Of a DNA stretch of 64,000 bases, positions 1-64,000 are shown one piece after another. This stretch comes from Pseudomonas svalbardensis (GTDB lineage Bacteria; Pseudomonadota; Gammaproteobacteria; Pseudomonadales; Pseudomonadaceae): assembly GCF_030053115.1 (NCBI RefSeq), contig NZ_CP125619.1, positions 2,109,001 through 2,173,000 of the forward strand, given 5' to 3'. How positions within the stretch are numbered: position 1 is the stretch's first letter; every line of letters starts with the position of its first letter. The position numbers were made by a program, and so were the translations under genes. Below the pieces are notes generated by a model. It ran no database searches and was not told where the DNA came from. It worked only from the letters and a program-made list of their open reading frames with translations.

Positions 1-755
1 ATGAAGCGGCTGGCCTCCAGAATCGCCATCACCAGCGCCCTTGCGGTGTTGGGGTATTGCTCGACAAAGGCGCGGGTGCAACCGAGGACTTTTTCCGGAT
101 GATCGGGCCAGATGGTCTGGGTGGTTGCCATCGTGAACCCCAGACTTTGCTGCACCGCGCTGGCGGACCATGGCTCGCCGACGCAGAAGCCGTCGATGCG
201 CCCGGCTTGCAGGTGCGCGACCATTTGCGGCGGCGGCACCACCACGCTGTCGACGTCCTGCAACGGGTGGATGCCCTGACTCGCGAGCCAGTAATACAGC
301 CACATGGCGTGGGTGCCCGTAGGAAATGTCTGGGCGAAGGTGAGTTTTGGGCGACTTTGGTGCACGTGCCGTTCCAGTGCTTCAGGACTGGTCACGCCCA
401 GCGCCTGCAAGCCATGGGAGAGGTTGATGCTCTGGCCATTCTGATTCAGGCCCATGAGCACCGCCATGTCGGTCGATGCGACACCGCCGATGCCCAAATG
501 CACGGCGTAGATCAAACCGTACAGGCTGTGGGCGGCGTCGAGTTCGCCACTGACCAGTTTGTCCCGCAGGTTGGCCCAGGACGACTGGCGCTTGAGGTTC
601 AGGGTCAGGCCATAAGGTTGGGCAAAGCCCTGCGTGGCCGCGACCACTACCGAGGCGCAGTCGCTCAGGGCCATGAAGCCGAGGCTGATTTCGGTCTTTT
701 CCGGGGCATCGCTGCCGTTGACCCAGGCCAGGGGGTTGGCTGGAACTTCAATCAT
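1..755 (-). CDS. nasS: NasS/NrtA-family nitrate-binding protein, partial
   Basis: The reading frame starts with ATG at 755 and runs off the left edge, so only the N-terminal 251 residues are present. It reads MIEVPANPLAWVNGSDAPEKTEIS, then LGFMALSDCASVVVAATQGF, a pattern typical of the CmpA/NrtA/NasS solute-binding fold. No signal peptide is seen: the start is polar. This favours a cytoplasmic NasS-type sensor, which in pseudomonads works with the NasT antiterminator to control assimilatory nitrate reductase genes, over a periplasmic transporter subunit. The nasT partner would lie beyond the window, so the NasS name is inference. It is divergent from pyrD. Confidence 0.72.
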   Translation of the reverse strand, partial: MIEVPANPLAWVNGSDAPEKTEISLGFMALSDCASVVVAATQGFAQPYGLTLNLKRQSSWANLRDKLVSGELDAAHSLYGLIYAVHLGIGGVASTDMAVLMGLNQNGQSINLSHGLQALGVTSPEALERHVHQSRPKLTFAQTFPTGTHAMWLYYWLASQGIHPLQDVDSVVVPPPQMVAHLQAGRIDGFCVGEPWSASAVQQSLGFTMATTQTIWPDHPEKVLGCTRAFVEQYPNTARALVMAILEASRF

Positions 756-941
756 CAGTAAACACCTTCCATAAAAAAGCGCCGGACCGGGCTGCTTGCC
801 AGGGCAAGGCCAAGTGACGACGCCGTTGTCTTTCGACTCATCCCGCCGTTGGCATGAGTGCTGATGTCAGTGACGGTGCAAGGCATATGCCATCGCACGC
901 TGATTTTGTCGCGCGCCTCGCCTGCAACCCCGATGCCCGGC

Positions 942-947
942 TATAAT
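942..947 (+). promoter_or_regulatory. candidate -10 box for pyrD
   Basis: A perfect TATAAT lies 38 bases before the pyrD ATG. No convincing -35 hexamer is visible at the usual distance, so this is a tentative sigma-70 assignment. Confidence 0.35.
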
Positions 948-984
948 CGCCGCCACTTTTCGTAGCCCAGAGTCAAACCCGCCC

Positions 985-2004
985 ATGTACACCCTGGCCC
1001 GTCAGCTGTTGTTCAAACTTTCCCCGGAAACCTCCCACGATCTGTCCCTGGACCTGATCGGCGCGGGCGGGCGTTTGGGCCTCAACGGCTTGCTGTGCAA
1101 GGCACCGGCGAAAATGCCGGTGACCGTCATGGGCCTCGACTTCCCGAACCCGGTGGGTCTGGCGGCCGGTCTGGACAAGAACGGCGCGGCCATCGACGGT
1201 TTTGCGCAACTGGGTTTTGGTTTTGTCGAAATCGGCACCATCACGCCGCGCCCGCAGCCGGGCAATCCGAAGCCACGGATTTTCCGTCTGCCGGAAGCCG
1301 AGGCGATCATCAATCGCATGGGGTTCAACAACCTCGGCGTTGATCACCTGCTGGCGCGAGTGGCGGCGGCCAAGTTCAAGGGCGTGCTGGGCATCAATAT
1401 CGGCAAAAACTTCGATACCCCGGTTGAGCGGGCGGTCGACGACTACCTGATCTGCCTGGACAAGGTCTACGCCCACGCCAGCTATGTGACGGTCAATGTC
1501 AGTTCGCCGAACACCCCGGGCCTGCGCAGCCTGCAATTCGGCGATTCGCTGAAGCAGTTGTTGGCCGACCTGGCAACGCGCCGCGCAGAACTGGCGCTGC
1601 GCCACGGCAAACATGTACCACTGGCGATCAAGATTGCGCCGGACATGACCGACGAAGAAACCGCTCAGGTCGCGCAAGCGCTGATCGAAACCGGGATGGA
1701 CGCGGTGATCGCCACCAACACCACCCTCAGTCGCGTCGGTGTAGAAGGCATGGAGCATGGTGACGAGGCGGGCGGTTTGTCCGGCGCACCGGTTCGCGAC
1801 AAGAGCACCCACACCGTGAAGGTGCTGGCGGCCGAGTTGGCCGGTCGCTTGCCGATCATCGCCGTGGGCGGCATCACCGAAGGCAAGCACGCGGCTGAGA
1901 AAATCGCTGCGGGTGCCAGCCTGGTGCAGCTCTATTCCGGCTTCATCTATAAAGGTCCGGCGCTGATTCGTGAATCTGTAGACGCCATCGCCGCCTTGCG
2001 CTGA
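985..2004 (+). CDS. pyrD: dihydroorotate dehydrogenase (quinone), class 2
   Basis: This enzyme oxidises dihydroorotate to orotate in pyrimidine synthesis. It uses FMN and passes electrons to membrane quinone. The 339-residue length is normal for class 2. The N-terminal helix [20 protein letters not shown] is the expected membrane-associated extension. FMN-barrel motifs are seen: [13 protein letters not shown] (about 55-67), [10 protein letters not shown] (79-88), and [11 protein letters not shown] (171-181) with the catalytic serine. ANTT and GGI near the C-terminus bind the FMN phosphate. The gene stands alone, divergent from nasS. No strong Shine-Dalgarno sequence is visible, but the start matches the family N-terminus. 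Confidence 0.96.
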
Positions 2005-2006
2005 CC

Positions 2007-2156
2007 TTGTAGCAACTGCCGAGCCTGCGAGGCTGCGTTCGGCTGCGCAGCAGTCGTAGAATCAGACACCGCGGTCTTACAGGTACACCGTGCTTTCAGG
2101 TTTCACGACGGCTCTGCCGCCGAACGCAGCCTCGCGGTGCTCGGTAGCTGCTACAA
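2007..2156. repeat. paired palindromic repeat (GCAGCTGCCGAGC type)
   Basis: Two inverted arms of about 37 bases (2007-2043 and 2119-2156) share the TGTAGCAGCTGCCGAGC core and GCGAGGCTGCG. Related copies lie at 10092-10170 and 41542-41672. This is an intergenic REP-like family distinct from the GGGAGCGAGCCTGCTCGCGA family elsewhere in the window. Confidence 0.75.
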
Positions 2157-2186
2157 GGGAATTGTATTTTGGCGAAAAGCAGGCAT

Positions 2187-2211
2187 AAAAAAGGGCTCCT
2201 CGAAGGAGCCC
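2187..2211 (-). terminator. rho-independent terminator of rmf
   Basis: On the minus strand a GGGCTCC / GGAGCCC hairpin with a short TCGA loop is followed by six T residues. It lies about 85 bases after the rmf stop. Confidence 0.75.
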
Positions 2212-2296
2212 CTGGGCCGAAGCCCGCCGCCCGGATGGGGCGTGCGTGGTAAGTCGTTACGTAATCAAATTGTCGTGTCGGAGTGTGTGCCCTGTG

Positions 2297-2512
2297 TTAG
2301 CCGACGGCGTGAAGTTCGTTGAGTCTATGGATTCCCGCAGTGCCGGTCATACCGTCCCAGTTGTCGCCGCGTCCTTCTCGCCAGCCGTTAATCCAGGCTT
2401 GGCGTACCGACGGTAGAGTAAATGGGCAAAGCTCACGGGATTTGCCACCAACTCCATATTGATATCCGCGCAAAAATGCTCTTTCCAACGGATCACGCTT
2501 AAGTCTTCTCAT
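2297..2512 (-). CDS. rmf: ribosome modulation factor
   Basis: This 71-residue basic protein dimerises 70S ribosomes into inactive 100S particles when growth slows. The sequence MRRLKRDPLERAFLRGYQYGV with CPFTLPSVRQAWINGWREGRGDNWDG matches the Rmf family over its length. It is slightly longer than the 55-residue E. coli protein, as is common in Pseudomonas. GTGAGGG precedes the ATG as ribosome binding site. The gene lies between pyrD and rlmL, as in other pseudomonads. The region upstream holds three inverted repeats that may structure its leader. Confidence 0.95.
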   Translation of the reverse strand: MRRLKRDPLERAFLRGYQYGVGGKSRELCPFTLPSVRQAWINGWREGRGDNWDGMTGTAGIHRLNELHAVG

Positions 2513-2551
2513 AGGGTGTTGCCCTCACTTGTTGACTGTATTTATCGCGTC

Positions 2552-2643
2552 GACCTCAATTGAGGTCTGGCAGAAAAACTCCTGCCGTTGGGGCTCGCTG
2601 CCGGCGTCGCGAGCCAAGGTGTTGACGTCATTGCGGCGTCAAC
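2552..2643 (-). promoter_or_regulatory. structured 5' region of rmf (three inverted repeats)
   Basis: Just upstream of rmf lie a perfect 16-base palindrome GACCTCAATTGAGGTC (2552-2567), a hairpin with arms GGCTCGC (2592-2598) and GCGAGCC (2609-2615), and a hairpin with arms GTTGACG (2621-2627) and CGTCAAC (2637-2643). They could be folded mRNA leader elements or a protein-binding site. I cannot tell which from sequence alone. Confidence 0.4.
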
Positions 2644-3041
2644 CTGTGTTGAGTTCTAACCAATGCGTCACATCGAGGGAATGATCGTTTTGTCATAAGG
2701 ACGTAACTATTAAGGTGGTATGGCCATAAGTAACACGATGTTGTCCCGTGTTTATTGGCAAAACCCCGGTATGATCGGCCCTGCGCTGCATGATGGATTG
2801 AATCCCTAAGTGAGAACGCCTCCTGTTGAGCAGGGGGACTATTCGACGAAGGGTCGACTTATGACATTTTGTTGCATCAACTTTTTTATCTGTCTTTGCA
2901 TCTAAGCTCTTTTAACCCGAGCAGCAAGGGTGGAACGGCACACCTTCGTGCCACGCGGGCGCTCTTTTAGAAAAGCGCCTGATTGAAAACCGGGCCGGCA
3001 ATGCGTTGTCGGTTCACTAAGCCAAAGGCTCTGAAATTCCA
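2644..3041. other. intergenic region between rmf and rlmL
   Basis: No gene is seen. A TATGAT -10-like box is at 2770-2775, reading toward rlmL, about 270 bases before its ATG. The DNA after it contains short hairpins, including GGCACACCTTCGTGCC near 2938-2953. This suggests a long rlmL leader or a small RNA, but there is no recognisable RNA family. Confidence 0.3.
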
Positions 3042-5318
3042 ATGTCCGATCAATTCGAAATCTTCCTCACTTGCCCAAAAGGCCTTGAAGGCCTGCTCAT
3101 CGAGGAAGCCGTCGGGCTTGGCCTTGAAGAAGCGCGTGAGCACACCTCTGCCGTGCGTGGCATGGCAACCATGGAAACCGCTTATCGCCTGTGCCTGTGG
3201 TCGCGTCTGGCGAACCGGGTGCTGCTGGTGCTCAAGCGTTTCCCGATGAAGGACGCCGAAGATCTTTATCACGGCGTGCTGGATATCGAGTGGCAAGACC
3301 ACATGCTCAACGATGGCACCCTGGCCGTTGAGTTCAGCGGTCACGGCTCGGGCATCGACAACACCCACTTCGGCGCCTTGAAGGTCAAGGACGCCATCGT
3401 CGACAAACTGCGCACGCCGCAGGGCGATCGTCCGTCCATCGACAAACTCAATCCGGACCTGCGCATTCACCTGCGCCTGGACCGTGGTGAAGCGATCCTG
3501 TCCCTCGACCTCTCGGGCCACAGCCTGCACCAGCGCGGCTATCGCTTGCAGCAGGGCGCGGCGCCGCTGAAGGAAAACCTCGCGGCCGCAATCCTGATCC
3601 GTTCCGGCTGGCCACGCATTGCGGCCGATGGCGGCGCGCTGGCTGACCCGATGTGCGGTGTCGGTACGTTCCTCGTCGAAGCCGCGATGATCGCCGCCGA
3701 CATGGCGCCGAACCTGCGTCGCGAGCAGTGGGGTTTCACGGCCTGGCTCGGTCACGTCCCGGCGCTGTGGAAAAAGCTTCACGAAGAAGCCACTGAGCGT
3801 TGCGCGGCCGGTCTGGCCAAGCCCCCGCTGTGGATTCGCGGTTACGAAGCCGATCCGCGCCTGATTCAACCGGGCCGCAATAACGTTGAACGTGCCGGCC
3901 TGAGCGAGTGGATCAAGATCTACCAGGGCGAAGTCGGGACGTTCGAGCCGCGTCCAGACCAGAACCAGAAAGGCCTGGTGATTTGCAACCCACCGTACGG
4001 CGAACGTCTGGGTGATGAAGCGAGCTTGCTCTATCTCTACCAGAACCTCGGCGAACGTCTGCGTCAGGCCTGCTTGAACTGGGAAGCCGCGGTATTCACC
4101 GGCGCCCCGGACCTGGGCAAGCGCATGGGCATCCGCAGCCACAAACAGTATTCGTTCTGGAACGGCGCGTTGCCGTGCAAGTTGCTGCTGATCAAAGTCA
4201 CTCCGGACCAGTTCGTTACCGGCGAACGTCGCACTCCGGAACAGCGTCAGGTCGAGCGTGAACAAGTTCAAGCCGAAGTCGAAGTCGCAGACAACGACGT
4301 AGCACCCGGCAAGTACGAGAAGTACAACAAGAATGGCAACCCGATCAAACCGGCACCGGTGGTGATCGAGCAGCCGCGCTTGAGCGAAGGCGGACAGATG
4401 TTTGCCAACCGTCTGCAAAAGAACCTCAAGGCCCTTGGCAAGTGGGTCAAGCGTGAAGGCATCGACTGCTACCGCGTCTACGATGCCGACATGCCGGAAT
4501 ACTCCATGGCCATCGACCTGTATCAGGATTGGGTCCACGTCCAGGAATACGCCGCGCCGAAGTCCATCGATCCGGAAAAAGCCTCGGCGCGCATGTTCGA
4601 TGCCCTGGCCGCCATTCCGCAGGCCCTGAACATCGACAAGAGCCGCGTGGTGGTTAAACGTCGCGAGCGTCAGAGCGGCACCAAGCAGTACGAACGCCAA
4701 GCGGCACAGGGCAAGTTCGTCGAGGTCAACGAAGGCGGCGTGAAGCTGCTGGTCAACCTCACTGACTACCTCGACACCGGGCTGTTTCTCGATCACCGGC
4801 CAATGCGCATGCGGATTCAGAAAGAGGCGGCCGGCAAACGTTTCCTCAATCTGTATAGCTACACCGCAACCGCCAGTGTTCACGCAGCCAAGGGCGGCGC
4901 GCGCAGCACCACCAGCGTCGACCTGTCGAAAACCTATCTGGACTGGGCGCGTCGCAACTTGTCGCTGAACGGTTTCTCCGACAAGAACCGTCTGGAGCAG
5001 GGCGACGTGATGGCCTGGCTCGACGCCTGCCGTGACGAATACGACCTGATCTTCATCGATCCGCCGACGTTCTCCAACTCCAAGCGCATGGAAGGGATCT
5101 TCGACGTGCAGCGTGACCAGGTGCAATTGATCGACCTGGCCATGGCGCGTCTGGCCCCGGGCGGCGTGTTGTACTTCTCCAACAACTTCCGCAAGTTCCA
5201 GCTCGAGGAAAACCTCACCGAGCGTTATGCGGTCGAGGAAATCACCGCCCAGACCATCGATCCGGATTTCGCCCGTAATGGCAAAATCCACCGTGCCTGG
5301 AAAATCACGGCTCGTTGA
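3042..5318 (+). CDS. rlmL: bifunctional 23S rRNA m2G2445 / m7G2069 methyltransferase
   Basis: RlmL (RlmKL) makes two modifications in 23S rRNA with two fused S-adenosylmethionine methyltransferase domains. The 758-residue length agrees with this fusion. The N-terminal part carries a THUMP domain (roughly residues 45-160), followed by a first methyltransferase domain with ADPMCGVGTFLVEAA and the NPPYGERLG catalytic motif near residue 315. The C-terminal RlmK half has the LNLYSYTATASVHAAKGGA SAM-binding loop and DPPTFSNSKR near 673. The chosen start, MSDQFEIFLTCPKGLEGLL, matches the family. A larger open frame lies on the opposite strand but is a coding shadow. Confidence 0.96.
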   Translation: MSDQFEIFLTCPKGLEGLLIEEAVGLGLEEAREHTSAVRGMATMETAYRLCLWSRLANRVLLVLKRFPMKDAEDLYHGVLDIEWQDHMLNDGTLAVEFSGHGSGIDNTHFGALKVKDAIVDKLRTPQGDRPSIDKLNPDLRIHLRLDRGEAILSLDLSGHSLHQRGYRLQQGAAPLKENLAAAILIRSGWPRIAADGGALADPMCGVGTFLVEAAMIAADMAPNLRREQWGFTAWLGHVPALWKKLHEEATERCAAGLAKPPLWIRGYEADPRLIQPGRNNVERAGLSEWIKIYQGEVGTFEPRPDQNQKGLVICNPPYGERLGDEASLLYLYQNLGERLRQACLNWEAAVFTGAPDLGKRMGIRSHKQYSFWNGALPCKLLLIKVTPDQFVTGERRTPEQRQVEREQVQAEVEVADNDVAPGKYEKYNKNGNPIKPAPVVIEQPRLSEGGQMFANRLQKNLKALGKWVKREGIDCYRVYDADMPEYSMAIDLYQDWVHVQEYAAPKSIDPEKASARMFDALAAIPQALNIDKSRVVVKRRERQSGTKQYERQAAQGKFVEVNEGGVKLLVNLTDYLDTGLFLDHRPMRMRIQKEAAGKRFLNLYSYTATASVHAAKGGARSTTSVDLSKTYLDWARRNLSLNGFSDKNRLEQGDVMAWLDACRDEYDLIFIDPPTFSNSKRMEGIFDVQRDQVQLIDLAMARLAPGGVLYFSNNFRKFQLEENLTERYAVEEITAQTIDPDFARNGKIHRAWKITAR

Positions 5319-5340
5319 CACTTGAAGGGATTGGATCCAC

Positions 5341-5374
5341 AGAGCCTTGATTTTTAAAGGCTCTTGGCTTCTTT
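5341..5374 (+). terminator. possible terminator after rlmL
   Basis: Arms AGAGCCTT and AAGGCTCT surround a T-rich loop, followed by a T-rich but broken tract. It lies 22 bases after the rlmL stop. Confidence 0.4.
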
Positions 5375-5460
5375 CTGTGCTGGTCAAATTGATGGCTAAT
5401 AGCTATAACTCAACGCATGGCCAATGGGCTTTCCCGCACCTGGCGTTTTGAGTTGCGTCT

Positions 5461-7860
5461 ATGTCGTTGCACGCCGTGCGCCCCAAGATCCTGGGTTTTA
5501 TCAGTGAAGATGCCTCGGCCTGGCTGGTCGCGCTGCTGGTATTGCTCGTCGGCGCAATTCTCACGGGATTGCTGGCGTGGTCGACGCTGAATCTGTTCCA
5601 CCATCAACTGCGGCAACGTTTCCAACTGCTGGCCAGTGAACGTTACAGCCGTATCGAAGAACGCTTCGAAGATCAGGAGCAGCGCCTCGATGGCCTGCGC
5701 CGGTTCTTTGCCAATTCCGATTCGGTCTCCCGCGCGGAGTTCGACGGTTACACCCAACCGCTGCTGCACCGGACTCAGGCCTATTCCTTCGCCAAGCGGG
5801 TAACCGGTGCCGAACGAGCGGAATTTGAACGCCAGGTGCGTGCAGAGGGTTTACCCGAGTTCACCCTGCGCGAACTCAATGCCGACGGCCAACTGCAACT
5901 GGCGGCCGAACGGGAGGAGTACGTGGCGGTGCTTTACAGCCAGACCCAAAGCACGCTTGGCTCGCCCCTGGGCTACGACTTGTTGGCTCAACCCTTGCGC
6001 CGTTCCACCCTTGAACGGGCCGATCAGCACGGCGGCATGGCGGTATCGCAGCCGATGCATCTGGCCAGTATCGAGCCGGCCTATGCACGCGGCGTGCTGC
6101 TGGTCGCGCCGGTGCTGCTGCGCAATAGCCCGACCACGGCGGGGTTGAAACCGTTCGGTTATGTTATGGCCGTGATCAGCATGCGCCAGTTGCTGGCGGA
6201 CGGGCTGCCGGAGGCGGGCCGTGACTACCTTTCGGTGCGCATCCTCGACTTATCCACAGATGATCAGCACGAAGTGCTTTATGAGTCTCCCAACACCCCA
6301 GCCCCCAGTGAATTGGCCGCGACCCGGCTGCTGCGGCTCGCCGACCATGACTATCAAGTCGACATTCAGCCCAGCGATGCCTTCCTGAAAGCCAACCACT
6401 CTTCTGTGACCAGCCTGATAGTGCTGGGTGGTTTACTCAGTCTGTTGCTCAGTGCCTTGCTCTATGTGCTGGTCAGTCAGCGTCAACGGGCGCTGAAAAT
6501 GGTCGAGCAACGGACCCAGGAACTGCGCGCCCGCGAGCAGGAGTTGCGCGGCACCCATGGCCAGTTGCGCGGCGTGCTGAATGCCGCGACCCAGGTGGCG
6601 ATCATCGCCACTGACTTACGCGGGATCATCAGCACCTTTAATGCCGGTGCAGAGCAAATGCTCGGCTACACCAGCGCAGAGGTGGTGGGCCACATGACCC
6701 TGGAAAACTTGCACCTGCCCCGGGAGCTTCTCGCCCGCTCGGCGGAGTTGAGTGCGCGCTATGGCAAACCGATTCCGACCTGCCAGGCGATGTTGGTCGA
6801 GGGCGGCGAGGAGGGCGGTCACGAAGCGCGGGAATGGACGCTGCTGCGTAGCGACGGCAGCCATTTGACGGTGAACATGCTCGCGACCCCGGTACTCGAC
6901 GAGCAAGGCCTGTGGGTCGGGCACTTGGCGATCTGTATCGACATCACCGAGCGCAAGCGCGTCCACGAGGCCCTGGCGGCACGGGACCTGTTGTTGAAGA
7001 AACTCAGCGCTCATCTGCCCGGCGGGATCTACCAGTTCAAAATGGAGTTCGATGGGCGCTTCAGCGTGATCTACGCCAGCGACGGTATTCGCGAGATCTA
7101 CGAACTTGAGCCGGATGTGCTGTTGCTCAACGCCGAAGCGATTTTCACGCGGATTCATCCGCAGGACACCACCCGAGTCCGCGCCTCGATCCGGGCATCG
7201 GCGGACACCCTCAGCCCTTGGCGCGAGGAATACCGCGTGCTGCTGCCCCTGCGCGGCCTGCGCTGGGTTCGTGGCGAGGCGACGCCGGAGGAACTGCCCG
7301 GTGGTGGCGTGCTCTGGCATGGCTACGTCTCGGACATCTCCGACCTCAAGCGGGTGCAAGAAGAATTGCGCGCGCTGTCGATCACTGACTCGCTGACCGG
7401 GATCCACAACCGCCGCTATTTCCAGGAACGCCTGACCACCGAAATGGCCCGGGTCGAGCGCGGTGGCGGCGAACTATCGGTGATCATGCTCGATATCGAC
7501 CACTTCAAGCGTATCAATGACCAGCATGGCCACGCGGTCGGCGATAGGGTGTTGCAGATCGTGTGCGAACGCATCGGCCATCGGCTGCGCCGCACCGACG
7601 TGTTCTGTCGCCTGGGTGGTGAGGAGTTCATGGTGCTTTGCCCGGACATCAACGGCGAGCATGCCCATGTCCTGGCCTTGCAGCTATGGCAAGGGTTGCG
7701 CAGTTCGCCGATCGAAGGCGTCGGGACAGTGACCGCCAGTTTCGGGATTGCCAGTTGGCGAGTCGGGGAGGGCGCGGATGCGCTGCTGCTGCGGGCGGAT
7801 TCGGGGGTGTACGCGGCGAAACAGGCCGGGCGGGATCGGGTAGAAGAAGAGATGAGTTAG
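5461..7860 (+). CDS. CHASE-PAS-PAS-GGDEF diguanylate cyclase
   Basis: This 799-residue membrane protein is a predicted c-di-GMP synthase. A transmembrane helix (about 20-42) is followed by a periplasmic CHASE-type sensor region (about 50-300), a second helix (about 316-340), two PAS-like regions (about 365-495 and 510-640) and a C-terminal GGDEF domain. The active-site motif is intact as LGGEEF, with MLDIDHFKRINDQHGHAVGD for metal and substrate binding. An RxxD inhibitory site (RRTD) sits five residues before GGEEF, so feedback inhibition by c-di-GMP is likely. The signal sensed is unknown. The gene stands alone after rlmL. Confidence 0.9.
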   Translation: MSLHAVRPKILGFISEDASAWLVALLVLLVGAILTGLLAWSTLNLFHHQLRQRFQLLASERYSRIEERFEDQEQRLDGLRRFFANSDSVSRAEFDGYTQPLLHRTQAYSFAKRVTGAERAEFERQVRAEGLPEFTLRELNADGQLQLAAEREEYVAVLYSQTQSTLGSPLGYDLLAQPLRRSTLERADQHGGMAVSQPMHLASIEPAYARGVLLVAPVLLRNSPTTAGLKPFGYVMAVISMRQLLADGLPEAGRDYLSVRILDLSTDDQHEVLYESPNTPAPSELAATRLLRLADHDYQVDIQPSDAFLKANHSSVTSLIVLGGLLSLLLSALLYVLVSQRQRALKMVEQRTQELRAREQELRGTHGQLRGVLNAATQVAIIATDLRGIISTFNAGAEQMLGYTSAEVVGHMTLENLHLPRELLARSAELSARYGKPIPTCQAMLVEGGEEGGHEAREWTLLRSDGSHLTVNMLATPVLDEQGLWVGHLAICIDITERKRVHEALAARDLLLKKLSAHLPGGIYQFKMEFDGRFSVIYASDGIREIYELEPDVLLLNAEAIFTRIHPQDTTRVRASIRASADTLSPWREEYRVLLPLRGLRWVRGEATPEELPGGGVLWHGYVSDISDLKRVQEELRALSITDSLTGIHNRRYFQERLTTEMARVERGGGELSVIMLDIDHFKRINDQHGHAVGDRVLQIVCERIGHRLRRTDVFCRLGGEEFMVLCPDINGEHAHVLALQLWQGLRSSPIEGVGTVTASFGIASWRVGEGADALLLRADSGVYAAKQAGRDRVEEEMS

Positions 7861-7879
7861 GTCCGGCTACGCAATACCC

Positions 7880-7968
7880 TGTGGGAGCGAGCCTGCTCGC
7901 GAAAGCGGTCTGTCAATCACATCGTTGCTGGATGTGACGCCGTCTTCGCGAGCAGGCTCGCTCCCATA
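7880..7968. repeat. REP pair (GGGAGCGAGCCTGCTCGCGA family)
   Basis: Two inverted copies of the REP palindrome (7880-7912 and 7941-7968) are separated by about 28 bases. They lie between two convergent genes, the usual place for such elements in fluorescent pseudomonads. Confidence 0.9.
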
Positions 7969-7996
7969 TTGGATCTAAGGTGTCTGGTAGATCGGG

Positions 7997-9457
7997 TTAG
8001 AGCACCGAAGCCGTTTCCGGCAGTTTCGGCTGGCGATACAGGTCCAGCAGCACCTGATCCAGCACCGACGACGCGCCAAACGGTGCCTTGTCGTTGAGGA
8101 TCGCCACCACAGCCCAGGTATTGCCGTTGATGTCGCGGCTGAAACCGGCAATCGCCCGCACGGTATTCAGGGTGCCGGTCTTGACGTGGGCTTCACCGCG
8201 CATCGCAGTGGTCTTCAGGCGTTTGCGCATAGTGCCATCGGTGCCGGCAATCGGCATCGAACTGATGAACTCGGCCGCGTACGGACTTCTCCAGGCGGCT
8301 TGCAGCATGCCAGCCAATTCACGCGCACTCACACGTTCGGCACGGGACAGACCGGAGCCGTTTTCCATCACCAGGTGCGGCGCGGTGATGCCTTTCTTCG
8401 CCAGCCACTGACGCACGACACGCTGTGCAGCCTTGGCATCGTCACCGTCGGCCTCGGTGCGGAACTGCGCGCCCAGGCTCAGGAACAGCTGCTGGGCCAT
8501 GGTGTTGTTACTGTATTTGTTGATGTCGCGGATGATTTCCGCCAGGTCCGGCGAGAAGGCCCGAGCCAGGACCTTGGCATTTTTAGGCGTTGGCGCCAGA
8601 CGGTCCACGCCCTGAATGCTGCCGCCCAGTTCCTTCCAGATCGCTCGCACGGCACCCGCGGTGTAGGTCGCGTGGTCGAGCAGCGACAGGTAAGTCTGGG
8701 AGCTGCAGCCCTCGCCCAACTGGCCGCCGACCGTCACGGTCACGCTGCCATCGGCCTGGGGCACCGGGTTGTAACGCACGCCACCGGTGCATTGCTTGGA
8801 GTTGACGGCTTTGACCTGATTTTCGATGCGAATGGTGGCAATCGGCGGCTCCACCGACACCAGCACCCGGCCGTTGTCGTTACGCGCCACGAAGCGCAGG
8901 GCCTTGAGGTTGACCATCAGCGCGTCAGGTTTGACCAGGAACGGCTTGTTATCGTCATTGCCGTCGTCGTTGAACTGCGGTAATTGCGGTTGTACGAAGA
9001 AATTGCGGTCCAGCACCAGATCGCCGGTGATTTGCGTCACACCGTTGGCGCGCAGGTCACGCATCAGCAACCAGAGTTTTTCCATGTTTAGCTTCGGATC
9101 GCCGCCACCCTTGAGGTAGAGGTTACCGTTGAGGATGCCGCCGCTGAGCGTGCCGTCGGTGTAGAACTCGGTTTTCCACTGGTGGTTCGGGCCGAGCATT
9201 TCCAGCGCCGCGTAAGTGGTGACCAGTTTCATGGTCGAGGCCGGATTGACGGAGACGTCAGCGTTGAAAATCGTCGGGGTGCCAGGGCCGTTGAGCGGGA
9301 TCATCACCAGCGACAGGGCGTTGTCCTGCATCTTGCTGGCCTTGAGGGCTTTTTCAACGTTGGGCGATAGCGCGGTGTTGATCGAGGCGGCGGAAACAGA
9401 GAAGGCCAGAGGGAGCAGAAAACCGGCCAGTAACAATGGACGCAAAGATTTGATCAT
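7997..9457 (-). CDS. dacB: D-alanyl-D-alanine carboxypeptidase/endopeptidase (PBP4)
   Basis: This low-molecular-mass class C penicillin-binding protein trims and cleaves peptidoglycan peptides in the periplasm. Starting at ATG 9457 gives 486 residues and a clear signal peptide, MIKSLRPLLLAGFLLPLAFS-VSAA. A longer frame begins at 9550 but adds 31 unlikely residues. The three active-site motifs are present: SxxK as PASTMK (Ser74, Lys77), SxN as YSNN, and KTG as HVKTGTLN near the C-terminus. Length and the large insert between SxxK and SxN fit the DacB family. Confidence 0.93.
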   Translation of the reverse strand: MIKSLRPLLLAGFLLPLAFSVSAASINTALSPNVEKALKASKMQDNALSLVMIPLNGPGTPTIFNADVSVNPASTMKLVTTYAALEMLGPNHQWKTEFYTDGTLSGGILNGNLYLKGGGDPKLNMEKLWLLMRDLRANGVTQITGDLVLDRNFFVQPQLPQFNDDGNDDNKPFLVKPDALMVNLKALRFVARNDNGRVLVSVEPPIATIRIENQVKAVNSKQCTGGVRYNPVPQADGSVTVTVGGQLGEGCSSQTYLSLLDHATYTAGAVRAIWKELGGSIQGVDRLAPTPKNAKVLARAFSPDLAEIIRDINKYSNNTMAQQLFLSLGAQFRTEADGDDAKAAQRVVRQWLAKKGITAPHLVMENGSGLSRAERVSARELAGMLQAAWRSPYAAEFISSMPIAGTDGTMRKRLKTTAMRGEAHVKTGTLNTVRAIAGFSRDINGNTWAVVAILNDKAPFGASSVLDQVLLDLYRQPKLPETASVL

Positions 9458-9690
9458 GTGAAATAAAACCCTACAGCCGAGGGGGAAAAAGACGAGGGCA
9501 TGAAGATAAATTCCCTCATTGGTCATGAAAGTGTCGGCATTATGCCCCAAGGTGTAGCGGCTTGTGCCGTGCCCTGGCCTTCTAATCCGCTATTTTTTAC
9601 CGACGGTAGGGCTTGCAACCCAGAGAGACGGGCAATCGGCGCCTTAAACTGCTAAAGTGCCGCCCGTTATTACTTATGAGGATTGTTCCA

Positions 9691-10035
9691 ATGGCGACTA
9701 ACCGTTCCCAGCGTCTGCGCAAAAAACTGTGCGTCGATGAATTTCAAGAGCTGGGTTTCGAACTGAACCTGGATTTTAAAGAAGATTTGGCTGATGAAGC
9801 CATTGATGCTTTCCTCGACGCGTTCCTGAAAGAAGCCATGGAAGCCAACGGTCTGGGCTATGTTGGCGGCGACGACTTCGGTCTGGTTTGCCTGCAGAAG
9901 CGTGGCTCGGTGTCCGAAGAGCAGCGCGCCGCTGTTGAAGCCTGGCTCAAAGGCCGCAGCGAACTGACTGAAGCGACTGTCAGCCCGCTGATCGACGTCT
10001 GGTACCCGGAAAAGCCGATCAATCCGGTAGCTTGA
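9691..10035 (+). CDS. yggL: YggL-family 50S ribosome-binding protein
   Basis: The 114-residue protein begins MATNRSQRLRKKLCVDEFQELGF and matches the YggL/DUF469 family, whose E. coli member associates with the 50S subunit. The ATG at 9691 is preceded by GAGG. The longer frame from 9613 adds an unrelated basic stretch. It is followed directly by a strong terminator, so it is a single-gene unit divergent from dacB. Its molecular role is poorly known. Confidence 0.85.
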   Translation: MATNRSQRLRKKLCVDEFQELGFELNLDFKEDLADEAIDAFLDAFLKEAMEANGLGYVGGDDFGLVCLQKRGSVSEEQRAAVEAWLKGRSELTEATVSPLIDVWYPEKPINPVA

Positions 10036-10041
10036 TGTCAT

Positions 10042-10076
10042 AAAAAACGGCGACCCAAGGGTCGCCGTTTTTTTTT
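10042..10076 (+). terminator. rho-independent terminator after yggL
   Basis: A nine-base GC stem (CGGCGACCC / GGGTCGCCG) with a two-base loop is followed by nine T residues and preceded by A residues, so it may act in both directions. Confidence 0.9.
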
Positions 10077-10091
10077 GTGACGATCAAAGGA

Positions 10092-10170
10092 TCGCAGCCT
10101 CGTTTCACTCGACAGCTGCTACAGGGCAATGCAATCCCTGTAGCAGCTGTCGAGTGAAACGAGGCTGCGA
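10092..10170. repeat. perfect 35-base inverted repeat
   Basis: Arms at 10092-10126 and 10136-10170 are exact reverse complements with a nine-base spacer. The core TGTAGCAGCTG and CGAGGCTGCG link it to the repeats at 2007 and 41542. It lies between yggL and the benE-like gene, whose 3' ends converge here. Confidence 0.85.
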
Positions 10171-10174
10171 GCTT

Positions 10175-11365
10175 TTAGCTTTTACGCCAGTTCAGAATCA
10201 CCAACGTCAACACCCCCGCCACAATCCCCCAGAACGCCGAACCGATGGAAAACAGCGTCAACCCCGACGCCGTCACCATAAAGGTAATCAGCGCCGCTTC
10301 ACGTTCCTTCACTTCATTCATGGCGATGCTCAAGCCATTGATGATCGAGCCGAACAACGCCAGCGCCGCAATCGACAGCACCAGCTCTTTCGGCAGCGCG
10401 GCAAACAGCGCCGCCAACGTCGCGCCGAACACCCCGGCGATCCCGTAGAAAATCCCGCACCAGACGGCCGCCGTGTAGCGCTTGTTACGATCCTCATGGG
10501 CATGCGGCCCGGTGCAAATCGCCGCACTGATGGCCGCGAGGTTGATCCCGTGGGAACCGAACGGCGCAAGCAGTAATGAGGCGATGCCGGTCGTGGTGAT
10601 CAGCGGCGAAGCCGGCACGGTGTAACCGTCAGCGCGCAGCACGGCGATGCCCGGCATGTTCTGCGACGTCATTGCCACGACAAACAGCGGGATGCCGATG
10701 CTGATGGTCGCGGCCAGGGAGAAGTGCGGCGTGGTCCAGACCGGCGTCGCCACTTCCAGATGGAAACCGCTGAAATCCAGCAGCCCCATGAACCCCGACA
10801 GCGTCGTGCCGATCAACAGCGCGGCCAGCACGGCATAACGTGGCGACAGGCGTTTGACCACCAGATAAGTGAAGAACATCCCCAGTACCAGAGCAGTGCG
10901 ATGCTGGGCGGCGACGAAGATTTCGCTCCCGATCTTGAACAGAATTCCCGCCAGCAAAGCTGCGGCCAATGACGCTGGAATCTTTTTCACCAGCCGTTCG
11001 AAGCTGCCGGTCAGGCCACAAAGGGTCACCAGCACCGCGCAGGTAATGTAAGCACCGATGGCTTCACCGTACGTCACGCCGCCCAGACTGGTGATCAGCA
11101 ACGCCGCGCCGGGGGTCGACCAGGCGATCGTGATGGGGGTGCGGTAGCGCAAAGACAGGCCAATCGAGCACACCGCCATGCCAATGGAGATCGCCCAGAT
11201 CCACGACGAAATCTGCCCGCTGGTCAGACCTGCCGCTTGCCCAGCCTGGAACATCAGGACCAGCGAGCTGGTGTAACCGGTCATCATCGCGATGAAGCCG
11301 GCGACGATCGCCGAGGGTGACGTGTCGGCCAAAGGGCGGAGCTGCGTATGTGTGGCGTCGTTCAT
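10175..11365 (-). CDS. benE: BenE-family benzoate/proton symporter
   Basis: This 396-residue inner-membrane protein has about 11-12 hydrophobic helices. It carries the BenE signatures: SAIVAGFIAMMTGYTSSLVLMFQAGQ, then SIGLSLRYRTPITIAWSTPGAALL and HGINLAAISAAICTG. BenE proteins import benzoate with protons. No benzoate degradation genes are nearby, so the substrate here is uncertain. AAGGAATA precedes the ATG. The gene is divergent from a GntR regulator that may control it. Confidence 0.85.
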   Translation of the reverse strand: MNDATHTQLRPLADTSPSAIVAGFIAMMTGYTSSLVLMFQAGQAAGLTSGQISSWIWAISIGMAVCSIGLSLRYRTPITIAWSTPGAALLITSLGGVTYGEAIGAYITCAVLVTLCGLTGSFERLVKKIPASLAAALLAGILFKIGSEIFVAAQHRTALVLGMFFTYLVVKRLSPRYAVLAALLIGTTLSGFMGLLDFSGFHLEVATPVWTTPHFSLAATISIGIPLFVVAMTSQNMPGIAVLRADGYTVPASPLITTTGIASLLLAPFGSHGINLAAISAAICTGPHAHEDRNKRYTAAVWCGIFYGIAGVFGATLAALFAALPKELVLSIAALALFGSIINGLSIAMNEVKEREAALITFMVTASGLTLFSIGSAFWGIVAGVLTLVILNWRKS

Positions 11366-11488
11366 GACAGCGGTATTCCTTATACTTTTGAAAGGTAAAA
11401 CCCAGGTTCAAGCCTAAACTCAAAAGTAACCAGGCGTTGCAATACAGCCGAGGCGACAAACAGCCGTACAGTCGTGTTGCCACCCTCC

Positions 11489-11500
11489 ATTGTGTACAAT
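11489..11500. promoter_or_regulatory. candidate GntR-type operator
   Basis: ATTGT-GT-ACAAT is a short inverted repeat between the divergent benE and gntR genes. It resembles TTGT..ACAA sites used by FCD-type GntR regulators, and its TACAAT could also be a -10 box for the regulator gene. Confidence 0.35.
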
Positions 11501-11592
11501 CGCGGTGTTTTTTACGCGATACTTGCCAGCGACCCACTGTGCCGTATTACAGTCACGGTCAATTCGCCGCAGTTTTTCCGACTCGAGTGCCC

Positions 11593-12357
11593 ATGAACGA
11601 ACAGTTGCAACCCCTAAAGAAACAACCGCGAGCAGGCAAAGCCGGCCGCAGCGGTACCCAGGACGATATTGTCTACGCGCATATCTTCGAGGCCATCCTC
11701 GAACAGCGTCTGGCGCCCGGTACCAAGTTGAGCGAAGAAGCGCTGGGGGAAATTTTCGGGGTCAGTCGCACCATCATTCGCCGCGCGCTCTCGCGCCTGG
11801 CCCATGAAGGCGTCGTGCTCCTGCGTCCGAACCGTGGCGCTGTCGTCGCCAGCCCGAGTGTCGAAGAGGCTCGCCAGGTGTTCATGGCCCGGCGTCTGGT
11901 GGAGCGAGCGATCACTGAATTGGCGGTGCAGCACGCCACTGCCGAGCAGATTGCCGAGTTGCGCCAGATGGTCAACGACGAGCGCGACAGCTTCTCCCGT
12001 GGCGATCGCGGCGCCGGTATTCGTCTGTCGGGCGAGTTCCACTTGAAACTGGCTGAAGCGGCGAAAAATGCTCCGCTGATCAGCTTCCAGCGCAGCCTGG
12101 TGTCCCAGACGTCGTTGATCATTGCCCAGTATGAAAGCGGCAATCGCTCCCACTGTTCCTACGACGAGCACACCCAGCTGATCGACGCCATCGAAGCGCG
12201 CAACGCTGAGCTGGCGGTGGACCTGATGATGCATCACATGGATCACATCGACAGCAAACTCAACCTCGACGAAGAAAGCGCGTCGGATGATTTGCATGCG
12301 GTGTTCTCGCATTTGTTGCAGACCAAGAAACCAGGGCGGCCAGCGGTCAAACTCTGA
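11593..12357 (+). CDS. GntR-family transcriptional regulator (FCD type)
   Basis: The 254-residue protein has a winged-helix DNA-binding domain (about 25-90, with ILEQRLAPGTKLSEEALGEIFGVSRTIIRRALSRLAHEGVV) and an all-helical FCD ligand domain. FCD metal-binding residues are visible in the pattern SGEFHLKLAE and the later HTQLIDAIEARN. Start at 11593 (MNEQLQPLKK) is chosen because the frame upstream of it runs through promoter DNA. The divergent benE-like gene is the likely target. The effector is unknown. Confidence 0.85.
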   Translation: MNEQLQPLKKQPRAGKAGRSGTQDDIVYAHIFEAILEQRLAPGTKLSEEALGEIFGVSRTIIRRALSRLAHEGVVLLRPNRGAVVASPSVEEARQVFMARRLVERAITELAVQHATAEQIAELRQMVNDERDSFSRGDRGAGIRLSGEFHLKLAEAAKNAPLISFQRSLVSQTSLIIAQYESGNRSHCSYDEHTQLIDAIEARNAELAVDLMMHHMDHIDSKLNLDEESASDDLHAVFSHLLQTKKPGRPAVKL

Positions 12358-12477
12358 CACCGCGTCGCGTCCATCGCGAGCAGGCTCGCTCCCACAAGGT
12401 TTTGTATTGAATGCAAATCTTGTAACCACTGAAGATCAACTGTGGGAGATTCTATGTTGCAGGGCAACCCCGCAACC

Positions 12478-13413
12478 TCAGGCCGGGTGGTATTCGCTCT
12501 GATTTTTCATCAGGGCAAATGCCACCCGGCAGAGTTTCCGGGCAAGGGCCACCAAGGCCTGGGTTTTCGAGAAGCCTCTTGCCAAATACGACTCGTAAAA
12601 CGGTTTCCATTTAGCTGAGCGACAGGCTGCCATTGCGGCGTTGTAAGCCAACCGGCGGACTTCCGGATCCCCTTTTTTTGTCAGGTGCCGGGGGCCGTTC
12701 TTCTTCCCGGAGTCATCGACCGTAAGGTCCATCCCTAGAAACGCGATGAACGCATCACTATTGGCAAAATCACCGCGCATAAAGGTCGTCGCCAACCCGG
12801 TTGCAGTCAGTTCGCCAACCCCTTCGATGGCTTTGCAGCGGTCGATATTCTCTTCAATACCCGCCTCTTTGCTGACCTTGCGCAGCAGTTTCTGAATGGC
12901 CTGATCCGCTTGCTTGAAGGCCTTTTGCTGGGCGCTCTGTACTTTCTTCAACAAGGGTTCATTGGCCCAGCTCAGCATCAGACCGGCATGGTTCTGGATC
13001 AGCGTTGCACGTCTGTGGAGCAGGCTTTTCAGCGAGGTGTAGGCCTTGGGTGGTGGGCTCCAGATCCGCAGTCCGTCTTGTTCGTTCGTCAAATAACGCG
13101 CCAGCAGACGGGCATCGCAGGGATCGTTCTTGGCTCGTTGGCCGATGCCGCGGCGATAGTTGCTCACCCGATAAGCATCCACGACATAGACCTGGTGCCC
13201 CATCGCATGGGCCAGCTCGACGGTGTCCAGGTGGTAGATGTTGGTGGCTTCAACGGCGATAGCGCTTTGGGCGGGCAATGTTTTAAGCCAGCGTTTGAGG
13301 GCTGTTCGATCGTTCTTGATGGTGTCAGTGGTTAGCCGGTCGGAGCGATAGACAACTATTTCGGTCTTGGCGATATCGACGCCAACCACCGTCTGCGAAG
13401 TAAGGATTGTCAT
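12478..13413 (-). CDS. IS110-family transposase (DEDD recombinase)
   Basis: The 311-residue protein has the DEDD_Tnp_IS110 N-terminal RuvC-like domain: VGVDIAK (Asp near residue 13), AIAVEAT (Glu near 55) and KNDPCDARLLA (two Asp near 96-99). The C-terminal Transposase_20 domain follows, with EGVGELTATGLATTF, an HhH-like element, and the region carrying the conserved serine. The frame is intact, so the element may be active. It works with an RNA encoded in the adjacent noncoding end in well-studied relatives. Orientation is opposite to the flanking gntR gene. Confidence 0.93.
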   Translation of the reverse strand: MTILTSQTVVGVDIAKTEIVVYRSDRLTTDTIKNDRTALKRWLKTLPAQSAIAVEATNIYHLDTVELAHAMGHQVYVVDAYRVSNYRRGIGQRAKNDPCDARLLARYLTNEQDGLRIWSPPPKAYTSLKSLLHRRATLIQNHAGLMLSWANEPLLKKVQSAQQKAFKQADQAIQKLLRKVSKEAGIEENIDRCKAIEGVGELTATGLATTFMRGDFANSDAFIAFLGMDLTVDDSGKKNGPRHLTKKGDPEVRRLAYNAAMAACRSAKWKPFYESYLARGFSKTQALVALARKLCRVAFALMKNQSEYHPA

Positions 13414-13429
13414 GACGAATCCTCGGAGC

Positions 13430-13612
13430 TAGGGTTTAAGAGCTTGTCGGGGTCTACCGTTGCGCTGGCTTGCCTCTATCGTCGGTTTTACCGATGAATT
13501 CCTTATCGGCGCTTTGGGTAGAAGGGGCGGGATGAGAAGTCTCCCACGGTCTGTACTGGTCAGAGTCAGAATCGAGCTTTTAGTCCCGCCCACCCCTTCA
13601 AGTCTAAACATA
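13430..13612 (-). ncRNA. predicted IS110 bridge RNA
   Basis: The noncoding DNA before the transposase folds on the minus strand into two loops. Loop one: an eight-base stem GGGCGGGA/TCCCGCCC (plus-strand 13584-13591 and 13525-13532) closes an internal loop topped by a TCTGACT/AGTACAGA hairpin. The 5' side of the internal loop holds GCTCG (13573-13577) and the 3' side GTGGGAG (13541-13547). These match the left and right halves of the REP target beside the CT core. Loop two: stem GGTAGA/TCTACC type (13517-13522, 13453-13458) holds ATAAG (13502-13506) and ATAGAG (13474-13479), which can pair with the element's own ends. This is my own manual fold. Confidence 0.68.
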
Positions 13613-13650
13613 CAAGCGAGCCTGCTCGCGAAGGCGATCTGACAGGCAAT

Positions 13651-13689
13651 AAAAATCCCCCGGGCTGTACGGCGACGGGGGATTTTTTA
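13651..13689 (-). terminator. terminator of the xdh-guaD operon
   Basis: AAAAATCCCCCG and CGGGGGATTTTTT form a strong stem with A and T tracts on both sides, 14 bases after the guaD stop. It can work in both directions. Confidence 0.85.
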
Positions 13690-13702
13690 TGCCCGGAAGA
13701 TC

Positions 13703-15007
13703 TTAGCGCTGATGCACCTGATTCCCCGCCGCATATGTCTGCAACACCGTCCGGTCATCCCCCAGCGTCATCAATACAAACAACGTTTCGGCAATGTTAT
13801 TGGCCTGCTTCAAGCGATAGCTCAGCAGCGGTGTGGCGTTGTAGTCCAGTACCAGGAAGTCGGCGTCGGTGCCCGGTTGCAGGGTGCCAATCTTGTCTTC
13901 CAGGCGCAACGCGCGGGCGCCGCCGAGGGTCGCCAGGTACAGCGACTTGAACGGGCTCAGTCGCGCACCTTGCATCTGCATGACCTTGTAGGCTTCGTTC
14001 AGGGTCTGCAGCAGTGAGAAACTGGTGCCGCCACCGACGTCTGTGCCCAAACCAACATTCAATTTGTGCTTCTCGGCCATCGGCAGGTTGAACAGGCCGC
14101 TGCCGAGGAAGAAGTTCGAGGTCGGGCAGAAGGCGATTGCCGAGCCGGTTTCCGCCAGTCGTGCGCATTCATCGTCGCACAGGTGTACGCCGTGGGCGAA
14201 TACCGAGCGCTCGCCGAGCAGCTTGTAATGGTCGTAGACGTCCAGGTAGCCCTTGCGCTCCGGGAACAGCTCCTTGACCCACTCGACTTCCTTGAGGTTT
14301 TCGCTGATGTGAGTCTGCATGTACAGGTCTGGGAATTCGCTGAGCAACTGGCCGGCGAGGGTCAGCTGTTCCGGGGTGCTGGTCGGGGCGAACCGCGGGG
14401 TGACCGCGTAGTGCAGGCGACCCTTGCCGTGCCAGCGCTCGATCAGCGCCTTGCTTTCGACGTAGCTGGATTCGGCGGTGTCGGTCAGGTAGTCCGGCGC
14501 GTTGCGGTCCATCATCACCTTGCCGGCAATCATCCGCAGGTCCAGCTGTTCGGCGGCCTCGAAGAACGAGTTCACTGATTGTGGATGCACGCTGCCGAAC
14601 ACCAGCGCCGTAGTGGTGCCGTTGCGCAGCAGTTCCTTGATGAAAATGCCCGCGACCTCGTCGGCGTGAGCCTTGTCGGCGAACTGGCTTTCGCACGGGA
14701 AGGTGTAAGTGTTGAGCCAGTCCAGCAGTTGCTCGCCGTAGGCACCGACCATGCCGGTTTGCGGCAAGTGAATGTGGGTGTCGATGAAGCCAGGGGTGAT
14801 CAGCGCGTCCTGATAATGGGTGATCTCGATGTCGGCCGGCAGGGTCGGCAGCAAGTCGCTGGCGTGACCAAGGGCGCTGATCTGGCCGTTATCGACCACC
14901 AGCAGGCCATCTTCGAAATACTCGTAAGAGGCTTCGATACCGACTTCGGCAGGATCGGCGATGCTGTGCAGAATGGCGGCGCGGTAGGCTTTGCGAGTCA
15001 GAGGCAT
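13703..15007 (-). CDS. guaD: guanine deaminase
   Basis: This amidohydrolase converts guanine to xanthine, feeding xanthine dehydrogenase encoded just upstream. The 434-residue protein carries PGFIDTHIHLPQ (metal-binding His pair), a later TPRFAPT, QTHISEN, FAHGVHL and LGTDVGGGTSFSLL with the metal-binding Asp, all typical of GuaD. The ATG at 15007 (MPLTRKAYRAAILHS) is preferred over a TTG four codons earlier. It starts eight bases after the xdhC stop and is the last gene of the operon. Confidence 0.93.
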   Translation of the reverse strand: MPLTRKAYRAAILHSIADPAEVGIEASYEYFEDGLLVVDNGQISALGHASDLLPTLPADIEITHYQDALITPGFIDTHIHLPQTGMVGAYGEQLLDWLNTYTFPCESQFADKAHADEVAGIFIKELLRNGTTTALVFGSVHPQSVNSFFEAAEQLDLRMIAGKVMMDRNAPDYLTDTAESSYVESKALIERWHGKGRLHYAVTPRFAPTSTPEQLTLAGQLLSEFPDLYMQTHISENLKEVEWVKELFPERKGYLDVYDHYKLLGERSVFAHGVHLCDDECARLAETGSAIAFCPTSNFFLGSGLFNLPMAEKHKLNVGLGTDVGGGTSFSLLQTLNEAYKVMQMQGARLSPFKSLYLATLGGARALRLEDKIGTLQPGTDADFLVLDYNATPLLSYRLKQANNIAETLFVLMTLGDDRTVLQTYAAGNQVHQR

Positions 15008-15015
15008 AAAATTTC

Positions 15016-15861
15016 TCAATTCGTGGCTTGGCTGCGGCGTGAAGCAGGCAGCAGTTTGGCGATCGATGATCCGGCGCTGGCGGTGTGCTGGCCGAAATTG
15101 GCGTTATAGGTGGCGATGATTTCGCCGGCGATGGAGATGGCGATTTCCACAGGCAACTTGCCTTTGACTTCGCCGATGCCCATCGGACAGCGCATGCGTT
15201 GCAGCACGGCGCTGTCGAAACCACGGTCACGCAAGCGGTGTTCGAATTTCACCCGTTTGGTCTTCGAACCGATCAGGCCGAAGTAGGCGAAGTCGTTGCG
15301 CTTGAGGATCGCGGCGGTGAGTTCGAGGTCGAGCTGGTGGTTGTGGGTCATGACGATGCAATAGCTGCCGGCGGGCAGGTCATCGATTTCGTCCACCGGT
15401 TCTTCGGCGACGATTTTGCGTACGCCATGGGGGATCTGTTCCGGGAATTCGGCGTCCCGCGAATCGATCCAGCGCACCCGGCAGGGCAGGCTGGCGAGCA
15501 GCGGCACCAGCGCCCGGCCGACGTGGCCGGCACCGAATACGGCGATCTGCGCCTGGACCTGGCCCATCGGTTCGAACAGCAACACCGTCACGCCACCACA
15601 GCACTGACCCAGGCTGGCGCCGAGGCTGAAGCGCTCAAGGTGCGTGTCCTGCTTACCGCTGGCCAGCATTTCGCGGCCGATTTGCATGGCCTTGTATTCC
15701 AGATGCCCGCCACCGATGGTGTCGAAGGTCTGGCTGGCGCTGATGACCATCTTCGAGCCGGCGTTACGCGGCGTCGAGCCGAGTTCTTCGATTATCGTGA
15801 CCAACACGCAGGGTTCACCCTGGGATTGCAGGTCGGCGAGGGCATCGATCCAGTTGTACAT
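15016..15861 (-). CDS. xdhC: xanthine dehydrogenase accessory protein
   Basis: XdhC binds molybdenum cofactor, promotes its sulfuration and delivers it to XdhB. The 281-residue protein has the N-terminal XdhC/CoxI region (GEPCVLVTIIEELGSTPRNAGSKMVIS, then GGGHLEYKA) and a C-terminal Rossmann-like domain (AVFGAGHVGRALVPLLASLP; LIGSKTKRVKFEHRLRDRG). It follows xdhB in the operon after a REP pair of about 100 bases and precedes guaD. Confidence 0.93.
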   Translation of the reverse strand: MYNWIDALADLQSQGEPCVLVTIIEELGSTPRNAGSKMVISASQTFDTIGGGHLEYKAMQIGREMLASGKQDTHLERFSLGASLGQCCGGVTVLLFEPMGQVQAQIAVFGAGHVGRALVPLLASLPCRVRWIDSRDAEFPEQIPHGVRKIVAEEPVDEIDDLPAGSYCIVMTHNHQLDLELTAAILKRNDFAYFGLIGSKTKRVKFEHRLRDRGFDSAVLQRMRCPMGIGEVKGKLPVEIAISIAGEIIATYNANFGQHTASAGSSIAKLLPASRRSQATN

Positions 15862-15891
15862 GTTTCACCTCAACATCTCTGTTGTCTGTTC

Positions 15892-15990
15892 GGGCCTCTT
15901 CGCGGGCAAGCCTCGCTCCTACGGGAATGGTGATGTTCGAATGATCACCGCAAACCTGTAGGAGCGAGGCTTGCCCGCGAAGGCCGCGCC
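15892..15990. repeat. REP pair inside the xdh operon
   Basis: Inverted copies of a CGCGGGCAAGCCTCGCTCCTAC variant flank about 45 bases between xdhB and xdhC. It may modulate mRNA stability between the two genes, but that is inference. Confidence 0.85.
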
Positions 15991-15995
15991 TCGGT

Positions 15996-18395
15996 CTAGA
16001 GCGAAGCCAGCTCGGTTTCAGCTTCCACGGCTTTCGCCGCCTTCAACTGGCGCATCTGCTCACAGCCCCACAACACCCGCTCCGGCGTCGCCGGTGCGTC
16101 GATTTTCGGTTGATGCTTGTAGTCGCCCAGGCTGGCAACGGCGTCCTTGATCGCACACCACGACGCAATACCCAGCATGAACGGCGGCTCGCCCACGGCC
16201 TTGGAATGGAACACCGTGTCTTCCGGGTTCTTGCGGTTTTCCACCAGCTTCACCCGCAGGTCCAACGGCATGTCGGCCACGGCCGGGATCTTGTAGCTGG
16301 CCGGGCCGTTGGTCATCAGTTTGCCTTTGTTGTTCCACACCAGTTCTTCCATGGTCAGCCAGCCCATGCCCTGGATGAAACCGCCCTCGACCTGGCCGAT
16401 GTCGATGGCCGGGTTCAGCGAGTCGCCGACGTCATGCAAAATGTCGGTGCGCAGCATTTTGTACTCGCCGGTCAAGGTGTCGATGATCACCTCGCAGCAC
16501 GCTGCGCCGAAGGCGTAGTAATAGAACGGCCGGCCCCGCGCCTGGCTACGGTCGTAGAAGATTTTCGGGGTCTTGTAGAACCCGGTGCTCGACAGCGACA
16601 CCTGAGCGAAATACGCCTGCTGGATCAGCGATTCAAACGTCAGAATATGATCGCGAACCCGCACGTGACCGTTGTGGAACTCCACGTCTTCTTCGCTGAC
16701 CTTGTATTGGCGCGCGGCGAATTCAACCAGGCGCTTTTTGATGATCTCAGCTGCATTCTGTGCGGCTTTACCGTTCAGGTCGGCGCCACTGGAAGCGGCG
16801 GTCGGCGAGGTGTTCGGCACCTTGTCAGTGTTGGTTGCGGTGATCTGCACGCGGTCCATTTCCACCTGGAACACTTCAGCCACGACCTGCGCGACTTTGG
16901 TGTTCAGGCCCTGGCCCATTTCGGTGCCGCCATGGTTGAGGTGGATGCTGCCATCGGTGTAGATATGGATCAGCGCACCGGCCTGGTTGAGGAAGCTGGC
17001 AGTGAAGGAAATACCGAATTTTACCGGGGTCAGCGCCAGGCCTTTTTTCAGGATCGGGCTGTTGGCGTTGTAGCGACGAATCGCTTCGCGGCGCTCGGCG
17101 TACTGGCTGCTTTCTTCGAGTTCGGCGGTCATTTCCTCGAGCATGTTGTGCTCGACGGTCTGGTAGTAATGGGTGACGTTGCGCTCGGTCTTGCCGTAGT
17201 AGTTGGCCTTGCGCACCGCCAGCGGATCGAGGGCCAGGTGGCGGGCAATCGCGTCCATCACTTCTTCGATGGCGACCATGCCTTGCGGGCCGCCGAAGCC
17301 ACGGTAAGCGGTGTTCGACGCGGTGTTGGTCTTGCAGCGGTGACCGTTGATGGTCGCGTCGCCCAGGTAGTACGAGTTGTCGGCGTGGAACATTGCACGG
17401 TCGACAATCGACGCCGAGAGGTCCGGCGAGCAACCGCAGTTACCGGCCAGTTCCAGGGCAATGCCGTGCAGCCGGCCAGTGCTGTCGAAGCCCACGTCGT
17501 ACTCGACGTAGAACGGGTGACGCTTGCCGGTCATCAGCATGTCTTCGACCCGCGGCAGGCGCATTTTGGTCGGCTGGCCGGTGAGGTGTGCAACAACTGC
17601 ACAGAGGCACGCAGGGCTCGCGGCCTGGGTTTCCTTGCCGCCGAAACCACCGCCCATGCGGCGCATGTCGACGACGATCTTGTTCATCGATACGTCCAGC
17701 ACTTCGGCTACAAGCTTCTGTACTTCGGTGGGGTTCTGCGTCGAGCAGTAGACAATCATGCCGCCGTCTTCGGTCGGCATCACCGAAGAGATCTGGGTTT
17801 CGAGATAGAAGTGTTCCTGGCCGCCGATGTGCAGTGTGCCTTGAATGCGGTGTTCGGCAGTGGCCAAAGCGCCGGCCGAATCACCGCGTTGATGCGTGTG
17901 GCTGTCGAGCACAAAGTGGCGTTTGCGCAGCGCTTCAACCACGTCCAGCACCGGCTCCAGATCTTCGTATTCGATGATCGCGGCCATGGCGGCTTTGCGT
18001 GCGGTTTCCAGGTCCTTCGCCGCAACGGCGAGCACCACTTGACCGACGAATTGCACGTCGTCGATAGCCAGCAATGGGTCACCTGGCAGCAATGGGCCGA
18101 TGTCTTTCAGGCCTGGTACGTCTTTGTGGGTGATAGCGATGCGCACGCCTTCGAAGGCGTAGCAAGGCTGGGTGTCGATGCTGATAATTTTCGCGTGGGC
18201 GCGGTCCGACAGGCGTGCGTAAACATGTAACTGGTTCGGAAATTCCAGCCGGTCGTCGATGTACTGCGCTTCACCGGACACGTGTTTGGTGGCGCTGTCG
18301 TGCTTGACGCTGCGGCCGACACCGGTGGTCAGGTCCTTGGCGAACAGTTCAGCCAATTCGGCCTGGGTCTTCTCTACGGCGTGATGATTAGACAT
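15996..18395 (-). CDS. xdhB: xanthine dehydrogenase, molybdopterin subunit
   Basis: This 799-residue large subunit carries the molybdenum cofactor and oxidises hypoxanthine and xanthine to urate. The aldehyde oxidase/xanthine dehydrogenase a/b hammerhead domain lies near 25-135. The cofactor-binding domain follows, with MRRMGGGFGGKETQA, YRGFGGPQGM and GGTEMGQGLNTKVAQVVAEVF, and the active-site glutamate region KAVGEPPFMLG near the C-terminus. The start codon overlaps the end of xdhA by eight bases, indicating translational coupling. Confidence 0.96.
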   Translation of the reverse strand: MSNHHAVEKTQAELAELFAKDLTTGVGRSVKHDSATKHVSGEAQYIDDRLEFPNQLHVYARLSDRAHAKIISIDTQPCYAFEGVRIAITHKDVPGLKDIGPLLPGDPLLAIDDVQFVGQVVLAVAAKDLETARKAAMAAIIEYEDLEPVLDVVEALRKRHFVLDSHTHQRGDSAGALATAEHRIQGTLHIGGQEHFYLETQISSVMPTEDGGMIVYCSTQNPTEVQKLVAEVLDVSMNKIVVDMRRMGGGFGGKETQAASPACLCAVVAHLTGQPTKMRLPRVEDMLMTGKRHPFYVEYDVGFDSTGRLHGIALELAGNCGCSPDLSASIVDRAMFHADNSYYLGDATINGHRCKTNTASNTAYRGFGGPQGMVAIEEVMDAIARHLALDPLAVRKANYYGKTERNVTHYYQTVEHNMLEEMTAELEESSQYAERREAIRRYNANSPILKKGLALTPVKFGISFTASFLNQAGALIHIYTDGSIHLNHGGTEMGQGLNTKVAQVVAEVFQVEMDRVQITATNTDKVPNTSPTAASSGADLNGKAAQNAAEIIKKRLVEFAARQYKVSEEDVEFHNGHVRVRDHILTFESLIQQAYFAQVSLSSTGFYKTPKIFYDRSQARGRPFYYYAFGAACCEVIIDTLTGEYKMLRTDILHDVGDSLNPAIDIGQVEGGFIQGMGWLTMEELVWNNKGKLMTNGPASYKIPAVADMPLDLRVKLVENRKNPEDTVFHSKAVGEPPFMLGIASWCAIKDAVASLGDYKHQPKIDAPATPERVLWGCEQMRQLKAAKAVEAETELASL

Positions 18396-19842
18396 AAGCG
18401 GTCACCCGAGTCTCGATGTGCGGTGTTTGCAGTTCGATGAAGTACTTACGCAACAGGTTCTGGGCGCTGAGCAGGCGGTATTCCTTGCTGGCACGGAAGT
18501 CCGAGAGCGGCGTGAAATCTTCGGCCAGCGCAGCGCAGGCGCGTTCGACGGTGTCGTTGTTCCAGGTGGCGCCGAGCAATACGGCTTCGCAGCTTTTGGC
18601 GCGTTTTGGTGTGGCCGCCATGCCGCCGAAGGCGACGCGGGCGTCGGCGATCATGCCGTTGTCGATGCGCAGGTTGAAGGCGGCACAGACAGCGGAAATG
18701 TCATCGTCCAGACGCTTGGAGACTTTGTAGGCGCGGAACAGTTGTTCGGCGCTGGCACGCGGCACGATGATCTTTTCGATGAACTCGCTTTCCTGGCGCG
18801 CGGTGACCCGGTAATCGATGAAGTAATCTTCCAGCGCCATCGTGCGGCGGACTTCGCCTTTGCACAGGACAATCTGCGCGCCGAGTGCAATCAACAGGGG
18901 CGGGGAGTCACCGATCGGCGAGGCGTTGCCGATGTTGCCGCCGAGGGTGCCCTGGTTGCGGATCTGCAGGGAAGCGAAGCGTTGCAGCAATTCGCCGAAA
19001 TCCGGGTACTCGGCTTTCAAGGCTTCATAGCAATCGGAGAGGGCGGTGGCGGCGCCGATTTCCAGGCGATCGTCGAAACGCTCGATGCGCTTCATCTCGG
19101 CGACGTTGCCGACGTAAATCATCACTGGCAAGGTGCGGTGGAACTGCGTGACTTCCAGCGCCAGATCCGTGCCGCCAGCCAGCAGGCGAGCCTGTGGATA
19201 AGCGTCATAGAGGTCAGCCAGATCGGCGACGGTCAGCGGCACCAGGCAGCGCTTGTCGCCACTGTTGAGTTCGCCAATATCGGTAGGGGCGATGGCTTTG
19301 AGGCGAGCGATGGTGTCGGCCTCACGCGCATCGAACTGGTCCGTTTGCTTGCCGCAGCAGGATTGTTCGGCGGCAGCCAGAATCGGCCGATAGCCAGTGC
19401 AGCGGCAAAGGTTGCCGGCCAGCGCTTCGTGGGCTTTATGCGCATCCGGTTGATCGCTGTTCTTTTGCAGCGCGAACAGCGACATCACGAAGCCCGGTGT
19501 GCAGAAGCCGCATTGCGAGCCGTGGCACTCGACCATGGCTTTTTGCACGCTGTGCAGCTCGCCTTGGTGCTTGAGGTCTTCAACGCTGATCAATTGTTTG
19601 CCGTGCAGTGACGAAACGAACGTCAGACACGAGTTGAGGCTGCGATAGCGAATGTGTTCGCGGCCATCGTCATCCGTTTGCAGCTCGCCGACCACCACGG
19701 TGCACGCGCCGCAGTCACCGCTGGCGCAGCCTTCTTTGGTGCCGGGTTTGCCCACATGGTCGCGCAGATAATTGAGCACGGTCAGGTTTGGGTCCAGGGC
19801 GTGCTCGCTACGGAGTTCCTGGTTAAGTAAAAACTGGATCAC
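18388..19842 (-). CDS. xdhA: xanthine dehydrogenase, FeS/FAD subunit
   Basis: This 484-residue small subunit carries two [2Fe-2S] clusters and FAD, passing electrons from XdhB to NAD. The N-terminal ferredoxin-like cluster motif is GCASGDCGACTVVVG. The second cluster motif is CGFCTPGFVMSL with NLCRCTGYRPIL. The FAD-binding domain starts near 190 (LLAGGTDLALEV; GNIGNASPIGDSPP). It is the first gene of xdhA-xdhB-xdhC-guaD and is divergent from a GntR regulator. Confidence 0.96.
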   Translation of the reverse strand: MIQFLLNQELRSEHALDPNLTVLNYLRDHVGKPGTKEGCASGDCGACTVVVGELQTDDDGREHIRYRSLNSCLTFVSSLHGKQLISVEDLKHQGELHSVQKAMVECHGSQCGFCTPGFVMSLFALQKNSDQPDAHKAHEALAGNLCRCTGYRPILAAAEQSCCGKQTDQFDAREADTIARLKAIAPTDIGELNSGDKRCLVPLTVADLADLYDAYPQARLLAGGTDLALEVTQFHRTLPVMIYVGNVAEMKRIERFDDRLEIGAATALSDCYEALKAEYPDFGELLQRFASLQIRNQGTLGGNIGNASPIGDSPPLLIALGAQIVLCKGEVRRTMALEDYFIDYRVTARQESEFIEKIIVPRASAEQLFRAYKVSKRLDDDISAVCAAFNLRIDNGMIADARVAFGGMAATPKRAKSCEAVLLGATWNNDTVERACAALAEDFTPLSDFRASKEYRLLSAQNLLRKYFIELQTPHIETRVTAYV

Positions 19843-19900
19843 GGAAGGCCTCGCAGACTCATTATTGTTGTTAACCGACTTGAACCGAATTTATCAGGTC

Positions 19901-19937
19901 TGACTTTCCGGTCAATGATTTTCTGACTTAAAGGTCA
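19901..19937. promoter_or_regulatory. two operator-like repeats upstream of xdhA
   Basis: TGACTTTCCGGTCA (19901-19914) and TGACTTAAAGGTCA (19924-19937) share TGACTT....GGTCA and are imperfect palindromes. Their starts are 23 bases apart, about two helical turns. They lie between xdhA and the divergent gntR gene and are good candidates for its binding site. Confidence 0.5.
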
Positions 19938-20108
19938 GGAAATAGCATTTTGTCGATAAACGACTCGTTCCTTTATTATTGACCCTCACGGGATAGCCTG
20001 CTTTTTGCTTGAATCGTGCCAAAAACCGCCCAGTGGGCACTCCGCCATGACCCTTCATGTGCGCTACACTGCGCCGCTTGTGCAGATCGAAGAGTTTGAA
20101 GGACAACC

Positions 20109-20768
20109 ATGACGTTCAAGGCGCCGGACAGCCTCGCCGAGCAAATTGCTCACCACCTCGCCGAACGCATCATTCGTGGCGAAATGAAGCCCGGGGAGCG
20201 CATCCAGGAACAGAAGGTCACGCTGGCCCTCAATGTCAGCCGCGGTTCGGTCCGTGAAGCCTTGCTGATCCTCGAGCGCCGCCACCTGATCGCGATCCTG
20301 CCGCGACGCGGCGCCCACGTGACCGAGCTGACGGTTCACAAGGTCCGAAGCCTGTGCACGCTGATGAGCGAGCTTTACATCTTGCTCGGCAATGCAGTGG
20401 CCAGCGGCTGGCAAGTCCAGACCGACATGGCGCCGTTCGTGCAAATCCAGCAGCGTCTGACCGCCAGCTACGAGCGCCAGGACATTCGCACCTTTGTCGA
20501 CGACAGCTTCAGTGTGATGCGCGCCGCGTATCCGTTCGCCAACAACCCGTACTTGCAGGAAACCGTCGAGAATCTGCAGCCGGCCATGAGCCGCGCGTAT
20601 TTCCTCGCCCTGGAACAGCGCAAGGCCTCGATGAGCGAGTTCCTCGAACTGTTCGAACGCTTGCTCGCCGCCGTGCTGGCCCGTGATTTTCCGCAGATCC
20701 GCATTGTGCTGACGGCGTATGCCCAGCGCAGCAGTGATCTGGTGGTCTCCGCCCTGACGGACGCTTAA
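20109..20768 (+). CDS. GntR-family regulator, likely of xdh/guaD
   Basis: The 219-residue protein has a winged-helix domain at 5-75 (LAERIIRGEMKPGERIQEQKVTLALNVSRGSVREALLILERRHLIAILPRRGAHV) and a helical FCD-type effector domain. AAGGAC precedes the ATG. It is divergent from xdhA with a pair of operator-like repeats between them, so control of purine catabolism is inferred. It ends two bases before smc, so the two genes may be cotranscribed. Confidence 0.85.
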   Translation: MTFKAPDSLAEQIAHHLAERIIRGEMKPGERIQEQKVTLALNVSRGSVREALLILERRHLIAILPRRGAHVTELTVHKVRSLCTLMSELYILLGNAVASGWQVQTDMAPFVQIQQRLTASYERQDIRTFVDDSFSVMRAAYPFANNPYLQETVENLQPAMSRAYFLALEQRKASMSEFLELFERLLAAVLARDFPQIRIVLTAYAQRSSDLVVSALTDA

Positions 20769-20770
20769 GC

Positions 20771-23700
20771 GTGCGGCTAAAGTGCATCAAACTGGCGGGG
20801 TTCAAATCCTTCGTCGACCCGACCACGGTGAACTTCCCCAGTAACATGGCGGCGGTGGTCGGGCCCAATGGTTGCGGCAAGTCGAACATCATCGACGCCG
20901 TGCGTTGGGTGATGGGCGAGAGTTCGGCCAAGAACCTGCGCGGCGAGTCGATGACCGACGTCATCTTCAACGGCTCAACCAGCCGTAAACCGGTGAGCCA
21001 GGCCAGCATCGAGCTGGTGTTCGATAACTCCGACGGCACCCTGCTCGGCGAATACGCGGCCTACGCGGAAATTTCCATTCGCCGCAAAGTGACGCGCGAC
21101 AGCCAGACCACTTACTACCTCAACGGCACCAAATGCCGTCGTCGCGATATCACGGATATCTTCCTCGGCACCGGCCTCGGCCCGCGCAGCTACTCGATTA
21201 TCGAGCAGGGGATGATCTCCAAGCTGATCGAGTCCAAGCCCGAAGACCTGCGCAACTTTATTGAAGAAGCGGCGGGCATTTCCAAGTATAAGGAGCGCCG
21301 GCGCGAGACTGAAAACCGCATCCGCCGCACCCACGAGAACCTGGCCCGCCTGACCGACCTGCGCGAAGAACTCGAGCGTCAGCTTGAACGCTTGTACCGC
21401 CAGGCCGAGGCCGCCAAGAAGTATCAGGAATACAAGGGCGAGGAGCGTCAGCTCAAGGCCCAACTGTCGGCCTTGCGCTGGCAGGCGTTGAATGAACAGG
21501 TTGGTCAGCGCGAAGCGATCATCGGCAATCAGGAAGTCACGTTCGAAGCCCTGGTTGCGGAGCAGCGCAATGCCGACGCGGCCATTGAACGCCTGCGCGA
21601 CGGTCACCACGACTTGTCCGAGCGCTTCAATCTGGTGCAGGGGCGCTTCTATTCGGTCGGCGGCGACATCGCCCGGGTCGAGCAGAGCATCCAGCACGGT
21701 CAGCAGCGTTTGCGCCAATTGCAGGACGACCTGAAAGAAGCCGAGCGCGCGCGTCTGGAAACCGAGTCTCACTTGGGCCACGACCGCACCTTGCTGCTAA
21801 CGCTGGGCGAAGAGCTGGACGTGCTCACCCCCGAACAGGAAGTCACCAGCGCCGCCGCCGAAGAAGCCGCCGCCGCGCTGGAAGAATCCGAAACCACCAT
21901 GCACGCCTGGCAGGAACAGTGGGACACCTTCAACCTGACGGCCGCCGAACCGCGCCGCCAATCCGAAGTTCAGCAGTCGCGGATCCAGCAGCTGGAAACC
22001 AGCATGGAGCGCCTGGCCGATCGTCAGAAGCGTCTCGGCGAAGAGCGCGCCTTGCTCTCGGCAGACCCGGAAGAGGCGGCGATCATGGAACTCAGCGAGC
22101 AACTCACCGCCAGCGAAGCAACGCTTGAAGATTTACAGGCCAGCGAAGAAGCCCAGGTCGAACGCCTTGAGCAACTGCGTCAGGAATTGCAATTAGCGCT
22201 GCAAAATCAGCAACAGGCTCAGGGCGACTTGCAGCGTCTGAACGGTCGCCTTGCCTCCCTTGAGGCCTTGCAGCAAGCCGCGCTCGATCCCGGCACCGGT
22301 ACCGCAGAATGGCTGCGCGAACAACATTTGGCGGACCGTCCGCGTCTGGCCGAAGGCCTGAAAGTCGAAGCCGGTTGGGAGCTGGCGGTGGAAACCGTGC
22401 TCGGCGCCGACCTGCAAGCGGTGCTGGTAGATGACTTCGGTGACTTCGATCTGGCCGGTTTTGCCCAGGGCGATTTGCGTTTGCTCAGCCCCGCCAGTGA
22501 TGGCGTGCGCGTGCCCGGCAGCTTGCTCGATAAAGTGGAAGCGCAGATCGATCTGGCGCCATGGTTGGGGCAGGTTAAACCGGTCGACAGCCTCGAACAG
22601 GCGTTGGCCCTGCGCAATCAATTGACCGCCGGCCAGAGTCTGATCAGCCGCGACGGATACTGGGTCGGTCGACACTTTTTGCGCGTACGTCGGGCCAGCG
22701 AAGCGGAAAGCGGTGTACTGGCTCGAGGTCAGGAAATCCAGCGTCTGGGCCTCGAGCGCGATGAGCGCGAAGCCACGGTCGAAACCCTGGAAACCCAACT
22801 TCAGAATCTCAGGGCGCAACAGCGTCAGCAGGAAAACGGTCGCGAACATCTGCGCCGTCTGCTGCAAGACGAAGCCCGTCAGCAAGGTGAATTTAAAGCC
22901 CAGTTGTCCGCCGGCAAAGCCAAGGCCGAACAACTGACCCTGCGTCGTACACGCCTGGACGAAGAACTCACCGAATTGGCTGAGCAACGCGCTCTGGAGC
23001 ACGAAAATATCGGCGAAGCGCGTCTGCAATTGCAGGAAGCCCTCGACAGCATGGCGCTGGACACCGAGCAGCGCGAGTTGCTGCTGGCTCAGCGCGACAG
23101 CTTGCGCGAGCGACTCGATCGGGTGCGGCAGGAAGCCCGGCAGCACAAGGATCACGCCCATCAACTGGCGGTGCGTCTGGGTTCGCTCAAGGCACAACAC
23201 GACTCGACGCGTCAGGCGCTGGAACGTCTGGAGATGCAATCCGAGCGCCTGACCGAGAAGCGCGAACAGCTGAGTCTCAACCTGGAGGAGGGCGAAGCGC
23301 CGCTGGAGGAATTGCGCCTGAAGCTTGAAGAGCTGCTCGACAAACGCATGACCGTCGACGAAGAACTAAAGACTGCGCAGATCGCTCTGGAAGACGCTGA
23401 CCGTGAATTGCGTGATGCGGAAAAACGTCGCAACCAGGCCGAGCAGCAATCGCAGTTGATTCGGGGGCAGATGGAAACACAACGCATGGAATGGCAGGCC
23501 CTGACCGTGCGCCGCAAGACCTTGGAAGATCAGTTGCTGGAAGACGGTTACGACCTCCACGGCGTGCTCGCCACCCTGGTGGCCGACGCCAACGAGAAAG
23601 ACGCGGAAGAAGAACTCGAACGCATTGCCGCGCGCATTCAGCGTCTCGGTGCGATCAACCTGGCGGCCATCGACGAATACCAGCAACAATCCGAGCGTAA

Positions 23701-24259
23701 ACGTTATCTGGATGCGCAGAACGACGATCTGGTCGAGGCGCTGGATACGCTCGAAAACGTGATTCGCAAGATCGACAAGGAAACCCGAAACCGCTTCAAA
23801 GATACCTTTGATCAGATCAATGGCGGTTTACAGGCCCTTTTCCCAAAAGTTTTCGGGGGAGGCCGCGCGTATTTGGAACTGACGGGCGAAGATCTACTCG
23901 ATACAGGGGTAACGATCATGGCGCAGCCGCCAGGAAAGAAGAACAGCACCATCCATTTGCTCTCCGGTGGCGAAAAAGCCCTGACTGCCCTGGCTCTGGT
24001 TTTTGCCATCTTCAAGTTGAATCCGGCGCCGTTCTGCATGCTCGATGAAGTTGACGCGCCATTGGATGACGCTAACGTTGGACGCTACGCACGGCTGGTC
24101 AAAGAGATGTCGCAGACGGTGCAGTTCATCTATATCACCCACAACAAGATCGCCATGGAAATGGCCGAGCAACTGATGGGGGTGACGATGCACGAGCCGG
24201 GTTGTTCGCGTCTGGTGGCAGTGGATGTCGAGGAGGCGATGGCGATGGTGGATGCCTGA
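20771..24259 (+). CDS. smc: chromosome segregation SMC ATPase
   Basis: This 1162-residue protein is the core ATPase of the condensin-like SMC-ScpAB complex that organises the chromosome. The N-terminal head has Walker A GPNGCGKSNIIDAV. Two long coiled coils (about 170-500 and 660-1000) flank a hinge at about 510-650. The C-terminal head has the signature LLSGGEKALTALAL and Walker B FCMLDEVDAPLDDAN. Translation starts at GTG 20771, two bases after the GntR stop. A glutamate/glutamine-rich composition fits coiled coil. Confidence 0.97.
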   Translation: MRLKCIKLAGFKSFVDPTTVNFPSNMAAVVGPNGCGKSNIIDAVRWVMGESSAKNLRGESMTDVIFNGSTSRKPVSQASIELVFDNSDGTLLGEYAAYAEISIRRKVTRDSQTTYYLNGTKCRRRDITDIFLGTGLGPRSYSIIEQGMISKLIESKPEDLRNFIEEAAGISKYKERRRETENRIRRTHENLARLTDLREELERQLERLYRQAEAAKKYQEYKGEERQLKAQLSALRWQALNEQVGQREAIIGNQEVTFEALVAEQRNADAAIERLRDGHHDLSERFNLVQGRFYSVGGDIARVEQSIQHGQQRLRQLQDDLKEAERARLETESHLGHDRTLLLTLGEELDVLTPEQEVTSAAAEEAAAALEESETTMHAWQEQWDTFNLTAAEPRRQSEVQQSRIQQLETSMERLADRQKRLGEERALLSADPEEAAIMELSEQLTASEATLEDLQASEEAQVERLEQLRQELQLALQNQQQAQGDLQRLNGRLASLEALQQAALDPGTGTAEWLREQHLADRPRLAEGLKVEAGWELAVETVLGADLQAVLVDDFGDFDLAGFAQGDLRLLSPASDGVRVPGSLLDKVEAQIDLAPWLGQVKPVDSLEQALALRNQLTAGQSLISRDGYWVGRHFLRVRRASEAESGVLARGQEIQRLGLERDEREATVETLETQLQNLRAQQRQQENGREHLRRLLQDEARQQGEFKAQLSAGKAKAEQLTLRRTRLDEELTELAEQRALEHENIGEARLQLQEALDSMALDTEQRELLLAQRDSLRERLDRVRQEARQHKDHAHQLAVRLGSLKAQHDSTRQALERLEMQSERLTEKREQLSLNLEEGEAPLEELRLKLEELLDKRMTVDEELKTAQIALEDADRELRDAEKRRNQAEQQSQLIRGQMETQRMEWQALTVRRKTLEDQLLEDGYDLHGVLATLVADANEKDAEEELERIAARIQRLGAINLAAIDEYQQQSERKRYLDAQNDDLVEALDTLENVIRKIDKETRNRFKDTFDQINGGLQALFPKVFGGGRAYLELTGEDLLDTGVTIMAQPPGKKNSTIHLLSGGEKALTALALVFAIFKLNPAPFCMLDEVDAPLDDANVGRYARLVKEMSQTVQFIYITHNKIAMEMAEQLMGVTMHEPGCSRLVAVDVEEAMAMVDA

Positions 24260-24517
24260 GTCGGCGCTTGTAGGAGAGGTATTTTTGAGTTGTAGGACTT
24301 ATTTACCTGCCCTGACTTGCTGGCCAATCGACATAATCGCGCAAGCCGTTGTGACAGACGGTGTAAAGTTGCCTTTGGTCGTGCTAGTTTAATGTCAATT
24401 TTTCGTATACGTGGGCAAAACGCCTGTCAGAACATAGAGTTGGCGCCACGTTTTAAAGCGGTTTACGAGTTGTAAACCTCTTATTTTTCAGCATTTTTTA
24501 TAGAGGCACGGGATTAC

Positions 24518-25372
24518 ATGGAAATCGGTCTGCGCGAGTGGCTGATCGTCATCGGCATTATTGTCATTGCCGGTATTCTTTTCGATGGCTGGCGTCGCAT
24601 GCGCGGCGGCAAGGGGAAACTGAAATTCCGTCTCGACCGAAGTTTGTCCAACTTGCAGGACGAGGACACCAGCGCCGAGCTGTTGGGCCCGCCCCGTGTG
24701 CTGGATACGCATAAAGAGCCGCAACTGGACGAGCACGATCTGCCGTCGGTGAGCATGCCTGCCCGTGAACCGCGTGAGTCGGGTTCCAAGCGCGGCAAGC
24801 GTGGCCATGGCGAGCCTTCCCAGGGCGACATGAACCTCAGTCTGGATCTGGACGGCGGCCCGAGCTTCAGCAGCCGTGACGACGATTTCCCGGATGACAC
24901 CAAGGCTTCGAGTTCGGCCAGCGACAAGGAACAACCGCAAGCCGAAGAAGTGCTGGTGATCAGCGTGATTTGCCGTGACGCCGCCGGCTTCAAAGGCCCG
25001 GCGCTGTTGCAGAACATTCTGGAAAGCGGTCTGCGTTTCGGCGAGATGGACATCTTCCACCGCCACGAAAGCATGGCCGGCAATGGCGAGGTCCTGTTCT
25101 CGATGGCCAATGCGGTCAAGCCGGGTGTTTTCGATCTGGACGACATCGACCACTTCAGCACACCGGCAGTGAGCTTCTTCCTCGGTCTGCCAGGCCCGCG
25201 TCATCCGAAGCAAGCCTTCGACGTGATGGTGGCCGCGGCGCGCAAACTGTCTCAGGAGCTGAACGGCGAACTGAAAGACGATCAGCGCAGCGTGCTGACT
25301 GCCCAGACGATCGAGCATTACCGTCAGCGCATCGTTGAATTCGAACGTCGCGCCCTGACCCAGAAGCGTTGA
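24518..25372 (+). CDS. zipA: cell division protein ZipA
   Basis: ZipA anchors FtsZ to the inner membrane during division. The 284-residue protein has an N-terminal membrane helix ([17 protein letters not shown], about 9-25), a charged flexible linker and a C-terminal FtsZ-binding domain from about 145 ([39 protein letters not shown]). It follows smc by 258 bases and precedes ligA, the usual Pseudomonas order. Confidence 0.95.
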
Positions 25373-25422
25373 TTCAAAAGGTTGTTCCCGCGCCGCGCGC
25401 GGGACGATCAGCAAAATAGATT

Positions 25423-27821
<2,399 letters not shown>

Positions 27822-27823
27822 TT

Positions 27824-27854
27824 GATCGTTACCACGCAGAGCGTGGGAACGATC
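27824..27854. repeat. GATCGTTACCACGC palindromic repeat
   Basis: A near-perfect inverted repeat GATCGTTACCACGC / GCGTGGGAACGATC lies just after ligA. A partial relative is at about 35260-35280. This family is scattered between genes in Pseudomonas. Confidence 0.6.
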
Positions 27855-27902
27855 TTCGCGCGGCAATGATCTAGTCTTGGCAAGCCCCAGGGAGAGATCG
27901 CC

Positions 27903-29066
27903 ATGTACCGCTTCTTCGAACAGCTCAGTACACGCATCGCCGCGCCCTTCATCGGCGAAAGCTCGCGCAACAGCAAGGTCTGGCAGTGTCGCTGCGGGCA
28001 GCCGCTGTTTTTTCGCAACAGCCAGTGTCTGGCGTGTTCGGCGGCGTTGGGTTATCAACCGGAGCAGAGTCGCCTATCGTCGCTGCAGCCCGGCTTGCAG
28101 GCAGATACCTGGTTGCTCGACGCCGATCCCGAAGCCGGTGTCTTGCGCCGCTGCGCCAACCTCGATTCCCCGGCCGCGTGCAATTGGTTGTTGCCCGCCA
28201 ATGACCACGATGCGTTATGCATCGCCTGTAGCCTGAACCACACCATCCCCGACCTGTCGATTGCCGAAAACCACGAACGCTGGCGCAAGGTCGAAACGGC
28301 CAAGCGGCGTCTGGTCGCACAGTTGGTCAGCTTGGGTTTGCAGGTGATTCCCAAAACCGTGGACGAAGAGACGGGGCTGGCTTTCGATTTTATTGGTGTC
28401 GACCTCGAAGGCAAGCCGCCAACCACCGGTCACGCCAACGGTCTGATCACCCTCGATATCAAAGAAGCCGACGACGCCCATCGCGAGCAGCTTCGGGTGC
28501 AGATGCACGAACCTTACCGCACGCTGCTCGGGCATTTTCGGCATGAAGTCGGGCATTACTACTGGGATCGGTTGATCGCCAACAGTCATTGGCTGGAACC
28601 GTTTCGCGGCCTGTTCGGCGACGAACGCGCCAGCTATGCCGACGCCCTCGAACGGCATTACCAGCAAGGTGCGCCGCTCGACTGGCAGCAACATTACGTC
28701 AGCGCCTACGCGACCATGCATCCGTGGGAGGACTGGGCCGAAACCTGGGCTCACTACCTGCACATGATGGACGCGGTGGATACGGCGCTGGGTTTCGGAA
28801 TGAGTGCCAGGGAGATGGACTTCGACTATCAGCCATTTCCCCCCAGCACCCTCTACGATCCACAGCATCCCGGTGGCGCGGCGTTCCTGTCATTCGTCAA
28901 TGCATGGATCGAACTGGCGGGCATGCTCAATGAACTGTCACGCAGCATGGGCCAGCCGGATTTCTATCCATTCGTCCTGCCGCCGGCAGTAATCGCCAAG
29001 CTGCACTTCATCCACCTGGTGATCCAGCAGGAGGGCGGCCGGGCGGATGAGGTGTTGCAGGGGTAG
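27903..29066 (+). CDS. putative zinc-binding metallopeptidase with zinc ribbons
   Basis: The 387-residue protein resembles the Peptidase_Mx family, of unknown function. Two zinc-ribbon-like cysteine groups are visible: C29, C31, C42, C45 and C84, C93, C106, C109. A metallopeptidase-type HExxH motif, FRHEVGHYYW, lies at about 212-221, followed by a downstream acidic region EDWAETWAHYLHMMD that could supply the third zinc ligand. No signal peptide is visible, so it is probably cytoplasmic. It starts 81 bases after ligA. Confidence 0.72.
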   Translation: MYRFFEQLSTRIAAPFIGESSRNSKVWQCRCGQPLFFRNSQCLACSAALGYQPEQSRLSSLQPGLQADTWLLDADPEAGVLRRCANLDSPAACNWLLPANDHDALCIACSLNHTIPDLSIAENHERWRKVETAKRRLVAQLVSLGLQVIPKTVDEETGLAFDFIGVDLEGKPPTTGHANGLITLDIKEADDAHREQLRVQMHEPYRTLLGHFRHEVGHYYWDRLIANSHWLEPFRGLFGDERASYADALERHYQQGAPLDWQQHYVSAYATMHPWEDWAETWAHYLHMMDAVDTALGFGMSAREMDFDYQPFPPSTLYDPQHPGGAAFLSFVNAWIELAGMLNELSRSMGQPDFYPFVLPPAVIAKLHFIHLVIQQEGGRADEVLQG

Positions 29067-29145
29067 GAGCTGCCGCAGGCTGCGATCTTTTCAGGGGTTG
29101 CGCATGTCCTTGAAGCAGCACATATTTTTTAATCCCCCCGAACGG

Positions 29146-29173
29146 TTGTAACTTCGTCTCAGATAGGTACAAT
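29146..29173 (+). promoter_or_regulatory. promoter of ffs
   Basis: TTGTAA (29146-29151) and TACAAT (29168-29173) are separated by 16 bases. They lie just before the 4.5S RNA region and fit a sigma-70 promoter. Confidence 0.65.
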
Positions 29174-29200
29174 GGCGCGGCTCGCCGTCAGGTGAGCGTC

Positions 29201-29323
29201 GTTATGGTGACCCCATCGGTCCCCCCGCAACGATTACCCGTGAACCTGGTCAGATCCGGAAGGAAGCAGCCACAGCGGGAACATTGTGTGCCGGGGTGTG
29301 GCTGGTGGGGTTGCCTCCATAAC
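29201..29323 (+). ncRNA. ffs: 4.5S signal recognition particle RNA
   Basis: The diagnostic SRP domain IV loop is present: CCTGGTCAGATCCGGAAGGAAGCAGCCA around 29244-29271, with the GGAAG tetraloop region and the opposing GTGTGCCGGGGTG side. The ends pair as GTTATGG/CCATAAC and GACCCCA/TGGGGTT, giving the long hairpin of bacterial small SRP RNA. It works with Ffh to target proteins to the membrane. The exact mature ends are not certain; the terminal helix I used may include processed bases. Location just upstream of dnaX-side genes agrees with Pseudomonas. Confidence 0.93.
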
Positions 29324-29436
29324 GCACCGCGAGTCCTCTCTCGCGTTATCTGTCTAAAAATACATTCTTGTTGCTCTGCCACGGATCTTGTCCTGGGCGG
29401 TGTTTTTTCGTTTCCGGTTTTCAGAGCGAACACATA

Positions 29437-29481
29437 AAAGGAGGCCGGGCTGTCGAATGCGACAGCTCGGCCTCCTTTTTT
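29437..29481. terminator. strong bidirectional terminator
   Basis: AAAAGGAGGCCG and CGGCCTCCTTTTT flank a second inner stem GCTGTCG/CGACAGC. It sits between ffs and the convergent XRE regulator and could end both transcripts. Confidence 0.85.
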
Positions 29482-29491
29482 ATTTCTGGCT

Positions 29492-29806
29492 CTAAGGCTT
29501 GGACAAGGCCTGGTCAACCGCTGCAATCAGCTTTCCCAGATCCTTCGGGGTGGCTTTATGTATGACACCGAACAGATACGCCCGCTGTTCATCTTCATCG
29601 CCTAAATCTGCGAAAAAGGCTTTCAGCTTCACGCCCAACACATCGGCAAGCAGGAACAAAGCTTCCACGCTGGGGGTGTAGGTGCCGGTTTCGAAGCGGC
29701 TGATGGTTTTGGGGTCAAAACCGGTTTTTTCGCCGAGTTCAGCCTGAGTAAGCCCAGCGACCTTGCGGTAGCGCCGAATGGCCGCACCCAAACTTGAAAT
29801 TTGCAT
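29492..29806 (-). CDS. small XRE-family helix-turn-helix regulator
   Basis: The 104-residue protein has an N-terminal Cro/C1-type HTH: LGAAIRRYRKVAGLTQAELGEKTGFDPKTISRFETGTYTPSVEALFLLADVLGV (about 6-60). The C-terminal 40 residues are helical with no recognised domain. It stands alone between ffs and a c-di-GMP gene. The target is unknown. Confidence 0.82.
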   Translation of the reverse strand: MQISSLGAAIRRYRKVAGLTQAELGEKTGFDPKTISRFETGTYTPSVEALFLLADVLGVKLKAFFADLGDEDEQRAYLFGVIHKATPKDLGKLIAAVDQALSKP

Positions 29807-30089
29807 CGCTTAATTCCCATTTAGAATCAAGAACTTAACGATAGATTTTTGCATTAGACAACTGCATGATCCATCACCTTGCTTTGCAAAATGTGATGCG
29901 TTTCGTAGAATCGCCGCTCAAAATAGGTATTTTGGGCCTTTAAGGTTAGTTGATCTCTGCTGTCAGGAGGCCATCAAACACTGTTCATGGAGTGATATCG
30001 TGTTGCTGCGCATTACCTATAAAAACACCTCTTCCGGGCATCCTGCACGGGTCGAGCGGTATCACCGCTAGCCACAGCGAGCCTGACTC

Positions 30090-31790
30090 ATGGATGAGAA
30101 ATACCGCAGGGCCGTGGATGCCGCCGCGATTTTTTCCGAGACCGATTTGTGCGGCCGGATCACCCACGTCAACGATCGGTTCTGTGCCGTGTCCGGCTAC
30201 AGTCGCGAAGAACTGCTCGGACAGAACCATCGTCTCCTCAACTCGGGTCTGCACTCCGCCGAATTCTTCGCGGCGATGTGGCGCACCATCGCCTTGGGCA
30301 AGGTCTGGAAAGGCGAGATTTGTAATCGCGCCAAGGACGGCAGCCTGTATTGGGTCGACAGCACCATGGTGCCGGTGCTCGATGACGCTACCGGGCGGGT
30401 TGACCGTTATCTTTCGATTCGTTTCGACATCAGCGAAAAACACCAGTTGCTGCATTCACTGCAATGGCGGGTGGGGCATGACGTGCTGACCGGGCTGCCG
30501 AATCGCGCGTTCCTCTCGGATTTGCTGGATCAGGCGCTGGAGTTCTCTCGTCACGAAAACATCCCGCTGGCGGTATGCATGCTCGATCTCGACGGCTTCA
30601 AAGCGGTCAATGATGGCTACGGGCATGCCAGTGGCGATCTGCTGTTGGTCGAGGTGGCCAAGCGTTTGCGCGCCATTGTTCGCGGCGAAGATGTGGTGGC
30701 ACGGTTGGCCGGTGACGAGTTTGTGCTGGTGTTGCGATACGTGCGAGATCTGGCGGAACTGCGTGCGGCGTTGAACCGGGTGCTCGGCGCTATTTCGGCT
30801 CCGTACTCGCTGCATGGCAAGAGCGTCAATGTGTTTGCCAGTATCGGCGTTACCTTGTTCCCCGACGACAATGAAGACGCCGAAACCCTGTTGCGTCATG
30901 CCGATCAGGCCATGTACGTGGCGAAACAACGCGGTCGCAATCGCTTTCATTTGTTCGACGTGTCCCGGGATCAGGAGGTCAAGGCCACTCACCAGACGGT
31001 CGCGCGAGTGCGCCAGGCGCTGGCTGCCGGTGAGTTGCGTGTGCATTTTCAGCCCAAGGTGAACATGCGTCGTGGCGAGGTTGTCGGCTTCGAGGCGTTG
31101 TTACGTTGGGAGCATCCGCAACACGGCTTGATGCCGACCCGGGAGTTTTTGCCGCTGGTGGAAGAAACGGACCTGATCATCGATATTGGTGAGTGGGTAA
31201 TGGATCAGGTCCTGTCGCAGTTGCACCATTGGCAGCAAGCGGGGCAGGGCTGGCCAGTCAGCATTAATATTGCGGCACGACATTTCCAGCGCGCGGATTT
31301 CGTCGACCGGCTCAAGCACGTGCTCGCCCGGCATAGCCAGGTGGCTCCGCACATGCTCGATCTGGAAATCGTCGAGTCGGTGGCGATCGAAAACATCCAG
31401 CATGTCAGTGCCTGTTTACAGGCCTGTCAGGCGCTGGGGGTGCAGTTTTCATTGGGGGACTTCGGCACCGGTTATTCGTCCCTGAGCTACCTCAAGCGTT
31501 TGCAAACCCAAACCATCAAGATCGACAAGTCGTTCGTGCGCGACATCGTTAATGATCGTGATGATCTGGCCCTGACCATGGCGGTCATTGGCCTGGCTCG
31601 GGCCTTTGGCCGGCAGGTGATCGCCGAAGGGCTGGAAAGTATCGAGCACGGTGAATTGCTGCTGCGCCTGGGCTGCGAAGTTGCTCAAGGCTACTTCATT
31701 GCCCGGCCGATGCCGCCCGCAGAGGTGGCGGGCTGGGTCGAGGGTTTTGTCGCACCCACGCAATGGCAGGTGCTGGAGCAGGCAGGCTAG
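30090..31790 (+). CDS. PAS-GGDEF-EAL c-di-GMP protein with altered active sites
   Basis: The 566-residue cytoplasmic protein has a PAS domain (5-115), a GGDEF domain (about 130-290) and an EAL domain (about 305-555). The cyclase motif is AGDEF rather than GGDEF; an RxxD site (RGED) precedes it. The EAL motif is present as GFEALLRWEH. However, the usual DDFGTGYSSL loop reads GDFGTGYSSL, losing an acidic residue important for catalysis in characterised EAL enzymes. Either activity may be weakened, so it might be a sensor or receptor. The gene overlaps by four bases, tail to tail, the solute-binding protein gene. Confidence 0.9.
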   Translation: MDEKYRRAVDAAAIFSETDLCGRITHVNDRFCAVSGYSREELLGQNHRLLNSGLHSAEFFAAMWRTIALGKVWKGEICNRAKDGSLYWVDSTMVPVLDDATGRVDRYLSIRFDISEKHQLLHSLQWRVGHDVLTGLPNRAFLSDLLDQALEFSRHENIPLAVCMLDLDGFKAVNDGYGHASGDLLLVEVAKRLRAIVRGEDVVARLAGDEFVLVLRYVRDLAELRAALNRVLGAISAPYSLHGKSVNVFASIGVTLFPDDNEDAETLLRHADQAMYVAKQRGRNRFHLFDVSRDQEVKATHQTVARVRQALAAGELRVHFQPKVNMRRGEVVGFEALLRWEHPQHGLMPTREFLPLVEETDLIIDIGEWVMDQVLSQLHHWQQAGQGWPVSINIAARHFQRADFVDRLKHVLARHSQVAPHMLDLEIVESVAIENIQHVSACLQACQALGVQFSLGDFGTGYSSLSYLKRLQTQTIKIDKSFVRDIVNDRDDLALTMAVIGLARAFGRQVIAEGLESIEHGELLLRLGCEVAQGYFIARPMPPAEVAGWVEGFVAPTQWQVLEQAG

Positions 31791-32551
31791 GGCTTGCCAT
31801 TGGGCGCCTTGAGTGGCTCGCCACCAATGTAGAGCCGGATAATGTCGTCGATTTCCCCGGACATTTTCATTCGCACCAAGGTGCGCAAAATGCGCTGCAC
31901 AGGCACCTTGGGATCGTTGCGAACATAACAACCGACACTCTGTTCCTGCAAAACCGCCACGCCTTGCAGTTGCCGGCCAGGCAGCAGGCGCTGATTGAAC
32001 CAGTCCAGCGTCCATTGATTGCTCACGGCGTAGTGATAGCGTCCGGCCAGGAGTTTTTCCAGCACCTGTTCCTGGTTGCGCGCGTCTTCGCGATGCAGTC
32101 GGTCGGCGTCGAACAGCGGTAGCAGGGTCGGGTAGCTGTAGCCGAGTACCGCGCCGATGGATTGTCGCGACAAGTCCGCAGGCGTCACTGAGGTCAGCGG
32201 ATCTGGCCGGCTGATCAGCATGTCGCGCTGAAACCAAAGTGGAATGCTCCAGATGTAATCCCCGGACTGATTCGGCTGCCAGGACTGCGCCGCATAGCAG
32301 CGGATATCGACTTCGCCGTGCTCCATGGCGTTTTGCACTCGCGTGCGAGGCAGCACGTGAAATTGGGCCGGCACGCCGACCTGGGTTGCTAGGCTGACCA
32401 TCACGTCGTGCAGGATGCCTTGGGTGGGGTGGCCGCGTTCCAGTTGCACCATCGGCATCGTCCAACTGTCGGGCACCACAAAGCGCAATGGCGGCTCGGC
32501 GCCAGCGACATTCAGGCTGATCATCAGCAGTGCCCCCAAGACCCGCCGCAT
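31787..32551 (-). CDS. periplasmic solute-binding protein (SBP_bac_3 type)
   Basis: The 254-residue protein begins with a short signal peptide, MRRVLGALLMISLNVAGAEP, and continues as an amino-acid-type family 3 solute-binding fold (LRFVVPDSWTMPMVQLE...GILHDVMVSLATQVGVP; GEVDIRCYAAQSWQPNQSGDYIWSIP). No transporter subunits are adjacent, so it may be an orphan sensor-like binding protein. It is divergent from dnaX. Confidence 0.75.
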   Translation of the reverse strand: MRRVLGALLMISLNVAGAEPPLRFVVPDSWTMPMVQLERGHPTQGILHDVMVSLATQVGVPAQFHVLPRTRVQNAMEHGEVDIRCYAAQSWQPNQSGDYIWSIPLWFQRDMLISRPDPLTSVTPADLSRQSIGAVLGYSYPTLLPLFDADRLHREDARNQEQVLEKLLAGRYHYAVSNQWTLDWFNQRLLPGRQLQGVAVLQEQSVGCYVRNDPKVPVQRILRTLVRMKMSGEIDDIIRLYIGGEPLKAPNGKP

Positions 32552-32695
32552 AAACGCTCCGGTGCTGATAAAACCCGAGCCGATAGAAGCCCCCCAAAGA
32601 CCATCTTAGCCAGATTAGACGAGCGCACCGGATGCAATTTTGGCCTTGCTCCGATAGCATTAGCCGCTTCTGTTCCTTCGTTGCGACGGTTTTCG

Positions 32696-34780
32696 ATGAG
32701 TTATCAGGTTCTTGCACGTAAATGGCGTCCGCGCTCGTTCCGCGAAATGGTCGGCCAGACCCATGTGCTCAAGGCTCTGATCAATGCCTTGGACAGCCAG
32801 CGGCTGCACCACGCCTATCTGTTTACCGGTACCCGCGGGGTCGGCAAGACCACCATCGCGCGGATCATCGCCAAATGCCTGAACTGTGAAACAGGTATCA
32901 CTTCAACGCCTTGCGGCGAGTGCTCGGTGTGCCGCGAGATTGATGAAGGTCGCTTTGTCGACCTGATCGAGATCGACGCCGCGAGCCGGACCAAGGTCGA
33001 GGATACCCGCGAACTGCTCGACAACGTGCAGTACGCGCCGAGCCGCGGGCGCTTCAAGGTCTACCTGATCGACGAAGTGCACATGCTCTCCAGCCATTCC
33101 TTCAATGCGCTGTTGAAAACCCTTGAAGAGCCGCCGCCCTACGTCAAGTTCATCCTGGCGACCACCGATCCGCAGAAACTTCCTGCAACCATTCTTTCGC
33201 GGTGCCTGCAGTTCTCTCTGAAGAACATGACGCCGGAGCGGGTGGTCGAGCATTTGACCCACGTGCTGGGCGTTGAGAACGTGCCGTTCGAAGACGACGC
33301 GCTGTGGCTGCTGGGCCGTGCTGCCGACGGTTCGATGCGCGACGCCATGAGCCTGACCGACCAGGCCATCGCCTTCGGTGAAGGCAAAGTCATGGCCGCC
33401 GACGTACGGGCGATGCTCGGCACGCTCGATCACGGTCAGGTCTACGACGTTTTGCACGCGCTGATCGAAGGCGACGCCAAGGCCTTGCTCGAAGCCGTTC
33501 GTCACCTGGCCGAACAAGGCCCGGACTGGAACGGCGTGCTCTCGGAAATTCTCAACGTGCTGCACCGTGTCGCCATCGCCCAGGCCCTGCCTGAAGGCGT
33601 CGACAACGGTCATGGCGACCGTGACCGGGTGCTGGCACTGGCTCAGGCTCTGCCAGCCGAAGACGTGCAGTTTTATTATCAGATGGGCCTGATCGGTCGC
33701 CGCGACTTGCCGCTGGCGCCCGACCCGCGCGGTGGCTTCGAAATGGTCCTGCTGCGAATGCTCGCGTTCCGCCCGGCAGACACCTCGGACGCTCCGAGGC
33801 AACCGCTAAAGCCAGTGGGGATCAGCCAAGCCACAGTTGATTCCACAAATTCAGTGGCTGCCGCGCCCGTGGTTGCGCCGGTAGTCGCTGCGGCAGTTGC
33901 CCCCGTCGCACCTGCGCCGGTGGCGGCGGTGGTTGCTCCAGTGCAAGCGCCCGAGCCTGAGCCGGTTGCGCCCGTCGTCGCGCCCGAGCCTGTCGTTGAG
34001 CCAGCAGCGGTCGAAGCCGTCGTCGATCTGCCGTGGAACGACCCGATAGAGCCCGAAGTCGTTCAGCAACCCGCCGTCGAGCCGGTGCTGGAAACTGCCA
34101 GCGAACAACCCGAATTGGCGCCGATGCCGTTGCCGACCCCCGACAGCGTGGTGCCGGACGCACCGGAGTGGGCCGCTGCGCCGATTCCGGAGCCGTCGGT
34201 GGCCGAAGTCGATGCCGCGACGCCGGGCATGGACCTGGACGACGAGCCGCCGCTGGACGAGGACTACATCGAGCCGGATATGGAATCGGCCTACAGCTAC
34301 CTCGATGAACTGGCCAGCGAACACACCGCCGAGCCAGCGCCGGAAGCCGAGCCTGAACCGGCCGCCATGCCGGCCACCGGTCTGGCGCTGCAATGGCTGG
34401 AGTTGTTCCCGAAACTGCCGATCTCCGGCATGACCGGCAGCATCGCCGCCAACTGCACGCTGATCGCTGTCGAGGGTGACAATTGGCTGATGCACCTGGA
34501 CCCGGCCCACAGCGCGTTGTTCAACGCGACTCAGCAGCGTCGCTTGAACGATGCGTTGAACCAGTTTCACGGGCGTACGCTGACCCTGCGCATGGAGTTG
34601 ATCAAGCCCGAGCAGGAAACCCCGGCCCAGGCTGCGTCCCGTCGCCGTGCGAACCGTCAGCGCGAGGCCGAAGAGTCGATCCACGGTGATCCGTTCATCC
34701 AGCAAATGATGCAGCAGTTCGGTGCGGTGGTCCGTAACGATACTATTGAACCTGTCGAGACCCTGGTCACTCAGGGCTAG
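32696..34780 (+). CDS. dnaX: DNA polymerase III tau/gamma subunit
   Basis: DnaX is the clamp-loader ATPase that ties the replisome together. The ATG at 32696 gives 694 residues, starting MSYQVLARKWRPRSFREMVGQ. Walker A is GTRGVGKTTIAR, a zinc motif is C..CGEC..C, Walker B is VYLIDEVHML, and the sensor motif is ILSRCLQF. From about 380 to 560 the chain is a proline/alanine/valine/glutamate-rich linker. The C-terminal domain, from about 560, is the alpha-binding part of tau. I saw no A-AAA-AAG slippery site of the E. coli type. Confidence 0.96.
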   Translation: MSYQVLARKWRPRSFREMVGQTHVLKALINALDSQRLHHAYLFTGTRGVGKTTIARIIAKCLNCETGITSTPCGECSVCREIDEGRFVDLIEIDAASRTKVEDTRELLDNVQYAPSRGRFKVYLIDEVHMLSSHSFNALLKTLEEPPPYVKFILATTDPQKLPATILSRCLQFSLKNMTPERVVEHLTHVLGVENVPFEDDALWLLGRAADGSMRDAMSLTDQAIAFGEGKVMAADVRAMLGTLDHGQVYDVLHALIEGDAKALLEAVRHLAEQGPDWNGVLSEILNVLHRVAIAQALPEGVDNGHGDRDRVLALAQALPAEDVQFYYQMGLIGRRDLPLAPDPRGGFEMVLLRMLAFRPADTSDAPRQPLKPVGISQATVDSTNSVAAAPVVAPVVAAAVAPVAPAPVAAVVAPVQAPEPEPVAPVVAPEPVVEPAAVEAVVDLPWNDPIEPEVVQQPAVEPVLETASEQPELAPMPLPTPDSVVPDAPEWAAAPIPEPSVAEVDAATPGMDLDDEPPLDEDYIEPDMESAYSYLDELASEHTAEPAPEAEPEPAAMPATGLALQWLELFPKLPISGMTGSIAANCTLIAVEGDNWLMHLDPAHSALFNATQQRRLNDALNQFHGRTLTLRMELIKPEQETPAQAASRRRANRQREAEESIHGDPFIQQMMQQFGAVVRNDTIEPVETLVTQG

Positions 34781-34847
34781 TAACTGAAGGTGTTCGGCCG
34801 AAAGGGCCGGGCGCTGTATTTATCCAAGTACTTTTGAGGTGATTCCC

Positions 34848-35186
34848 ATGATGAAAGGTGGCATGGCCGGCCTGATGAAGCAGGCACAGCAGATGCAGGA
34901 AAAAATGGCCAAGATGCAGGAAGAGCTGGCCAACGCCGAAGTCACCGGTAAAGCCGGTGGCGATATGGTCACCGTGGTGATGACCGGTCGTCACGACGTC
35001 AAGCGCGTGACCATCGATCCAAGCCTGGTCGAAGGCTTGAGCGAAGACGACAAAGAGATGCTGGAGGCCGTGTTCGCCGCCGCCGTCAACGATGCCGTGC
35101 GCAAGATCGAAGCCAACAGCCAGGACAAAATGTCCGGCATGACCGCTGGCATGCAACTGCCACCGGGTATGAAACTGCCATTCTGA
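34848..35186 (+). CDS. ybaB: YbaB/EbfC nucleoid-associated protein
   Basis: This small DNA-binding protein (112 residues) begins [41 protein letters not shown], typical of the family. It forms dimers and is encoded between dnaX and recR in many bacteria. The ATG at 34848 fits the family start better than one three codons earlier. It follows dnaX by 67 bases. Confidence 0.93.
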
Positions 35187-35213
35187 TTCGCCAAAGCGCG
35201 TCGGATGGGCTAC

Positions 35214-35249
35214 AAAAAAATGCCAGGCATTGCGCCTGGCATTTTTGTT
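35214..35249 (+). terminator. terminator after ybaB
   Basis: TGCCAGGC/GCCTGGCA with a five-base loop is flanked by seven A residues on the left and five T residues on the right. It separates ybaB from the reductase gene and thus from recR. Confidence 0.88.
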
Positions 35250-35362
35250 TCTGCCATACGCAGAGCGTTGGAACGATCGGGACCAGAAACATCGAACGCG
35301 AAACCGCCACAACGGTCTGCTCCCCTATACCGTCGAATTCATCGATCAAAGGAGACGCTCAC

Positions 35363-36397
35363 ATGCCAGACGCATTGACCCTCAACCAACGTATCGTCCT
35401 GGCGTCCCGCCCGGTAGGCGCACCGACGCCGGAGAATTTCCGTCTGGAGCGCGTTGCGCTGCCGGACCTCGCCGACGGTCAGGTGCTGCTCAAGACTCTT
35501 TATCTGTCACTCGATCCCTACATGCGCGGGCGTATGAGCGACGCGCCGTCCTACGCGGCACCGGTTGAAATCGGCGAGGTGATGACCGGTGGCGCTGTCA
35601 GCCGGGTCGAGCGCTCGCTGAATCCGAAATTCCACGAAGGTGATCTGGTGGTCGGTTCTACCGGTTGGCAGAGCCACAGCATCAGCGACGGTCGCGACAT
35701 CATTCCGGTGCCGTCCGGGCTGCCGAGCCCGTCAATGGCGTTGGGCGTGTTGGGCATGCCCGGAATGACCGCTTACATGGGCCTGATGGACATCGGCCAG
35801 CCCACGGCCGGTGAAACCCTGGTGGTTGCGGCTGCATCCGGCGCCGTGGGTTCGGTGGTCGGCCAGGTGGCGAAGATCAAGGGCTTGCGCGTGGTTGGCG
35901 TGGCCGGTGGCGCGGACAAGTGCCGTTATGTGGTCGATGAGCTGGGTTTTGATGCCTGCATCGATCACAAGAGCCCGAACTTCGCCGATGAATTGGCCAA
36001 GGCGTGCTCCGAGGGCATCGACATCTATTACGAAAACGTCGGCGGCAAGGTGTTCGATGCCGTGCTGCCACTGCTCAAGCCCAAGGCGCGAATTCCACTC
36101 TGCGGCCTGATCGCGTCCTACAACGCTCACGAAGCACCGACCGGGGCGGATCGTCTGCCGCAATTGCAGCGCACGCTACTGACCAAACGTGTGCGAATCC
36201 AGGGCTTCATCGTGTTCGACGACTACGGTGATCGTCAGCCGGAATTCGTCAGCGCCATGGCGCCGTGGGTGCGCGACGGCAAGGTGAAGTTCCGCGAAGA
36301 CATGGTCGACGGCCTGGAGCAGGCACCTGAAGCGTTCATCGGTCTGCTGGAAGGACGCAACTTCGGCAAACTGGTTGTGCGGGTCGCCCAGGACTGA
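35363..36397 (+). CDS. NADPH-dependent medium-chain reductase (CurA-like)
   Basis: The 344-residue protein belongs to the zinc-free MDR family of curcumin/alkenal/prostaglandin reductases. It shows SLDPYMRGRM near residue 50, the nucleotide-binding loop VAAASGAVGSVVGQVAKIKG near 155-175, and YYENVGGKVFDAVLPLL. CurA-like enzymes reduce carbon-carbon double bonds of enals and enones; the substrate here is unknown. It has an AGGAG site (AAAGGAGACGC). It interrupts the common ybaB-recR adjacency, with a terminator in front. Confidence 0.88.
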   Translation: MPDALTLNQRIVLASRPVGAPTPENFRLERVALPDLADGQVLLKTLYLSLDPYMRGRMSDAPSYAAPVEIGEVMTGGAVSRVERSLNPKFHEGDLVVGSTGWQSHSISDGRDIIPVPSGLPSPSMALGVLGMPGMTAYMGLMDIGQPTAGETLVVAAASGAVGSVVGQVAKIKGLRVVGVAGGADKCRYVVDELGFDACIDHKSPNFADELAKACSEGIDIYYENVGGKVFDAVLPLLKPKARIPLCGLIASYNAHEAPTGADRLPQLQRTLLTKRVRIQGFIVFDDYGDRQPEFVSAMAPWVRDGKVKFREDMVDGLEQAPEAFIGLLEGRNFGKLVVRVAQD

Positions 36398-36462
36398 GTA
36401 ATTGACGCTAAACAGAGGCGCGGGTATAAACCGCGTCTCGTTGTTTTGTCGGACTTTTCCCC

Positions 36463-37065
36463 ATGAGCTTCAGCCCTTTGATTCGCCAACTGATCGACGC
36501 CCTGCGAATTTTGCCAGGTGTGGGTCAGAAAACTGCCCAACGCATGGCGTTGCAGCTGCTCGAGCGTGATCGCAGCGGCGGCTCTCGCCTGGCGCTGGCG
36601 CTGAGCCAGGCCATGGAAGGGGTGGGCCATTGCCGGTTGTGTCGCACCCTGACCGAAGACGACCTCTGCCCGCAATGCGCCGATACCCGTCGCGACGACA
36701 CCTTGCTCTGCGTGGTGGAAGGGCCGATGGACGTTTACGCGGTGGAGCAGACCGGTTTTCGTGGTCGCTACTTTGTGCTCAAGGGCCATCTGTCGCCACT
36801 CGACGGACTTGGGCCGGAAGCTATCGGTATTCCGCAACTGCTGGCGCGGATCGAAGAGGCGGGCACGTTCACTGAAGTCATTCTGGCGACAAACCCGACC
36901 GTGGAAGGCGAGGCGACAGCGCATTACATTGCCCAATTGCTCAGCAACAAAGGCCTGATCGCCTCGCGCATCGCTCATGGTGTGCCGTTGGGTGGCGAGC
37001 TGGAATTGGTGGATGGCGGGACGTTGGCGCATTCGTTTGCCGGGCGTAAGCCGATCGTTTTGTAG
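36463..37065 (+). CDS. recR: recombination protein RecR
   Basis: RecR acts with RecF and RecO to load RecA on gapped DNA. The 200-residue protein has an N-terminal helix-hairpin-helix ([20 protein letters not shown]), a four-cysteine zinc finger ([18 protein letters not shown]), a Toprim domain ([15 protein letters not shown]) and the C-terminal [19 protein letters not shown]. It is normal in length. Confidence 0.97.
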
Positions 37066-37081
37066 CGTTTGAATTGGCGCC

Positions 37082-37181
37082 TTCGCGAGCAGGTCGAATC
37101 GTCGCACCGTCGCTCCCACATTGGATTTGTGGTGTTCACAAAACCCCTGTGGGAGCGAGCCTGCTCGCGAAGGACGCGCCT
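37082..37181. repeat. REP pair with an altered left copy
   Basis: The right copy (37147-37173) is a standard REP. The left copy begins CTTCGCGAGCAGG and ends TCGCTCCCACA but has 16 extra bases between, compared with other copies here. Confidence 0.8.
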
Positions 37182-37263
37182 GGGTTTATCTGATTCACAC
37201 AATCCTGTTGAAAACCAAGCAAGCGCTCGGTTAACTTCGCTGAACCTTCAGTGGAGATCGCCG

Positions 37264-38412
37264 ATGCCTGCCTTTCAGGAATACTTCGACCCCAGCCACC
37301 AATTGGTTCGCGACAGCGTCAGACGTTTCGTCGAGCGCGAAATCTTGCCGGACATCGACCAGTGGGAAGAAGCCGAAAGCTTTCCCCGCGAGCTCTACCT
37401 CAAGGCCGGCGCGGCGGGGATTCTGGGGATCGGTTATCCCGAAGCCCTGGGCGGCAGCCACGAAGGTGATCTGTTCGCCAAGGTCGCCGCCAGCGAAGAG
37501 CTGATGCGCTGTGGCTCCGGCGGTGTGGTGGCGGGGCTCGGCTCGCTGGACATCGGCCTGCCGCCGATCCTCAAGTGGGCCAGGCCTGAAGTCCGCGATC
37601 GCGTTGTGCCGCAGGTGCTTGCCGGCGAGAAGATCAGCGCCCTGGCCGTTACCGAGCCCAGTGGTGGCTCCGACGTCGCCAATCTGCAAACCCGCGCCGT
37701 GCGTGACGGCGACTTCTACCGCGTCTGCGGCAGTAAAACCTTTATAACCAGCGGCGTCCGCGCGGATTTCTACACCGTCGCGGTGCGCACCGGTGCGCCG
37801 GGGTTCGGTGGCATCAGCCTGCTGTTGATCGAGAAGGGCACGCCTGGTTTTACCGTCGGCCGTCAGTTGAAGAAAATGGGCTGGTGGGCGTCGGACACCG
37901 CCGAGCTGTTCTTCGACGATTGCCGGGTGCCGGTAGGCAATCTGATTGGTGCCGAAAACATGGGCTTCGCCTGCATCATGGGCAACTTCCAGAGCGAACG
38001 CCTGGCGCTGGCGCTAATGGCCAACATGACCGCGCAACTGGCGCTGGAAGAAAGCCTGAAATGGGCTCACCAGCGTGAAGCATTCGGTAAGCCCATCGGC
38101 AAGTTTCAGGTGCTCAAGCATCGCCTTGCCGAAATGGCCACGGCGCTGGAGGTGTCACGGGAATTCACCTACCGCCAGGCGGCGAAAATGGCGGCGGGGC
38201 AGAGTGTGATCAAGGAGATTTCCATGGCCAAGAATTTTGCGACTGACACGGCTGACCGGATTACTACGGATGCGGTGCAGATTTTGGGTGGCCTCGGTTA
38301 TATGCGCGAGAGCCTGGTGGAGCGGCTGTACCGCGATAACCGGATTTTGTCGATCGGTGGGGGGACGCGGGAAGTGATGAACGAGATCATCAGCAAGCAG
38401 ATGGGGCTCTAA
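37264..38412 (+). CDS. acyl-CoA dehydrogenase
   Basis: This FAD enzyme introduces a trans-2 double bond into an acyl-CoA. The 382-residue protein has the three family domains and signatures ALAVTEPSGGSDVANLQTRAV (FAD binding), GNFQSERLALALMANMTAQLALEESLKWAHQREAFGKPIGKFQVLKHRLAEMA and QILGGLGYMRESLVERLYRDNRILSIGGGTREVMNEIISKQMGL, with the usual catalytic loop near the C-terminus. The ATG at 37264 is chosen because the frame upstream of it covers a REP. An orthologue sits after recR in P. aeruginosa. Chain-length specificity cannot be told. Confidence 0.9.
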   Translation: MPAFQEYFDPSHQLVRDSVRRFVEREILPDIDQWEEAESFPRELYLKAGAAGILGIGYPEALGGSHEGDLFAKVAASEELMRCGSGGVVAGLGSLDIGLPPILKWARPEVRDRVVPQVLAGEKISALAVTEPSGGSDVANLQTRAVRDGDFYRVCGSKTFITSGVRADFYTVAVRTGAPGFGGISLLLIEKGTPGFTVGRQLKKMGWWASDTAELFFDDCRVPVGNLIGAENMGFACIMGNFQSERLALALMANMTAQLALEESLKWAHQREAFGKPIGKFQVLKHRLAEMATALEVSREFTYRQAAKMAAGQSVIKEISMAKNFATDTADRITTDAVQILGGLGYMRESLVERLYRDNRILSIGGGTREVMNEIISKQMGL

Positions 38413-38434
38413 TCTGCGGTGTGGCGGCTGACGC

Positions 38435-38550
38435 CATCGTCGGAACGCCGCCCGGAGCAGGCTCGCTCCCACAGGGGATTTTCTGTGTACCCAAGTTTTG
38501 TGCACGACAGAGATTAACTGTGGGAGCGAGCCTGCTCGCGATAGCGTCGG
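38435..38550. repeat. REP pair
   Basis: Inverted REP copies lie between the convergent acyl-CoA dehydrogenase and apt genes. The left copy carries a CGCCGCCCGGAGCAGGCTCGCTCCCACA variant. Confidence 0.85.
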
Positions 38551-38563
38551 TGCAGACGCCGCG

Positions 38564-39112
38564 TTACTTATCAGACAACGCAAACTGCGTCAGGCAAAAC
38601 GTCGGAATCCCCATATCTTCCAGACGCTGCGATCCGCCCAGCTCTGGCAAATCAATGATCGCCGCCGCTTCATGAACCCGGGCACCCATGCGTCGAACCA
38701 GGTTCGCCGCCGCAATCAGCGTCCCGCCCGTGGCGATCAGGTCATCGAACATCACCACCGAATCGCCCTCGCACAGGCTGTCGGCGTGGACTTCGAGGAA
38801 GGCTTCGCCGTATTCGGTCGCATAACCCTCGGCCAGCACGTCGGCCGGCAGTTTGCCTTGCTTGCGGAACAGCACCAGCGGCTTGTTCAGCTGATAGGCC
38901 AGGACCGAACCGATCAGAAAGCCGCGAGCGTCCATCGCACCGATGTGGGTGAAGTCAGCCTCGACATAACGGTGGGCGAAGCTGTCCATCACCAGGCGCA
39001 GGGCCTTGGGCGACTGGAACAGCGGGGTAATGTCGCGAAAGATCACGCCCGGCTTGGGAAAGTCGATCACAGGGCGGATGAGGGATTTGATGTCGAAGGA
39101 GTCGAAGACCAT
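38564..39112 (-). CDS. apt: adenine phosphoribosyltransferase
   Basis: Apt salvages adenine to AMP using PRPP. The 182-residue protein has [16 protein letters not shown] at the N-terminus, [32 protein letters not shown] in the middle, and the PRPP-binding loop [14 protein letters not shown] near 125-138. It lies downstream of anr in the same direction, as in other pseudomonads. Confidence 0.96.
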
Positions 39113-39191
39113 CGTCGAAGTGTCCTGGCAGGCTGCAAACGACGCAGTATAACGGCGGCTGAACCGTTTCGCTCAGCCGCCATCGCCGAAA

Positions 39192-39926
39192 TCAGCCGTC
39201 TAGCGAGCCGCCGGCCAGGGCGCAGAGCTGGATCGGGTCGAGGATATGGATTTCCTTGCCTTCGGCGGCGATCAGTTCGTTTTGCTGGAAGCGCGTGAAC
39301 ACCCGGGACACGGTTTCCACCGCCAGGCCCAGGTAATTGCCGATTTCGTTGCGCGACATGCTCAGTCGGAACTGGTTGGCCGAGAACCCCCGGGCGCGGA
39401 AACGGGCCGACAGGTTGACCAGGAACGTGGCGATCCGCTCGTCGGCGGTTTTCTTCGACAGCAGCAACATCATTTGCTGATCGTCGCGAATCTCGCGACT
39501 CATCACGCGCATCAACTGACGGCGCAGTTGCGGCAGTTGCAGCGCCAGTTCGTCGAGGCGTTCGAAAGGGATTTCACACACCGATGTGGTTTCCATGGCT
39601 TGCGCCGAGACCGGGTGTTTTTCGGTGTCCATGCCCGACAGGCCGACCAGTTCGCTCGGCAGGTGGAAACCGGTGAGTTGTTCTTCGCCGCCATCGCTCA
39701 GGCTGAAGGTCTTCAGGGCGCCAGAGCGTACTGCATAAACGGAATCGAAGGTGTCGCCCTGGCGGAACAGGAATTCGCCCTTTTTCAGCGGGCGGCCACG
39801 TTTAACGATTTCGTCCAGCGCATCCATGTCTTCCAGATTCAAAGAAAGTGGCAAGCAGAGGGGGGCCAGGCTGCAATCCTTGCAATGGGCCTGACTATGA
39901 GCGCGCAGCTTTACTGGCTCGGACAT
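39192..39926 (-). CDS. anr: oxygen-sensing FNR-type regulator Anr
   Basis: Anr holds an oxygen-labile [4Fe-4S] cluster and activates genes for low-oxygen life. The ATG at 39926 gives 244 residues. Cluster cysteines are C15, C18 and C24 ([12 protein letters not shown]) and C117 (SVCEIP), the FNR pattern. A cyclic-nucleotide-like domain (about 35-150) precedes a winged helix with [26 protein letters not shown], whose glutamate and arginine contact TTGAT sites. Such sites occur upstream of hemN, ccoG and both ccoN genes in this window, so its regulon is partly local. Confidence 0.96.
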
Positions 39927-40055
39927 TTCTTCAATCCTTGTGGGAAAACACACATAAGCCGTAAGGGTAACCCACGGAAGGACATTCAGGCACGCGGCGA
40001 TTTTGTCGCAGGGTCGTAAAGTCAGCGTTTCACAGACCGGCCAGTGAGGTGATGG

Positions 40056-41441
40056 CTAGATCACACGCGAAAACCGCTGGCGATTTTGCTTTTCCAGGTA
40101 TGCGTCGAACACCATGCACACCGAACGCACCAGCAATCGTCCGGCGGGCAGTACGGTGATCCGTTCGTTATCAAGTTCGATCAGGCCGTCTTCGCCCATT
40201 TCCTGCAACTGTGGCCAGAGTTCGCCGAAGTAACCCTGAAAGTCGATGTTGAAGGCCTGTTCGATCTCGGCGAATTCCAGGCTGAAATTACAGATCAGTT
40301 GTTGGATGACCGCACGTCGCAGGCGGTCATCGGCGTTGCACAGCAGACCACGGCTGGTGGCCAGCTGCGCGCTGGCCAGCGTGTTCTGGTACTGATTGAG
40401 GTCGCTGCTGTTCTGGCAATATAAGTCGCCGATCTGGCTGATGGCCGACACGCCCAGGCCAATCAGGTCGCAATGACCGTGGGTGGTGTAGCCCTGGAAG
40501 TTGCGTTGCAGGGTCGATTCTTCCTGAGCAATCGCCAGTTCATCGTCGGGCAGCGCGAAGTGGTCCATGCCGATGTAGCGGTAACCGGCCTGGGTCAGCT
40601 GTTCGATGGTGCCCTGGAGCATTTCCAGTTTTTGCGCCGGTGTCGGTAGCTCGTCGCTGTTGATTCGCCGTTGCGGCATGAAGCGTTCCGGCAGGTGCGC
40701 GTAGTTGAACACCGAGAGGCGGTCCGGTTGCAGGTTGATCACTTCATCGACGGTACGGGCGAAATTCTCGGGTGTCTGCCTCGGCAAGCCGTAGATCAGG
40801 TCAATGTTGATCGAGCGAAACTGCAGCGTGCGGGCAGCGTCGATCACCGCGCGGGTGTCTTCCAGGCTTTGCAGGCGATTGACTGCCCGTTGCACTGCCG
40901 GATCGAGGTCTTGCAGGCCGATACTGACCCGATTGAAGCCTAGTTCACGGAGCAGGCCCATGGTCGACCAGTCGGCTTCGCGAGGGTCGATTTCGATGCC
41001 GTAGTCGCCGGAATTGTCGTCCAGCAAGTTGAAGCTTTTGCGCAACTGGGCCATCAACTGGCGCAGTTCATCGTGACTGAGAAAGGTCGGGGTGCCGCCG
41101 CCGAAATGCAGTTGCTCGACTTTTTGCGCGGGGTCGAGGTGGCAGGCAATCAGCTGGATTTCCTGCTCAAGTCGCTGCAAATAGGGCTGGGCCCGGCCGC
41201 GGTCCTTGGTGATGACTTTATTGCAGGCGCAGTAGTAGCAAATGTTCGCGCAGAACGGCACGTGCACATACAGCGATAACGGTCGCAGGGCTTTACGGCT
41301 GTCGCGCAGGGCGTGGAACAGGTCAAACGTGCCGACCTGACCGTCGAATTGCACCGCGGTCGGGTAGGAGGTGTAGCGCGGTCCCGCCAGGTCGTAACGG
41401 CGGATCAGATCGGTGTCCCAACGAATGGCGTCGAGCATCAT
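40056..41441 (-). CDS. hemN: oxygen-independent coproporphyrinogen III oxidase
   Basis: HemN is a radical SAM enzyme that makes protoporphyrinogen IX without oxygen. The 461-residue protein carries the cluster motif CANICYYCAC (C64, C68, C71 with C73), the family GGGTPTFLS, and IEIDPREADW. Length agrees with HemN proper. A perfect ANR box lies 65 bases upstream, so anaerobic induction by Anr is expected. Heme made this way supplies the cbb3 oxidases encoded nearby. Confidence 0.96.
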   Translation of the reverse strand: MMLDAIRWDTDLIRRYDLAGPRYTSYPTAVQFDGQVGTFDLFHALRDSRKALRPLSLYVHVPFCANICYYCACNKVITKDRGRAQPYLQRLEQEIQLIACHLDPAQKVEQLHFGGGTPTFLSHDELRQLMAQLRKSFNLLDDNSGDYGIEIDPREADWSTMGLLRELGFNRVSIGLQDLDPAVQRAVNRLQSLEDTRAVIDAARTLQFRSINIDLIYGLPRQTPENFARTVDEVINLQPDRLSVFNYAHLPERFMPQRRINSDELPTPAQKLEMLQGTIEQLTQAGYRYIGMDHFALPDDELAIAQEESTLQRNFQGYTTHGHCDLIGLGVSAISQIGDLYCQNSSDLNQYQNTLASAQLATSRGLLCNADDRLRRAVIQQLICNFSLEFAEIEQAFNIDFQGYFGELWPQLQEMGEDGLIELDNERITVLPAGRLLVRSVCMVFDAYLEKQNRQRFSRVI

Positions 41442-41505
41442 GCGGGCATTCCCCCGGATAGGCTGGCAGTGTCAGCGAGTCTAGGGGGCGTCGCGGTGGG
41501 GCATC

Positions 41506-41519
41506 TTGATTTGCATCAA
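41506..41519 (-). promoter_or_regulatory. ANR/FNR box of hemN
   Basis: TTGAT-TTGC-ATCAA is a perfect match to the FNR/ANR consensus. It is centred about 71 bases before the hemN ATG. Confidence 0.85.
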
Positions 41520-41541
41520 CGGTGTCATTGCCAAACATCAC

Positions 41542-41672
41542 CCTGTAGCAGCTGCCGAGCCTGCGAGGCTGCGTTCGGTGCGGGCCGCGTTCGGACGCAG
41601 CCGTCGTGAAATCAGACTGTGCGGTGCTCAGGTGAGTTTGGTACTCAGGGTTTACGACGGCTGCGCCGCCGA
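41542..41672. repeat. paired palindromic repeat (GCAGCTGCCGAGC type)
   Basis: CTGTAGCAGCTGCCGAGCCTGC at 41543 is like the left arm at 2007, with GGCTGCG segments inverted further on. The right arm is degenerate. It lies between hemN and the next gene. Confidence 0.65.
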
Positions 41673-41673
41673 T

Positions 41674-42357
41674 CTAATGCCCCATGAGCCAATGCTGATG
41701 TGGCCCCGGCAAGGTCCATATGCCGAACAGGATCACCAGTAATCCCCCCGTCATCCGCACGCTACGTTTGCGCAACAACGCCGTGACCCGCTCAGCCGCC
41801 AAGCCCGTGGCGAGCAATACCGGCCAGGTGCCCAACCCGAACGCGAGCATCAAGAGCGCACTGTCCAGCGCATTGCCCTGACTCGCCGACCACAGCAACG
41901 TGCTGTAAACCAACCCGCACGGCAGCCAGCCCCAAAGCGCGCCCAGCAGCAACGCACGGGGTACGCTCGACACCGGCAGCAGTTTATTGGCAACCGGCTG
42001 GATATGCCGCCACAGGCCGCGGCCGAGGCTTTCGATGCGGGTCAGGCCGCTCCACCAACCGGCGAGGTACAGGCCCATGGCGACCAACAGCAATCCGGCG
42101 ATGATGCGCATGAACATCGCTGCCGGGCTGTTGGCCACCGCCCAACCGGCCAGGCCGATCAGCAGGCCGGCCGTTGCATAGCTGAGAATTCGCCCCAGGT
42201 TGTAGGCCAGCAGCAGTCGAAAGCGTCGGCTGCGTTGTTCCTTGGGAATCGCCAGGGTCAACGCGCCCATCAAGCCGCCGCACATGCCCAGGCAATGCCC
42301 GCCACCGAGCAGACCGAGAATCACCGCAGACACCAGCAGCGGCGCCAACTCAAGCAT
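41674..42357 (-). CDS. DsbD/TauE-like membrane protein of the cco cluster
   Basis: The 227-residue inner-membrane protein starts MLELAPLLVSAVILGLLGGGHCLGMCGGLMGAL. It has about six helices, with GHCLGMCGGLMGAL in the first and GALWGWLPCGLVYS in the fourth, features of the DsbD_2/SafE-like family. Such genes commonly follow ccoS and are thought to help copper handling or cofactor delivery for cbb3 oxidase; the exact role is inference. It overlaps ccoS by eight bases, so it is the end of a ccoG-ccoH-ccoI-ccoS operon. Confidence 0.82.
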   Translation of the reverse strand: MLELAPLLVSAVILGLLGGGHCLGMCGGLMGALTLAIPKEQRSRRFRLLLAYNLGRILSYATAGLLIGLAGWAVANSPAAMFMRIIAGLLLVAMGLYLAGWWSGLTRIESLGRGLWRHIQPVANKLLPVSSVPRALLLGALWGWLPCGLVYSTLLWSASQGNALDSALLMLAFGLGTWPVLLATGLAAERVTALLRKRSVRMTGGLLVILFGIWTLPGPHQHWLMGH

Positions 42358-42568
42358 GGGGTGGCGCCTTGTCGTCCGGTTTGGCCGGATGGCCGCTGGC
42401 TTCGTCGACCGCAGCCTTGTGGTTCGGGTCCTGGTCGTCAAACAGAATGCTGTGGGCCGGACCGTCGAGGTCGTCGTACTGACCGCTGTCGACTGCCCAG
42501 AAGAAGATGTAAATAGCGATGGCCACGATCAGCAGCGCGGCCGGGATCATCACGTAGAGAGCTGGCAT
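42350..42568 (-). CDS. ccoS: cbb3 oxidase maturation protein CcoS
   Basis: The 72-residue protein has one N-terminal membrane helix (LYVMIPAALLIVAIAIYIFFWAV) followed by the characteristic DSGQYDDLDGPAHSILFDDQD. CcoS is needed for assembly of heme into CcoN. It lies 22 bases after ccoI and overlaps the next gene. Confidence 0.95.
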   Translation of the reverse strand: MPALYVMIPAALLIVAIAIYIFFWAVDSGQYDDLDGPAHSILFDDQDPNHKAAVDEASGHPAKPDDKAPPHA

Positions 42569-42590
42569 CTGGACTCCATGCCCGCGCGGC

Positions 42591-45041
42591 TCAGGCCGGC
42601 AGCGGACGGGTTTCTGGCGTGGCGCTGACCGCAGGCGTTTTTGGCATGCGAGTCAGGCGCAGAGCGTTCAGCACCACGGTCAACGAACTGATGGACATGC
42701 CGACCGCGGCCCATACCGGAGTGATCCAGCCGAGGGCGGCGAACGGCAACATGAGGCCATTGTACAGCCCGGCCCACAGCAGGTTCTCGATGATTACCCG
42801 GCGGGTGCGTCGAGCCAGGCTAAAGGCTTGGACCAATGCATCGAGGCGGTTCGACAGCAGTACCGCGTCGGCACTGGTTTTCGCCAGGTCGGTGGCCGAA
42901 CCCATGGCCACGCTGATGTCGGCGGCGGCCAGCACTGGCACGTCGTTGACCCCGTCACCGAGCATCAACACCTTGCGGCCTTCCTTGTGCAGCTGTTGCA
43001 AGACCTGCAATTTATCGTCCGGACGCAAGCCGCCACGGGCTTCATCGATGCCCAGTTCCGCGGCGACACTGGCGACCATCGGCGAGCTGTCGCCGGACAG
43101 CAGCAGCGTGCGCCAGCCGCGAGCCTTGCAGGCCGCGAGCAGGGCAGGTGCATCGGCACGCAGGCGGTCGTCGAGAACAAACCATGCCAACGGCCCCCGG
43201 CTGTCGCCGAGCAACAGCCATTGGCCGGCTTCATCCGGCATCGATGGCACGGCAGCGCCACTGAGTTCACAGACAAATCCCGGTTGGCCGATGCGCAAGC
43301 GTTGCTCACCGACCAAGCCTTCGAGGCCTAGCCCGGGCGTGCTGTGGACTTCTTCGGCGGCCAGCGGAGCCCGGCCAAACGCTCGGGCAATCGGGTGTTC
43401 GGAGCGGTTTTCCAGTGCAGCGGCGAGGCTCAGGCATTGATCGCTGTTGAGCGCGCCGAGTGGGCGGATCGAACGCAACGCCAGTCGCCCTTCGGTGAGC
43501 GTGCCGGTCTTGTCGAAAATCACCGTGTCGATCTGGTTCAGACCTTCCAGCACATGACCGCGTGTCAGCAGCAAGCCCAGTTTGTGCAGCGTGCCGGTGG
43601 CGGCAGTGAGTGCGGTCGGCGTGGCGAGGGACAGGGCGCACGGGCAGGTTGCAACGAGCATCGCCAAAACAATCCAGAAGGCCCGCGACGAATCCAGTTC
43701 CCACCAGATCAGGCCGATGACGGCAGCGGCAATCAGCGACAGCAGCAGGAACCACTGCGCGGCGCGGTCGGCAATTTCCGCCAGTCGCGGCTTCTCGGCC
43801 TGAGCACGGTCCAGCAGGCGGACGATGGCGGACAGTCGGGTGTCCTGGCCGAGGGCCAGGACTTCCACGGTCAACGCACCTTCGACGTTCAGGGTGCCAG
43901 CGGTGACGGCATCGCCCGGCGTGCGCGGTTGCGGCAGGTATTCGCCGGTGAGCAGGGATTCGTCGATGCTCGACTGGCCTTCGAGGATCTTGCCGTCAGC
44001 CGGGAGGATCGCGCCGGGATGCACCAGCACCTGATCACCCACACGCAGTTCGCTGAGCAGGATCCGCTCGCTCTGGCCGTCGGCACTCAGGCGCAGACAC
44101 GAGGCGGGCAATAGATTGACCAGTTGTGCTGTGGCGGCGGCGGTGCGTTCGCGGGCGCGACGTTCGAGATAACGGCCGGCCAGCAGGAACAGCGCGAACA
44201 TGCCGACCGCATCGAAATACAGCTCACCGACGCCGGTGATCGAGGTCCAGATCCCGGCGATGTAGGCACTGCCAATCGCCAGCGACACCGAGACGTCCAT
44301 GGTCAGGTGGCGGGTGCGCAAGTCGCGCATCGCGCCTTTGAAGAATGGCGCGCAGCTGTAGAACACGATCGGGGTGGTGAGAAATAGCGCGACCCAACGC
44401 AGGATGGTGTGCAGCTCGGGGCTGAGGTCGATGTTGAATTCCGGCCAGGTGGCCATGGTCGCCATCATCGCCTGGAACCACAGCAGCCCGGCCACGCCGA
44501 GTTGACGCAGGGCCAGGCGGTTTTCGCTGGCCAGTTGTTCACTGGCGCGATCGGCCTGGTAGGGGTGCGCGGCGTAACCGATGTGGCGCAATTCGCTGAG
44601 TATCTGGCTCAGAGGCAGTTGCGCATCGGCCCAGCGCACGTGCAGGCGATGGTTGGACAGGTTCAGGCGCGCTTCGGCCACCGCCGGCAAGCCACGCAGG
44701 TGTTTCTCGATCAGCCAGCCGCAGGCGGCGCAACTGATGCCTTCCATCAACAGGGTGGTTTCGGCGAGTTCACCTTCGTGGCGGACGAAGGGCGCTTGCA
44801 CGTCGGCGCGGTCGTACAGCGCCAGCTCATCCACCAACTGCACCGGCAAGGCTTCGGGGTTGGCCGATGACTCGCTGCGATGCTGGTAATAGGTTTCCAG
44901 TCCGCCGGCCACAATGGCTTCGGCCACAGCCTGACAACCCGGGCAGCAGAACTCGCGGGTTTCACCGAGGACGGCAGCGGTGAAGCGGCTGCCGGCCGGG
45001 ACGGGCAGGGCGCAGTGGTAACAGGGGAGCGGAGTGGTCAT
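42591..45041 (-). CDS. ccoI: copper-exporting P1B ATPase for cbb3 oxidase
   Basis: CcoI (FixI) moves copper across the inner membrane for the CuB site of cbb3 oxidase. The 816-residue protein has an N-terminal metal-binding region (CYHCALPVP, then CCPGCQA), an HMA motif GISCAACGWLIEKHL, eight membrane helices, the channel motif CPCALSLATPTAL, the phosphorylation site DKTGTLTEG, and the hinge GDGVNDVPVLAAADISVAMG. It belongs to the ccoGHIS cluster. Confidence 0.95.
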   Translation of the reverse strand: MTTPLPCYHCALPVPAGSRFTAAVLGETREFCCPGCQAVAEAIVAGGLETYYQHRSESSANPEALPVQLVDELALYDRADVQAPFVRHEGELAETTLLMEGISCAACGWLIEKHLRGLPAVAEARLNLSNHRLHVRWADAQLPLSQILSELRHIGYAAHPYQADRASEQLASENRLALRQLGVAGLLWFQAMMATMATWPEFNIDLSPELHTILRWVALFLTTPIVFYSCAPFFKGAMRDLRTRHLTMDVSVSLAIGSAYIAGIWTSITGVGELYFDAVGMFALFLLAGRYLERRARERTAAATAQLVNLLPASCLRLSADGQSERILLSELRVGDQVLVHPGAILPADGKILEGQSSIDESLLTGEYLPQPRTPGDAVTAGTLNVEGALTVEVLALGQDTRLSAIVRLLDRAQAEKPRLAEIADRAAQWFLLLSLIAAAVIGLIWWELDSSRAFWIVLAMLVATCPCALSLATPTALTAATGTLHKLGLLLTRGHVLEGLNQIDTVIFDKTGTLTEGRLALRSIRPLGALNSDQCLSLAAALENRSEHPIARAFGRAPLAAEEVHSTPGLGLEGLVGEQRLRIGQPGFVCELSGAAVPSMPDEAGQWLLLGDSRGPLAWFVLDDRLRADAPALLAACKARGWRTLLLSGDSSPMVASVAAELGIDEARGGLRPDDKLQVLQQLHKEGRKVLMLGDGVNDVPVLAAADISVAMGSATDLAKTSADAVLLSNRLDALVQAFSLARRTRRVIIENLLWAGLYNGLMLPFAALGWITPVWAAVGMSISSLTVVLNALRLTRMPKTPAVSATPETRPLPA

Positions 45042-45082
45042 GAGGTGAAGTCTATATCGTCCGGAAGGGCCTCATCGTCGGA

Positions 45083-45164
45083 TCGCCGCCCGGAGCAAGC
45101 TCGCTCCCACATTGGATTTGTGGCGTTCACAAAACCCTGTGGGAGCGAGCTTGCTCGCGATGCG
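45083..45164. repeat. REP pair between ccoH and ccoI
   Basis: Inverted REP copies with a GAGCAAGCTCGCTCCCAC variant lie inside the ccoGHIS gene cluster, in the gap of about 140 bases between ccoH and ccoI. Confidence 0.85.
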
Positions 45165-45178
45165 CGAAGCGCAGGCTT

Positions 45179-45718
45179 TTACTTCTTCAGGTCTTCGGCG
45201 CCCTGCAGCGGTTCATCACCCAGCAGCAGATCCTTGTCATGGCTGACCTGTTCTTCTTCGAACATGCGCCAGGTCTTGTCGTCCTGTACGCCCAGCAGTT
45301 CTACAAAGCGGCGACCGTCGACCTTGTCGTTCAACTGGCCAATGTAGCGGCCCTGTTCGGTTTCGCTGCGCGCCAGGGTGATCTTGCGATCCTTCTCCGG
45401 CTGGGTCGGCGAGATCAGGTTCAGCTCCAGGGTTTTGGGTTGGCTGTTGCCGCTCAGGCGCAGGTCGACTTCACCGGTCACATCGTCCAGATGAACACTG
45501 GCGCGCAGCAGCAGGGTCTGCGCCAGCAGCTCACGGTCGAGGGAACGGTTGATGCCTTTGCCGGCCTCGTAATAGTTGTCGTTGACCAGGTTGTCCGGGT
45601 TTTTCACCGCGATCGTCACCATGGACAAGGTCAGGGTCACGGAACACGCCAGGATGGCGATGATGATCCACGGCCAAAGGTGCTTGTACCAGGGACTTGC
45701 GGCAGTTGCTGTGGGCAT
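45179..45718 (-). CDS. ccoH: cbb3 oxidase assembly protein CcoH
   Basis: This FixH-family protein, 179 residues from ATG 45718, has an N-terminal membrane anchor (WPWIIIAILACSVTLTLSMVTIAV) and a periplasmic domain with DNLVNDNYYEAGKGINRSLDRE, diagnostic of CcoH. It stabilises the oxidase complex. It starts 11 bases after the ccoG stop. Confidence 0.93.
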   Translation of the reverse strand: MPTATAASPWYKHLWPWIIIAILACSVTLTLSMVTIAVKNPDNLVNDNYYEAGKGINRSLDRELLAQTLLLRASVHLDDVTGEVDLRLSGNSQPKTLELNLISPTQPEKDRKITLARSETEQGRYIGQLNDKVDGRRFVELLGVQDDKTWRMFEEEQVSHDKDLLLGDEPLQGAEDLKK

Positions 45719-45729
45719 GATCACTTCTC

Positions 45730-47145
45730 TCAACGAACTTGTGGGCCGATGAACCGGCTCTTGGCTTCAATGTGGACGCTGTCGTCATCGGCATCTTTGA
45801 GGATGAATTTCACCTCGTTGGTGCTCGATGGCAGTTTCTCCGGTGCGCTGGACAGTTCGACCGGCTGGCTGAAAATCTCCCCGGCGGCGACCTTGATCTC
45901 GCGCTTGCCTTGCAGCTTGAGGTCCGGCAGGCCAACGGCTTCGAGCACGTAGGTGTGGTCGCGCTGATCCTTGTTCATGATCTTCAGGCTGTAGACGTTT
46001 TCGATCCGGCCTTCGGCGTCCTCGCGGTACAGTACGCGGTCCTTGCTGACGTCGAAACCGACCAGCGAACGCATGAAGAATGCGGTCATCAGCAAAGCGA
46101 TCATCGCCAGCAGGACCGTGGCATAGCCAATCAGGCGCGGGCGCAGTTTATTGGTTTTTTGCCCGGACAGGTTGTGCTCGGTGGTGTAGCTGATCAGGCC
46201 GCGAGGGTAATCCATCTTGTCCATGATGCTGTCGCAGGCATCGATGCAGGCCGCACAGCCGATGCATTCGACTTGCAGGCCGTCGCGGATGTCGATACCG
46301 GTCGGGCAGACCTGGACGCACATGGTGCAGTCGATGCAGTCGCCCAGCCCCATGGCCTTGTAGTCGACGCCTTTCTTGCGCGGGCCGCGGCTTTCACCAC
46401 GACGCGGGTCGTAGGAAACGATCAGGGTGTCTTTGTCGAACATCACGCTCTGGAAGCGCGCGTACGGGCACATGTAAATGCACACTTGCTCGCGCAACCA
46501 GCCGGCATTGCCGTAGGTGGCGAGGGTGAAGAAGCCGACCCAGAAATACGACCAGCCGTCGGCTTCGCCGGTGAAGAAGTCGATGGTCAGCTCGCGAATG
46601 GGCGAGAAGTAACCCACAAAGGTCATGCCGGTCACAAAGCCGATCAACAACCACATCGAGTGTTTGCTGAGTTTGCGCAGGAATTTGTTGGCGCTCATGG
46701 GCGCTTTGTCGAGCTTGATGCGCTGGTTGCGGTCGCCTTCGGTGACCTTCTCGCACCACATGAAAATCCAGGTCCAGACACTCTGTGGGCAGGTATAGCC
46801 GCACCAGACCCGCCCGGCGTACACGGTAATGAAGAACAGGCCGAAGGCACTGACGATCAGGATCCCCGAGAGCAGGATGAAGTCCTGAGGCCAGAAGGTT
46901 GCGCCAAAGATGAAGAATTTGCGTTCCGGCAGGTTCCACCAGACGGCCTGATGGCCACCCCAACTCAGCCAGACCGTACCGAAATACAGCAGAAACAACC
47001 CGGCACCGCCCATCATCCGCAGGTTGCGGAACAGGCCGGTGAAGGCGCGGGTGTAGATTTTTTCTCGAGAGGCGTAGAGGTCGACGCTGTTGTTCGCGTT
47101 CTTGGCAGGGGTGACGTCGTGTACCGGAATCTGGTTGCTCATCAT
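45730..47145 (-). CDS. ccoG: cbb3 oxidase accessory ferredoxin CcoG
   Basis: This membrane iron-sulfur protein of 471 residues (FixG/RdxA family) supports copper reduction for oxidase assembly. It has about five membrane helices, with WCGYTCPQSVWTWIF near residue 110, two [4Fe-4S] motifs (CIDCTMCVQVCPTGIDIR and CIGCAACIDACDSIMDKM) and a C-terminal Ig-like domain. An ANR-box-like site lies 165 bases upstream. It is the first gene of ccoG-H-I-S. Confidence 0.96.
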   Translation of the reverse strand: MMSNQIPVHDVTPAKNANNSVDLYASREKIYTRAFTGLFRNLRMMGGAGLFLLYFGTVWLSWGGHQAVWWNLPERKFFIFGATFWPQDFILLSGILIVSAFGLFFITVYAGRVWCGYTCPQSVWTWIFMWCEKVTEGDRNQRIKLDKAPMSANKFLRKLSKHSMWLLIGFVTGMTFVGYFSPIRELTIDFFTGEADGWSYFWVGFFTLATYGNAGWLREQVCIYMCPYARFQSVMFDKDTLIVSYDPRRGESRGPRKKGVDYKAMGLGDCIDCTMCVQVCPTGIDIRDGLQVECIGCAACIDACDSIMDKMDYPRGLISYTTEHNLSGQKTNKLRPRLIGYATVLLAMIALLMTAFFMRSLVGFDVSKDRVLYREDAEGRIENVYSLKIMNKDQRDHTYVLEAVGLPDLKLQGKREIKVAAGEIFSQPVELSSAPEKLPSSTNEVKFILKDADDDSVHIEAKSRFIGPQVR

Positions 47146-47309
47146 TGCATCCCACGGCAGTGGAAAAATGCCTCGGTCAGTACATGCCGACCGCGGTCAA
47201 AAAGAGGTGTTGCAGTGGCGCAATGATACGCCTGTCGCTCTAGGTCAAGGGTGCGACCTTTGGTCGCGTTGGGGAAAAATCGTGGATGGTGTAGCAAATG
47301 TAACAAGTC

Positions 47310-47323
47310 GTGATGCAGATCAA
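47310..47323 (-). promoter_or_regulatory. ANR/FNR box of ccoG
   Basis: On the minus strand TTGAT-CTGC-ATCAC matches the consensus at all but the last base. It lies 165 bases before the ccoG ATG. Confidence 0.7.
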
Positions 47324-47409
47324 TTGACTTGTTCAGTATGGACGGCTTTTTCGCGTCCTGCCTTCCACACACTATCCGCCTGTCGCGGCGAGCCTGAGGG
47401 CAGCCTCGC

Positions 47410-47640
47410 GATTCAATGACTGTTATGAGTTTGTTGTTTTAATCTTCGTATTGTTATTGTTGGAGTGCTTATATAAGGGGCTTGTGGGTGGTTTTGTAGG
47501 TGCGTTAATTGTTGGTTGGAAATATAGATAATTAATTGTCGGGTGTTGGATGTTTGTGTGTGTTCGAGGTCTGTTATATGTTCGTGTTCAGGCAAGTTGC
47601 CTGTCGCTCTATTATTAATGTTAGATGGAAATGGAATTCT
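47410..47640. other. AT-rich leader of an inserted gene
   Basis: This stretch between ccoG and the phosphoesterase is rich in T and A, unlike the GC-rich surroundings, and holds TTGTTG- and TATATAA-like promoter elements. No gene is convincing in it. The base composition suggests transferred DNA. Confidence 0.45.
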
Positions 47641-48660
47641 ATGAACTTATCAAAATCTGGCAGTTTGCTGGCGTGTCTGGCCTTTGCTGTCATGACGCCT
47701 TTTGCGCATTCGGCACCCACAACTGTATCTCCGATGGATATGGTGTTTACCTCCGATCCGCAATACCCGTGGACTGAGAAAACCGATGCCGGTGAAACCC
47801 AGACCGACTCGTATCGGGATTCGCGCTCTAAGTGGCTGATCGAAACCCAATATGATGATATTGCCAATTTCAGGCAGAACTTCGGCGGCGCCGCGCGGGT
47901 GCCGGTGATGATCAACGGCGATATCACTGCCTTTGGCCATGGCTGGCAGCGCTCGGTGGTCAAGCCGATTCTGGACAGTAAACTGCTCGGCCTGTATGAC
48001 TATGGTCTGGGTAATCACGACTATGAGAATAATGTCGATGATTGCCTTTTTAATAATTGTGCCGCAGGGAGCGTTGAGGACTTTCTGGCACGCTATACCG
48101 GTAAGAATGGCAGGGCCGACAGCATTGATGTTCAACTTACGGAGGAGGGTACCGTAAAGAAAAGAGTGTCTGGCAGTCTGGCTTACTCCAAGAATTTTGG
48201 AGATGTTCATATGGTGCAGCTAAATAATGAGCCTACTTACTCGGTCAGCTTCACCGCTTATGACTGGCTTGTGCCGAAGAGCTATCACCTGACGGACGCA
48301 CTTGACTGGTTGGAAAAGGATCTGAAGGCTGCTCGGGAAAGAGGCCAGATCATTATTTTGAATATGCATAAACCCAAGTGGGATGGCAGTGACCAGCAAT
48401 TGAGTCGCTTCAGTAAGATGATCAAAGATTACAAGGTGACTGCGGTGTTTGCCGGGCACTACCACTGGTTTAGTGGCCAATACTACAGCGCATCCAGCGA
48501 GTTTGGTGACGTGCCATTGTTCCTGAGTGGGGCCGCTTCCCAGCAAACGTATCTGATTGCGAGCTTCTCCAAGGAAAGGGACAAGTTGATGATCTACCGC
48601 GTGACGGGCAATAACTGGCCGAGTCGCAAGCTTGAGTCGACCATTGCGGTTCAGCGCTAA
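47641..48660 (+). CDS. secreted metallophosphoesterase-like protein
   Basis: The 339-residue protein from ATG 47641 has a signal peptide, MNLSKSGSLLACLAFAVMTPFAHSA. Calcineurin-type phosphoesterase motifs follow: VFTSDPQYPW (first metal motif D-x-Q), VMINGDITAFGHG, LGNHDYEN, and FAGHYHWFSGQ. A role in hydrolysing a phosphoester outside the cytoplasm is inferred; the substrate is unknown. Its start region is AT-rich and it splits the ccoNOQP block from ccoGHIS, so it may be a later insertion. Confidence 0.85.
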   Translation: MNLSKSGSLLACLAFAVMTPFAHSAPTTVSPMDMVFTSDPQYPWTEKTDAGETQTDSYRDSRSKWLIETQYDDIANFRQNFGGAARVPVMINGDITAFGHGWQRSVVKPILDSKLLGLYDYGLGNHDYENNVDDCLFNNCAAGSVEDFLARYTGKNGRADSIDVQLTEEGTVKKRVSGSLAYSKNFGDVHMVQLNNEPTYSVSFTAYDWLVPKSYHLTDALDWLEKDLKAARERGQIIILNMHKPKWDGSDQQLSRFSKMIKDYKVTAVFAGHYHWFSGQYYSASSEFGDVPLFLSGAASQQTYLIASFSKERDKLMIYRVTGNNWPSRKLESTIAVQR

Positions 48661-48680
48661 GTCGCACAGATCCTGAAACC

Positions 48681-48720
48681 AAAACGGCCCCGCCAATTCT
48701 CACTGGCGGGGCCGTTTTTT
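48681..48720. terminator. bidirectional terminator between the phosphoesterase and ccoP
   Basis: AAAACGGCCCCGCCA and TGGCGGGGCCGTTTTTT form a long perfect stem with an eight-base loop, serving both convergent genes. Confidence 0.93.
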
Positions 48721-48739
48721 GTTGCATCAAGCGTTTGCC

Positions 48740-49723
48740 TTACTGGGCGTCCGCCACTGGCGCTTTCTCACCGTGAGAAAGGCTGTAGACGTAAGCGGCC
48801 AGCAGGTGAACCTTGTCGTTGCCTTGCAGCTGTTCTTGCGCAGGCATCTGGCCCTGACGGCCGTAACGGATGGTCTGCTGCAGTTGAGCGAAGCTCGAAC
48901 CGTAGATGAACGCGCCCGGGTGAGTCAGGTCAGGTGCGCCCATTGCTGGAGTACCTTTGCCTGCCGGACCGTGGCACGCCACGCAGTTGGCAGCGAACAG
49001 TTTCTGCCCGGCAACCGGATCAGCCTTGGTGCCTTCCGGCAGCTTGCGGCCATCAAGGTTGGTCAGTACGAATGCGGCAACATCGCTGACGCCTTGCTCG
49101 CCGATCACTTCAGCCCAGGCCGGCATCACAGCGTGACGACCGCCCATGATGGTGGTTTTGATGGTTTCCGCTTCGCCGCCCCAGCGCCAGTCGGCGTCGG
49201 TCAGGTTAGGGAAGCCATAAGCGCCCTTGGCATCGGAGCCGTGGCAGACCGAGCAGTTGGAGGCGAACAGGCGGCCACCCATCTTCAGGGCTTGCGGGTC
49301 CTTGGCGACTTCTTCAATCGGCATGGAAGCGAACTTGGCGAAGATCGGGCCGAACTTGGCGTCCGACTTGGCCATTTCCTTTTCCCACTCGTGAACGCCG
49401 GTCCAGCCGCTCTGGCCGTTGGCGAACGCGGTCTGCTTGTCGTTATCGAGGTAGTTGTAACCCGGCAGCAGGCCTTTCCAGTTACCCAGGCCCGGGTACA
49501 GAACCAGGTAGCCCAGGGCGAAGATGATGGTGCCCACGAACAGCATGAACCACCATTTCGGCAGTGGGTTGTCGTACTCCTCGATCCCGTCGAAGGAGTG
49601 GCCAACCGTTTCTTCGGTGGCTTCGCTGCGCTGGCCCTTGCGGGTGGACAGCAGCAGCCAGGTCAGGGCGAAGATCGTGCCGAGACTGAGGACTGTGACG
49701 TACAGACTCCAGAACGTAGTCAT
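48740..49723 (-). CDS. ccoP: cbb3 cytochrome c oxidase subunit III, operon 1
   Basis: CcoP is the diheme subunit that passes electrons to CcoO/CcoN. The 327-residue protein has two N-terminal membrane helices ([24 protein letters not shown] and [24 protein letters not shown]) and two heme c motifs, CSVCHG and CVACHG, with Met ligands. Compared with the second copy it has a short extra segment near residue 90. It overlaps ccoQ by four bases. Confidence 0.96.
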
Positions 49724-49905
49724 TCTTTGTTACTCCTAGAAGCTTGCTCGACGTGCTTGATGGCTTCGGGATCATCCGCGAAAGGCAGCAAGGTCGCGTC
49801 TTCAAACTCCGACTTGCGCTTGGGGCTGAATACCCACAACGCCAGACCGATGAAGGCCACCATCACAACAACGGTGCCCAGGCCACGAATCATCCCGATA
49901 TCCAT
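49720..49905 (-). CDS. ccoQ: cbb3 oxidase subunit CcoQ, operon 1
   Basis: The 61-residue protein has one membrane helix ([27 protein letters not shown]) and an acidic tail, LLPFADDPE. CcoQ is a small stability subunit. It starts five bases after the end of ccoO. Confidence 0.9.
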
Positions 49906-49910
49906 CTAAA

Positions 49911-50519
49911 TCACCGTTTGCTTTTGATGATGGTGCCCAGGCCTTGCAGATAGGCCACCAGCGCGTCCATTTCGGTTTTGCCCTTCACAGCATCCTTGGC
50001 GCCGGCGATGTCTTCGTCGGTGTAAGGGACGCCGAGCGTGCGCAAGACTTCCATTTTCTTGGCGGTGTCTTTGCCGTCGAGCTTGTTTTCCACGAGGAAC
50101 GGGTAGGCCGGCATTTTCGACTCAGGCACAACGTTGCGCGGGTTGTACAAATGCGCACGCTGCCAGTCATCGGAGTAACGACCGCCAACACGGGCCAGGT
50201 CCGGACCGGTACGCTTGGAACCCCACAGGAACGGGTGGTCCCAGACGCTTTCACCGGCGACCGAGTAGTGGCCGTAACGTTCGGTTTCAGCGCGGAACGG
50301 GCGGATCATCTGCGAGTGGCAGCCGACACAACCGTTGGCGATGTAGATGTCGCGGCCTTCCAGTTCAAGGGCGGTGCGAGGCTTCATGCCTTCGACCGGC
50401 TTGTTGGTGACGTCCTGGAAAAACAGCGGAACGATCTGGGTCAGGCCGCCGATGCTGACGGCGATAACCATGAAGAAGGCCAGCAGGCCAATGTTCTTCT
50501 CGACTGCTTCATGCTTCAT
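49911..50519 (-). CDS. ccoO: cbb3 cytochrome c oxidase subunit II, operon 1
   Basis: The 202-residue monoheme subunit starts with [34 protein letters not shown], a membrane anchor, and has the heme motif [12 protein letters not shown] with a C-terminal Met ligand region. Its start overlaps the ccoN stop by one base. Confidence 0.96.
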
Positions 50520-51961
50520 CAGTGAGCTCCAACTACAGCAATCTGTTCAGCAGCTTTGGCTTCAGCCGGGTTCGAGGCACGTACGGTACGCCATACGTTG
50601 TAGGCCATGAACAGCATGCCGCTGGCGAAGAACGCACCGCCCAGGGCGCGAACGATGAAACCAGGATGGCTGGCTTGCAGCGCTTCGACGAACGAGTAGG
50701 TGAGGGTGCCGTCGTCGTTGATTGCACGCCACATCAGACCCTGGGTGATGCCGTTGACCCACATCGAAGCGATGTACAGAACGGTACCGATGGTCGCGAG
50801 CCAGAAGTGCGTGTTGATCAGACCGATGCTGTGCATCTGCACACGACCGAACAGTTTCGGGATCATGTGGTAGATGGCGCCGATCGAGATCATCGCTACC
50901 CAGCCCAAGGCACCGGCGTGTACGTGGCCGATGGTCCAATCTGTGTAGTGAGACAGCGAGTTGACGGTCTTGATGGCCATCATCGGGCCTTCGAAGGTCG
51001 ACATGCCGTAGAAGGCCAGCGACACAACGAGGAAGCGCAGGATCGGGTCGGTGCGCAGCTTATGCCAGGCGCCCGACAGGGTCATCATGCCGTTGATCAT
51101 GCCGCCCCAGCTTGGCGCCAGCAGGATGATCGACATCGCCATGCCCAGCGACTGAGCCCAGTCCGGCAGCGCGGTGTAGTGCAGGTGGTGCGGACCGGCC
51201 CAGATGTACAGGGTGATCAGCGCCCAGAAGTGCACGATCGACAGACGATAGGAGTAGATCGGACGCTCGGCTTGCTTGGGAACGAAGTAGTACATCATCC
51301 CCAGGAAGCCCGTGGTCAGGAAGAAACCGACCGCGTTGTGGCCGTACCACCACTGGATCATCGCGTCAGTCGCACCGGCGTAGGCCGAGTAGGACTTGAA
51401 CAAGCTGACCGGTAGGGAAGCGTGGTTGACGATGTGCAGCATCGCCGTCACAACGATGAAGGCACCGTAGAACCAGTTACCCACATAGATATGTTTGGTT
51501 TTGCGCTTGGTAATGGTGCCAAAGAACACCACAGCGTAGGTGATCCAGACAATGGCCAGCAAAATGGCGATAGGCCATTCCAGTTCAGCGTATTCCTTGG
51601 ACGTGGTGTAGCCCAGCGGCAAGGAAATGCCTGCACCGACGATCACCGCTTGCCAACCCCAAAAGGTGAAGGCCGCGAGACTGTCGGAAATCAGTCGCGT
51701 TTGGCAGGTTCGCTGCACGACGTAATAAGAAGTGGCAAACAGTGCACAACCACCGAAGGCGAAAATCACCAGGTTGGTGTGCAACGGGCGCAGGCGTCCA
51801 AAGCTCGTCCATTCCAGACCGAAGTTCAACTCCGGCCAGACCAGTTGCGAGGCGATGAAGACACCGAGCCCCATGCCAAGGATCCCCCAGACCACCGTCA
51901 TGATGGCGAACTGGCGGACTACCTTATAGTTATAAGCAGTCGGACTGATTGCTGTGCTCAT
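50519..51961 (-). CDS. ccoN: cbb3 cytochrome c oxidase subunit I, operon 1
   Basis: CcoN is the catalytic heme-copper subunit. The ATG at 51961 ([26 protein letters not shown]) gives 480 residues with twelve membrane helices. Heme and CuB ligands are seen in [55 protein letters not shown] and [14 protein letters not shown]. The longer frame from 52126 adds unrelated residues. A weak ANR-like box lies upstream. Confidence 0.96.
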
Positions 51962-52442
51962 TCTAAGGTTCCACGGTTTGGGTGTTTTATTAGGAGTAAA
52001 AATCGGCCGCAAGTATGGAGAAAGCGGGGGGTCATTGCAACGCGCCATGACCTGGGTCAATGCTTTCAAAAGCTGATTCTGCGGCCTTTCCATGCGCCGC
52101 GTAAGGACAAAACTGCCGAAGGGCAAAATGTCGCAGCAGACGAAAATGGTGAGGGGTCAGGTCGAATGTAACGGGGTGTGTTCAAACACAACGAGCGGGT
52201 GACAGATGGCAATTGGCACGACAGCCGGTATCTACCAGCCTTTGCGGCTTGTCATCGAGCAGATTCGTCGAACACATCGGGTTGGGTCGACCTGGAACCG
52301 GCTCACGCCAGTCCGCATCGGGGAAGCTTAGACCCGAATCTGGGGAACCGAAAGGAGGACTAACGGAGGGGTGCGACACTTGGTCGCAAAGGGGCAGGGA
52401 ACTGCCGCATCCGGGAGAATGCGGCAGCAGAACGGTCGAGAT
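51962..52442. other. intergenic region between the two cco operons
   Basis: No gene is convincing here. It holds the promoter region of ccoN1 and the end of operon 2. A hairpin CTGCCGCATTCT-type inverted repeat at about 52401-52426 follows ccoP2 and could be a weak terminator, but has no T run. Confidence 0.4.
52047..52060 (-). promoter_or_regulatory. weak ANR-like box of ccoN operon 1
   Basis: TTGAC-CCAG-GTCAT is a symmetrical but imperfect relative of TTGAT....ATCAA, 86 bases before the ccoN ATG. Confidence 0.35.
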
Positions 52443-53396
52443 TTATTCGTGTTTGCCTTCAGCCTGCAAACGCTCGGTGTTCAGCCCATGAGACAAGCTG
52501 TAAACGTAAGCGGCCAGCAGTTGCACCTTGTCGTTGCCGAGCAGTTCATTCTGCGCCGGCATATGGCCTTGGCGACCATGACGAATGGTCTGTTGCAGTT
52601 GCGCCAGGCTTGTTCCGTAGATAAAACCGGCCGGTTGCGTCAGATTCGGCGCACCCATGGCTTCAGTGCCCTGGCCGTTTGCACCATGACAGGCTACGCA
52701 CATCGTGCTGAACGCTTGCTGTCCGGCATGCAGGTCGGCACCGCTGTCGGCAGGCAACGACAGGCCGGCCAGGTCGTGGCGCACGTAAGCCGCGACGTTC
52801 TTCACCCCGGCATCACCCAGGATTTCACCCCAGGCCGGCATCGCGGCCATGCGACCACCCATGATCGTGGTTTTGATGGTGTCGGCGTTGCCGCCCCAGC
52901 GCCAGCTGGTGTCTGCCAGGTTGGGGAAGCCAAAGGCGCCCTTGGCATCCGAGCCGTGGCAGACCGCGCAATTGGAGGCAAACAGGCGACCGCCCATTTT
53001 CAACGCTAGCGGGTCCGCGGCCACTTCTTCCACGGGCATCGCCGCGAATTTGGCGAAGATCGGTCCGAACTTCGCATCTGACTTGGCCATTTCCTTTTCC
53101 CACTCGTGGACCCCGGTCCAACCGTCCTCGTAACCCGGCAGAACGCCTTTCCAGTTGCCCAGGCCGGGGTACAGCACCAGATAGCCCACGGCAAACACCA
53201 GCGTGCCGGCGAACAGCATGAACCACCACTGCGGCAGCGGGTTGTCGTACTCCTCGATCCCGTCGAAGCTGTGGCCCATGGTCTGGTCGACGCTGCCCTT
53301 GGTTTCGCCCTTGCGGGTGCTGATCAGCAGCCAGGTCAGGCCGATCAGGCTGCCGATGGTCAGTACGCAGATCCACGTACTCCAGAAGGTGGTCAT
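52443..53396 (-). CDS. ccoP: cbb3 cytochrome c oxidase subunit III, operon 2
   Basis: This second diheme subunit has 317 residues with the same plan as the first copy: two membrane helices and heme motifs CAVCHG and CVACHG. It lacks the extra segment [14 protein letters not shown] present in the first copy and has a different C-terminus, [17 protein letters not shown]. It overlaps ccoQ by four bases. Confidence 0.96.
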
Positions 53397-53611
53397 GGCC
53401 GGGTACTCCTTGTTTCAGGTTCTTGGGTGGCGTCATCGGGTAGCGGTTCATCGGCGAACGGCAGCAAACGCGCTTCGGCGAATTCCGGATTGCGCTTGCC
53501 GTTGAACACCCACAGCGTCAGGCCGACGAAGGCCACAAACACCACGACCGTGCCCAGGCCGCGGATCATTCCACTGCTTATTTCGCTAATAATTTCAAAG
53601 GACATGGCCAT
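53393..53611 (-). CDS. ccoQ: cbb3 oxidase subunit CcoQ, operon 2
   Basis: The 72-residue protein has one helix ([27 protein letters not shown]) as in the first copy, with an 11-residue N-terminal extension, [16 protein letters not shown] precedes the first ATG. It starts three bases after the end of ccoO. Confidence 0.88.
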
Positions 53612-53614
53612 GGC

Positions 53615-54223
53615 TCACCTCTTGCTTTTGATGGATGTGCCAAGCACTTGCAGGTAAGCGACCAGTGCGTCCATTTCGGTCTTGCCCTTGAGCGAGGCGA
53701 CTGAGCCTGCGATGTCGTCGTCGGTGTACGGCACGCCGAGGGTGCGCATCGCCTTGATCTTGCTTTCGGTGTGGCTGCTGTCGAGTTGGTTGTCCACGAG
53801 CCACGGATAGCCGGGCATTTTCGATTCCGGCACCACGTTGCGCGGGTTGTACAAATGCGCGCGATGCCAGTCTTCGGAGTAGCGACCGCCGACCCGGGCC
53901 AGGTCTGGACCGGTACGTTTCGAGCCCCACAGGAACGGGTGATCCCACACACTTTCACCGGCCACCGAGTAGTGGCCGTAGCGTTCGGTCTCGGCGCGAA
54001 ACGGGCGGATCATCTGCGAATGGCAGCCGACGCAGCCTTCGCGGATGTAAATGTCGCGACCTTCCAGTTGCAGCGCGGTGTAGGGCTTCATGCCTTCCAC
54101 CGGCTTATTGGTCACGTCCTGGAAGAACAGCGGGACGATCTGGGTCAGACCGCCAATGCTCACGGCCAGCACCATCAACAACATCAGCAGGCCGACGTTT
54201 TTCTCGATTGTTTCGTGTTTCAT
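53615..54223 (-). CDS. ccoO: cbb3 cytochrome c oxidase subunit II, operon 2
   Basis: The 202-residue monoheme subunit is almost identical in layout to the first copy: [29 protein letters not shown] anchor, [12 protein letters not shown] heme motif. It follows ccoN by ten bases. Confidence 0.96.
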
Positions 54224-54233
54224 GGCGGCCTCC

Positions 54234-55658
54234 TCAGGCGATCTGCGCGGCAGCGGCGACTTCGGCAGGCTGCGAGGCCCGCACGGTGCGCCAGGTGTTG
54301 TAGGCCATCAGCAGCATGCCGCTGAAGAAAATCGCACCGCCTACCAGGCGCACGACGAAGCCTGGGTGGCTAGCCACCAGGGTTTCGACGAAGGAGTAGG
54401 TCAGCGTGCCGTCTTCATTGACAGCGCGCCACATGAGGCCCTGGGCGATGCCGTTGACCCACATCGAAGCGATGTACAGCACGGTGCCGATGGTGGCGAG
54501 CCAGAAGTGCGCGTTGATCAGGCCGATGCTGTGCATGTGCGTGCGACCGAAGATTTTCGGAATCATGTGGTAGAGCGCGCCGATGGAGATCATCGCGACC
54601 CAACCGAGGGCGCCGGCGTGAACGTGGCCGATGGTCCAGTCGGTGTAGTGGGAGAGGGCGTTGACCGTCTTGATGGCCATCATCGGCCCTTCGAAGGTCG
54701 ACATGCCGTAGAACGCCAGCGAAACCACGAGGAAGCGCAGGATCGGGTCGCTGCGCAACTTATGCCAGGCGCCCGAGAGCGTCATCATGCCGTTGATCAT
54801 CCCGCCCCAGCTTGGCGCGAGCAGGATCAGCGACATCACCATGCCCAGCGACTGTGCCCAGTCCGGCAGCGCGGTGTAGTGCAAGTGGTGCGGACCGGCC
54901 CAGATGTACAGGGTGATCAGCGCCCAGAAGTGCACGATCGACAAACGATAGGAATACACCGGACGCTCGGCCTGTTTCGGCACGAAGTAGTACATCATCC
55001 CGAGGAAACCGGCGGTGAGGAAAAAGCCTACGGCGTTGTGGCCGTACCACCACTGAACCATGGCATCGGTCGCACCGGCGTACACCGAGTAGGACTTGGT
55101 GAAACTCACCGCCAGCTCAAGGTTGTTGACGATGTGCAGAATCGCCACGGTGATGATGAACGCACCGAAGAACCAGTTGCCGACGTAGATGTGCTTGGTC
55201 TTGCGCTTGGCCAGCGTGCCGAAGAACACCACGGCGTAGGCGACCCAGACGATGGTGATCAGGATATCGATCGGCCATTCCAGTTCGGCGTATTCCTTGG
55301 AGCTGGTGTAACCCAGCGGCAGGCTGATGGCCGCCAGCAGAATCACGACTTGCCAGCCCCAGAAGCAGAACGCGGCAATTTTCGGCGCAAACAGTTGAGT
55401 CTGGCAGGTGCGTTGCACCGAATAGAACGAACTGGCGAACAGGGCGCAACCGCCGAAGGCGAAGATCACTGCGTTGGTGTGCAGCGGGCGCAAGCGGCCG
55501 AAACTGGTCCACGGTAAATCGAAGTTGAGTTCAGGCCAGACCAATTGAGCCGCGAGAAAAACCCCGAGCCCCATGCCGACGATGCCCCACACCACCGTCA
55601 TAATGGCGAATTGGCGGACCACCTTGTAGTTGTAGGCGGTACTGATAGAAGTGTTCAT
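54234..55658 (-). CDS. ccoN: cbb3 cytochrome c oxidase subunit I, operon 2
   Basis: This catalytic subunit has 474 residues from ATG 55658 ([25 protein letters not shown]). It has the same helix pattern and metal ligands as the first copy ([56 protein letters not shown]). The good ANR box upstream suggests this is the low-oxygen-induced oxidase, comparable to cco2 of P. aeruginosa. Confidence 0.96.
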
Positions 55659-55754
55659 GGTTCCCCATCCACGGTTCAGCCGAAGTGAAGGCGTTTGCGC
55701 TAGGCAGACGCTCCCTTCGCCTGGAGTTATAGGCAGACTAAAAGCGAGGCAAGC

Positions 55755-56432
55755 ATGGACAAAGAGCACAAGGCCAGTATTGACGGGGATCAATGGGCGC
55801 GGTGTGTGCAGGATCACGGATGGTTGTGGAATGCCGCCTCAGCGCCGGCATCGGCGACGTTGATCCTCGCCCATGGCGCCGGTGCGCCGATGGACAGCGC
55901 CTGGATGAACGATATGGCTGCACGCCTTGCTGCTTCTGGGGTCAACGTGTTGCGCTTCGAGTTTCCGTACATGGCGCAACGACGTGTTGATGGCGGCAAA
56001 CGTCCACCGAACCCGACCCCGAAACTGCTCGAATGCTGGCGTGAGGTCTATGCGGTGGTGCGACGCCATGTCACTGGGCGCCTGGCCATTGGCGGCAAGT
56101 CCATGGGCGGGCGCATGGCCAGTTTGCTGGCGGATGAGCTGGGCTCCGACAGGTTGTTGTGTCTGGGCTATCCGTTCTATGCGGTGGGCAAGCCGGAGAA
56201 ACCTCGGGTTGAGCATTTGGCCGGGTTAAAGACGCGGACGTTGATTGTTCAGGGTGAACGGGATGCGTTGGGCAATCGCGAGGCCGTTGAGGCTTACACG
56301 TTGGCGCCGGCTATCGAGGTCTTCTGGATGGTAGCGGGGGATCATGATTTGAAGCCGTTGAAGGCTTCGGGGTTTACCCATGAACAGCATCTGGCGGCTG
56401 TGGCGAGCAAGGTGTCCGAGTTTCTGCAGTGA
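55755..56432 (+). CDS. alpha/beta hydrolase (KANL3/Tex30 type)
   Basis: The 225-residue protein has [40 protein letters not shown], a nucleophile elbow [11 protein letters not shown] with Ser near 115, an acid region [11 protein letters not shown], and a histidine in GDHDLKPL. This fits a small alpha/beta hydrolase of unknown substrate. Its first codons contain the ANR box that serves the divergent ccoN2. Confidence 0.85.
55780..55793 (-). promoter_or_regulatory. ANR/FNR box of ccoN operon 2
   Basis: On the minus strand TTGAT-CCCC-GTCAA matches the ANR consensus at nine of ten fixed positions. It lies 122 bases before the ccoN2 ATG and within codons 9-13 of the divergent hydrolase gene. Confidence 0.75.
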
Positions 56433-56447
56433 AGTTTGCGGTGTCGG

Positions 56448-56530
56448 GCAGGACCTCATCGCGAGCAAGCTCGCTTGTGTCTTGGGCAGGAATTAGACTG
56501 AGGGTGAGAGCCTGCTCGCGATAGCGGTTT
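56448..56530. repeat. degenerate REP pair
   Basis: ATCGCGAGCAAGCTCGCT and GAGCCTGCTCGCGATAGCGG are the inner parts of an inverted REP pair; the outer GGGAGCGAG bases are partly lost. Confidence 0.7.
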
Positions 56531-56545
56531 AGCAGACGACATCCT

Positions 56546-57013
56546 TCATTGATCGTCTCTTGTCAGTTTGAATGTGCCGTTTGGATTCAAGCGGTAGCCT
56601 TCGCTTCTGAAAATAGCGTTGAAGTCGCCTTGTACCGTTCCTTTGATCGGGTCAAGTCTGATAGTCAGTTCGGCATTGTCAGCGTCGACAAACCGGAAAC
56701 CGGTGAAACCAGGCGGTGCGGGTATCGAGTGACTGTGCGAAACATCCAGCTCATCGCCTAGCTTATAAGTCCGCTCCAGCAGAGTGTCATCGATGTAGGG
56801 CACGGACACTTTGAAACTGAAGTAGTTCTCGTCGTCGAGTGTTCCTGTGATTCCGGACATAACCCAGCTAAGTTCGCCGGTAGGCGGGAACTCGTGTAGG
56901 AAAAATAGAGTTTTCTCGGCCCTTGTCACTTCACTTCCGAAGTTCCAGTGAAAATCGTTTCCTGGTGCCTGAATACTGTTCCCTTTCGGGATGAAAATAT
57001 CTTTTGTGCTCAT
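56546..57013 (-). CDS. uncharacterised protein
   Basis: The 155-residue protein from ATG 57013 (MSTKDIFIPKGNSIQAPGNDFHWNF) has GAAGGAT as ribosome binding site. It is predicted beta-rich and soluble, with no signal peptide or membrane helix. I do not recognise a family. The shadow frame on the other strand is much shorter. It stands alone between a hydrolase and a chemotaxis gene. Confidence 0.65.
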   Translation of the reverse strand: MSTKDIFIPKGNSIQAPGNDFHWNFGSEVTRAEKTLFFLHEFPPTGELSWVMSGITGTLDDENYFSFKVSVPYIDDTLLERTYKLGDELDVSHSHSIPAPPGFTGFRFVDADNAELTIRLDPIKGTVQGDFNAIFRSEGYRLNPNGTFKLTRDDQ

Positions 57014-57200
57014 GGCGAAATCCTTCTCTGTCCACATGGGAATGAAGCAAATGCCGACGGGTATCTCGGCACTCGATTGATATCCCGCCCACGCGGGTGC
57101 GTCTACTGTCAAACCTGACAGCTATACACCGGGTTTTAGATGCGTATGACGCTTGCCTACGTCCAATCGTGCGTCTCGGTAATGCTTTCCATGACGCAAT

Positions 57201-57234
57201 AAAAAACCCGGAAGTATCACCTTCCGGGTTTTTT
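57201..57234. terminator. terminator after the chemotaxis receptor
   Basis: AACCCGGAAG and CTTCCGGGTT form a ten-base stem with A and T tracts on each side, just after the mcp stop on the minus strand. Confidence 0.9.
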
Positions 57235-57250
57235 GCCCTGCTTGCAGAGA

Positions 57251-58816
57251 TCAGCGGTTAAACCGCTCCACCAACGAATACTGAGTATTCGCAGTCTTCG
57301 TCAGTTCTTCACTCAACAGCGCCGAGTGTTGAGCCTGTTCCGAGGTCTGATCCGCCAGTTGCGAGATGTTGCTGATGTTGCGGCTGATCTCTTCGGCGAC
57401 AGCGCTTTGCTCTTCAGTCGCCGCAGCGATCTGGGTGGTCATGTCGGTGATGTTGGCCACCGCTTCGCTGATCCCCACCAGTGCCTGATCCGCTTCCAGA
57501 ACCCGCGCCACACCTTCTTCGGCCTGGCGATGGCCAGCCTCCATGGTTTGCACCGCCGTGCTGGCGGTTTGCTGGAGCTTGGCGATCAAAGCATGGATCT
57601 GCCCGGTGGATTCGCTGGTGCGCTGCGCCAGTTGACGAACTTCGTCGGCGACCACCGCAAACCCACGACCCATTTCACCGGCACGGGCCGCTTCGATGGC
57701 GGCGTTCAAGGCCAGCAGGTTGGTCTGGTCGGCGATGCCTTTGATCACATCGACCACGCCACCGATTTCGTCGCTGTCCTTGGCCAGTTGAGTCACGGTC
57801 CGGCCGGTTTCACCGACCACCACCGACAGGCGCTGGATGGCTTCGCGGGTTTCCCCTGCGATGTCGCGGCCGCGACCAGTCAGGCGATTGGCTTCCTGAG
57901 TCGCATCGGCCGTGCGCTGCACGTGGCTGGCGACTTCCTGAGTGGTGGCGGCCATCTGATTGACGGCGGTGGCCACTTGCTCGGTTTCGACGCGTTGGCG
58001 TTCCAGACCGTTGGAGCTGTTATGCGCCAGGGTGTCGGACTGTTTCGCTTGGTCGCTCAGGTGCTCGGCGGTGTCCTGCAGACGGGTCAGGCAGGTTTTC
58101 AGGCGGGCTTCCTGGCTGAGGATCGACATCTCCAGACGTGCTTGAGCGCCGCGACTGTCGGTGTACATCTGCGCGATCAGCGGGTCAGAGGTTGTCTGCC
58201 CGGCCAGGTGCAGCAGGCGCTTGAGGCCGCGTTGTTGCCAGCTCAACCCCAACAGACCCAATGGCACCGACAGGCAGGCGGCCAACGCAAAACCCCATTG
58301 GGAATTGAGCGACGCACCGATCATGAAGCTCAGCTGGCTGACGAGGATGAACGGCAGCCAGTCCTGCAGCACCGGCAGCCATTTGTCCGTTGAAGGAATC
58401 GCCGACTTGCCCTGGTTGATGCGTTGGTAGAGCGCTTCGGCGCGGCGGATCTGCTCGGCGGTGGGTTTAACCCGAACCGATTCGTAACCGACCACCTGAT
58501 TGCCTTCGAAAACCGGCGTGACATAGGCGTTAACCCAGTAGTGATCACCGGTCTTGCAGCGATTCTTGACAATGCCCATCCATGGCAAGCCTTGTTTCAG
58601 TGTGCCCCACATGTGCGCGAATACCGCGGCCGGGACGTCAGGGTGACGGACCAGGTTATGCGGCGCACGGATCAGCTCTTCACGAGAATACCCACTGATC
58701 TCGACGAAGGCGTCGTTGCAGTAGGTGATCACGCCCTTGGCATCGGTGGTGGAAATCAACCGTTGCTGAGCCGGGAAGGTCCGTTCGCGTTGTGTGTTGG
58801 GCTGGTTATTACGCAT
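57251..58816 (-). CDS. Aer-like methyl-accepting chemotaxis receptor
   Basis: The 521-residue receptor has an N-terminal PAS domain (about 15-125; [20 protein letters not shown]), a hydrophobic segment (about 150-185) and a long C-terminal signalling domain with [33 protein letters not shown]. No periplasmic sensor is present, so it senses an internal signal such as redox or oxygen, like Aer. This fits its place beside respiratory genes, but its name is inference. Confidence 0.9.
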
Positions 58817-59228
58817 GGTGTTTTTTAATCCGCAAGACTTTGCAAGGCTTTGTCGGGTTGTCGGCTAGGGCCGGGATTTATTGAAAACTTTTTTCAACAC
58901 TCGTTGCCGGGCCTGAAAAATTGTTGTTGCCAAGCTCGGATCTCAGCGTTTCGATGCAGCTGGATGATGTGAGGTGGCGGCGTATGAAAGTGTTGTTGTG
59001 GGCCGTGCGTGGGTAGGGTGGGGCTCGAGAAATTTTCAATTCTGGCTTATTTAGAATAATCAGAGTTAACACGATTGACTTTTTCAAAGGCTCGGCCTAT
59101 GTCGCTTCTGCCCTGTTATTACGTACGCTAGGTCATGAGTTTGGTCGAGAAATCAAGGTGTGGCTCTGGGAACTAATTGAATTTTTATTAGTCGCTGCGC
59201 CCGATTGTTTTGGAAGATGGAGCGGCTA
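58817..59228. other. intergenic region before the polysaccharide cluster
   Basis: No gene is convincing. The DNA becomes more AT-rich after about 59030. I saw no JUMPstart/ops sequence. Confidence 0.4.
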
Positions 59229-59248
59229 TATAATGTTAAATAACATTA
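59205..59248 (+). promoter_or_regulatory. promoter with overlapping palindrome
   Basis: TTGTTT (59205-59210) and TATAAT (59229-59234), 18 bases apart, form a likely sigma-70 promoter. A perfect palindrome TAATGTTA-AA-TAACATTA (59231-59248) overlaps the -10 box and could be an operator. Confidence 0.55.
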
Positions 59249-59341
59249 CAGTGTCTGCTGTCTTCTGCCTTCGATTCCTTGAGTTTCGACGGAAAGCAGT
59301 CTTCGTTCATGGATGTAGTCGAGTATTAGGGAAGAGGTTTC

Positions 59342-60325
59342 GTGTGTATTTTGGGCTCTGATACTCCTCCTGGTTCCGTCGTTACCGATAGGAGCGGGTG
59401 CCGCACTGCAACAGTCGCAATATTGATGTGTACCTACAACGGTGAATCATTTCTAGCTGAGCAATTGGCCTCATTTGAGCGACAAGTCTATCGCTCGTGG
59501 ACGGTCTACGCCTCAGACGATGGCTCGCAAGACGGGACTTTGGACCTGCTGAAGATGTCAAGCGCTCAGTGGGAGCTGGGCCGCCTTCAGATCGTCGAGG
59601 GGCCTCGGCGCGGCTTCGTTGCCAATTTTCTCTCGTTGACCTGTCAGACAGATATAAAAGCAGAGTTTTATGCGTGGGCCGATCAGGACGATGTCTGGAA
59701 GGAGGATAAGCTTCAGAAAGCATTAGCATGGTTGAAGTCTATCCCTGCGCACATCCCAGCACTTTATTGTGGTCGCACCGAGCTGATTGGTGAGTCAGGC
59801 GTGTCCTTTGGGTATTCGCCCAAGTTCAGGCTTGCCCCAAATTTCTCCAATGCACTGGTTCAAAATATTGGTGGTGGTAACACCATGGTGTTTAACCAGG
59901 CGGCACGTGCGCTCCTGCAAGAGGCGGGCGATAAGCTGATTATCCCTTCTCACGATTGGTGGGCTTATCAGCTTGTCTCCGGGGCTGGAGGGCTTGTCCA
60001 TTATGATCCTGTACCCACGGTGCTATACCGCCAGCACGCCGAAAATCTGGTCGGTACCAACTCCAGTTGGTTCGCACGACTCAAGCGTTTACGTATGGCG
60101 TTTCAAGGGCGCTTTTACGAGTGGAATACTCAGAACATTCATGCGCTTGAAATAATGCGCCATCGCTTGAGCCAGGAACATCAAGCGAAACTCGCCCAGT
60201 TCAAAGCTGCTCGCGGGCAAAAACTTTTTCTAAGGATCCTGGGTTTCCAACGGGCTGGTCTTTACCGTCAGACCTTGTTTGGAAATCTGGGACTGATCTT
60301 CGCAACTTTACTGAAAAAGATCTAA
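59342..60325 (+). CDS. family 2 glycosyltransferase
   Basis: The 327-residue enzyme is a GT-A fold transferase with [34 protein letters not shown] and the catalytic WADQDDVW. It resembles rhamnosyl- or other sugar transferases of O-antigen clusters; the sugar is unknown. Translation starts at GTG 59342 with GGAAGAGG just upstream. It lies four bases before rfbB, in one operon. Confidence 0.87.
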
Positions 60326-60329
60326 CTCA

Positions 60330-61400
60330 ATGACCATCTTAGTAACCGGCGGTGCAGGTTTTATCGGCGCGAATTTTGTGCTGGATTGGCTGGCACAGTC
60401 GAATGAACCAGTGATCAATCTGGACAAACTGACCTACGCAGGCAACCTCGATAATCTCAACAGCCTGGCCAGCGATGCGCGGCATGTTTTCGTGCATGGC
60501 GATATTGGCGACGGCGACCTGGTAGCGCGTTTGCTGGCTAAGCATCAGCCTCGTGCCATTCTGAACTTTGCTGCCGAATCTCATGTCGATCGCTCCATTC
60601 TTGGGCCGGAAGACTTCATCGAGACCAATATTGTCGGCACCTTCCGTTTGCTGGAGGCCGTACGCGCCTACTGGAAAGGCCTGGCGTCCGAAGCGCAGCA
60701 GGCTTTTCGCTTTCTGCATGTGTCTACCGACGAAGTCTATGGCTCACTGGCCAAAGACGAGCCAGCGTTCAGCGAACGCCATCAGTACGAGCCCAACAGC
60801 CCGTATTCTGCCAGCAAGGCTGCCAGCGATCATTTGGTCCGGGCTTATCATCACACCTATGGCCTGCCGGTACTGACGACCAATTGCTCGAATAACTACG
60901 GTCCGTTTCACTTCCCTGAAAAGCTCATTCCGCTGATGATCGTCAACGCCCTGTCAGGCAAGGCATTGCCGGTGTACGGTGACGGCCAACAGATTCGTGA
61001 CTGGCTGTATGTGAAAGACCACTGCAGTGCCATTCGCCGCGTGCTGGAAGCCGGTAGCGTCGGAGAGGTTTACAACGTCGGTGGTTGGAACGAGAAGCCC
61101 AATCTCGACATCGTTCACACCGTCTGCGCTTTGCTGGATGAGTTGCGTCCGCGCACTGATGGCCAGCCTTACAATGCACAAATCACCTACGTGACAGATC
61201 GCCCCGGGCATGACCGCCGTTACGCCATCGATGCCCGCAAGCTCGAGCGCGAACTGGGTTGGAAGCCGGCAGAAACCTTCGAAACCGGTATCCGCAAGAC
61301 AGTTCAGTGGTACCTGGATAACCAGGATTGGGTTAGCAATATCCAGTCTGGCGCTTACCGTGAGTGGGTGGAAAAAAATTACGCCGAGCGCACTGCATGA
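60330..61400 (+). CDS. rfbB: dTDP-glucose 4,6-dehydratase
   Basis: RfbB (RmlB) converts dTDP-glucose to dTDP-4-keto-6-deoxyglucose. The 356-residue protein has the Rossmann motif [10 protein letters not shown], the STDEVYGSL active-site loop and the [10 protein letters not shown] catalytic Tyr/Lys pair. It overlaps the next gene by four bases (ATGA). Confidence 0.97.
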
Positions 61401-62293
61401 AAATCCTGCTACTCGGTAAAAACGGCCAGGTGGGGTGGGAGTTGCAACGCAGCCTTGCCCCGCTGGGGGAGTTGCTTGCACTGGACTCCCGGAGCCAGGA
61501 TTACTGCGGTGACCTGAATGATCTGACGGGGCTGTCGGCCACCGTACGGCGCTTTGCGCCTGACGTTATTGTCAACGCAGCGGCCTACACCGCTGTCGAC
61601 AAGGCCGAAAGCGAGCCGCAACTGGCGCGCCGGGTCAATGCCGAAGCGCCAGCAGTGCTGGCCCGGGAGGCAAAACGCTTGAATGCCTTGCTGGTGCATT
61701 ACTCCACCGATTATGTGTTCGCCGGAAATGGCGACACCCCTTGGCTGGAAAATGATCCGGTTGCTCCGTTGAGTGTCTACGGCTCCAGCAAGCTTGAGGG
61801 CGAGCAGGCGATTCAGGCTTCTGGCTGTTCTCACCTGATCTTTCGGACCAGTTGGGTGTATGCCGCGCGAGGCAACAACTTCGCCAAAACCATGCTGCGT
61901 CTGTCTCGGGAACGCGACAGTTTGAATGTGATCGACGATCAGTTTGGCGCCCCGACGGGCGCTGATTTGCTCGCCGATGTTACTGCTCATGCCATTCGGA
62001 CTCTGCGTCAACAACCGGAGCTGGGTGGGCTCTACCACTTTGCGGCAGCGGGCGAAACCACTTGGTGTCGCTACGCCCGCTTTGTGCTCGAGCAAGCCCA
62101 GGTGGCGGGGGTGGACCTTAAAGTGACCCCGACCATGGTCGGTGCGATAACGACAGAGGCTTACCCTACACCGGTCAAGCGACCGAACAACTCCCGACTC
62201 AATACCCAAAAACTGCAAAATGCCTTTGAGCTGCGCTTGCCTGACTGGCAAGCCGGTGTGGCACGGATGCTCATCGAAACACTAGAGAAATAA
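61397..62293 (+). CDS. rfbD: dTDP-4-dehydrorhamnose reductase
   Basis: RfbD (RmlD) makes dTDP-L-rhamnose in the last step of the pathway. The 298-residue protein has [25 protein letters not shown] and [10 protein letters not shown]. Its ATG at 61397 overlaps the rfbB stop. It requires the product of RfbC, whose gene here is broken. Confidence 0.96.
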
Positions 62294-62295
62294 GC

Positions 62296-63180
62296 ATGCT
62301 CAATCGTAAAGGAATCATCCTGGCCGGCGGCTCAGGTACTCGTCTGCACCCTGCAACATTGGCCATCTCCAAGCAGTTGCTGCCGGTTTACGACAAACCG
62401 ATGATCTATTATCCGCTGACCACCCTCATGCTGGCGGGCATCCGCGATATCCTGATCATCTCCACGCCGCAGGACACTCCGCGTTTTGAGCAGTTGCTGG
62501 GGGACGGTGCCAGGTGGGGATTGAACATTTCCTACGCCGTGCAGGCCTCTCCGGATGGACTGGCGCAAGCCTTCATCATTGGTGAAGACTTCATCGGCAA
62601 TGATCCGTCTGCCCTGGTGCTCGGTGACAACATCTATCACGGCCACCATTTTAATGAGCTGCTGAAAAACGCAATGGCGCGGCAAGAGGGCGCCAGCGTC
62701 TTTGCCTACCACGTCAATGACCCGGAACGTTACGGCGTCGTTGAGTTTGATGCTCAAGGCAAGGCCATCAGCCTGGAAGAGAAACCACTTCAGCCGAAGT
62801 CGAACTACGCAGTAACCGGTCTGTATTTCTACGACCAGCAAGTCGTCGAGATTGCCAAAAGCATCGCGCCGTCGCCTCGTGGCGAACTGGAAATTACCGA
62901 CCTCAACCGCATCTATCTGGAGCAAGGTAGCTTGTCGGTGGAAATCATGGGCCGCGGCTACGCCTGGCTGGATACCGGCACCCACGATTCATTACTTGAA
63001 GCCAGCCATTTCATCGCCACGCTGGAACATCGCCAGGGCCTAAAAGTTGCATGTCCTGAAGAGATTGCCTTTCGGCAAAAGTGGATCTCTGCAGAACAGC
63101 TTGAAAAACTCGCAGCCCCGCTTACCAAAAATGGCTACGGCCAATACCTCAAACGCATCCTGCATGAGACGATTTTCTGA
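62296..63180 (+). CDS. rfbA: glucose-1-phosphate thymidylyltransferase
   Basis: RfbA (RmlA) makes dTDP-glucose, the first step. The 294-residue protein has [35 protein letters not shown], the nucleotide loop, LGDNIYHG and the conserved [15 protein letters not shown]. Its stop overlaps the next ATG by one base. Confidence 0.97.
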
Positions 63181-63413
63181 TGAAAGTTACACCATTAGCC
63201 ATATCTGACGTCGTGCTGTTTGAGCCCAAGGTATTCGGCGATGAGCGTGGCTTTTTCTTTGAGCGCTTCAATCATCGCGATTTCGAAGAAGCTATTAGCC
63301 GCTCTGTGCAGTTCGTGCAGGACAATCACTCGCGCTCAATCAAAGGCGTGCAGCGAGGCCTGCACTACCAGGTACAGCGGGTTTTTCTTGAGCAGGCCGA
63401 GGTCTTCGGCTGA
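63180..63413 (+). pseudogene. rfbC: dTDP-4-dehydrorhamnose 3,5-epimerase, internally deleted
   Basis: The frame begins as normal RfbC (RmlC): [38 protein letters not shown] to NHSRSIKGVQRGLHYQVQ. It then jumps to RVFLEQAEVFG and a stop, which looks like the C-terminal end of RfbC. The whole is 77 residues instead of about 181, so roughly 100 internal codons are missing while the frame is kept. The catalytic histidine near residue 64 remains, but the catalytic Tyr and the rest of the barrel are gone, so the product should be inactive. Its stop overlaps the next gene's start (TGATG). Confidence 0.85.
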
Positions 63414-64000
63414 TGCAGGATTTTTCCACCAGCCCCGTAGAAATGGTTGCCAGTTTTTGGCGTAATCGTGCCCTTATAAAGGCGCTTACCAAGCGAGAAA
63501 TATTAGGGCGCTATCGTGGCTCCATTCTTGGTATGTTGTGGTCTTTATTTAATCCGATATTGATGCTTGGCGTTTATACCTTTGTATTTAGCGTGGTGTT
63601 TAATGCCCGCTGGGGGGCGGGAGGGGGTTCAAAAACAGAATATGCTCTGGTGTTATTTGCTGGTCTCATAGTATTTAGTTTGTTTTCAGATTGTGTTGGG
63701 CGTGCACCAAGTTTGATTTTGTCGAATGTTAACTACGTCAAAAAAGTGGTGTTCCCATTAGAGGTTCTACCTTGGGTTTCGCTGGGCGCCGCGTTATTTC
63801 ATGGATTCATCAGTCTACTTGTCTGGCTGATATTTTATGGTGTCTTTATCGGTCTTCCTACTTTAACTGTGCTGCTGTTACCATTGGTAATTTTGCCGCT
63901 TTTAATGTTTTCAATGGGCATTTCCTGGGCGCTTGCGTCATTAGGCGTGTATCTGCGTGATATTTCACAGATCATTGGTGTGGTCATTACGATGCTAATG
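63413..64000 (+). CDS. wzm: Wzm-type ABC-2 polysaccharide exporter permease, partial
   Basis: The reading frame from ATG 63413 runs off the right edge with 196 codons. It reads MQDFSTSPVEMVASFWRNRALIKALTKREILGRYRGSILGMLWSLFNPILMLGVYTFVFSVVF, the hallmark of ABC-2 type membrane subunits that export O-antigen or similar polymers. At least four hydrophobic segments are seen. The ATPase partner Wzt is expected beyond the window. The DNA is AT-richer than the core, as usual for such clusters. Confidence 0.88.
   Translation, partial: MQDFSTSPVEMVASFWRNRALIKALTKREILGRYRGSILGMLWSLFNPILMLGVYTFVFSVVFNARWGAGGGSKTEYALVLFAGLIVFSLFSDCVGRAPSLILSNVNYVKKVVFPLEVLPWVSLGAALFHGFISLLVWLIFYGVFIGLPTLTVLLLPLVILPLLMFSMGISWALASLGVYLRDISQIIGVVITMLM

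Follow-up and report, generated by a model that had tools for sequence, protein, structure and literature searches.

A predicted bridge RNA in the left end of an IS110-type element of Pseudomonas svalbardensis, with guides that match its REP target

An IS110-type element whose copies all lie within REP sequences raises the question of how the insertion site is chosen. The window analysed here, a stretch of 64,000 nucleotides from Pseudomonas svalbardensis (contig NZ_CP125619.1, positions 2,109,001 to 2,173,000), holds one such copy, and an original prediction from the letters alone had proposed that its noncoding end encodes a bridge RNA programmed for the REP. IS110 bridge RNAs, with their loops and covariation, were described in 2024 (PMC11208160, PMC11208158, PMC11187229), and Pseudomonas REPs had been reported as insertion sites of ISPpu9 and ISPpu10 by 2006 (PMC1525189). 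Moreover, the legend of Extended Data Fig. 10c (PMC11208160) lists ISPpu10 with five other elements as shown with their guides, target and donor. In view of these earlier publications, the bridge RNA of the window would belong to a known kind, and the points of interest are its guides, the choice among REP variants, and its relatives.

The element, its copies and its relatives

The element occupies positions 12447..13616 of the window (1170 bp including both CT cores; this and every feature below lies on the minus strand) within a REP, and its limits are common to the nine full copies of its own genome. Comparison of copies places the CT cores at 13615..13616 (left end) and 12447..12448 (right end). 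Outside them are the halves of the interrupted REP, namely GCGAGCAGGCTCG at 13617..13629, which includes the left target AGGCTCG (13623-13617), and CCCAC at 12442..12446, the right target. Inside them are the termini, ACATAGAAT in the right end (12449..12457), taken as the left donor, and TGTATGTT in the left end (13607..13614), taken as the right donor. All nine copies lie between GCTCG-CT and CT-CCCAC, within a REP and in a single orientation relative to it. Remnants of the ends of the same element, with the rest absent, were also seen at G000 positions 967313-967403, 2477558-2477605 and 3396663-3396688 (L010-L012). A tblastn search of a plasmid collection at 1e-40 gave no match to the element.

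The recombinase gene (12478..13413) encodes 311 amino acids with matches to PF01548 (E 1.3e-19) and PF02371 (E 5.4e-14), as well as to the recombinases of IS621 (8wt6, E 2.3e-18) and ISCro4 (9t56, E 1e-18). Residues D13, E55, D97 and D100 and the serine S235 align with identical residues in IS621 and ISCro4, and this DEDD recombinase with its conserved serine places the element in the IS110 family. A long noncoding left end of 201 nt and a short right end of 29 nt are the arrangement of the IS110 group. The subterminal inverted repeat is 6 bp long (AACATA, 12458-12453, in the right end with TATGTT, 13612-13607, in the left), between the 2-3 bp of the IS110 group and the 7-17 of IS1111. This repeat (TATGTT/AACATA or TATGGT/ACCATA) was observed to covary at one position, with T-A in 13, G-C in 26 and C-C in 3 elements (n=42).

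For comparison, relatives with recombinases 44-100% identical were collected, giving 97 insertion sites from 40 Pseudomonas genomes, the own genome included. A match was found in 58 of 298 genomes, of which 40 were used; the remaining 18 held fragments or remote matches, and 12 of these were searched again. Apart from the own genome, one to four sites were taken per genome rather than all copies. The sites derive from 106 elements after dropping L025-L030, L031 and repeats of one site within a genome, and counts for the right target guide stand on 96 sites, as L112 lacks a right end. Of 43 distinct left ends, 40 were aligned, leaving out the near-copies L078 and L086 and also L047, which lacks the second loop. 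That element (genome G091) has the donor-binding loop deleted from its left end and is probably dead. A scan of genome contigs yielded 6 further loci in two named strains, which look like copies of the G011 and G216 elements and were kept out of the counts.

Target guides and the choice of site

The first internal loop of the noncoding end holds two segments that abut the core in the target. As the original prediction had it, GCTCG (13577-13573) is identical to the five bases directly left of the CT core (flank 13621-13617), and GTGGGAG (13547-13541) is complementary to CTCCCAC, the core plus right side (12448-12442). The left match had been drawn too short, for the left target guide (LTG) reads AAGCTCG (13573..13579), and in 8 of the 9 genomic copies the flank next to the core on its left repeats all seven bases; the window copy, in AGGCTCG, agrees at 6/7. 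The right target guide (RTG) is GTGGGAG (13541..13547), which would pair with core and right target together.

Covariation of the guides with the flanks in relatives, on which the prediction had been staked beforehand, was found. Among all offsets in the noncoding end, that of the LTG gave the best agreement with the left flank (mean 6.0/7 identities in 40 genomes; 3.35 for the runner-up; 1.8 as the mean of offsets). Over the 40 genome representatives, 240 of 280 positions agree, against 197±5 for shuffles, and the 16 distinct LTGs give 92/112 against a null of 66.6±4.0; in either case 0 of 20,000 shuffles reached the observed value. Most of this signal comes from positions -6 and -3 (33/40 and 35/40, with nulls of about 20). 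Counted by site, the LTG matches at 7/7 in 47 of 97 and at six positions in 34, which makes 81 with six or seven, or 86 with wobbles counted. Three sites of G128 and one of G005 need a one-base shift to fit, and two G214 sites, one G186 site and the sole G091 site agree poorly. In L057 (genome G186), the left flank repeats the start of the right flank (CCCACATTTGGTAG), as after a tandem or rearranged insertion.

In 91 of 96 sites, all seven bases of the RTG are complementary to the core and right flank. In the lineage of G094 (L101-L103), all 3 sites have CCTAC as right flank and the RTG reads GTAGGAG. The five exceptions are L038; L064, where a CCTAC flank meets the common RTG GTGGGAG; and three sites of G080, with GTGAGAG despite CCCAC in 3/3. 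Thus, as in IS621-type bridge RNAs, the first internal loop matches the target on both strands, its guides abut the core, and they covary with the target. Pairing of the LTG with the core dinucleotide, as in IS621, does not hold here: the core C is matched in 9/40 representatives and the core T in 33/40.

Shuffling of flanks leaves the relatedness of the elements in these nulls, and for this reason two tests were added. The first concerns the choice among REP variants. Three classes were counted in the own genome, AAGCTCG (64), AGGCTCG (490) and AAGCCCG (81), 635 in total; with a longer REP pattern, empty REPs of the form GAGCNNGCTCGCTCCCAC number 563, of which 62 have AAGCTCG. Eight of the nine own-genome insertions lie in AAGCTCG REPs, the variant spelled by the LTG (binomial P 9e-8), and the ninth, in AGGCTCG, is the window copy. 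The element is therefore not tuned to the commonest REP, and the phrase of the original prediction that it is "programmed for the common REP" has to be given up: the commonest here is AGGCTCG, with 490 instances, and the guide spells a minority variant that is home to nearly all copies. For the wider REP-background test, 28 genomes were searched, 24 entered the script, and for 17 of them the LTG belonged to one of the three classes counted, with 6 off-class sites set aside. In these 17 genomes and 47 sites, the LTG and the site match exactly at 35 against 22.2 expected, and 0 of 200,000 simulations was as high. Genomes G290 and G205, with LTG AGGCTCG, have 0/5 exact matches, all 5 sites being AAGCTCG and one wobble off. 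The other mismatching genomes are G139 (0/1), G100 (1/3, the other two a wobble off), G214 (1/2), G125 (2/3) and G111 (2/3).

The second added test compares recombinases that are about 90% identical and have different guides. Guides and sites differ in agreement between G124 (one site) and G010 (two) on the one hand and G039 and G160 (two each) on the other. Counter-examples are G205 (98-99% identical to G160 and G039) and G290 (93-94%), which bear another guide at the same sites. On these comparisons, we regard the target guides of the noncoding end as real.

Relatives outside the genus extend the picture. An order-wide search found a match in 11 of 390 genomes, the own included. By eye, guide and flank are both AAGCACG in L122 and both AGGCAAG in L121, with the core paired too in the latter. 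In three sister copies of L121 (L132, L137 and L141), guide AAGCAAG faces flank GGGCAAG (5/7), L123 has guide AGGCAAG against flank AAGCAAG, and L125 has guide CGCTACG with flank CGCTGCG and a right flank of CACATG. The LTG of L124 fits only with a gap; so does that of L126, whose site is TTCGACAAG-CT-CAGTGCGAAC and which has ACTGAG at the place of the RTG. Outside the genus, then, the donor guides are mostly kept and the target guides differ, and since the guides follow other flanks there, the lineage has apparently changed its target on more than one occasion. In addition, distant IS110 elements with at least 2 copies in G266, G078, G113, G041, G302, G486 and G164 have left flanks ending in CC before the CT core, several of them palindromic by eye. 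These are probably other repeat-targeting bridge systems.

Donor guides, handshake bases and RNA structure

The second loop was originally thought to pair with the element's own ends through ATAAG and ATAGAG, and this part of the prediction did not survive alignment. Of 40 left ends, 15 have ATAAG, 24 have ATAAA and one has another sequence, and 9 retain ATAGAG against 18 with ATAGGA; both were rejected for being variable, whereas GAAT and CAAG of the same loop are constant in 40/40 and match the ends of the element. The latter two lie on opposite sides of the loop, GAAT matching the right end AGAAT-CT and CAAG the left end CT-TG. The donor guides are thus more likely GGAAT at 13498..13502 (LDG, in the same sense as the right end) and GCAAG at 13469..13473 (RDG), of which CAAG would pair with CTTG at the left end and the G beyond would stand opposite T.

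Distant elements point the same way. In nine groups at 25-29% identity and two single loci, the counterpart of the LDG, ACGGTATC or ATGGTATC, equals their own right ends, GACGGTAT-CT or GATGGTAT-CT, and in L126 an LDG of GGAGC is coupled with the right end AGAGC. The second loop therefore matches the donor ends, with covariation by eye over four kinds of right end (AGAAT, AGAGC, ACGGTAT and ATGGTAT). CAAG follows the LDG in 17/17 relatives outside the main set.

The right guides of IS621 are each followed by a base that, once strands have been exchanged, pairs with the other DNA (PMC11208158), and covariation of this handshake has already been published for IS110 orthologues (PMC11208158). In the window, C at 13468, behind the RDG, is by comparison with relatives the handshake partner of the G that precedes the core in the target. 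Among the 40 representatives, the base behind CAAG and the target base are C/G in 36 and G/C in G080, stand as U against C in G004 and G139 (3 sites, the mismatches of the main set), and are absent in G091. Outside the main set, the two are complementary in 17/17 relatives (C/G in 7, G/C in 10), with G101 having C/G where its relatives have G/C. Of two candidate segments in each of G302 and G486, the second (3'-side) was used; the first would not pair. By analogy with IS621, A at 13540, behind the RTG and invariant in alignment A1, may play the handshake role towards the T that precedes the core in the donor. The corresponding base of L126 is unfit for its donor C (by eye).

Folding predicts a target-binding loop closed by an outer stem (GAAGGGGTGGGCGGGA, 13584..13599, with TCCCGCCCCTTC, 13521..13532), in which a hairpin (TCTG...CAGA, 13550..13570) separates the two target guides; at one of its pairs, C-G replaces U-A in 4/40 rows. 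The predicted donor-binding loop has a GCGC/GCGC stem (13509..13512 and 13462..13465) and a hairpin of its own (ATCGGTAAAACCGACGAT, 13478..13495). Minimum-energy folding as sole proof of this structure was set aside as not decisive, the single-sequence fold having only a slight advantage over shuffles (z -1.33), 19 of 200 of which did as well. A much better fold that hides the guides had been named as a danger to the prediction, and here the outcome is mixed. The lowest-energy form pairs 4/7 LTG and 6/7 RTG bases within the first loop, and all guides can be opened for 5.8 kcal/mol; folding programs thus leave some room for such hiding. Whether the guides are free or held open, the window RNA folds with its outer stem, inner hairpin and second stem.

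When 27 left ends were folded to lowest energy, all 27 formed a first stem of 9 pairs or more, 25 (by script) the guide hairpin and 21 the GCGC/GCGC second stem. Of the two hairpins missed by the script, that of L044 reflects a misplaced anchor and is present in the fold, and L052 lacks one. RNAalifold on the alignment gave 22 pairs, 3 with changes on both sides, a low number that we put down in part to misalignment of the first stem between subgroups; the helices were therefore read from the single folds of the 27 left ends, with guides free and held open. A covariance model built from 40 left ends, that of the window included, matches 13456..13616 at 168 bits (the window copy being among the training sequences) and finds exactly nine places in the own genome, which are the nine copies. 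Six loci from other genera are also found, with E-values between 2e-22 and 0.001, and none of the 25-29% relatives given to the model. An Rfam search gave no match to a bridge RNA family and three sub-threshold matches, all outside the RNA.

The segment CCCCGACAAG (13443..13452) is partly complementary to CTTGAAGGGG (13602-13593), and weak covariation suggests a possible closing helix. Between the two, 376 of 440 cells are paired, against a maximum of 240 in slid versions, and the mean score is 24.4 against 22.7±0.3 for swapped partners. Double changes occur at two positions within the counted stretch, in one sequence each, so few that the helix is kept as a lead. It is possible that the segment at 13452-13443 closes the whole RNA or, instead, competes with the first stem. 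Within the same two stretches, CTTG..GGG and CCC..CAAG were seen to be complementary in 40/40 left ends, with up to 15 bp in L052.

A 5' stem-loop before the two loops is predicted in L121, L122, L124, L125 and L126 and is missing in the clade of the window; the Pseudomonas clade keeps what looks like a remnant of its 3' arm. Seven of the nine genomic copies (L003-L009) have six bases fewer in the target-loop hairpin (window 13570-13550), with one of two CTCTGA repeats. Given that the nearest relatives carry the longer hairpin, this deficit looks like a loss in copies that are still spreading.

Mechanism, rival explanations and known systems

The 5' noncoding end almost certainly encodes a bridge RNA, as judged from these comparisons, with a first loop for the REP target and a second for the abutted ends of a circular element. 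The first loop would recognise the REP on both strands, the LTG AAGCTCG left of the core and the RTG GTGGGAG over the core and right side, and the second loop would recognise the abutted circle ends through GGAAT and GCAAG. The recombinase would then join circle and REP at the CT core, and the base behind each right guide would pair with the other DNA after strand exchange. In this scheme, formation of the circle, transcription, binding by the recombinase and catalysis are modelled on IS621. The limits of the element, its target choice, the covariation of guide and target, and the matches of donor guides and handshake bases come from the sequences of the element and its relatives themselves.

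Could the recombinase itself read the REP, the guide-like segments being a captured piece of REP or a product of chance? The elements of the main set do all lie in REP-like sequence, few sites excepted, REPs are abundant in these genomes, and G205 and G290 share their sites with relatives that bear another guide. Capture or chance would, however, have to account for two separate pieces that flank a hairpin and match opposite strands, and for their change with the flank in relatives; moreover, the other recombinases that are about 90% identical have different sites, in line with their guides. We consider recognition of the REP by the protein very improbable. Still less probable is a chiefly regulatory role for the noncoding end, as an antisense-controlled 5' leader of the recombinase mRNA. 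There is precedent in ISPpu9, for which a 244-nt leader with antisense and sense small RNAs has been described (PMC8450116), and in the present element pairing is possible between the 5' arm of the first stem and a segment that precedes the gene. A leader of this kind gives no reason to expect loop bases that covary with flanks, and it is compatible with a bridge RNA, as both roles can coexist.

For the target loop, the original proposal of a bridge RNA, its two guides lying directly against the core, is very likely correct; covariation supports it strongly, and so do the REP variant chosen by the element in its own genome and the differently targeted relatives. Its closest described model is IS621, with which the element shares a DEDD recombinase with the same catalytic residues, a CT core, an RNA in the left end, a first loop for the target and a second for the donor, guides on the same sides and strands, and the handshake base (PMC11208160, PMC11208158). 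GCAAG with G opposite T also resembles the discontinuous RDG described for IS621 (PMC11208158). Unlike IS621, the clade of the window lacks the 5' stem-loop and its LTG mostly mismatches the core C; the recombinase, at 311 aa, is remote in sequence (E 2.3e-18), and the REP is a different one.

By published description, ISPpu10 and ISPpu9 of P. putida KT2440 likewise belong to IS110, lie in Pseudomonas REPs and have 2-bp direct repeats (PMC1525189), and by the figure legend a bridge RNA with target and donor guides was predicted for ISPpu10 (PMC11208160). ISEc21 and ISMch6 (seekRNA) resemble the element in having an IS110-group RNA upstream of the gene and in natural redirection through changed guide bases (PMC11187229); they differ in their targets and in a longer transposase, of 358 aa in ISEc21. 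ISPa11, of the IS1111 group, is described with a Pseudomonas REP target and an RNA guide as well (PMC11187229), but its RNA lies downstream of the gene, with reversed guide order and long subterminal inverted repeats. Among the titles listed by literature searches, none dealt with guide drift or a missing 5' stem-loop in the Pseudomonas lineage, which is weak evidence of absence.

We tentatively propose, at somewhat less than even confidence, that the Pseudomonas REP lineage carries a reduced bridge RNA that has lost its 5' stem-loop and perhaps gained a long-range closing helix with the stretch that precedes the recombinase gene. In this lineage, the target guide would drift with the REP of the host while the donor guides stay fixed, giving a natural series of reprogrammed RNAs, with whole retargeting outside the genus.

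For the family, these elements provide an independent natural test of the bridge-RNA model: 8/9 insertions in one genome match the guide, and among relatives a changed guide comes with a changed site and mostly with unchanged donor guides. The comparison also corrects the donor guides suggested by the hand fold. Finally, the compact RNAs without a 5' stem-loop, and the first hairpin that is six bases shorter in 7/9 copies, may offer starting points for smaller bridge RNAs.
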